Positions 1-35,546 of a stretch of 35,546 bases of DNA are shown piece after piece. How positions within the stretch are numbered: position 1 is the first letter of the stretch; each line of letters begins with the position of its first letter. This DNA is from an uncultured Verrucomicrobiota bacterium (GTDB lineage Bacteria > Verrucomicrobiota > Verrucomicrobiia > Limisphaerales > UBA9464): positions 1 through 35,546 of the forward strand of contig CAIMMI010000058.1 of assembly GCA_903842505.1 (NCBI GenBank), given 5' to 3'. The notes under the pieces are model-generated. The model ran no database searches, was not told the origin of the DNA, and saw nothing but the letters and a program-made list of their open reading frames with translations. The translations under genes and the position numbers were made by a program.

Positions 1-1186
1 GCGGGGGACGATCGGCCAGTTGCATGTGTGGGATGGCGGGCGGGTTGAGTCCTCGGGTCAGGCCGGACAATACGGGCCGGCGAAGAAGGTGAGCGCGGGC
101 CTGCCGAAGCCGCGGGGACGTGGGACGGCGGTTTATCTGCCGGCGCTGGGTGCAGGACCGACGGATGTCCCGGAATTGAGGGATCACATCCGGGTGGGGA
201 GCCGCAAGGCGGGGTGGAAGGTGCGGTTCCACAAGGACGCGCCGCTGTTGGGTGTACGGACAGCCAATGTGGTCTTCGAGGACAAGCCGCGGTTCATCCT
301 TTCGGAACACCTGAGCTACGAGTTGTTCCGGCGGTCGCGGGTGATGACGCCGCATTCCGATGTGGTGCGATGGGTGCACAACGGCGTTTCGGAAGGTTAT
401 CACCTGCTGGTGGAGCAGCCGAATCAGGCGTTCCTGGCGCGTCACCAGCGGGATCCGGCCGGGAACCTGTTCAAGCTGCTGTGGTACGGCCAAGGGTTGG
501 TCGGACAGCACGAGAAGAAGAACAACCCGACGACGGGGCACGCAGACCTGCGGGCGCTGGTACAGGGGTTGGCGGCGGAGCGGGGTGGGCCGACGTGGGA
601 TTTCGTGCAGGCGAACTTCGCGGTGGAACCTACCATTGACTACTACGTCGTCAGCCACTGCATCCAGAACTGGGACGGCTACTTCAACAACTACTTCGCC
701 TACCACGCTCCCGGTGCCGGCGGTCGCTGGGAGATCATCCCCTGGGACGAGGACAAGACGTGGGGTGACTACGACGGCGGTCCCCGGAAGTACGACTGGT
801 ACAGTATGCCGCTGACGTATGGCATGACGGGAGACCAACCGCCGTCGGGCGGCGGAAACTGGACGGGGGGTGGGTTCGGACCGGGGATGTGGTGGCGTCC
901 GGGCGGGTGGTTCAGTGGCCCCTTGCTGGCGCAGAAGGAGTTCCGGGCGCGGTTCCTCAAGCGGTTGCGGGAATTCGCGGAGCGCGAATTTACCGAGGAA
1001 CGGTTCCGACCGGTGATCGATGACCTGGAAAAGCGGATGGAATCCGAAGTTCGCCACCGGGCGGAGGTTCGGGGTTCGACGGAGGAGAGCCTGCTTCGCC
1101 AGTTTCACGCTGACATGGATTCGTTCCGGCGGCAGTTGACCGGGCGCCGGGCGTTCCTGCTCCGGGAGCTTTCGAAGGCGCCGTGA
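1..1186 (+). CDS. CotH kinase family protein, 5' end outside the window
   Basis: The reading frame is already open at the left edge (first full codon at base 2), so the N-terminus is missing and about 394 residues remain. The stretch from about base 205 (GWKVRFHKD) through the region around base 650 (DYYVVSHCIQNWDGYFNN) and the acidic motif WDEDKTWGDYD near base 743 is typical of CotH-type atypical protein kinases. In that family the late Asp residues bind metal and the core phosphorylates secreted proteins. A Gly/Trp-rich insertion follows (bases 840-930). The C-terminus is helical and charged, with no membrane segment. In PVC bacteria such genes usually encode large secreted proteins with extra domains upstream, which cannot be seen here. 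The TTG at base 20 is not a convincing start because the frame continues upstream. The family is clear; kinase activity and substrate are not known. Confidence 0.85.
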   Translation, partial: RGTIGQLHVWDGGRVESSGQAGQYGPAKKVSAGLPKPRGRGTAVYLPALGAGPTDVPELRDHIRVGSRKAGWKVRFHKDAPLLGVRTANVVFEDKPRFILSEHLSYELFRRSRVMTPHSDVVRWVHNGVSEGYHLLVEQPNQAFLARHQRDPAGNLFKLLWYGQGLVGQHEKKNNPTTGHADLRALVQGLAAERGGPTWDFVQANFAVEPTIDYYVVSHCIQNWDGYFNNYFAYHAPGAGGRWEIIPWDEDKTWGDYDGGPRKYDWYSMPLTYGMTGDQPPSGGGNWTGGGFGPGMWWRPGGWFSGPLLAQKEFRARFLKRLREFAEREFTEERFRPVIDDLEKRMESEVRHRAEVRGSTEESLLRQFHADMDSFRRQLTGRRAFLLRELSKAP

Positions 1187-1740
1187 ACCTGGAACGGAGT
1201 CGGTTGCCTCACGGGGCGGATGCATGAGTCGCAGTCGCACCCGGGGCGGTAGGTGCGGGTTGGGTGGTTGGGTGCAATCCGTGGAGAACTTCCGCGCTCG
1301 GCCGGGATTCGGGGGTGTTTTTGGCGTTTTTTGGTTAAAGTGCTTTGGATCAATCGGATGAGAGTTCTATCCGGATGGGGATTGAGGAAGGTTTTGTGGG
1401 GTTCTTCCTGACGTGGATTGGGTATTTGTGTGGTATTTTTGGGCACTCATTGGCCTTGCGTGGCGCAATCCATCCCTGCGAAAACATCCAATCACTTGGA
1501 TGTGTGCAAAGCTCCAAGGTGCGAAGAAGGGGACAGGGCTTCGAGAAGCGGTCGGTCGATCGCTTCGAGGAAAGCGCTGAATCGGAGGATTCCAGGTTGT
1601 TGTGTCGCAACAGCGCCTGATGAGGCCTTCGGAGAGAACAGACCCGTGGTCGGGTGGCAGGAGCCGCCAACGCTGTCGTCAATAACCCTTCAACGTGCCT
1701 CGTCAGAATTGTCCACACAGGCGCCAACACACGAGGTCAC
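1187..1740. other. 554-nt gap upstream of the SdrD-like gene
   Basis: No coding pattern is convincing here; short open frames on both strands lack recognisable protein features. The part from about 1310 to 1480 is noticeably richer in A+T than the rest of the window, so promoter elements for the downstream giant gene may lie there, but no clear -35/-10 pair could be fixed. A small hairpin (CGCACC 1236-1241 with GGTGCG 1252-1257) has no T-run. An ACACAGG heptamer at 1715-1721 lies about 20 bases before the ATG at 1741 and recurs in the tolQ leader. The frame of the next gene runs back to 1654, but that extension would put about 29 extra residues before a normal signal peptide. Confidence 0.5.
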
Positions 1741-4700
1741 ATGAAAACGTTGCTAAACAGTCGGGCATGGGGTGCTTGGCGAACTTTTGGGACGCTGCTC
1801 GCGCTGCTGGTCGCCAGTTGGGCACAGGGGGCGCAGACAAGCTTCTCCAGCACCCTTTCGCTCCAAGCAACGGGTTGGACCAACACGGTATCGCTTCAGC
1901 AGTTTGACAGTGCGTGGGGAACGCTGCAGTCGGTAACGATTCAAGTCGCGAGCACCTTCCGCTCGAGTTCCCGGGTTGAAAACGTGACGGCGGTTCCGGC
2001 CCCGGGAACCATTTCCGGTGCCTTGGGCTCCATCATCGTTTTTGATTCGTCAGCGCAAGCCTTGGTTTCGGCGGCGCCGGAGGTGAGGTTCATAAACAAC
2101 CTCGCGGCCTACGACGGCGTTGCGGACTTTGGTGGTTCGTATGGATTGGCGTCGGGTGTCTCGAATCCGCCCCGTACAAGGAGTGCCACCGCATCGCAGG
2201 TGTTGCTGTCGCCTTACGCCGCGTTTGAGGGTAGTGGATGGGTCAGCTTGACGGTCGCCGCCACGGCTACAGGCTTCTGCGTTGGCCCCGAGAATTACCT
2301 CATTCAGGTAACCCCCGAGATGGGGGCAACTGTGACCGTCACCTATGACTATCTGGCGCCAGTTGCCCAGGCCGGCATCGGTGACCTGGTTTGGAACGAC
2401 TACAATGGCAACGGCGGCCGTGAACCCGGCGAGCCGGGCCTCGCAGGCGTGACGGTGTCGCTTCTTGGAGCCGATGGACTTCCGGTTGCGGATGTTTGGC
2501 CGACCGTGACCGATGCGGATGGATATTACAGCTTTTCAGGGATTCCCGCGGGTCAGTACTACGTGGTCATCGAGCCTCCGGTGGGATTCAGCCCGACCTA
2601 CGATATCGACTTTGTCGACGCTTCGAACTCGGCCTATGTGGATCTGTCGGCGGGCACCTATCTGGACTCGGTTGATTTCGGCTTGGCCCAGTTCAGCACC
2701 GTCGGTGACCGTGTGTGGGTTGATACCAATGGCAACGGGGCCCAGGACGCGGACGAGACCGGACTCTCCGGTGTGACGGTGGAGCTTCGGGACCTATCCG
2801 GTGCGGTGATCGCGTCAGTGCCGACGGACGTCAATGGCACCTATGGCTTCTGGGGCTTGGTTGCTGGGACCTACACGATTGCCGTCGTCGGTGAGCCTCC
2901 CGGGTATGTGGCTACGTGGGATGCAGATGGGGTGGAAACGCCTTCATCGACGCAGGTGACGTTGAATCCGGGTGAAGTGATCGACGCGATCGATTTCGGT
3001 TTCCAGCCGCGAAATGCCTCCATTGGTGACCGGGTTTGGCAGGACCGCGACGCCAATGGCGTCCAGGACGCATCTGAACCGGGTCTGGCTGGGGTGACTG
3101 TGGAGCTTCGGTTGGCGGTTGACCAATCGCTCGTGGGTACGGCGGTGACGGATGCCAATGGTTTCTATGGATTCACCGGGTTGGCCGCGGGCGACTACCT
3201 CGTGGTGGTCTTGGCCCCGGCCGGGTATCAGGCGACCTCTGATTTTGACGGTGCGGGCTCGGCCAATCAGACCCAGGTTGTCCTGGCTTCCGAGGAAGTC
3301 TGGAGCAACGTGGACTTTGGATACGCGGGCGGGCGGGTGGGTGATCGTGTGTGGTCGGATGCCAACGCGGACGGGGTTCAGGACTCCGGCGAGCCTGGGA
3401 TCGTAGGAGCCACGGTGACCCTCTCGACGGGGGCAACGACAACGACGGATTCCAATGGCTATTACAGCTTCCTGGATCTTCCGGCGGGCACCTACACCGT
3501 CACGGTGAGTGTGCCGGCGGGTTGGGTGGCAACGTTTGACCGGGACGGGATCACGACGGTGGGTACGTCGGAGGTCACGCTGGGTTCGGGCGGGTTGATC
3601 GACTCGGTAGACTTCGGCTACCAGGAGCGCACGGCGTCGGTGGGTGACCGTGTGTGGAGCGACAGCAATGGAGATGGGGTGCAGCAGTCGGGTGAGACCG
3701 GCATCGAGGGTGTTGTGGTCGAACTTCGGAATGCGGTCGGGGACACCGTGATCGGGTCGATGACGACGGATGCGAATGGGTTCTTCCAGTTCCAGAATCT
3801 TGCGGCAGGAACTTACTCGGTCTGGGCCACCCAACCGGTGCGCCACCTTCCGACCTTTGATTTCGATGGGGGCACCGTTCCGAACTCGACGACCGTTGTT
3901 TTGACGACCGGCGAGGCCCGAAACGACGTCGACTTCGGCTATCAGCCGCTTGGAACGATCGGTAACCTGGTCTGGCTCGATCTGGACGCGAATGGTTCCT
4001 TTGACTCCGTCACGGAGCCGGGTCTGGGCGGGGTGACGGTGACCGTGTCCGGAACGGGCGGCACCTTCACGACGGTGACGGATGAGAACGGTAGCTACCT
4101 CTTCGATAGCCTTCCGCCGGGAACCTACACGGTCAGCGTCACGCCTCCGCCCGGAGTCGAGGCGGTCTACGACTTCGATGGAACCGGGACTCCGGACCTC
4201 TCTACGGTCACACTGACTGCGGGCGGCGAGAATCTGGACGTGGATTTTGGATACAACATCGGAGCCAACTTGCTGACGGCGGACATTGTGGGTCGCGTCT
4301 GGGGCGATGCCAATGCGAGCGGCGTAGTGAACCCCTCAGAAGTGGGTTTGACGGGGCTCCCCGTCACTTTGTTGGACAATCTTGGCTCGGTGGTTTCGAC
4401 CGTCTTCACGGATGCTGCCGGATACTATTCCTTCCTTGGCGTTCCCCCGGGTTCGTACCGGGTATTGGTGGTCCCGGCTGCCTATTGGGGGCCGACCTTC
4501 GATACCGATGGCACGGGTACGCCGAGTTCGACGGTCGCTACGGTCAGCGCGGGTCAGGTACTTTCTGGTATCGACTTCGGTTACCAGTACGCCCCGCCTC
4601 CGGGCAGCCTCCGGGACCGAGTGTGGATCGATGCGAATGGCAATGGTCTGCAGGACGCCGGTGAACTCGGTCTGGCCGGTGTGACGGTCCAGATCCGCGA

Positions 4701-7149
4701 TTCGAACGGCGCTCTTGTTGCCAATACAGTGACCGATGCCGATGGCAACTACAGTTTCCTGAGCCTCGCTGCCGGGACCTATCAGGTCACGATCCTGCCG
4801 CCGCAATACTATGACGCGACTGGCGATCTCGACGGCGTCAGCACGGCGAACACCACTGTTGTGGTGGTGGGGATTGGCCAGGAACGGACCGACGTCAACT
4901 TCGGCCTCACTTATAACCCACCTCCGGCCTTCGTCGGAGGCGCGTTCTGGAATGATGCCAACGGCAATGGCATTCGGGAGTCGTCCGAGTCGGGTTTCCC
5001 GGGAGTGGCGGTGACGTTGCGCAATGCGGGTGGCGGGGTGGTGGCTACGGTCACGACTGATGGCTCTGGGACCTATGCGTTTCGGGGTCTGGACGCTGGC
5101 GCCTACTCGCTTTCGATGGTGGCGCCGCAGTACTACGTCCCAACAAGTCTTCCCGATGGCGTTATCTCCCCCAACGGGACTTCGTTCACGCTCGCGGTTG
5201 GTCAGACCAATCTCGGACAGGCTCTCGGGCTCGTCTACTCGCCGCCCTTGGGCAGCATCGGTAATCGGGTGTGGGTCGATAATGGCAACGGCACCTTTGA
5301 TGTGGGAGAGAGCGGGTTGACCGGTGCGGTCGTGACCCTGAGCAATGGGTTGGGTCAAGTAATCCGCACCGTGACGGTGGGAGCCGACGGCCTCTACCTC
5401 TTTGGTAATCTCGCGGCGGGTACCTACACGGTGTCTGTGACTCCGCCGGCGAACTACTTCGCTACGGATGACCTGGACGGACTCGGCACGCCCAACGCCA
5501 CTCAGATCACGCTCCTCCCCGGCGAAAACCGCACGGATGTTGCGTTCACCTACGCTTATGTCGCTCCGGACCCGATGATCGGCCGAATCGGTGATCGTGT
5601 CTGGCTCGATTCGAATGGCAATGGCTTGCAGGATGGTTCGGAACCCGGCGTTGCCGGTGTGACGGTGCGATTGCTCAACAGTGCTGGCGTCGTGCTGGCA
5701 GCTGACACGACCGACTCCGCCGGAGCGTACGAGTTCGTGAATCTGGCTGGCGGTCAGTATCGGGTGACGGTCGACCAGCCTGCCGGGTACTCGCCGACCT
5801 ACGACTGGGACAGCGTTGCGACGGCCAACACGGCGGCGGTATTCCTCGTAGCCGGGACTGAAATCCTGGATGTCGACTTCGGCTATCTGCCTCCCAGTAC
5901 CGCCTCCATTGGCAACCGGGTGTGGATCGACGGCAACAGCAACGGTATCCAGGAATCAAACGAAGCCGGCCTCCCGTCGGTTTGGGTGGTCCTTGCAAAC
6001 TCCGCTGGAACGCCGGTGCGTACGAACATCACCACGTCCACGGGCGCTTACCTCTTCAGCGATCTTGCTCCCGGCACCTACACGGTAAGGGTGTTCCCCC
6101 CGGCCAACTACAGCCCGACCTGGGACGTTGATGGAGTCGGCACTGCCAACCGCGCCGCCGTGACGGTCGTTGCCGGGCAGTCACGCCTGGATGTCGATTT
6201 TGGTTATGTCGCCAGCGTCGGCACCGGCCGCATCGGTGACCTGGTCTGGATTGATGCCGATGGCGATGGCACCCGCGGCAGCGAGTCGGGTCTGCCCAAC
6301 GCGACGGTGCGCCTCTTTGATGCGACCGGTTACCTGCTGGCCACTCGGCAAACCGATTCAAATGGTCGCTATCAGTTCACCGGCCTCGTCGCCAGCACCT
6401 ATCGGGTTACGGTGACCCCTCCGTCCGGTTACACGCCGACGTACGATCTGGACACCATCCTGACGCCGCAAACCGCGACCGTGACGCTCACCGCCGGACA
6501 GACCCGCAACGATGTCGACTTCGGTTACATCCGCTACAGCGGTCATGGCGGCGGATGCGACACGGACGACGACAAGGACAAGGACGGCGACAAGGACAAG
6601 GATAAGGATAAGGACGGTGACAAGGACAAGGACGGCGACAAGGACGACGACAAGGATGGTTCCGGCAGCGGTAGCAGTGGTGGGGAATCCTGCTACCGGA
6701 ATGGTGGCAACACTGGAATCCGATGCACGCCGACCTACTGGCGCGGTGAGGGACAGTATGATCTGCGGCCCTACGATTTCGCGGTACTCTGCCAGCTTCG
6801 GTTGGTGAACGACAATGGATCGGATCGCGACTTCAACTCGAACTACAGTTCGAATAAATCGAGCCTGGCGAGTTGGTTGAACTCCACCTCGACGTCGAAC
6901 ATGGCCCGCTCCCTATCGGTGCAGCTGGCCTGCTTCCAATTGAACGTCCTGCACGGCTGCTACCGGTCTTCCAGCCTGGTTGCCACGCCGGGGATCGGGG
7001 CTGGTCGCATGACGGCGGGTCAGTTGATCGAGGCGTGCAATAACGCCCTGAATGCCGACTCCAATACTCCGGTGGGTGATCCCAACCGGGTGATGCAGGA
7101 ACGCCTGCGCAACGCGCTCGACGCCTGCAATCAGGCCGCACGGCGCTGA
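1741..7149 (+). CDS. Giant secreted protein with 13 SdrD B-like domains
   Basis: This 1,802-residue protein starts at ATG 1741, because the residues after it form a signal peptide (basic start, hydrophobic TLLALLVASWAQGA, probable cleavage after Ala31). Residues 32-205 resemble the choice-of-anchor E head domain. Thirteen domains of about 105 residues follow, beginning near residues 212, 321, 428, 533, 634, 740, 850, 957, 1065, 1173, 1283, 1390 and 1498. Each opens with (I/V)G-(D/N)-x-VW, a D-x-N-G-N-G-type loop and an E-x-G turn, and closes with a V-D-F-G-Y-type strand. This is the SdrD B / Cna-B-like fold, whose acidic loop binds calcium in known members. A linker of alternating Asp and Lys (about residues 1607-1640) leads to a cysteine-rich tail. 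There is no LPXTG or PEP-CTERM signal, as expected for a didermic cell. It probably acts as an extended surface or matrix protein; function is inferred. Confidence 0.9.
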   Translation: MKTLLNSRAWGAWRTFGTLLALLVASWAQGAQTSFSSTLSLQATGWTNTVSLQQFDSAWGTLQSVTIQVASTFRSSSRVENVTAVPAPGTISGALGSIIVFDSSAQALVSAAPEVRFINNLAAYDGVADFGGSYGLASGVSNPPRTRSATASQVLLSPYAAFEGSGWVSLTVAATATGFCVGPENYLIQVTPEMGATVTVTYDYLAPVAQAGIGDLVWNDYNGNGGREPGEPGLAGVTVSLLGADGLPVADVWPTVTDADGYYSFSGIPAGQYYVVIEPPVGFSPTYDIDFVDASNSAYVDLSAGTYLDSVDFGLAQFSTVGDRVWVDTNGNGAQDADETGLSGVTVELRDLSGAVIASVPTDVNGTYGFWGLVAGTYTIAVVGEPPGYVATWDADGVETPSSTQVTLNPGEVIDAIDFGFQPRNASIGDRVWQDRDANGVQDASEPGLAGVTVELRLAVDQSLVGTAVTDANGFYGFTGLAAGDYLVVVLAPAGYQATSDFDGAGSANQTQVVLASEEVWSNVDFGYAGGRVGDRVWSDANADGVQDSGEPGIVGATVTLSTGATTTTDSNGYYSFLDLPAGTYTVTVSVPAGWVATFDRDGITTVGTSEVTLGSGGLIDSVDFGYQERTASVGDRVWSDSNGDGVQQSGETGIEGVVVELRNAVGDTVIGSMTTDANGFFQFQNLAAGTYSVWATQPVRHLPTFDFDGGTVPNSTTVVLTTGEARNDVDFGYQPLGTIGNLVWLDLDANGSFDSVTEPGLGGVTVTVSGTGGTFTTVTDENGSYLFDSLPPGTYTVSVTPPPGVEAVYDFDGTGTPDLSTVTLTAGGENLDVDFGYNIGANLLTADIVGRVWGDANASGVVNPSEVGLTGLPVTLLDNLGSVVSTVFTDAAGYYSFLGVPPGSYRVLVVPAAYWGPTFDTDGTGTPSSTVATVSAGQVLSGIDFGYQYAPPPGSLRDRVWIDANGNGLQDAGELGLAGVTVQIRDSNGALVANTVTDADGNYSFLSLAAGTYQVTILPPQYYDATGDLDGVSTANTTVVVVGIGQERTDVNFGLTYNPPPAFVGGAFWNDANGNGIRESSESGFPGVAVTLRNAGGGVVATVTTDGSGTYAFRGLDAGAYSLSMVAPQYYVPTSLPDGVISPNGTSFTLAVGQTNLGQALGLVYSPPLGSIGNRVWVDNGNGTFDVGESGLTGAVVTLSNGLGQVIRTVTVGADGLYLFGNLAAGTYTVSVTPPANYFATDDLDGLGTPNATQITLLPGENRTDVAFTYAYVAPDPMIGRIGDRVWLDSNGNGLQDGSEPGVAGVTVRLLNSAGVVLAADTTDSAGAYEFVNLAGGQYRVTVDQPAGYSPTYDWDSVATANTAAVFLVAGTEILDVDFGYLPPSTASIGNRVWIDGNSNGIQESNEAGLPSVWVVLANSAGTPVRTNITTSTGAYLFSDLAPGTYTVRVFPPANYSPTWDVDGVGTANRAAVTVVAGQSRLDVDFGYVASVGTGRIGDLVWIDADGDGTRGSESGLPNATVRLFDATGYLLATRQTDSNGRYQFTGLVASTYRVTVTPPSGYTPTYDLDTILTPQTATVTLTAGQTRNDVDFGYIRYSGHGGGCDTDDDKDKDGDKDKDKDKDGDKDKDGDKDDDKDGSGSGSSGGESCYRNGGNTGIRCTPTYWRGEGQYDLRPYDFAVLCQLRLVNDNGSDRDFNSNYSSNKSSLASWLNSTSTSNMARSLSVQLACFQLNVLHGCYRSSSLVATPGIGAGRMTAGQLIEACNNALNADSNTPVGDPNRVMQERLRNALDACNQAARR
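2374..6537 (+). repeat. Thirteen tandem SdrD B-like domain repeats
   Basis: Domain starts lie at about 2374, 2701, 3022, 3337, 3640, 3958, 4288, 4609, 4933, 5257, 5587, 5908 and 6232, a period of 300-330 bases. Copies share protein motifs (VGDRVW, NGNGxQD, GTYxVxVxPPxxYxPTxDxDG, DVDFGY) but the DNA is well diverged, so the array is old rather than freshly expanded. The ninth copy (VGGAFW) and the seventh (VGRVW, one residue shorter) depart most from the pattern. Confidence 0.9.
6559..6659 (+). repeat. Asp/Lys low-complexity tract inside the SdrD-like gene
   Basis: About 100 bases of degenerate GACAAGGACGGC-type units encode alternating D-K and D-K-D-G. The tract joins the last SdrD B-like domain to the C-terminal domain. 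Such DNA is prone to slippage, and because units are multiples of three, length changes would keep frame. The Asp spacing could bind calcium, which is inference. Confidence 0.85.
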
Positions 7150-7180
7150 GCCGGATTTGGTTTTGCTGCGGTCCACCATG

Positions 7181-7212
7181 CCCGGGAGTGCCCCACTCCC
7201 GGGCGTTTTGAT
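7181..7212 (+). terminator. Terminator after the SdrD-like gene
   Basis: A perfect 9-bp stem (CCCGGGAGT 7181-7189, ACTCCCGGG 7195-7203) with loop GCCCC is followed by CGTTTTGATTTT. It lies 31 bases after the stop codon. The Ts are interrupted, but stem and position fit an intrinsic terminator. Confidence 0.75.
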
Positions 7213-7333
7213 TTTCCGGACGTGGTGCTTTCGCCGTCTGGTTCGACTGAACTCATGCCCACTTCAGGAGTGAACCAGCCCGCAAGCCAGTCCTGGCCAA
7301 CGGATGCGCACGGGATGCAGGACTCGGGGTTTT

Positions 7334-7410
7334 GGACAGGATGAACAAGATGGACAGGATGTTTGCGGGCGTCCTCTCTGCTCGGAGCCATCCAGTAAAT
7401 CCTGTTGATC
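7334..7410. repeat. REP-like ACAGGAT inverted repeat
   Basis: Arm one (7334-7361) carries ACAGGAT twice, separated by GAACAAGATGG. Arm two (7389-7410), read on the other strand, carries AACAGGAT followed by TTACTGGATG. The last 18 bases of arm one pair with arm two at about 14 of 18 positions around a 27-nt loop. The element sits between two convergent genes, the usual place for REP-type extragenic palindromes. Dispersal in the genome cannot be seen from one copy. Confidence 0.55.
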
Positions 7411-7441
7411 GACGGAGAGCTCGCCCCACCGTCCCTGTCCT

Positions 7442-8131
7442 CTACTTGAGCTTCTCGGCTGGAGCGTTGGCGCCGCTGGCTGCGGGGCGGTTGGGGTTTG
7501 TCCGACTGACGGACGTGGCGTTCGTGGGGTGGCTGGCGGATGCGGGATTCGGCATCCGGTACTGGCCCGTGATTCGAAAATCGGCGAGGCGATCTTCCTC
7601 CTGCGTGCCCCTGCCAATGTTGTGGAGGACCATCCTTCGGCCGGAGGCCGAGGACCGATCGCTCACGATCATGATGTGGGGAAGGTTGGGGGGGACGATG
7701 CAGGTCACGAGGTCTCCTGCTGCGAAGGTCCGGACGCCATCCTTGGGTTCGATCTCCCAGCCGCTCCGTTTGAAGTAGGTCTGCAGGTTGGGGACGCGGC
7801 GGTGGTCGATGTTCGGATCGGGCTTTTTCAGGCACCAGTTCTTTGGGTACTGGGCGAAGTTCTGTTTCATGTCCTCATGCACCCGTTGCTGGAGGTCGAT
7901 TCCCGGTCCGGTGCGCAAGGCCCGGATGACGACGTCGGTGCAGACGCCGGACTCGAGGGCGACGTCACCGCTGGGGTAGTCGAGCTTCCGATACGCAGGT
8001 TCGTACCGGACGGTCTTGCCGATCTGAGAGCGGGCGGCGGTGACGAGGTTGGTGGGCCCTGGTGTGAGACCTGCGCCGAGGCAAAGAGCGGAGAGGAGAA
8101 GGGTGGATCCGATTTGGAAAAGCCGGTTCAT
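7442..8131 (-). CDS. Exported DUF1287 (YijF-like) protein
   Basis: This 229-residue protein begins at the ATG at 8131, which opens a normal signal peptide (MNRLFQIGSTLLLSALCLGA); the in-frame ATG at 8179 adds 16 polar residues and is less likely. The core matches the DUF1287 family: GDVALESGVCTDVVIRALR (Cys64, Asp66), the HEDM and YPKNW segments, PNIDHRRVPNLQTYF and LPHIMIVSD (His152). Spacing of the conserved Cys and His resembles papain-like NlpC/P60 folds, so a periplasmic hydrolase or amidase role is possible, but no reaction is established for the family. The last 35 residues are Pro/Ala/Asn-rich and look disordered. It follows the large cytochrome gene by 137 bases on the same strand, so co-transcription is possible. 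Confidence 0.85.
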   Translation of the reverse strand: MNRLFQIGSTLLLSALCLGAGLTPGPTNLVTAARSQIGKTVRYEPAYRKLDYPSGDVALESGVCTDVVIRALRTGPGIDLQQRVHEDMKQNFAQYPKNWCLKKPDPNIDHRRVPNLQTYFKRSGWEIEPKDGVRTFAAGDLVTCIVPPNLPHIMIVSDRSSASGRRMVLHNIGRGTQEEDRLADFRITGQYRMPNPASASHPTNATSVSRTNPNRPAASGANAPAEKLK

Positions 8132-8268
8132 GGGGACTTCGTTGCTTCGCGTGTTTTGAGGCGAAGCAAGCTGTTCCACGTCACTTCCTCGATTTCGGCG
8201 GGGAAGGCTCGGTTCCTGCAGGAGTGGTTGATGGTTCCGGAAGCTCCGAGATCGCCTTGTGAAGTCCT

Positions 8269-11200
8269 TCAGTGATTGAACAGGAACTCCGGCGAATTCA
8301 GCAGCGACCAGAGCACGTCCTCGACGGCGGTGGCGCGCTTGGCTTCGGGGACGCGGAACGGTGCGGTGGCGGCGTGGATTTCGTCAGTGAGCGGCGGGCG
8401 TCCGTAGGTGGCTAGGTAGAGTTCGGTGACGATGGCTTCGGGGGTGAGCTTGGAATCGGCGAGTTTCCGGGCGCGTCCTTCGGCGCTGCTGATCCGCTTT
8501 TGCAGTCGCGGCGAATTCATCAGGTGGAGCGACTGCACGACGCTGAGTCGGACGTCGCGTTCGCAGGGGCAATCGGACGAGGAGTTGGGGCGACCGAAGG
8601 CGTCGAGGAAGTGGGACTCGATCTTGTACGACCAGGTCTGGGTGGCCCGCGAACCGGGAGGCGTGGCAACGAAGGTGTCCGGCGAGCCGGTGATGTCGGA
8701 GACGGCGTCGTCGAGGACTTCGGCGGGGAGGCGACGGCGATAACCACGGGAGAAGTGGCGCGTGTCTCCGAGGTTGGTGTCGTTGGGACGCGTGGAAAGT
8801 TGGTAGAGGCGGGAGTTGAACAGCGTTCGCAGGAGGTGCTTCAGGTCGTAGCCGTGAGCGGTGAAGTCTGCGGCGAGCGCGTCGAGGAGTTCGGGATGGA
8901 CGCAGGGGTTCGAGAGACGGAAGTCGTCGACGGGTTCGACTAGGCCGCGCCCGAAGCAAAAGGCCCAGACGCGATTGACGAGGGCGCGGGCGAGGAACGG
9001 GTTGTTGGTGGCGGTCGCCCAGTCGGCGAGGGCGAGGCGTGGATCTGCGTCGCCCGCAGCGAGTAGGGGACCGTCTGGTGCGCGCGGGGGCATGACCTCC
9101 CCGGTGACCGGGTGTTTCACAGTGCCGCCCTTGGCGAAATAGAAGGATTCACGGCCAGCCGAGATGGGCGGCGACAGGCCAGCGCCCTTCTGTCGGACCG
9201 GGCCGAAGCAGGCGGCGAGTTGATAGAAGTCTTCCTGGCTCCACTTCTCGTTCGGATGATGGTGGCAGCGGGCGCACTCGAGTCGGACGCCGAGCAAGAC
9301 CTGGGAGAAGAGGGTGGTGATCTCGGGTGGTTCGCGTCGGTCGCGGTACACGACGGCCGGGCCGTCGCGGTGGTTGGCGCCCTCGGCCGTGAGGAGATCG
9401 CGGACGAATTCGTTGTAGGGCCGGTTCACGCGGAACTGTTCGCGGATCCATTGGTCGAGCACGAAGACGGACTTCACTCCGACGCGATCGGAATTGGGGC
9501 GCAGAAGGTCGGCCCAGCGGCCGGCCCAGAAGTCGGCATAGGCGGGGTCTTCGAGCACGCGGTCGATGGCGGTGCGTCGTTTGTCCGGGGACGCGTCGTT
9601 GAGGAAGGAGGCGACTTCGGCTGGCGTGGGAAGCGTGCCGATGGCGTCGATCTTGAGGCGGCGCAGGAACTCGGCGTCGGTGCACGTCTCGGAAGGGAGC
9701 AGGCCGAGGCGTTGGAACCGGGCGTGGGCTATGGGATCGACGAAGTTGTTCGTGGGGAGCTGGGCGTATCGTTCGGGGGGAAGAAGGCGCTCGGCGGGAA
9801 CCAGGACCCGCGTGGCGGCGACCTGCCCCATGTAGCGGGCGACGATGACTGCGGTGCCCGGGTGCTTGCCGGCGGTGAAGCGGCCGTGTTCGTCGACGGC
9901 GGCGAGTTCGCGGTCGCTGGATTCGAAGGCCGCGAGGCGGGTCACGTCGCGGATCGACCCGTCGGAGTAACGGGCGCGGACCAGGAGCCGATGGGCTGAA
10001 TCGGACGGGGCGGTCCGTTCGATGGGGAAGACTTCGACGGTGGCCAGCGCGGGTTCGTTGGTGAGAGCGAACGGGGCACCGTCGCGGATCCAGCGTAGCA
10101 GGATCGAGTGGGCCGTGGAGCCGGCCTCGATGCGGCGGCCGCCTTCGTGCGGAATGCCCAGCAACGGTTTCTGAAGGAGAAGGGATTGTTCAGGCGCCGC
10201 AGGGAAAAGCCGGCGGCCCCGGACGTCCGCGACGATCTCGGCGTGGTCGGATTTCGGGTCGTAGGAGAAGACGGAGAGTTTGAAGCCGTTCTGCCCGTCC
10301 GGCTTCGAGTGGCATCCGCCGGAGGCGCATCCGGCGCGGGCGAGTTGGGGAAGGACGTCGCGGGTGAAGGAAGCGGGTTGCGGATGCCACGGCTCCTTCG
10401 GATTCTTGCCGGGTCCTTGGACGATGACGGGAAGGGGGACCGAAAGCTTGCCGAAGGAGAGGGTGACCGTGTTGGAGCCGTTGCCGCGATGGGCGGTCAA
10501 TTCGCCGGGGCCCGAGGCCTCGAATGGAGCCGCGGAGGGAATGCGTGCCTTGGCGACGTCGGTCAGGTCGTACTCGCGTCCCTCACGACTGATGCCGGTG
10601 ATGCGGTAGCCGAGCGTCGGGGTATCGGCCGAGAGAACGAGTTCTGCCGGGTAAACCGAGAGGCTGGCGAAATTCTCGGGCCGGGGGAATTGGGCTGCCT
10701 TCGACTGGGTGGCGGGCTTGGCGGTTGGAGCTCCGGAACGGGTTGATTTGCGGACCGAGGCCGCGGTCTGGATTGGCGACGCGGCGTTGGTGAAGGGAGC
10801 CGGAGCGAGTCGCGCGAGTTCGCGGCCATCACGATTCCATACGATGACGAGTCCCTGTTGGGTGCCGGCGGCTACCTGCGTTCGGTCCGCGTGGACGGCA
10901 AAGCTCTGGAGGTGGCCGGCAATGGAGGCAATGCGGCGTTCGTCGCCGGAGGCCGAGCTTTGTTCGCCGGTGTGGGTCTTGAGGTTTTCGTATCGGAGGA
11001 TGGCGCCCTCTTCGGTCGCGGCGAAGACCTCACGGCTATCGTTCGGCCAGGCCGTGGCATTTACGGCGTGTGCGTGGTTGCCGAGCGTTACCAGTTTTTC
11101 GCGGGTGGCGATGTCCCAGACGAACAGTTGCTTGTCGGCACCGCCGGAGACGACCTGGGTGGCGTTGGTGTTGAAGCCGGCGGAGAGCACCTGCGCTGTG

Positions 11201-12309
11201 TGGCCTTCGAGAGTGGCCACGGGCTTGGCGTCGGGAAGCGACCAGACGCGAACCAGCCGATCCGCTCCCGCGGTCACGAGGCGGGACGCGTCGGCGCTGT
11301 ACTGAAGTCCGAGGACAGAATCGCCGTGCGCCCGCCAGGATCGGATCCAGCGTCGCGAGGCTACGTCGAGCAGGCGGACCTGGGCCGAAAGGCCGGGGGT
11401 GGCGTCGCCGGCGGCGAGTTGGGTGGAATCGGGGGAGAAGGCGAGGGACGTGATGCGGCCGGACACGCCATGGGTCAGGTCGCCCGCAGGCGTCAGGTCC
11501 GGGAGATTCCAGAGTCGGACCCGGCGGAATCCGGCCGTGGCCGCGAGCCGTCCGTCCGGACTCACGGCAAGCGTCTCGATGCCTTCCGGATGGGCGGTTA
11601 CTGGCGTGGGGACGGGAGGCGTGTTGGTGTGAAGGGCCAGGAGTTGAAGCGAAGGGCCGCGGGCGATGGCGAGAAAGTGGGTCCCGGGAATGAAGGCGAG
11701 GGACTGGACGGGTTGATGGCTGGCGGGGAGCGGTTCGAGGTCGACCTTGGCGATGGGGCCCGCGGCGTCGTCGAGGGCTGAATCATCCCAGGGCATCTGG
11801 TCGTGGACCCACTGTTCGAGCGCACGGATATGGCCTGCCGGAAGTTGCTTCTTCGGCGGCATGTGCGGGTCACCGTCCTTGCGAAGGAGATCGAGCAACC
11901 GCGACTGGGCCGGTTGGCCGGGAGCCGCGACGTTGCCGTTGCCGCCACCCTTGAGGATGGATTCCCGTGAGGTCAGGACGAGTCCGCCCTTGGCCTTGTC
12001 CTCGCGATGGCAGGGAAAGCACTCGGTCGCGAGGATCTGGAGCGGATGTGGAGTCGGTGTCGCTGCCTGGAGCGACAGGGAAGGGAGCAGAAGCAGGAGG
12101 AGGAGCAGCGACTGCCTCCGGACGTCGGCAGCTACGCCTGAGGGTAGCAGACGACGTAAGGAGGCTGGAGGAAGGGATGCTGCGGACTGCCTCCGGACGT
12201 CGGCAGCTACGCCGAAGGGAAGCCGACGACGTGAGGAGGCTGGGGGAACAGCGGGGTGTGCGCCCGCTCCGGTGAGGCGGGAGGCTGGATCGGGGCGGAG
12301 CAGGCGCAT
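8269..12309 (-). CDS. Planctomycete-type cytochrome / WD40 / DUF1549-DUF1553 protein
   Basis: This 1,346-residue protein is read from ATG 12309. An odd N-terminus holds two copies of a REP-like repeat (PPAS...GVAADVRRQS), then a Leu-rich signal core (residues 67-81). Next come a Planctomycete cytochrome c domain with CFPCH (Cys97, Cys100, His101) and DPHMPPKK, and about seven WD40-like blades (residues ~150-505) with repeated VRLW, VRVW and FVWD strands. A bacterial Ig-like segment and the family's second CX4CH site (Cys661, Cys666, His667) in CASGGCHSK follow. The rest is DUF1549 (RLKIDAIGTLPTPAEV, CARCHHHP) and DUF1553 (ALVNRVWAFCFGRGLV, LLNSPEFLFNH). Such proteins are abundant in Planctomycetes and Verrucomicrobia and are thought to handle electrons or heme in the periplasm; the substrate is unknown. 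It lies 34 bases after the oxidoreductase gene, probably in one operon. No DUF1501 partner gene is present here. Confidence 0.9.
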   Translation of the reverse strand: MRLLRPDPASRLTGAGAHPAVPPASSRRRLPFGVAADVRRQSAASLPPASLRRLLPSGVAADVRRQSLLLLLLLLPSLSLQAATPTPHPLQILATECFPCHREDKAKGGLVLTSRESILKGGGNGNVAAPGQPAQSRLLDLLRKDGDPHMPPKKQLPAGHIRALEQWVHDQMPWDDSALDDAAGPIAKVDLEPLPASHQPVQSLAFIPGTHFLAIARGPSLQLLALHTNTPPVPTPVTAHPEGIETLAVSPDGRLAATAGFRRVRLWNLPDLTPAGDLTHGVSGRITSLAFSPDSTQLAAGDATPGLSAQVRLLDVASRRWIRSWRAHGDSVLGLQYSADASRLVTAGADRLVRVWSLPDAKPVATLEGHTAQVLSAGFNTNATQVVSGGADKQLFVWDIATREKLVTLGNHAHAVNATAWPNDSREVFAATEEGAILRYENLKTHTGEQSSASGDERRIASIAGHLQSFAVHADRTQVAAGTQQGLVIVWNRDGRELARLAPAPFTNAASPIQTAASVRKSTRSGAPTAKPATQSKAAQFPRPENFASLSVYPAELVLSADTPTLGYRITGISREGREYDLTDVAKARIPSAAPFEASGPGELTAHRGNGSNTVTLSFGKLSVPLPVIVQGPGKNPKEPWHPQPASFTRDVLPQLARAGCASGGCHSKPDGQNGFKLSVFSYDPKSDHAEIVADVRGRRLFPAAPEQSLLLQKPLLGIPHEGGRRIEAGSTAHSILLRWIRDGAPFALTNEPALATVEVFPIERTAPSDSAHRLLVRARYSDGSIRDVTRLAAFESSDRELAAVDEHGRFTAGKHPGTAVIVARYMGQVAATRVLVPAERLLPPERYAQLPTNNFVDPIAHARFQRLGLLPSETCTDAEFLRRLKIDAIGTLPTPAEVASFLNDASPDKRRTAIDRVLEDPAYADFWAGRWADLLRPNSDRVGVKSVFVLDQWIREQFRVNRPYNEFVRDLLTAEGANHRDGPAVVYRDRREPPEITTLFSQVLLGVRLECARCHHHPNEKWSQEDFYQLAACFGPVRQKGAGLSPPISAGRESFYFAKGGTVKHPVTGEVMPPRAPDGPLLAAGDADPRLALADWATATNNPFLARALVNRVWAFCFGRGLVEPVDDFRLSNPCVHPELLDALAADFTAHGYDLKHLLRTLFNSRLYQLSTRPNDTNLGDTRHFSRGYRRRLPAEVLDDAVSDITGSPDTFVATPPGSRATQTWSYKIESHFLDAFGRPNSSSDCPCERDVRLSVVQSLHLMNSPRLQKRISSAEGRARKLADSKLTPEAIVTELYLATYGRPPLTDEIHAATAPFRVPEAKRATAVEDVLWSLLNSPEFLFNH
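12110..12242. repeat. Two copies of a 58-bp REP-like palindrome in the cytochrome gene's 5' end
   Basis: Copy A (about 12110-12167) and copy B (about 12185-12242) start with the same 29 bases, beginning GACTGCCTCCGGACGTCGGC, and are offset by exactly 75 bases. Each folds back on itself: CCTCCGGACGTCGGC pairs imperfectly with the downstream GCCGACGACGTGAGGAGG-type arm. Both are translated in the same frame, giving the repeat PPAS(S/L)RR(R/L)LP(F/S)GVAADVRRQS before the signal-peptide core. Confidence 0.8.
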
Positions 12310-12343
12310 GGACTGGGTGCGTTGGTGGGTGCGAGAACCGGGC

Positions 12344-13675
12344 TCAGAGCCCCTTGGTTTCCCAACCCTTGCGGTAGGCGCGGCGCACGTGCTGATTGGC
12401 CGCGGCGACGTTGGTGAACTTGAGCTTCGCGCTGTTCCACTCGAGGAGCTGGTTCGGGAAGCGCGTGGCCACGGAACCGAGCAGCACGCTTTCGGTGAGC
12501 GGACCCGAGTAGTCGAATCCGGCCGAAGTGGTTCCCTTGCCGGCGACGGCGTCGATGAACTCGTGCCAGTGGTTGGCCGAGCCGACGTCGGGGTATTTGA
12601 ATCCGTCATACTTCCCGGCCGGGAGCAGGATCGGACGTCCGACGTGCGGCACGACCATGACGCCCTGAGTGCCGATGATGATGGAGCCTTGGTCGGGAAG
12701 ATCGACCTTGCCAAGGAGGCTGACGACGTCGGCGGGTGGGCGCTTCCGACCGTCATACCAGGTGACCGGGACGGTTCCTGGGATGGTGAACGGAGTGGCC
12801 GGGTAGATGTACTCGATGATGGCGTTGGTGGCCCAGGAGTGGGCGCTCGGGGCGGCGCCGAGGGACTTGACGGAGATCGGGGCGGTGAGGCCAAGCGCGC
12901 TGAACACGGGATCGAAGATGTGGCATCCCATGTCGCCGAAGGTTCCCGTGCCGAAGTCGAGCCGGCGACGCCAGTTGCCGGGATGATACCATCCCTGACC
13001 GATGAAGGGGCGATCGGTGCAGACGCCGAGCCAGAGGTTCCAGTCGAGGCCAGTGGGCACGGGGTCCTTGCGGTCGGGCATGGAACCGTTGTCGCCCCAC
13101 TCCTTCGAGCTCCAGGTGTGGACCTCACGGACCTTGCCGATGACGCCATCCTGCACGAGGCGTGTCGCCAGGCGGTACTCGGTGGCCGAGTGGATCTGGA
13201 TGCCCATCTGGGTGACGAGCTTCTTCTGCTTGGCGACCTCGGTGAGGCGCCGGCACTCATAGAGGTCGTGGGTGAGGGGCTTCTGTCCGTAGACGTGGAT
13301 GCCACGTTGCATCGCAGCCATGCCCTGCGGGGCATGCATGTGATCCGGGGTGGAGACGTTGACGGAGTCGATCTTCTCCTTGTCGAGGAGTTGGCGGTAG
13401 TCGGCGTAGACCCGGGCCTCCGGGAACTTCTTGCGGAACTCGGCGGTGCGGGTGGCATCGACATCGGCGACCGCCACCATGCGGACGGACTTGTGGGAGG
13501 CGATCTCGTTGAGGTCGGCCCAGGCCATGCCACCGGCGCCAAAGCTGGCGTGGAGGACCTGGGAGGAGGGTGGGCGCGCGATCAGGTCGCGCATGATGAA
13601 CGGCGTGGCGAAGGCCGCCCCGGCGGTGGTGCGCAGGAAGCGTCTTCGCGACGCCTGCAAGGGAAGGGGATTCAT
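12344..13675 (-). CDS. Tat-exported Gfo/Idh/MocA family oxidoreductase
   Basis: The start is ATG 13675, giving 443 residues; an upstream ATG at 13714 adds 13 residues before the signal. Residues 9-15 (SRRRFLR) are a twin-arginine motif followed by TTAGAAFATPF. A Rossmann fold begins around residue 46 (GAGGMAW) with VRMVAVADVD ending its second strand. STPDHMHA and YGQKPLTHD (a QKP variant of the usual EKP motif, containing the catalytic Lys) match the family. The C-terminal half has the family's open sheet, including a run with GDMGCHIFDP typical of the PVC-type subgroup. Members oxidise or reduce sugars or sugar-derived acids with NAD(P); the substrate cannot be told. It is the first gene of a minus-strand set with the large cytochrome protein, and TatA and TatC are encoded 5 kb away on the other strand. 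Confidence 0.92.
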   Translation of the reverse strand: MNPLPLQASRRRFLRTTAGAAFATPFIMRDLIARPPSSQVLHASFGAGGMAWADLNEIASHKSVRMVAVADVDATRTAEFRKKFPEARVYADYRQLLDKEKIDSVNVSTPDHMHAPQGMAAMQRGIHVYGQKPLTHDLYECRRLTEVAKQKKLVTQMGIQIHSATEYRLATRLVQDGVIGKVREVHTWSSKEWGDNGSMPDRKDPVPTGLDWNLWLGVCTDRPFIGQGWYHPGNWRRRLDFGTGTFGDMGCHIFDPVFSALGLTAPISVKSLGAAPSAHSWATNAIIEYIYPATPFTIPGTVPVTWYDGRKRPPADVVSLLGKVDLPDQGSIIIGTQGVMVVPHVGRPILLPAGKYDGFKYPDVGSANHWHEFIDAVAGKGTTSAGFDYSGPLTESVLLGSVATRFPNQLLEWNSAKLKFTNVAAANQHVRRAYRKGWETKGL

Positions 13676-13845
13676 GGTGATGGGCAAGTCTCTGCGGGTG
13701 GCTGGGAGATTCAAGTTTCAAGGCAGGGAGAATCCGGGGAGGCGTGAGTTCACCGGGGAGCGGTGATGCGATGGTCCGGGAGTGGACCGCGGGAATTTTG
13801 GGGTTAATCCGTGTTCGACCTTGCCAAGCCGCGGTCTTTGATTGA

Positions 13846-13880
13846 ACACAGGTCCTGTGTGTCCCGTCCGGGAAACACAG
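13846..13880 (+). promoter_or_regulatory. Overlapping inverted repeats in the tolQ leader
   Basis: ACACAGG (13846-13852), one T, then CCTGTGT (13854-13860) form a perfect 15-bp palindrome. The CTGTGT of this palindrome (13855-13860) also pairs with ACACAG at 13875-13880, with TCCC (13862-13865) and GGGA (13870-13873) extending the stem past one G-A mismatch. The two structures cannot form together. It could be a protein operator with three half-sites or an RNA switch. It lies 56-90 bases before the tolQ start, in the divergent gap facing the oxidoreductase gene. Confidence 0.5.
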
Positions 13881-13935
13881 CAAACGCTTCCAAGAATCGC
13901 GCAGCCTCCAGTTCAGGCCCGTTTTCCTGGGAGCA

Positions 13936-14676
13936 ATGGGCATCAACGTTGCGATGAATTTTTCGTTGGGACTGCTGGCCAACGCCGGCCAGCAAAAGCT
14001 TTCCCTGACCCAGATCTGGCAGTTGGCGACCACGGAAGCGCAGGTCATCATCGTCGTTCTGGCGGTGTTCTCCATCTTCGCGTGGTCGACCATGGCGGCG
14101 AAGGCGCTGCAGATGCGCCGCGCCAAGAAGTTGAACCTCCATTTCGAGATCGAGTTCCGCCGCCAGAAGGGCGTTCTTGAGATCTTCGAGCGGCGTCTGG
14201 GAGTGGAAGGTTGCCCGCTCTTCACCGTCTATGAGGATGGTTGCACCGAGTTGGACGCTCGGTTGAAGAACCCGGACGGCACCCGCAAGACCGAGATTTC
14301 CATCAAATCGATGGAGCATATCAAGAGGTCGGTGGAGGGAACCGTGGCGCGGGAGGCCCTGAAGCTGGAATCGGGCTTGATCCTGCTGGCGATCGCGGTT
14401 TCGGGTGGCCCCTTCCTGGGACTGTTGGGAACGGTGTGGGGCGTCATGGATACGTTCGGCGGCATCGCCATCAAACAGCGTGCGGATCTCGCAGCGATGG
14501 CACCGGGCGTTTCGGCGGCCTTGGTGACGACAGTGGCGGGCCTGTTGGTCGCGATTCCTTCCATGTTCGGCTACAACTGGCTGGTGCACACGTTGCGTGT
14601 GCTGACGGTCGAGTTGGACAACTTTGCCCAAAGCATGGCGTCGAGGATGGAGACCGAGTTCCTGCGCGACGAGTGA
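13936..14676 (+). CDS. tolQ: TolQ/ExbB family proton-channel protein
   Basis: This 246-residue inner-membrane protein is the first gene of the Tol-Pal set. It has three hydrophobic segments: about residues 37-55 (VIIVVLAVFSIFAW), 155-175 (SGLILLAIAVSGGPFLGLLGTVWGV) and 194-215 (SAALVTTVAGLLVAIPSMF). The GPFLGLLGTVWGVMDTFG stretch and the LVTTVAGLLVAIP helix with its pore threonines are the MotA/TolQ/ExbB signature. With TolR it forms the stator that converts proton flow into force on the TolA-like protein. The cytoplasmic loop is long and basic. The Pal and TolB genes downstream favour TolQ over ExbB. The start is the ATG at 13936; another in-frame ATG at 13951 is possible. Confidence 0.93.
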   Translation: MGINVAMNFSLGLLANAGQQKLSLTQIWQLATTEAQVIIVVLAVFSIFAWSTMAAKALQMRRAKKLNLHFEIEFRRQKGVLEIFERRLGVEGCPLFTVYEDGCTELDARLKNPDGTRKTEISIKSMEHIKRSVEGTVAREALKLESGLILLAIAVSGGPFLGLLGTVWGVMDTFGGIAIKQRADLAAMAPGVSAALVTTVAGLLVAIPSMFGYNWLVHTLRVLTVELDNFAQSMASRMETEFLRDE

Positions 14677-14677
14677 C

Positions 14678-15055
14678 ATGCCCATGAGCAGACGCGATCC
14701 AGGTCGATTGGAACCCGAGGTCAAGCCTGCGGCCGTGGTGCCGCCGCTCGGAACCCGTGGAGTCCTGTGTGTCAAATGTGAGCATCTCAACCCCATCACG
14801 CTGGATGAGTGCGAGACCTGCCGGGCGCACCTGTGGGTGAATTGCCACGAGTGCGGGGTGAAGAATCGCCGAGTGAATGTCCGGTGCGAAGAATGCCACC
14901 GCCGCCTGCACAAGGGGCGGTCCAGTCGTTCGGGTTCGCGCTCGCGTCAGGCCGGGTTCAACTGGTGGATCATTGGCATGGTGGTGGGTGGGATCGTCTT
15001 TGCGATCGTCCTGCTGTTTGTCATTTCCGGTTTGAAGCTGCCGAGGTTGTGGTGA
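14678..15055 (+). CDS. Double zinc-ribbon, single-pass membrane protein in the Tol operon
   Basis: This 125-residue protein starts one base after the tolQ stop (ATG 14678; a second ATG at 14684 is equally plausible), which suggests translational coupling. Four CxxC knuckles are visible: Cys31/34, 45/48, 56/59 and 70/73, enough for two zinc ribbons in series. A basic Ser/Arg linker (78-91) leads to one membrane helix (about 95-117, WWIIGMVVGGIVFAIVLLFVI) and a short tail. By the positive-inside rule the zinc ribbons face the cytoplasm. It is not a standard member of Tol-Pal in Proteobacteria. A role in assembly or control of the TolQR stator is only an inference from its position. Confidence 0.85.
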   Translation: MPMSRRDPGRLEPEVKPAAVVPPLGTRGVLCVKCEHLNPITLDECETCRAHLWVNCHECGVKNRRVNVRCEECHRRLHKGRSSRSGSRSRQAGFNWWIIGMVVGGIVFAIVLLFVISGLKLPRLW

Positions 15056-15080
15056 GTCGAGGATTCCGGCCTGCACTTCC

Positions 15081-15500
15081 ATGAGACGATTTTCCCAGCG
15101 CAACCAACTCGTGACGTTGAATGAGATCAACATCACGCCGTTGCTGGACCTCGCCTTCGTGCTGCTGATCATCTTCATCATCACGACTCCATTGCTGGAG
15201 CAGAGCATTCCGCTGAAGCTGCCCGTCGGTGGAGCCGTTCGGACACCCGGCGATCCCAAGAACGCGGTGCTGACCGAGGTTTCGGCAGACGGGACTTACT
15301 ATTTCAAGGGGCGTCGGGTCGGGACTGCCGAGGCCTTGGAGCGGGAACTCAAGGCCGAGTATCTCCGTAATCCGGACATGATCGTGAAGATCCGGGCGGA
15401 CCGGGACGGGAAGTTTCGCTTCCCGGCCGAGATCCTGGATCTCTGCCGCCGCAATGGAATCACGCGATTCGACATCGCAACCGAGGTGCCACGCCGATGA
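15081..15500 (+). CDS. tolR: TolR/ExbD family protein
   Basis: This 139-residue protein has a short cytoplasmic start, one membrane helix (about residues 20-40, PLLDLAFVLLIIFIITTP) and a periplasmic domain. Asp23 in the helix is the conserved proton-carrying residue of TolR/ExbD. The segment KLPVGGAV and the ILDLCRRNGITRFDIATE ending are typical of the family. The TolA-like gene starts inside its stop codon (ATGA overlap at 15497-15500), so the two are coupled. It works with TolQ in the inner membrane. Confidence 0.93.
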   Translation: MRRFSQRNQLVTLNEINITPLLDLAFVLLIIFIITTPLLEQSIPLKLPVGGAVRTPGDPKNAVLTEVSADGTYYFKGRRVGTAEALERELKAEYLRNPDMIVKIRADRDGKFRFPAEILDLCRRNGITRFDIATEVPRR

Positions 15501-16468
15501 ACAGCATCCAGAACCGATGTCTGGCGACCTCCGTGGTGGCGCACGCCTCGGTGGTGGGCGCGCTGCTGCTCTCTTCCTATCTCGTCGGTCGCCAACCGGC
15601 TGAAACTCCTGCCTTGCCGCCGATCGAGCTCGTGAGCCTGGAGGGCGTCAAGATCACGGACGGCCAGGGCGCAGGGGGCGGGACGCCGACCCCACCGGCG
15701 CAGTCGCGTAGCCAAACACCGCCAACCCCGCCAGCAACGCCGCCGCAGCCCCGAACCGCGCAGCCCGAAGTCCGCGTGACCCCGACGCCGACGAAGCCCG
15801 TGGACCGCCCGCTGAAAGCGGATAAGCCAGAGAAGTCGGACAAGGCCGACAAGCCCGAGAAGGCTGAGACCGGAATCAAGGTTTCCAGCAACGTCATCAA
15901 GGCGCAGGACGTCGACAAGACGGTGAAGGGCGGGGCGGACTCAGTCCGTTCGACCGGCAAGCGCGCGGTCAACGTCGCGACGGCGCCGAAGGGCCCGACG
16001 GCCGAGGAGATCGAGGCGGCGAATGAGGCGGCGGATCGAGCGGTGCGCGAGGCCCACGATCGGGCGGTGAAGGCCGCAGCGGACCAATGGCAGAAGGAGG
16101 TCCGTGGGTTGCGGACCAAGTTGGAGGCGGGTCTCTCCGGGCAGACCGAGATCTCGGTTCCGGGGCCGGGCGGTGGTGGAGAGGTGTGGATCGGGTACGG
16201 CACGTACCTGAAGTCATTCTACGAGGCACGATGGCGGCGTCCCAGTTCGCTGCCGGTGCCCGTGGCGTACGTCGGAGTCGCGATCACGGTCGCGCGGGAC
16301 GGGCGTCTGGTTCGGTTCGAGTTGTTGGAGAAATCCGGGATCAAGGTGCTGGATGACTCGGTCCTGGAGGTGATCCAACGCTACCGAACCCTGGAACGTC
16401 TGCCTGCCGGATCGACCGATCCCGAGCGTACATTCCGAATCAAGTTCAGACTCGAAGGGACCCAATGA
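15497..16468 (+). CDS. TolA/TonB-like energy transducer
   Basis: This 323-residue protein has an N-terminal membrane anchor with an SxxxH motif (Ser12, His16; SVVAH), as TonB and TolA use to contact the TolQ/ExbB stator. A Pro/Thr-rich stretch (~55-105), a Lys/Glu/Asp-rich stretch (~105-130) and a charged Ala-rich helix (~170-210) span the periplasm. The C-terminal ~95 residues (YLKSFYEARWRRPSSLPV, then VAITVARDGRLVRFELLEKSG) match the TonB/TolA C-terminal fold. By position it fills the TolA slot between TolR and TolB, though its C-terminal sequence is closer to TonB family text than to enterobacterial TolA. Start and stop both overlap neighbours by four bases. Confidence 0.88.
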   Translation: MNSIQNRCLATSVVAHASVVGALLLSSYLVGRQPAETPALPPIELVSLEGVKITDGQGAGGGTPTPPAQSRSQTPPTPPATPPQPRTAQPEVRVTPTPTKPVDRPLKADKPEKSDKADKPEKAETGIKVSSNVIKAQDVDKTVKGGADSVRSTGKRAVNVATAPKGPTAEEIEAANEAADRAVREAHDRAVKAAADQWQKEVRGLRTKLEAGLSGQTEISVPGPGGGGEVWIGYGTYLKSFYEARWRRPSSLPVPVAYVGVAITVARDGRLVRFELLEKSGIKVLDDSVLEVIQRYRTLERLPAGSTDPERTFRIKFRLEGTQ

Positions 16469-17658
16469 TCCGTTTCACGAACTGTCGCCAGGGCTTCATG
16501 GCCGCTCTGGTTGCGGTGGTTTTCACATGCCATGGATGGGCACAGGAGGCATCCATTGTCATCGAGGACAAGGTGGCCGGTCTGGTTCCAATCCACATCA
16601 GCGGTTATACGGGTGAGGTGGACCAGACGTTGAAGTTCGATCTGGAGGTCGCGGGATTCGTCCTGGTGGCCCCGGACAAGGCCCGGTACACGCTGACCGG
16701 GAAGAATGGAACTCAGGTCGAGGGAACCTTGGCGGACAGCGCCAGGCGGGCAGTGCTGGCGCGGAGTTATCCAGGGGGCACGCCCCGGGCGCAGGCGCAT
16801 TCGCTCTCGGATGACGTCGTGCAGGCGGTCACGGGTCGACCGGGGATCGCGCGCACCAAGCTCGCGTTCAAGCACGAGACCGGGAAACGGAACCAGCATA
16901 ACGAGATGGTCTCGGAGATCTTCGTGGCGGATTACGACGGGGCGAACGCCTTCCAGTTGACGCAGGACGGGACTGTTTCGCGTTCACCGGCGTGGCAACC
17001 CGGGCACCGCACCCTGTTCTACACGAGCTTCCGTCCGGGCCGGCCGTGCATCTTCTCGCATGACCTGGCGACCGGGGCGCGGAGTCCGATCTCGAACTTC
17101 AACGGCATGAACGACGGCGCGGCGATCTCCCCGGACGGGACGAAGATCGCCATGGTGTTGAGCAAGGGCGGCAGTCCGGACATCTGGGTTGGCAATGTGG
17201 ATGGTTCGGGATTGCGGCAGTTGACGTCGACGCGCGAGGCGGAATCCTCTCCGACCTGGTCGCCGGACAGTCGGACGCTGTGCTTTTCGTCCAGCGAGGG
17301 CGGCGGGACGCGACTGCAGTTGATCAGTGCCTCGGGTGGTTCCATGCGTCCGTTGAACATTGGCGGATTGCGGGGCGCGACCGAACCGGATTGGTCGCCC
17401 GACGGGAAGTGGATCGCCTTCACCCGGATGGGTGGGGGAAAGAATTTCGAGATCTACCGGGTGGACGCGGCGGGTGGGGTGGCGGAGCAGATTGGCGAGG
17501 GGGAAGACCCCAGTTGGGCGCCGAATTCGCGGACGCTGGCGGTAATTCGTCGACAAGGAAACGTTCGAAAGCTCTCCCTGCTTGACGCGTTTACCAAACA
17601 ACCGAAGGATGTGAGGACTATTTCGGGCAGTTGCGGCCAGCCCAGTTGGGCCAAATAA
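16465..17658 (+). CDS. tolB: TolB-like periplasmic beta-propeller protein
   Basis: This 397-residue protein opens with a signal peptide (FMAALVAVVFTCHGWAQ). The N-terminal domain (~28-130) corresponds to the TolB D1 domain that relays the TolA signal. The rest is a six-bladed propeller with repeated motifs: SPAWQPGHRTLFYTS, AAISPDGTKIAMVLS, SPTWSPDSRTLCFSS, EPDWSPDGKWIAFTR and DPSWAPNSRTLAVIR. It overlaps the TolA-like gene by ATGA and is followed 24 bases later by pal, whose product it binds in known systems. Length is close to the usual 400-430 residues. Confidence 0.93.
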   Translation: MIRFTNCRQGFMAALVAVVFTCHGWAQEASIVIEDKVAGLVPIHISGYTGEVDQTLKFDLEVAGFVLVAPDKARYTLTGKNGTQVEGTLADSARRAVLARSYPGGTPRAQAHSLSDDVVQAVTGRPGIARTKLAFKHETGKRNQHNEMVSEIFVADYDGANAFQLTQDGTVSRSPAWQPGHRTLFYTSFRPGRPCIFSHDLATGARSPISNFNGMNDGAAISPDGTKIAMVLSKGGSPDIWVGNVDGSGLRQLTSTREAESSPTWSPDSRTLCFSSSEGGGTRLQLISASGGSMRPLNIGGLRGATEPDWSPDGKWIAFTRMGGGKNFEIYRVDAAGGVAEQIGEGEDPSWAPNSRTLAVIRRQGNVRKLSLLDAFTKQPKDVRTISGSCGQPSWAK

Positions 17659-17682
17659 CTTCCCTCTGCGATGCAGTATTCT

Positions 17683-18375
17683 ATGAAGCGACTCCTTCAG
17701 GTCGGTCTCCTTGGCCTGCTTGCCGCGCTGGCAATGTCCAGCGCCGGCTGCAAAACCCGTCCCAAAAACGTGACTGCATTGCCCGGGTCCGAGGCCCGTG
17801 CGGGCGGTACGGATCTTCCGGCGGGCAAGCCGTTGCCATCCGGCGGCAACACGGGCAATGGGTTTGCGGGCACATCGCCCGGTGCCCGGCCCTATAACCC
17901 CAACAACACCGGCCCAGGTGTGGATCTTCCGCCTGCTACGGATGGCATCGACAAGCCGATCGGCAACACGCCGCTTCCTGCCGGTGGTTTCGGCGAGGGA
18001 CGCACTGAGGATCGCGAAACCCTCAAGGCCAACGTGGTCTATTTCGAGTACGACAAGTCGGCCGTGAAGAAGTCCGAGCAGATCAAGGTTGCGGCGGTTG
18101 CCGAGTACCTGAAGTCGCATCCGGATGCCCTGTTGACCGTTGAGGGCAATTGTGACGAGCGCGGCACCGAAGGCTACAACCTTGCCTTGGGTGAGCGCCG
18201 TGCCTTGGCAGTGCGCGAGGCCCTCTTGAACCTCGGTGTTCCTGCCGCGAGCGTTTCGACGGTCAGCTTCGGCGAAGCCCGCCCGGCCGATCCCGCCCAG
18301 ACGGACGCCGCGTATGCGAAGAATCGCCGCGCTGAGTTCGTGCTGCTCCCGGCCAATGCCGCCGCGGTACGCTGA
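17683..18375 (+). CDS. pal: Peptidoglycan-associated lipoprotein Pal
   Basis: The chosen start, ATG 17683, gives 230 residues and a compact lipoprotein signal (MKRLLQVGLLGLLAALAMSSAGC) with lipidation at Cys23; ATG 17671 would add four residues. Neither start has a clear Shine-Dalgarno. A Gly/Pro/Asn-rich linker of about 90 residues, longer than in most Pal proteins, precedes the OmpA-like domain (~110-228). That domain has VVYFEYDKSAVK, VEGNCDERGTEGYNLALGERRA and KNRRAEFVLLP, including the Asp and Arg that bind diaminopimelate in peptidoglycan. It is the last gene of the Tol-Pal operon and tethers the outer membrane to the wall. Confidence 0.93.
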   Translation: MKRLLQVGLLGLLAALAMSSAGCKTRPKNVTALPGSEARAGGTDLPAGKPLPSGGNTGNGFAGTSPGARPYNPNNTGPGVDLPPATDGIDKPIGNTPLPAGGFGEGRTEDRETLKANVVYFEYDKSAVKKSEQIKVAAVAEYLKSHPDALLTVEGNCDERGTEGYNLALGERRALAVREALLNLGVPAASVSTVSFGEARPADPAQTDAAYAKNRRAEFVLLPANAAAVR

Positions 18376-18397
18376 TTCGTCAACTGATTCAGGGTCA

Positions 18398-18429
18398 GCC
18401 CCGGGTTACCCACCCGGGGCTTTTCATTT
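18398..18429 (+). terminator. Terminator of the Tol-Pal operon
   Basis: A perfect 9-bp stem (GCCCCGGGT 18398-18406, ACCCGGGGC 18412-18420) with loop TACCC is followed by TTTTCATTT. It lies 22 bases after the pal stop codon. Confidence 0.85.
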
Positions 18430-18450
18430 CGGGTGCCCTGTTTTGTACCT

Positions 18451-18485
18451 TTACCACGCCACAACGCAGTCCTAGTCTAATCCCA
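18451..18485 (+). promoter_or_regulatory. Probable promoter of tatA
   Basis: TTACCA (18451-18456) and TAGTCT (18473-18478) are spaced by 16 bases and match sigma-70 -35 and -10 boxes at four and three of six positions. The box continues as TAGTCTAATCCCA (18473-18485), identical in 13 bases to a site upstream of gyrB with the same spacing to a -35-like TTGTCG. It lies just after the pal terminator, where a new promoter is needed. Confidence 0.55.
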
Positions 18486-18499
18486 TCTGACGGACGAAG

Positions 18500-18540
18500 G
18501 TCGCGGCGGGTGGGTTGTTCCCGCAAGGGGGCGCCGCGAC
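18500..18540 (+). promoter_or_regulatory. GC-rich stem-loop in the tatA leader
   Basis: GTCGCGGCG (18500-18508) pairs perfectly with CGCCGCGAC (18532-18540). The 23-nt apical part (GGTGGGTTGTTCCCGCAAGG plus GGG) can form an inner GGG-TTGTT-CCC hairpin. The structure lies between the presumed promoter and the start codon at 18566, with a purine-rich GAGAAAAGG after it. No T-run follows, so it is not an intrinsic terminator. Confidence 0.55.
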
Positions 18541-18565
18541 GTTACAATCTGAGAAAAGGCCAATT

Positions 18566-18811
18566 ATGACGCTTTCCATGCTGGGTTTGCTCGGGACGAC
18601 CGAGATCATCATCATCGCTGTAGTGGTGCTCGTGCTCTTCGGAGCACGCAAGGTGCCTGAACTGATGAAGGGCGTGGGCACGGGCATCAAGGAGTTCAAG
18701 AAGGCTTCACGTGACGTGCAGGAGGAATTGCATCGGGCGAGTGAAGAACCGCCTGCTCCCACTACGCCGCGCAAGCCGACCGATACCGTTTCGCAGTCCA
18801 ACGGGCACTGA
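18566..18811 (+). CDS. tatA: Twin-arginine translocase subunit TatA
   Basis: This 81-residue protein has one membrane helix (about residues 8-25, [16 protein letters not shown]), the FGARKVPEL hinge and an amphipathic helix ([14 protein letters not shown]), followed by a charged tail. This is the TatA/TatB plan; the FG hinge and short length favour TatA, which forms the export pore. Start ATG 18566 is preceded by a purine-rich GAGAAAAGG; a frame extension back to 18515 would add a hydrophilic stretch that breaks the TatA topology. tatC follows 126 bases later. No separate tatB is in the window. Confidence 0.93.
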
Positions 18812-18937
18812 TTCCGGCTTCATCGACGCTGAACTCCCTGTCCGGCTCTTGAGCCGCACGGGGAGTGCTGTGTTGGAGTCCGGCTCCCGTCGAATTCCCC
18901 TCAATTCCCCTCCTTTCCCCCTTTCCTTCCGCGCGGC

Positions 18938-19963
18938 ATGTCAGACGAATCCGAGAACCTTCCGGCCCACACCGATGAGGAAAGCCATTATGGCGGCGAA
19001 GAGGCTGGTGGTCCGGTCAAGTCGTTCCTGGAACATCTGGAAGATCTGCGCTGGACGCTGATCCGGTGCGCGATCGCGATCGCTCTGGGGGTCATCACCT
19101 GCCTGAGTGCGGGTAACTTCATCATCCGCCTGTTGACGTTTCCCTTGGAACGGGCGCAACGGGCGAAGACCTCGGTTGAACCCAAGGTCATCGTCACCAT
19201 CGGGACAAACATCCTCGCCCGGCTTCCGGCCAAGGAGTTCCCTGCGACCATGCTCTCGACCAACCGGGATACGGTGTTCCGGGTGCGTCCCCTGCAGGTT
19301 GAATCCAACATCGTGATGGCTCTGGTGGCGGACACGAACCCGCCTCCATCGGTGTTGTACGACATGCCGATGATGCTGAAGACCTACAGTCCGGGAGGGG
19401 GCTTCACGATAGCGATGCAGTTGGCGATCTTCGGTGGCATGACGATCTCCGCCCCGTTCGTCCTGTTCTTCCTGGGGCAATTCGTGCTGCCCGCGATGCA
19501 CGTCCACGAGAAGACTTTCCTGTATCGCGTGGCGGGCTTTGCTTCGGTCCTCTTCTTTGCCGGCATCGCCTTCTGCTATTTTGTGATGTTGCCGATCACG
19601 CTGAGCACGACGGCGGCCTTCTCGAACTGGCTGGGCTTCGGTGCCGATGAGTGGCGGGCGGATGAATTCATCAGCTTCTGCTGCTGGTTCCTGCTGGGTA
19701 TGGGCCTGAGCTTCCAGTTGCCGCTGGTCCTGCTGACCCTGGTCAAGGTCGGGTTGCTGGATCTCGCCGCGTTGTCCAAGTACCGCGCCTATTTCTATGT
19801 GGGCATCCTGATCGTCGCCGGGTTCGTGACGCCTGACGGCAACCCGCTGACGATGATGCTCATGGCGGCGCCGCTGATGGTGCTCTACGAGATGACGGTC
19901 GTGATCGCTTGGTTCTGGGAGCGGCAGGACCGCAAGAACCAGCCCGCGACGCTGGATGTTTGA
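18938..19963 (+). CDS. tatC: Twin-arginine translocase subunit TatC
   Basis: This 341-residue protein is much longer than the usual ~250. A 27-residue acidic N-terminal tail precedes the FLEHLEDLRWTLIR signature that contacts the RR motif. Helix 1 spans about 41-60. The first periplasmic loop, residues ~69-152, holds about 55-60 extra residues. Then come helix 2 (GGGFTIAMQLAIFGGMTIS), VHEKTFLYR with the conserved Glu191, further helices, and SFQLPLVLLTLV with Gln260 where many TatC proteins have Glu. The ending FVTPDGNPLTMMLMAAPLMVLYE is typical. It receives folded Tat substrates, probably including the oxidoreductase with the SRRRFLR signal encoded at 12344-13675. Confidence 0.95.
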   Translation: MSDESENLPAHTDEESHYGGEEAGGPVKSFLEHLEDLRWTLIRCAIAIALGVITCLSAGNFIIRLLTFPLERAQRAKTSVEPKVIVTIGTNILARLPAKEFPATMLSTNRDTVFRVRPLQVESNIVMALVADTNPPPSVLYDMPMMLKTYSPGGGFTIAMQLAIFGGMTISAPFVLFFLGQFVLPAMHVHEKTFLYRVAGFASVLFFAGIAFCYFVMLPITLSTTAAFSNWLGFGADEWRADEFISFCCWFLLGMGLSFQLPLVLLTLVKVGLLDLAALSKYRAYFYVGILIVAGFVTPDGNPLTMMLMAAPLMVLYEMTVVIAWFWERQDRKNQPATLDV

Positions 19964-19984
19964 GTCTGGAGGGTACGTTCCGAC

Positions 19985-20017
19985 ACTGGCCCCAGCGAAG
20001 GGTGGGGCCAGTTTCTC
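19985..20017 (+). terminator. Terminator-like hairpin after tatC
   Basis: A perfect 10-bp stem (ACTGGCCCCA 19985-19994, TGGGGCCAGT 20003-20012) with an 8-nt loop is followed by TTCTC. It lies 21 bases after the tatC stop. The T-run is weak. The right arm is part of a repeat that recurs at 20874-20912. Confidence 0.65.
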
Positions 20018-20032
20018 ACGAGCCGATTCTTG
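19995..20032 (+). repeat. Intergenic repeat, copy 1
   Basis: The segment aligns with 20874-20912 at about 32 of 39 positions, including GGGTGGGGC and the 11-base core GAGCCGATTCT. It begins inside the loop of the tatC terminator hairpin. Confidence 0.6.
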
Positions 20033-20149
20033 AACGGTTCGAAAGAGTTTTGTCCCGCTGGATTCGGAGCAGTCTCAAGATGCGCCTGAAGCGGAATGGT
20101 GGGTGCCCTGCTGATTGCGATGGGGCGGAGCCGGGGATAGGGTGCATCC

Positions 20150-20533
20150 ATGACGAGGTCGCACAGGGCATGGCATGGAGCGGTTTCCAGGTGGTTGGCG
20201 GTGGGGTGTCTGGCTTGGATCGTGGCCGGTTGTGCGGCTTCGGGGCGGGTGGACTGGCCTTCACGGGTTGGGAGCTACACCTATGACGATTCCGTGAAGG
20301 AGTTTGGGCCGCCACTGCGGAAGGAAACGACCTCGGACGGGACGCAGGTCGCCGAGTGGCTCCTTCAGAACGGGCAGGTCTACAGCACGCCTGGGCCCGG
20401 GTTCGGGATGGGTTACTGGGGACGCTGGGGTTGGGGTGGGGCGATGAACGTCAACAGCACGCCCGACTTGTACCTCCAGTTGCAATTTGGGCCTGACGCG
20501 AAGCTGCGAACGTGGAAACGTCTGCACAAATGA
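20150..20533 (+). CDS. Small lipoprotein of unknown function
   Basis: This 127-residue protein has an Arg-containing start, a hydrophobic segment and a lipobox (WIVAGC, lipidation at Cys28), so it is probably anchored in a membrane. The mature part contains YTYDDSVKEFGPPLRKE and a Gly/Trp/Tyr-rich patch (GPGFGMGYWGRWGWGG), then a final strand (DLYLQLQFGPDAKLRTWKRL). That ending resembles the small lipoproteins whose mature part follows a 'composed of delta-P and F-x-P-x-G-x-L' layout similar to SmpA/BamE, but the match is too loose for a name. The next gene starts within its stop codon (ATGA at 20530-20533), which suggests the two are made together. Confidence 0.75.
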   Translation: MTRSHRAWHGAVSRWLAVGCLAWIVAGCAASGRVDWPSRVGSYTYDDSVKEFGPPLRKETTSDGTQVAEWLLQNGQVYSTPGPGFGMGYWGRWGWGGAMNVNSTPDLYLQLQFGPDAKLRTWKRLHK

Positions 20534-20859
20534 GTGGCGCCAACGATTCGGGATCGCAGGTGAACCTCGGGGTGTTTGGCTGGTTGAACCGGCTCATGCT
20601 CGGGTTGATCGTGGCGGCCCTGATGGCGATGATCGTCCTGAAGTACCTTCCGCTCATCCGGAAGAACGAGTCGATGAGTCGGGAAATGCAGACCCGTCAG
20701 CAGGAGGTTCAAGCGCTGGAGTCCCAGGTGGCACGCAATCAGGCCCGCATCGAAGCCCTGCGGTCGGATCCCAGGACCGTGGAACGCGAGGCCCGGGAGC
20801 AATTGGGACTGGCGAAGCCGGACGAGCAGGTCGTCACGTTCCAGCCGGCCGGCAAGTAG
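20530..20859 (+). CDS. FtsB/DivIC-like septum formation protein
   Basis: Read from the ATG at 20530, which overlaps the previous stop, this is a 109-residue protein; an in-frame ATG at 20512 would add six residues. It has a short cytoplasmic N-terminus, one membrane helix (about 20-42), then a coiled coil (~45-78, rich in Gln/Glu/Arg with Leu/Val heptads), and the ending RTVEREAREQLGLAKPDEQVVTF. That ending is characteristic of FtsB/DivIC, which join the divisome core with FtsL and FtsQ. Genomic context (lipoprotein, ychF) does not add support, so the exact divisome subunit is left open. Confidence 0.82.
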   Translation: MSGANDSGSQVNLGVFGWLNRLMLGLIVAALMAMIVLKYLPLIRKNESMSREMQTRQQEVQALESQVARNQARIEALRSDPRTVEREAREQLGLAKPDEQVVTFQPAGK

Positions 20860-20873
20860 GTCAGGCACCTCCT

Positions 20874-20912
20874 GCGAGGGGTGGGGCGATTGTCCTCAGG
20901 AGCCGATTCTGG
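20874..20912 (+). repeat. Intergenic repeat, copy 2
   Basis: It matches 19995-20032 at about 32 of 39 aligned positions. Unlike copy 1 it is not paired with an adjacent complementary arm; its GGGTGGGGCG (20879-20888) instead pairs with CGCCCCACCC at 20969-20978. Confidence 0.6.
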
Positions 20913-21036
20913 GCTGCTTTGGCGCTTAACCCGGGAACTTCGGCCTGGGGAGCGGCTCGACGGAGTCTCGCCCCACCCGCTTCGGTGCGGTGTCAGGAAG
21001 GTCTCAGTCTCGGCAAGGGGGTTGTTCGGCCTTGTC
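20879..21036 (+). promoter_or_regulatory. Foldable leader or small RNA candidate before ychF
   Basis: In the 212-nt gap before ychF, a 10-bp helix (20879-20888 with 20969-20978) encloses a 6-bp helix (GAGCCG 20900-20905 with CGGCTC 20953-20958). A further hairpin follows (CAAGG 21014-21018 with CCTTG 21030-21034). No known riboswitch or RNA family was recognised. GC-rich DNA forms such pairings easily, so confidence is low. Confidence 0.3.
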
Positions 21037-21071
21037 ACTGGGCGTGGGGTCCTCATCCTCCGCCCCGCATT

Positions 21072-22175
21072 ATGCTCAAAGCCGGAATCGTCGGACTGCC
21101 GAATGTTGGCAAGTCCACCCTGTTCAATGCGGTGACCCGCACCCGCAAGGCGCAGGCTGCCAATTATCCCTTCTGCACCATCGATCCCAACGTCGGCGTC
21201 GTGACCGTTCCTGACGATCGGATGGAGGTGCTTCAGAAGATTGCCAAGACGCAGGTCGTGATTCCGGCGGCGATCGAGTTCGTGGACATCGCAGGTCTCG
21301 TGAAGGGGGCTTCGGCGGGCGAAGGATTGGGCAACAAGTTCCTCAGCCACATCCGCGAGGTGGATGCCATCGTCCAGGTTGTGCGTTGCTTCGAAGACGC
21401 GGACATCCATCACGTGTCCGGGTCGGTGGATCCCATCCGCGACATCGAGATCATCAACACGGAGTTGGTGATGTGCGATCTGGATGCGGTGCGGAAGCGT
21501 CGCGAGAAGCTGGCGAAGGACGTCAAGCGTGGCGACAAGGTGGCAGCCGCCGAGGACGCAGCGCTGGCCAAGCTCGAACCGCAGTTGGACCAAGGGCGAC
21601 CGGCCATCACGGTCGAGTTGACCAAGGAGGAAAAGGAGTTCGTCCGGCCGCTGTTCCTGCTGACCTCGAAGCCGACGATCTTCGCGTGCAACGTCAAGGA
21701 AGGGGACCTGGCGACGGCGGACACGAATCCTTTCGTCCAGAAGGTCCGTGAGTATGCCCGGACCCACCTCGCGTGTGGCGCGGCGGTGATCAGCGCCCAG
21801 ATTGAGTCGGACCTCGTGGATCTGACGGCGGAAGAGTCCAAGGAGTTCCTCTCCGCGCTTGGGGTGAAGGAGTCGGGTGTCGGCGGATTGATCCGTGCGA
21901 CCTATTCGCTGTTGGGATTGCGCACGTACTTCACGGCGGGTGAAAAGGAGGTCCGGGCCTGGACAATCCATGAGGGCGACACGGCTCCGCAGGCGGCGGG
22001 GGTGATCCATTCCGATTTCGAGCGGGGTTTCATCAAGGCGGAGACGGTTGCCTACGCGGATCTGGTGGCGTGTGGCACGGTGGCGGTGGCGCGGGAAAAG
22101 GGATTGTACCGGATGGAGGGCAAGGAGTACGTCGTGAAGGATGGCGACGTGATGCTCTTCAAGTTCAACGTCTGA
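21072..22175 (+). CDS. ychF: Ribosome-associated GTPase/ATPase YchF (OLA1 family)
   Basis: This 367-residue protein has the normal length for YchF. The start at ATG 21072 places the P-loop GLPNVGKS at residues 8-15; the frame is open further upstream but without family similarity. Also visible are the G2/G3 region ([31 protein letters not shown]), NVKE at 207-210 in place of the NKxD motif, which is why this family prefers ATP, and a C-terminal TGS domain ([31 protein letters not shown]). A central coiled coil (~125-205) is present. The protein binds ribosomes and affects stress responses in known species. Confidence 0.97.
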
Positions 22176-22267
22176 ACCCGTTGGTGGATCGGTTCGGATG
22201 AGCCCTCGATACCCCTCTCACGGAAAACCCGGTGGCGGCAGGAGGTTGGTATCAGTAGGATTCTCCC

Positions 22268-23566
22268 ATGCATTTCACGAAGTGGGCTGGGTTGGCCGCG
22301 TGCGTGACGGGGGTAGCCGTGTTGAACGGCGCCAACTGGCCGTCCTGGCGAGGACCCTCGGGGAACCAGATTTCTCCGGAGACACGTTTTCCCACCCACT
22401 GGGAATGGTCCGAGTCGGGGCCTTCGAAAAACATCCTCTGGCGGACGCCATTGCCGGCTGAGGGCAATTCCTCTCCGATCGTGTGGGGTTCCCGTGTGTT
22501 CATCACGCAGGCCCTGGAGGATGGCGCCCGCCGGACATTGATCTGCCTCGACCGGGCGACAGGCAAGGTCCTGTGGCAGCAGGAAGTGGCCTATCCGGGC
22601 AAGGATCCCCGGCACGAGACCAATCCGCATTGCGCCGCGTCACCGGTGACGGATGGCGAGAGGGTCGTGGTCAGCTTCGCCTCGGCCGGAGTGGCGGCGT
22701 ACGATTTTTCGGGCAAGAGGCTTTGGCTCGCGGATCTCGGTCCGCAGCAGCACAACTGGGGGCAGGGTTCGTCGCCCGTCCTGCACGGGGATCAGGTGCT
22801 GGTCTATCACGGCCCGGGGCGGGATTCGGCACTCCATGCCCTGGACCGGAAAACGGGTGCGTTGAAATGGAAGGTGGCCATCCCGGAGGAACAACCCGCG
22901 GAACGCTTTGACGGCTTCTCAGGGAAATCGGACGGGATGATGGGATCCTTCGCGACGCCGTTGGTGGTCGAGGCTGCCGGACGCACGGAAGTGGTGTTGC
23001 CGGTGGCCAACCGGTTGCAGTCTTTCTCGGTGGTGGACGGCAAGCGTCTGTGGTGGGTCGATGGCATGAATCCGCTGGTCTACACCTCCGCGAGTCAGGG
23101 CGAAGGAATGATCGTGGCGATGGGTGGGTACTTCGGCAGTTCGATCTTTGTCCGGACGGGCGGTGAAGGAGATCTGACATCCAAGCGGAGCTTCTACGAG
23201 CGTCGGGCCAAGAAGCATCGCATCGGAGCTCCGATCATCCGGGGCGGTCACACCTACCTGAGTTCGACGGATGGGTTCGCGCAGTGCGTGAAGTTGGACA
23301 CGGGCGAGATGGTCTGGGAGGAGCGGTTGCCGGCGACAGGCGATGGTGCCACGTGGGCCTCGATGGTCCTTGCCGGGGACCTTCTGTATGTCGTGAACCG
23401 ATCTGGCCAGACGCATGTGCTGCGCGCCTCACCCACCTACGAACGGGTGGCGACAAACCCCGTGGGTGAGTTGTCGAACTCGACGCTGGCCCTGTCCGAG
23501 GGACAGATCTTCCTGCGCACGCACAAGGCGCTTTACTGCGTGGGCGAGCCGCCCGTCGCCCGTTGA
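22268..23566 (+). CDS. Exported PQQ-like beta-propeller protein
   Basis: This 432-residue protein starts with a signal peptide (MHFTKWAGLAACVTGVAVLNG) and then NWPSWRGPSGNQISPE, the standard opening of PVC-type PQQ-like propeller proteins. Blade motifs are frequent: RTLICLDRATGKVLWQQEV, VAAYDFSGKRLWLADL, ALHALDRKTGALKWKVAI, AQCVKLDTGEMVWEERL. These are the PQQ/quinoprotein-type W-docking blades. Catalytic residues of true alcohol dehydrogenases were not recognised, so it is more likely a structural or binding propeller (similar in plan to BamB) than an enzyme. It stands alone between ychF and terC with 45 bases to the latter. Confidence 0.9.
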   Translation: MHFTKWAGLAACVTGVAVLNGANWPSWRGPSGNQISPETRFPTHWEWSESGPSKNILWRTPLPAEGNSSPIVWGSRVFITQALEDGARRTLICLDRATGKVLWQQEVAYPGKDPRHETNPHCAASPVTDGERVVVSFASAGVAAYDFSGKRLWLADLGPQQHNWGQGSSPVLHGDQVLVYHGPGRDSALHALDRKTGALKWKVAIPEEQPAERFDGFSGKSDGMMGSFATPLVVEAAGRTEVVLPVANRLQSFSVVDGKRLWWVDGMNPLVYTSASQGEGMIVAMGGYFGSSIFVRTGGEGDLTSKRSFYERRAKKHRIGAPIIRGGHTYLSSTDGFAQCVKLDTGEMVWEERLPATGDGATWASMVLAGDLLYVVNRSGQTHVLRASPTYERVATNPVGELSNSTLALSEGQIFLRTHKALYCVGEPPVAR

Positions 23567-23611
23567 GCGGCAGATCGAACGATTCAAACCGACTTCTTCC
23601 AAATCTGATCC

Positions 23612-24607
23612 ATGTCTTTTCTGGCCTTGACGGCGGGTAGCGGAATTTCGCTGGGCTACTGGGCGGCTTTCTCGTTTTTCGTGATCCTGGCCCTCGCTGT
23701 TGACCTGGGGCTGTTTCATCGGGAGAGCCGGGAGGTGCGGTTTCAGGAGGCGCTGACCTGGACAGCCGTCTGGGTGTGCGCTGCGATGGTGTTTGCCTTT
23801 TGGGTGGGGCCTCGGTTCGTGCCGGCGTGGACGCCGGAATGGACGACCAAGTTCGTCACGGGCTACCTCGTGGAGTTGTCGCTGTCGATGGACAACGTGT
23901 TCGTGATCGCGCTGATCTTCTCCTATTTCACCGTGCCACGGGCCTGGCAGCACCGGGTGTTGTTCTGGGGAATCCTGGGAGCCTTGGCGATGCGCGGCGT
24001 GATGATCTGGGCGGGTAGCGAGCTCGTGCAGCGCTTCCACTGGCTGCTCTACCTGATGGGCGGCTTCCTCGTCTTCACGGGAGCCAAGATGGCCTTTGCG
24101 GGTGGCGACGACGAGGGAGCGTCCCTGGAAAACCGCACCGTGGTCCGGCTGGCGCGCCGGTTTTTGCCGTTCACGAATGCCTTCGACGGCGAGAACTTCA
24201 TCACGCGCGTCGGAGGAGCGATCCGGTTCACGCCGCTGTTCCTCGTCTTGATCGTCGTTGAGACCACGGACGTGGTGTTCGCACTGGATTCAATCCCGGC
24301 CATCTTCGGGATCACGAAGGAGTCTTTCCTGATCTTCACCTCGAACGTGTTTGCGATCCTGGGACTGCGCTCCCTGTACTTCGTGCTCGCCAGTGCGATG
24401 GGCTACTTCCGTTACCTCAAGTACGGCCTGGCGCTGGTCCTGGTGGTGATCGGGCTAAAGATGCTGGCGGAACACTGGCTCGAGAAGTGGTTGGGCACCC
24501 AACTGACGAACGTGTCCCTGGCCTCCGTGATCGGGATCATCCTGGTCTCCATGGCGGCTTCGATGGTCGCCGCCTGGCGGGAACGCCCGGACGGAGCCTC
24601 GAAATGA
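23612..24607 (+). CDS. TerC/Alx family membrane protein
   Basis: This 331-residue integral membrane protein has about nine hydrophobic segments. Two conserved acidic clusters of the TerC family are present: ELSLSMDNVFVIALIF (Glu89, Asp94) and ETTDVVFALDSIPAIFGIT (Glu217, Asp220, Asp226), thought to bind metal. Length and the GYFRYLKYGLALVLVVIGLKML segment fit the Alx branch, which exports manganese in some bacteria. No yybP-ykoY manganese riboswitch was recognised upstream. The exoD gene starts inside its stop codon (ATGA at 24604-24607). Confidence 0.92.
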   Translation: MSFLALTAGSGISLGYWAAFSFFVILALAVDLGLFHRESREVRFQEALTWTAVWVCAAMVFAFWVGPRFVPAWTPEWTTKFVTGYLVELSLSMDNVFVIALIFSYFTVPRAWQHRVLFWGILGALAMRGVMIWAGSELVQRFHWLLYLMGGFLVFTGAKMAFAGGDDEGASLENRTVVRLARRFLPFTNAFDGENFITRVGGAIRFTPLFLVLIVVETTDVVFALDSIPAIFGITKESFLIFTSNVFAILGLRSLYFVLASAMGYFRYLKYGLALVLVVIGLKMLAEHWLEKWLGTQLTNVSLASVIGIILVSMAASMVAAWRERPDGASK

Positions 24608-25275
24608 CCGCGGCGAACCCGCCGCCTGCTCCAGCAGCCGAGGCCGAGGAACCCCGACTGTCGGAACTGCTTGGCCAGTTGATGCAGGGAACGGAGGGCG
24701 TGCTGACTCTCCAGCAGGTCGTGGACCGCACTGGCGGGCGGGGCAGCTATCTGCTGCTGATCTTCCTCTGCCTGCCCTTCACAACCCCGATTCCCCTCCC
24801 GGGGGTCAGTACGGTCTTCGGGGTGATGATCGGTTGGATCGCTCTCGCGGGAAGTGGAAGCCGTGGACTGCGACTTCCCGGTTGGCTGGGGCGGAAAAGC
24901 ATTTCCGTGGAACAGCAACAGTTGGTGCTCCGGGCGAGTCGTCGCTTGGTGCAATGGATCGAAAAGATGGTTCGACCGCGTCGGAGCCATTGGCTGGGTG
25001 GAGCGGTGAGCCGACGGGTGCACGGAATGCTCCTGGCCTTCCTCGCGTCGCTGCTGCTGCTGCCCTTGCCGGTTCCATTCACGAATTCCCTGCCGGGTTA
25101 TGGCATCATCCTCACCTCGACCTGCCTGATGGAGCGGGACGGGCGGATGATCTTCGTCGCGTATCTGGTGTCGTTTCTGGCAACCGCCTACGTTTTGGCG
25201 GCGTTGATCGGTGGAGCGGAGTTGATCCACATCGCGTGGGGCTGGCTGACCGGGCAGGGAGGACAAACGAGATGA
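24604..25275 (+). CDS. ExoD family membrane protein
   Basis: This 223-residue protein starts at ATG 24604, overlapping the terC stop; it also overlaps recJ by ATGA at its end. Features of the ExoD family are LSELLGQLMQ...VLTLQQVVDRTGGRGSYLLLIFLCLPFTTPIPLPGVSTVFG, the LRLPGWLGRK segment, and several membrane helices (about 57-85, 142-165, 170-185, 190-210). ExoD was first linked to exopolysaccharide production and alkali tolerance in Rhizobium; its activity is unknown. Pairing with a TerC/Alx protein is consistent with an alkaline or metal stress role, by inference. Confidence 0.85.
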   Translation: MTAANPPPAPAAEAEEPRLSELLGQLMQGTEGVLTLQQVVDRTGGRGSYLLLIFLCLPFTTPIPLPGVSTVFGVMIGWIALAGSGSRGLRLPGWLGRKSISVEQQQLVLRASRRLVQWIEKMVRPRRSHWLGGAVSRRVHGMLLAFLASLLLLPLPVPFTNSLPGYGIILTSTCLMERDGRMIFVAYLVSFLATAYVLAALIGGAELIHIAWGWLTGQGGQTR

Positions 25276-26990
25276 AGTATCGGTGGGAAATCGCGGCAGC
25301 GCGGCCCTTGGAGGGCCGTTTGCTCAAGGACGCTCTTGGCATCCGTGAACTGACCGCCGCATGCCTCGTCGAGCGTGGGTTCGTCGATCCCGCGGACGCC
25401 CGCCGCTTTCTGGATCCCCGCCTTCGTGACCTGGCGGATCCGTTCCGCCTGCCCCAGATGGACCGGGCAGTGGAACGGTTGCTCCAGGCCCGGGAGCGGT
25501 CCGAGCGGATCGTGCTCTTCGGCGACTACGACGTGGACGGAGTGACCTCGACGGCGCTGCTGAGCGACTTGTTTCGGAGTCTGGGATGGTTGGTGGAGCA
25601 GTACCTGCCTGACCGGTTCTCGGAAGGGTACGGATTGACTCAGGGTGCGGTCGAAAACTGCCATGCCCGTTACCCGGGCGGGCTCCTGCTGGCCGTCGAC
25701 TGTGGCTCGACGTCGCGCGGTCCGGTGAGTTGGCTGCGGGAGCGGGGGGTGGATACCCTTGTCCTCGACCATCACCAACCCGGCGATGCACCCGCGGAGC
25801 CCGTGGCGTTCGTCAACCCGCAGCTGGGCGAGTGGGATCGGGAACTCTGTTCCGCCGGTCTGGCGTTCAAGTTGGCGCACGCACTCCTGAAGGTCGGACG
25901 CGACCGCGGGCTTCCTGGGTTCGCCGAGTACGACCTTCGCGGCTCCCTCGACCTCGTCGCGCTTGGAACGATCGCCGATCTGGTCCCCCTGACAGGCGAG
26001 AACCGGATCCTCGCCAGCGTTGGCATCCAGCGGTTGGCCGCCTCAACGCGGCCGGGAGTCGTTGCACTGAGGGAGGTGGCAGGCGTCACCGACGTCGTAC
26101 GCGTGGAACAGGTGGGGTATCAGTTGGGGCCCCGACTGAATGCGGCCGGCCGGCTCGACTCGGCACGACGGGCCCTGGACCTGCTTCTGACCCCGGATGC
26201 CGCCAAGGCCAGGTCGCTGGCCACGGCTCTGGATACCTGCAATCGGGAACGCCAGGCCATCGAACGCCAGATGTCCGACGACGCCCTCGCTCAGGTCCGT
26301 GCGCGGTTCAATCCGGAGCGGGACTTCGCCATCGTTGAAGCACAGCCGCACTGGCACATCGGGGTCGTGGGGATCGTGGCTTCCCGCGTCCTGCGCGAGT
26401 TCCACCGACCCACGTTGATCATCGGATGTGAGGGCTCGGATTGGCGTGGGTCCGGCCGGAGCATCGCGGGCTTCGATCTGGCGGCAGCGCTCCGGGGCTG
26501 TGACGACCTCCTCCTGAAGCATGGCGGACATGCCATGGCAGCCGGTGTGACCGTCGAGCCCTCGCGCGTGGACGAGTTGCGTGAACGCTTGAACCGGATT
26601 GCGCAGCGGTCGTTGACACCGGAGCAACTCGTCCCCGCCCTGCGCATCGACGCCGAGGCGGTCCTTTCGGAAATGGATGAGGCCGCCCTCGCCGAGATTT
26701 CGCGGTTGGAGCCATTCGGGCAGGGCAATCCTGCCGTACAGCTCCGGATCCCCGGTCTGCGCCATGCCCGCCCGCCGCAACGGATCGGAAAGGAGCAGCA
26801 ACACTGGCGCTTCACCGTCACGGACGGGAAGGTCGAGCGGGAGTGCGTCTGGTGGAATGCCGGATCACGGATGGTACCGACCGGCGACTTCGAGCTCGCG
26901 GGAGTGCCGGAGTTGAATGAGTACGGTGGACGGCGGAGCGTGCGGATCAAGGTCCTCGACTGGCGTCCCGTCGAACCGTTGAAGCGTTGA
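25272..26990 (+). CDS. recJ: Single-stranded-DNA exonuclease RecJ
   Basis: This 572-residue protein matches the usual length of RecJ. The start, ATG 25272, lies in the ATGA overlap with exoD. DHH-phosphoesterase motifs are DYDVDG (residues 85-90), DCGS (143-146) and DHH (166-168). A DHHA1 domain follows, with GRSIAGFDLAAAL and GGHAMAAG (418-425), then the C-terminal OB-fold with LEPFGQGNP. RecJ degrades single-stranded DNA 5' to 3' in recombination and mismatch repair. Its translational coupling to two envelope genes is unusual but gives no functional hint. Confidence 0.97.
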   Translation: MKYRWEIAAARPLEGRLLKDALGIRELTAACLVERGFVDPADARRFLDPRLRDLADPFRLPQMDRAVERLLQARERSERIVLFGDYDVDGVTSTALLSDLFRSLGWLVEQYLPDRFSEGYGLTQGAVENCHARYPGGLLLAVDCGSTSRGPVSWLRERGVDTLVLDHHQPGDAPAEPVAFVNPQLGEWDRELCSAGLAFKLAHALLKVGRDRGLPGFAEYDLRGSLDLVALGTIADLVPLTGENRILASVGIQRLAASTRPGVVALREVAGVTDVVRVEQVGYQLGPRLNAAGRLDSARRALDLLLTPDAAKARSLATALDTCNRERQAIERQMSDDALAQVRARFNPERDFAIVEAQPHWHIGVVGIVASRVLREFHRPTLIIGCEGSDWRGSGRSIAGFDLAAALRGCDDLLLKHGGHAMAAGVTVEPSRVDELRERLNRIAQRSLTPEQLVPALRIDAEAVLSEMDEAALAEISRLEPFGQGNPAVQLRIPGLRHARPPQRIGKEQQHWRFTVTDGKVERECVWWNAGSRMVPTGDFELAGVPELNEYGGRRSVRIKVLDWRPVEPLKR

Positions 26991-27100
26991 ATCTTTGCCC
27001 ACCCCAGGCAGCGTGCGCTCCCTCCAAAGCCCACGAAGTGAGTTCAGGGGAGGAAAAACCTTTGGCCTTTCCCGACTGGCTGCGTTACCCCGTCGGGGTC

Positions 27101-27763
27101 ATGACTCAACGTCGGGCGCGCCTGAAGCGCGTGACCAAGGAAACCGCGATCCAGCTGGAACTCATCGTCGACGGGCGCGGCCAGTCGAAGATCCGGACCG
27201 GGGTGCCGTTCTTCGACCACATGCTCACGCTCTTCGCGAAGCATTCCACCTGTGATCTGAAGCTGACCTGCAAGGGGGACCTCGAGGTGGACGCCCACCA
27301 CACGGTCGAGGATTGCGGGATCGCCCTGGGGCAAGCCTTCCGGGAAGCGCTGGGTGACAAGCGCGGAATCCGTCGCTATGGCACAGGCTTTGATCCCCGG
27401 AACCCATTCACCGGGGAAGCCTATGTCCCGATGGACGAATGCCTCGGTCGATGCGTTATCGATTTCAGCGGACGCTCCTACATGGTCTGGAAAGGCCTGG
27501 ATCACCACTCCCAGCGCAAGATCACGGTCGAGGATCGGGACCAGGACATGTCGTCGTCCTTCCGGTTCGGCCTCGCCAAGGAGTTCTTTCAGGGCTTCAC
27601 GAACGAAGCCCGGTGCAACCTGCACCTCGAACTCCTCTACGGAGGCGAACCGCACCACGTCGTGGAGTGCCTTTTCAAGGCGTTTGCCCGCGCCGTGGAC
27701 TTCGCCTGCCAGCACGATCCTCGGATCGCGGGCGAGATTCCCAGCTCCAAGGGAGCCCTCTGA
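27101..27763 (+). CDS. hisB: Imidazoleglycerol-phosphate dehydratase HisB
   Basis: This 220-residue enzyme of histidine biosynthesis (EC 4.2.1.19) starts at ATG 27101; the frame extends upstream without similarity. Metal-binding motifs are VPFFDHML (35-42), DAHHTVED (64-71) and HHVVE in the second half, with YVPMDE and FSGRSYMV between. Compared with the common 195-200-residue form, there is an insertion after IRRYG (FDPRNPFTGE) and another around KGLDHHSQRKITVEDRDQDM. The gene stands alone; no other his genes are near. It is the one-domain bacterial type without the phosphatase domain. Confidence 0.95.
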   Translation: MTQRRARLKRVTKETAIQLELIVDGRGQSKIRTGVPFFDHMLTLFAKHSTCDLKLTCKGDLEVDAHHTVEDCGIALGQAFREALGDKRGIRRYGTGFDPRNPFTGEAYVPMDECLGRCVIDFSGRSYMVWKGLDHHSQRKITVEDRDQDMSSSFRFGLAKEFFQGFTNEARCNLHLELLYGGEPHHVVECLFKAFARAVDFACQHDPRIAGEIPSSKGAL

Positions 27764-27861
27764 GGGCATCAAGTTGCTCCAGTCCAATCAGATGAGGGCA
27801 TGTCACAAGACGGTGAATCCGGATTGGAAGGAAGCTGAATAGTTTCCACCCAGCGCCGTCC

Positions 27862-28470
27862 ATGCCCATGTCGTTGAAATCAGATTATCCCTCCGCATCG
27901 GATGAGCAGTTGGTGGCTTGGGCCAAGGACGGCGATACCGAGGCGTTCGAGGAACTGATCCACCGGCACCGGGACAAGATCTATGCCCGGGCGATGATCA
28001 TGATGCGCAACGAGGGAGACGCCGTCGATCTGTCCCAGGAAGCCTGGGTCAAGGCATGGCAACGGCTCCGCCAGTTCCAGGGCGAAAGCTCGTTTGCGAC
28101 CTGGATGACGCGGATCGTGATCAACCTCTGCCTCGACCAGATCCGCCGGCAGAAGCGAACCCGGGCCGAATCCATCGAGGAACTCGAAGAGGAATCCGGT
28201 GGCGTCGAACGGCAGATGCCGGTCGTCGAGAACAACCCCACGGAGGGTCTGGAAACCGAGGAACTGCGTCGCCGCATCGACGAAGCCATGGGGAAGCTGA
28301 CGGACGCCCACCGCACCGTGCTCGTGCTGCACGAGTTCGAGGGCCTGGAATACAAGGAGATCGCCAAGCGGGTGGGGATCTCGATCGGGACGGTCATGTC
28401 CCGCCTTTTTTACGCGCGGCGTCGGATGGCGACGCTGCTGCAAAGCCTCAAGCGGGAACGATCCGAATGA
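27862..28470 (+). CDS. ECF (RpoE-like) RNA polymerase sigma factor
   Basis: This 202-residue protein has sigma region 2 (about 14-95, with DEQLVAWAKDGDTEAFEEL, DAVDLSQEAWVKAWQRLRQF and SSFATWMTRIVINLCLDQIRR) and region 4 (about 140-195, LTDAHRTVLVLHEFEGLEYKEIAKRVGISIGTVMSRLFYARRRM). Region 3 is absent, as in the ECF class. A second in-frame ATG at 27868 is also possible. The next gene overlaps by ATGA and encodes a membrane protein of the anti-sigma type, the normal arrangement. Confidence 0.93.
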   Translation: MPMSLKSDYPSASDEQLVAWAKDGDTEAFEELIHRHRDKIYARAMIMMRNEGDAVDLSQEAWVKAWQRLRQFQGESSFATWMTRIVINLCLDQIRRQKRTRAESIEELEEESGGVERQMPVVENNPTEGLETEELRRRIDEAMGKLTDAHRTVLVLHEFEGLEYKEIAKRVGISIGTVMSRLFYARRRMATLLQSLKRERSE

Positions 28471-28919
28471 AAACGACCGAGTTCACCCTGGACCTCCAGG
28501 CTTACGTGGACGGAGAGCTGGATGCCAGCCACCGGGCCGAAGTGGAACGTGTGCTGGCCAGCGATGCCGAGGCGCGCGCCCTGGTGGAAGGTCTGCGCCA
28601 GTTGAGTGAGTTGGTACGGACCCACGAGCCGCTCGCACGCGTGCCTGAGTCCCGCGAGTTCTACTGGTCCCAGATCCAGCGCCGGATTGCCGCCGCAGAG
28701 GTTGCCGAGGGGCGCGAAGCCCGCCCGGCCTCCGGGGCTCTCAACTGGCTCCGCTGGCTCGCCCCAGCTCTGGGCGTTGCCGCCGTGGCCGTCTTCGTTG
28801 TCCTGCCGCGCCCCGGCGCGGAGACGCCAACACTGGCCAGCAATGGCCCGGTCGAAGATGCCGTGAGCATGACCTTCCGGTCCGACGCCGATGGCGTAAC
28901 CATCCACTGGATCAATTGA
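28467..28919 (+). CDS. Probable anti-sigma factor, single-pass membrane protein
   Basis: This 150-residue protein overlaps the sigma gene by four bases. The N-terminus (LQAYVDGELDASHRAEVERVLASDAEARALVEGL) has the helical layout of anti-sigma domains but lacks the HxxxCxxC zinc motif. One membrane helix lies at about 92-113 (LRWLAPALGVAAVAVFVVLP), leaving a ~35-residue periplasmic tail. It probably holds the sigma factor at the membrane; identity rests on position and layout. Confidence 0.82.
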   Translation: MKTTEFTLDLQAYVDGELDASHRAEVERVLASDAEARALVEGLRQLSELVRTHEPLARVPESREFYWSQIQRRIAAAEVAEGREARPASGALNWLRWLAPALGVAAVAVFVVLPRPGAETPTLASNGPVEDAVSMTFRSDADGVTIHWIN

Positions 28920-28969
28920 TCCCTTGATTTCCTGACGAAGTTCCTTAGACCCGAATCGCGACTCCTGCC

Positions 28970-29473
28970 ATGACTCCCTCCATCCGAGTGCCCCGCTGGC
29001 TCGCGTTCCTGTTGTTGATCGGTCTGCCCGTCTGGGGCGCCACGCTGCGTGCTGCCGAGGCCCACTATCAGGTGCAGTTGGTCTGGGGCACCGACGATCC
29101 CAACGCGAAGTCCGGGGACATGAAGGTCCTGGCCCCTGAGATCCGGGAACGGTTGAGGCAGTTGCGTTGGAAGAGCTACTTCGTGGTGAAGTCGGAGGTG
29201 GCCAGCATCCCGGCGAAGGAGTCGAAGCGGGTGACCTTGAGCGATCGTTGCGCGGTCGAACTGAAGGAACTGCCGAATGGCCACCTCGAGGTCAAGATGT
29301 TCAGCCTGAAGCCGGGGAGTGATTCGAAGGAAGTGGCGAGCAAGACCATGTCCTTGAAGGAACTGGTGGAAGGAAAGCTGATCATCTACGCCGGCGATTC
29401 CAAGGATCGGTGGGATGACGCCTGGTTGGTGATTGTCGGCGGGGACAAGCCGGCGGCTCCGGCGAAGCCCTGA
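28970..29473 (+). CDS. Secreted protein of unknown function
   Basis: This 167-residue protein has a signal peptide (RWLAFLLLIGLPVWGATLRA, cleavage near AAEA) and a mature part with alternating strands: YQVQLVWGTDD, WKSYFVVKSEVASI, LSDRCAVELKEL, HLEVKMFSL, LIIYAGDSK, DAWLVIVGG. No known domain was recognised; it looks like a small periplasmic beta protein. It starts 50 bases after the anti-sigma gene on the same strand and may be part of that operon or a target of the sigma factor. Confidence 0.75.
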   Translation: MTPSIRVPRWLAFLLLIGLPVWGATLRAAEAHYQVQLVWGTDDPNAKSGDMKVLAPEIRERLRQLRWKSYFVVKSEVASIPAKESKRVTLSDRCAVELKELPNGHLEVKMFSLKPGSDSKEVASKTMSLKELVEGKLIIYAGDSKDRWDDAWLVIVGGDKPAAPAKP

Positions 29474-29583
29474 TCCGGGCGAGTCGGGGTGCCCGACGAA
29501 GTGGATTCTCCCACCCTCGGGAGCCGGGTTCCGGGAGGTCCCTTCCCATCGCATCCGGGCTGTGTTGGAGGCCTAGTTTGCGA

Positions 29584-32193
<2,610 letters not shown>

Positions 32194-32247
32194 TCCGGCG
32201 CAGTCCCATCCGTTCCACCTTCAGCTCAGTCACTTTCCTCCGAATCC

Positions 32248-34881
32248 ATGGCCGACGAAATCATTCCACAAGGCGGCGCCGGAACACCGGCGTACGCTGC
32301 CAACGAAAAGATCGGCAAGATCAACGTCGCGGACGAGATCAAGAACTCGTTCCTCGACTACTCGATGTCCGTGATCATCTCGCGGGCGCTGCCAGACGTC
32401 CGCGACGGTCTCAAGCCTTCCCAACGGCGCACGCTGTTCGCGATGCACGAACTCGGCGTGATGCCGAACCGCAAGCACCTGAAGTGCGCGCGTATCGTGG
32501 GCGAGACGATCGGTAAGTACCACCCGCACGGTGACCAGGCCGTCTACTCGACGCTGGTCCACATGGCGCAACCCTGGGCGATGCGCGAGCGGTTGGTGGA
32601 TGGACAGGGCAACTTCGGTTCCGTCGAGGGCGATCCCCCCGCGGCCATGCGTTATACCGAGGCCCGGTTGACGCACCTGGGCGCGGTCCTGATGCAGGAC
32701 ATGGATCAGGAGACCGTCGATTTTGCACCGAACTACGACGAGTCGATGCACGAGCCGGTCGTTTTCCCGGCCGCCTTCCCGAACCTGATCGTCAACGGCG
32801 GCACCGGTATCGCCGTCGGCATGGCCACCAACATGGCCCCGCACAATCTCGGCGAGACGATCGACGCCGTCTGCGCCCAGATCGACAATCCGAACATCAC
32901 GATCCCGCAGTTGATGCGGTTCATGAAGGGTCCAGATTTCCCGACGGGTTGCATGGTCTGCGGGATGGAGGGCATCAAGCAGTACTTCACCACCGGTCGC
33001 GGCTCGGTGAAGATCCGGGGCAAGGTTGGGGTCGAGCAGTTGAAGGGCAACCGTGAGCAATTGGTCATCACGGAGATTCCCTACAACGTGAACCGCGCGA
33101 CGCTGGTCGAGAAGATCGCTGACCTCGTCAACGAGCGGACACCGGGCTTCACCGAGATCACGGCGATCCGCGATGAGTCGGACGAGAACACCCGGGTGGT
33201 GGTCGAGTTGAAGCGCGACGCCATCCCGAAGGTGGTGATCAACAACCTCTACAAGCACACCCAGCTTGAGACGAGTTTCTCGGTCAACGCCCTGGCCATT
33301 GATCGCGGTCGTCCCAAGACGCTCAATCTCAAGGACCTGATCAACTGCTACGTCGAGCATCGCCGCGAGGTGATCCTGCGGCGGACCCGCTATCAGCTGA
33401 AGAAGGCGGAGGAACGGGCCGAGATCCTCGAAGGTTACATCTGCGCCCTGCGCAATCTCGACGAGTTCATCCGCATCATCCGGAATTCCAAGAACCGGGA
33501 TGAGGCTCGCGTGAAGTTGCTGGCCTTCGAATGGACGAAATCACAGGTCGAACGGTGGGGCATCTTCCTCCGTTCCGAGGGCCGCCTGGTCGACGGCCGC
33601 TATTCGCTCACCGAACGTCAGGTCGACGCCATCCTTGAACTCCGCCTCTACCAGCTGACCGGTCTCGAAATCGACAAGGTCGAGGCCGAGTACAAGGAGT
33701 TGATGGAGCGGATCAAGGACCTGATGGACATCCTCGCCCGCGAAGCCCGCGTGCTGGCGATCATCAAGGCCGAGCTCAAGCAGATCCGGGACAAGCACGC
33801 CACCCCGCGACTCACCCAGATCGTTCCCGACGAAGGCGACATCGCCATCGAGGACCTGATCGCCAACGAAGGCGTCATCGTGACGCTGACGCACAACGGG
33901 CTGATCAAGCGGACCAACGTCGCCTCCTACCGCTCCCAGAAGCGCGGCGGCAAGGGCGTCATTGGCATGTCCACCCGCGAGGCGGCGACCCCCGAGGACG
34001 CGGACTTCATCGAGCGCCTCTTTACCGCGTCCACGCACGACTACCTCATGTTCTTCACGAACCTGGGTCGCGTTTACGTGGAGCGGGTCCACGAAATCCC
34101 GGACATGGGTCGTGCGGCCAAGGGACGTTCCATTGCCAACCTGCTGGAACTCCGCGCCGACGAAAAGATTCAGGCGCTGGTCCGGGTCGGAGCCAAGTAT
34201 GGCGCCAACAAGGAGGAGCAGACCTGGCAGCAGACGAATGAGCTGTTCTTCGTCACCCGCCAGGGAACGGTGAAACGCACCGCCCTCTCGGATTTCCAGA
34301 ACGTCCGCAAGGGCGGCATCATCGCCATCAACATCGAGGCGACCGATGCCTTGGTGGATGTGAAGCTGACCTCCGGCAACAACGAGGTGGTCATCATCAC
34401 CCGCGAAGGCATGAGCATCCGCTTCCACGAGGAGGGCGTCCGCTCCATGGGCCGCTCGGCCACCGGCGTGAAGGGGATCGAACTGGAGAAGGCCGACGCC
34501 GTCGTCGCACTGGCCATCATGGACCCGAACGCCTCGCTCCTCGTTGCCGGCGAGAACGGCATCGGCAAGCGCACGGAGTTCGAGGAGTACCGGATCCAGT
34601 CCCGCGGCGGAAAGGGCATCATCACGATGAAGACCGGCGAGAAGACCGGGGCCGTCGTGGGAGCCCTGACCGTGCTCGACGGCGACGAACTCATGCTCAT
34701 CACCGTCGGCGGCCAGATGGTCCGTATCCCGGTGAAGGGAATCCGCGAGGCGGGCCGGAATACGATGGGCGTGAAGCTCATCGACCTCGCTCCGAAGGAT
34801 CGGTTGCAGGCAATCGCGCCGGTCATCTCCGAAGGTCAGGAGGACGATGCCGTCGGCGAGCCCGGGTTGCCCATTGGGTGA
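32248..34881 (+). CDS. gyrA: DNA gyrase subunit A
   Basis: This 877-residue protein has the winged-helix/tower breakage domain with catalytic Tyr136 in AAMRYTEARL. Six C-terminal pinwheel blades follow, including the GyrA box QKRGGKG (564-570), which marks it as gyrase rather than topoisomerase IV. The quinolone-determining region reads GKYHPHGDQAVYSTLV: Gln97 and Ser101 sit where Escherichia coli has Ser83 and Asp87. The tail is short and mildly acidic. It forms the A2B2 enzyme with the preceding gyrB product, and the gene pair is closed by a strong terminator. Confidence 0.97.
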   Translation: MADEIIPQGGAGTPAYAANEKIGKINVADEIKNSFLDYSMSVIISRALPDVRDGLKPSQRRTLFAMHELGVMPNRKHLKCARIVGETIGKYHPHGDQAVYSTLVHMAQPWAMRERLVDGQGNFGSVEGDPPAAMRYTEARLTHLGAVLMQDMDQETVDFAPNYDESMHEPVVFPAAFPNLIVNGGTGIAVGMATNMAPHNLGETIDAVCAQIDNPNITIPQLMRFMKGPDFPTGCMVCGMEGIKQYFTTGRGSVKIRGKVGVEQLKGNREQLVITEIPYNVNRATLVEKIADLVNERTPGFTEITAIRDESDENTRVVVELKRDAIPKVVINNLYKHTQLETSFSVNALAIDRGRPKTLNLKDLINCYVEHRREVILRRTRYQLKKAEERAEILEGYICALRNLDEFIRIIRNSKNRDEARVKLLAFEWTKSQVERWGIFLRSEGRLVDGRYSLTERQVDAILELRLYQLTGLEIDKVEAEYKELMERIKDLMDILAREARVLAIIKAELKQIRDKHATPRLTQIVPDEGDIAIEDLIANEGVIVTLTHNGLIKRTNVASYRSQKRGGKGVIGMSTREAATPEDADFIERLFTASTHDYLMFFTNLGRVYVERVHEIPDMGRAAKGRSIANLLELRADEKIQALVRVGAKYGANKEEQTWQQTNELFFVTRQGTVKRTALSDFQNVRKGGIIAINIEATDALVDVKLTSGNNEVVIITREGMSIRFHEEGVRSMGRSATGVKGIELEKADAVVALAIMDPNASLLVAGENGIGKRTEFEEYRIQSRGGKGIITMKTGEKTGAVVGALTVLDGDELMLITVGGQMVRIPVKGIREAGRNTMGVKLIDLAPKDRLQAIAPVISEGQEDDAVGEPGLPIG

Positions 34882-34921
34882 TTTCGGGGCGCAACCGGTG
34901 CGGAGTATTGGAAGAAGATAG

Positions 34922-34948
34922 CCCAGCGCGTGAGCGCTGGGTTTTTTG
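34922..34948 (+). terminator. Terminator of gyrBA
   Basis: A perfect 8-bp stem (CCCAGCGC 34922-34929, GCGCTGGG 34934-34941) with a GTGA loop is followed by six Ts. It begins 41 bases after the gyrA stop and is the clearest intrinsic terminator in the window. Confidence 0.92.
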
Positions 34949-35010
34949 TGTGGAAAGGGCACGAGTCCCGGGAAGCTTCCCGACTTATTCGGGCCCTCAG
35001 TGGAACGCGT

Positions 35011-35364
35011 CTAATCCTTCCCTCTTCTGGGAAGGTATAGGTCCTGGGTGGTGGCGTGGGGCACCGACAGACCGGCGAGGGATTCCATGAGTCGCTCCAC
35101 CTGTGGCTCCGGGAGTCCGTAGCGTAGGAGGAAGCGATCACGGAATATCCGAGTGAATGCCCACCGGAGGTCTTGCTCATCTCGAGCCAGCGTCTCTACC
35201 AATGGGGCATAGACCTCCTTCCCAGGTCCCTCGGACATCGACTTCTGAAGTCCTTTGAGGAAGTCAGACATCTCGCTGGTGCAGGCAACGAAGCGGAAGC
35301 ACTCCAGCAAACATTCGCTGCCTGGATCGATTTCGAGACCCGAGTCCGCCAACGCCGACCGCAC
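35011..35364 (-). CDS. Hypothetical protein, possibly 5'-truncated
   Basis: From the GTG at 35364 this would be a 117-residue, soluble, mostly helical protein (DFLKGLQKSM, VYAPLVETLARDEQDLRWAFTRIFRDRFLLRYGLPEPQVERLMESLAGLS). The same frame is open upstream to a stop at 35422-35424 and still reads like protein (LAELYARNESIPGFKEV), but that part contains no ATG, GTG or TTG. AAGGAGG at about 35363-35369 directly abuts the GTG; it would suit the in-frame TTG at 35352 better. It may therefore be a gene with an internal start or the remnant of a longer one. No family was recognised. Base use is less GC-rich than in the neighbours. Confidence 0.5.
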   Translation of the reverse strand: MRSALADSGLEIDPGSECLLECFRFVACTSEMSDFLKGLQKSMSEGPGKEVYAPLVETLARDEQDLRWAFTRIFRDRFLLRYGLPEPQVERLMESLAGLSVPHATTQDLYLPRRGKD

Positions 35365-35437
35365 CTCCTTGAATCCGGGAATGGATTCGTTTCTGGCATA
35401 GAGCTCTGCTAGTGTAGTGTCTCAGAAACAGCTGGAG

Positions 35438-35546
35438 TTATTTTCCCTTTGTTTTGCGCATTCTCGCGCTCGTGCAACCTGGCTTGATTCCTTCCAAAGT
35501 CTGTTGGCAGCGACTCAGCTTCTCCACGATTGAATCTACCGTCGCC
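35438..35546 (-). CDS. C-terminal fragment of an unidentified protein
   Basis: A minus-strand frame enters from the right edge and stops at TAA 35438-35440, giving 35 residues (VEKLSRCQQTLEGIKPG and a basic RMRKTKGK ending). The composition is protein-like, helical then basic, but too short to classify. It would lie upstream of the hypothetical gene ending at 35011 and in the same direction. Confidence 0.35.
   Translation of the reverse strand, partial: ATVDSIVEKLSRCQQTLEGIKPGCTSARMRKTKGK

Follow-up and report, generated by a model that had tools for sequence, protein, structure and literature searches.

REP palindromes that appear to be translated in the export leader of a Verrucomicrobiota cytochrome-type protein

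Palindromic repeats in bacteria are usually regarded as extragenic. The DNA analysed here, a stretch of 35,546 nucleotides from an uncultured member of the Verrucomicrobiota (the window), raises the question of whether such repeats have entered a gene for a cytochrome-type protein and are translated with its signal peptide. The features concerned are the following.

8269-12309, minus strand: gene for a PSCyt1 - WD40 - PSCyt2 - PSD1 cytochrome-type protein, 1346 aa from the ATG at 12309
12307-12309, minus strand: start codon (ATG), conserved in the orthologue from G006; no further canonical start follows it ahead of the hydrophobic core
12085-12108, minus strand: signal-peptide hydrophobic core, LLLLLLLL, immediately preceded by the REP-encoded RRQS
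12110-12168: palindrome copy 1, nearer the signal-peptide core, with units at 12114-12135 (minus) and 12144-12165 (plus); residues 48-67, ASLRRLLPSGVAADVRRQS
12185-12243: palindrome copy 2, distal from the core, with units at 12189-12210 (minus) and 12219-12240 (plus); residues 23-42, ASSRRRLPFGVAADVRRQS
12110-12248: unit of 75 bp in two tandem copies; GTAGCTGCCGACGTCCGGAGGC is the sequence of both minus-strand REPs
12344-13714, minus strand: GFO/IDH/MocA oxidoreductase gene, upstream, 34 nt before the cytochrome ATG and co-oriented with it

The frame from the ATG at 12309 is open through both palindromes into LLLLLLLLPSLSLQA, and there is no ATG, GTG or TTG codon between that ATG and the core. 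The initial annotation, which placed the palindromes between the ATG and the core with the frame kept, is borne out on this point. Judged from the sequence, the REP palindromes appear to be translated as part of the cytochrome export signal.

The two palindromes belong to a direct repeat in exact register (12110-12173 and 12185-12248, spacing 75) with 91% identity over 64 bp; the six bases that differ alter several residues. The palindrome motif has two matches in the window versus 0.01 expected. DNA folding gave -17.3 kcal/mol (z -5.1) for copy 1 and -14.7 (z -3.0) for copy 2, and RNA folding of the coding strand gave z values of -4.1 and -3.7, respectively. Thus, the earlier description of two palindromes of about 58 bp, exactly 75 bases apart, holds, but each of them is itself a tail-to-tail (TT) pair of GTAG-tagged REP hairpins with the tags inside (for the name and definitions, see Di Nocera et al. 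2013, PMC3733652), so that there are four REP hairpins and not two. Likewise, the addition is in frame as described, but it amounts to about 45 residues (23-67, from the two copies and the spacer) instead of about 50. The REP consensus is GTAG-C-N-G-M-C-GA-S-GTNA-S-GA-GGC-N-G, and an Rfam search of the window gave no match.

A GTCC loop is present in nine of 322 sampled REPs, and the exact 22-mer GTAGCTGCCGACGTCCGGAGGC occurs among these 322 only in the two window units. Because this 22-mer is absent from the other sampled REPs, the second dimer in the window would most simply have arisen by tandem duplication, not by two insertions. One could also imagine that the tandem copy is a misassembly of a repeat, given that the genome is in 362 contigs, probably as a metagenome bin, and that some of these end in REP arrays. 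However, the two copies are not identical, as indicated above, and a REP also occupies this position in an independent genome and a public record; an assembly artefact is therefore very improbable.

The initial annotation had suggested an amplified extragenic element, and the family to which these units belong is indeed a large one. With up to two mismatches allowed, the 5.2-Mb genome contains 522 copies of the 22-base unit, as compared to eight matches for a reversed control pattern, so the unit is far from single-copy. Within the genus, five of nine genomes have counts of 522, 275, 171, 101 and 86, and the other four are near the control. Of 146 genomes in the order, 100 contain one or more matches (one mismatch) and several contain more than 400, the distribution being patchy. 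Contigs C256, C131 and C100 start or finish in REP arrays; therefore, REP clusters probably break the assembly and are undercounted.

As for location, 60 contig pieces picked regardless of REPs (712 kb, about 81% called coding by a simple codon-usage method) contain 106 units, of which 93 are intergenic, three touch a gene edge, ten are in possible upstream extensions and none is inside a called gene, which bears out the extragenic part of the suggestion. Convergent gaps are enriched for REPs (29 of 63 versus 68 of 424, p 3e-7). Neighbouring REPs form 82 TT, 83 HH and 40 HT pairs, and the TT gaps are tight (mode 10; 0-13 in 81 of the 82). The family therefore resembles the GTAG-type REPs in having a hairpin unit of 20-40 bp, an unpaired end tag, a high dispersed copy number, a mainly extragenic location and HH/TT dimers.

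The pattern of substitutions in 88 distinct units also points to a hairpin. The loop-closing pair covaries between C-G and G-C (97% Watson-Crick versus 56% when shuffled) and stem pair 6-23 among C-G, A-T and T-A (83% versus 38%), and such covariation is what a constrained hairpin looks like. DNA folds of single units give a clear hairpin in two of three types. Each base of the GTAG tag is kept in 177-187 of 188 units, found with a search pattern that itself included the tag. Tandem G-A/A-G positions are also part of the hairpin, as is a GTNA loop closed by the covarying pair, a combination that might form a very stable DNA or RNA loop.

Orthologues of the cytochrome gene display an informative pattern. 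The closest one, in G006, is 88% identical, and its leader (MRPLRQNGTSRPNGAGASPSPAAVADDIRRRWLVVCLLLLPFAAHA) is also found in a public record, JAIXZE010000083.1 (locus L092). This leader aligns with the window over the ATG and some 50 bases after it, and where the window has its REPs it carries, in the same frame, a single REP-like unit, GTAGCCGACGACATCAGGAGGC, which reads AVADDIRRR. REPs are absent from the next two orthologues, in G002 and G007, in which the leader likewise begins at an ATG upstream, 27-32 residues ahead of the core. Measured from the nearest start to the core, the n-region has 66 residues in the window gene versus a median of 10 and a maximum of 34 in 54 other orthologue loci, a few of which are the same species in two collections. 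These observations agree with the proposal that the element entered a coding region and lengthened its export signal, and no orthologue with a matching N-terminus encoded by non-palindromic DNA was seen in the comparison. One orthologue, L152, was considered as a REP-bearing leader and rejected; its upstream REP is behind a stop codon and is extragenic. The best explanation, with a probability of roughly 0.8, would be that a GTAG REP, single or as a dimer, entered the cytochrome n-region in frame, was later tandem-duplicated, and is read through from the ATG at 12309 and tolerated.

We also scanned 1.78 Mb (322 units in 117 clusters) for REP clusters that are in an open frame and followed by coding sequence, which gives a lower bound for translated cases, and found four further convincing clusters besides the one in the window. 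In a PQQ-propeller gene (L314), MNPLP is followed by three in-frame REPs, each with VAADVRR, and then by VAPLLTTLLTLALG, and there is no ATG, GTG or TTG between the REPs and the core. Its relative in G006 has one REP (SVAVDVRRR), and those in G002 and G007 have none; in the latter two, a GTG-AAA start is found where the REP stands in the REP-bearing species. The gene for a prepilin-like protein (L208, 15754-15873, contig C21) has three REPs in its leader up to the cleavage motif G↓FSLVELL. Its G006 counterpart has a REP dimer (RPVTSSTTFVAADVRRL) and shares the start context GCGGTTGCCATG with our genome; the G002 counterpart has no REP. The neighbour of the prepilin gene encodes a secreted protein (L208, 16875-16980, C21) with three REPs before and within the signal peptide, the core of which contains the REP residues RLLTSAAT. 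A GTG between REPs 2 and 3 could be the start, and therefore, at least one REP would be translated; G002 and G007 have ordinary leaders in this gene. The fourth cluster (L219, 3174-3273, contig C66) consists of three tandem REPs with a 13-codon period (VAADVRRQSPSDP) in mid-chain of a 1239-aa secreted or membrane protein, and it is missing from three orthologues (G007, G003 and G011). In-frame insertion into a gene that has an orthologue lacking the REP is thus seen in the cytochrome gene, the PQQ gene and the middle of L219. Four open-frame clusters, L204 16328, L263 6885, L240 16644 and L291 12490, were set aside as having a canonical start after the REP.

Export leaders hold four of the five apparently translated clusters, the window included, in a small sample that was partly picked for REPs and compared after the window case had been seen; by our estimate, n-regions account for no more than a few per cent of the coding DNA. 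Array periods are divisible by three in nine of ten steps in the translated clusters versus 40 of 123 elsewhere (per locus, four of five, p ~0.05), a supporting comparison that is partly circular because open frames were selected.

The main rival explanation is that the REPs are untranslated and lie in a short leader between the oxidoreductase and cytochrome genes, with translation beginning at a non-canonical CTG (~12108) and a GGAGG in the REP serving as the Shine-Dalgarno sequence. The REPs do end in AGGAGG or CGGAGG, G006 has an in-frame TTG in the arrangement AGGAGG-6 nt-TTG, and the absence of REPs from called genes in the 106-unit sample points the same way. In addition, Di Nocera et al. 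(2013, PMC3733652) judged many N-terminal REPs elsewhere to be misannotated, untranslated sequence. However, this explanation needs a non-canonical start in two genes, as neither the cytochrome nor the PQQ gene has an ATG, GTG or TTG before the core, and it would leave the signal peptides without a basic n-region; the REP-free relatives also begin at a distant upstream ATG. Called starts, which are crude, are not enriched for Shine-Dalgarno sequences (AGGAG at 0.9% versus 1.9% at internal ATGs), and this weakens the idea that the REPs supply one. Finally, it is inapplicable to the prepilin, the leader of which must be translated upstream of G↓F. We consider it improbable.

If the REP or dimer was instead inserted in frame and is read through, the course of events was most likely as follows. 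Tail-to-tail GTAG-type dimers would have spread through the genome mainly between genes, with few entering genes, and one REP (or dimer) would have entered the cytochrome n-region before the split from the closest sampled relative. One of the forward frames meets a stop codon in the conserved TAG of the tag; the REP would have stayed in the forward frame GTA-GCN, which reads VAADVRR and avoids this stop. In our species, the 75-bp (25-codon) unit would then have been duplicated in tandem, the way in which REPs, once present, presumably multiply elsewhere in the genome. The ribosome would begin at the ATG at 12309 and read through all four REPs, and the REP-encoded Arg-Arg directly before the core would supply the positive charge of the n-region. 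Such an insertion could be tolerated because little is required of an n-region beyond a basic and hydrophilic character, to which the REP peptide contributes Arg-Arg. We infer translation, export and neutrality in this scheme, as well as the mechanism of transposition. In G007, many REPs have GTGG in place of GTAG and thereby lack the TAG stop; this replacement was also reported for GTAG-20 of Opitutus terrae (PMC3733652).

A variant of this scheme, which differs only in the role of selection, would have the REP peptide (ADVRRR/Q) kept as a useful basic n-region and not just tolerated. In two species, the cytochrome leader and the PQQ leader both have the REP in the same frame, ending in RR beside the core, and the REP-bearing PQQ genes have no start at the site of the GTG-AAA in their REP-free relatives. 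However, the differences between the two window copies look unconstrained, sister species differ in copy number and only a handful of loci are involved, and we think that a selected role is rather unlikely.

Translated repeats as such are not new. Intragenic GTAG REPs are known, and O. terrae, also in the Verrucomicrobiota, is the richest in them (PMC3733652); this 2013 survey was the sole relevant record in a literature search on Verrucomicrobia and REPs. The GTAG REPs described there are similar to ours in being short, high-copy hairpins with an unpaired GTAG end, often in TT/HH dimers of unlike units, mostly located in convergent or co-oriented gaps and sometimes translated in frame. However, the survey stresses DNA-repair and RNA-binding proteins, whereas the translated copies here are mainly in export leaders, and our stem and loop (CNGMC-GA-S-GTNA-S-GA-GGCNG) were likened to GTAG REPs by general features, not by family sequence. 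The classical translated case, to which we compare ours by description, is that of the Rickettsia palindromic elements (RPEs), which are also in-frame palindromes in protein genes. A product carrying such an insert is known to be made, whereas here the product is predicted from sequence; RPEs are 105-146 bp long and occur in many conserved proteins (PMC2229807), and the literature found describes no bias toward export leaders. In Yersinia, a YPAL/RU-2 MITE forms part of the predicted signal peptide of YPO1552 (Delihas 2007, PMC2759123; reviewed in PMC2229807), and so, a small mobile sequence again encodes part of a predicted leader. That case is a single locus with a 168-bp element in a putative new protein, whereas here short REP units were added to the leaders of conserved proteins with REP-free orthologues.

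While intragenic REPs in O. terrae, the RPEs and the MITE-derived signal peptide were already known, what is new here is an order-wide Verrucomicrobiota REP family, its repeated occurrence in leaders of the Sec and prepilin types, and the series of none, one or several units in sister species. In at least four export leaders, members of a family that otherwise avoids genes stand in frame, which suggests that small repeats can remodel the export tag of a protein and leave its gene intact, and that wholesale dismissal of N-terminal REPs as misannotated starts is unwarranted. The passage from none to one to several units makes it possible to test the n-region as a safe harbour, as well as the effects of REP peptides on export. 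Tentatively, translated REPs may even persist preferentially in export leaders, with the VAADVRR frame providing a ready basic n-region that can capture an upstream start, and the family may repeatedly rebuild Sec and prepilin leaders in the Verrucomicrobiota, a generalization that we consider possible but doubtful.

REPINs and RAYT-REP systems are similar to this family in that inverted REP pairs form larger hairpins in dispersed populations, but here no linked RAYT was found, and the pair is a tight, tail-to-tail one with the tags inside. The two Y1_Tnp genes of our genome have long open frames, of 359 and 379 aa, and terminal repeats of another kind. No flanking REPs were found at these two genes or at 29 loci of relatives, within flanks of up to 1.5 kb, in an incomplete genome and a subset of Y1 loci; one lone REP unit is ~500 bp from one of the 29 (L183). 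Therefore, the RAYT association that the initial annotation had in mind was not found in our genome or in the relatives searched, and RAYT-driven transposition would be expected by analogy. The two long Y1_Tnp genes of our genome, L031 and L032 (contigs C116 and C21), have terminal repeats with GACTGACCCCATTGC or a related form, and by sequence, they look like TIR-flanked tyrosine transposases and not REP-linked RAYTs. In addition, L193 (G002), positions 1-1433, contains near-identical repeats of 159-269 nt near a small Y1_Tnp gene, which are perhaps a different mobile repeat family.
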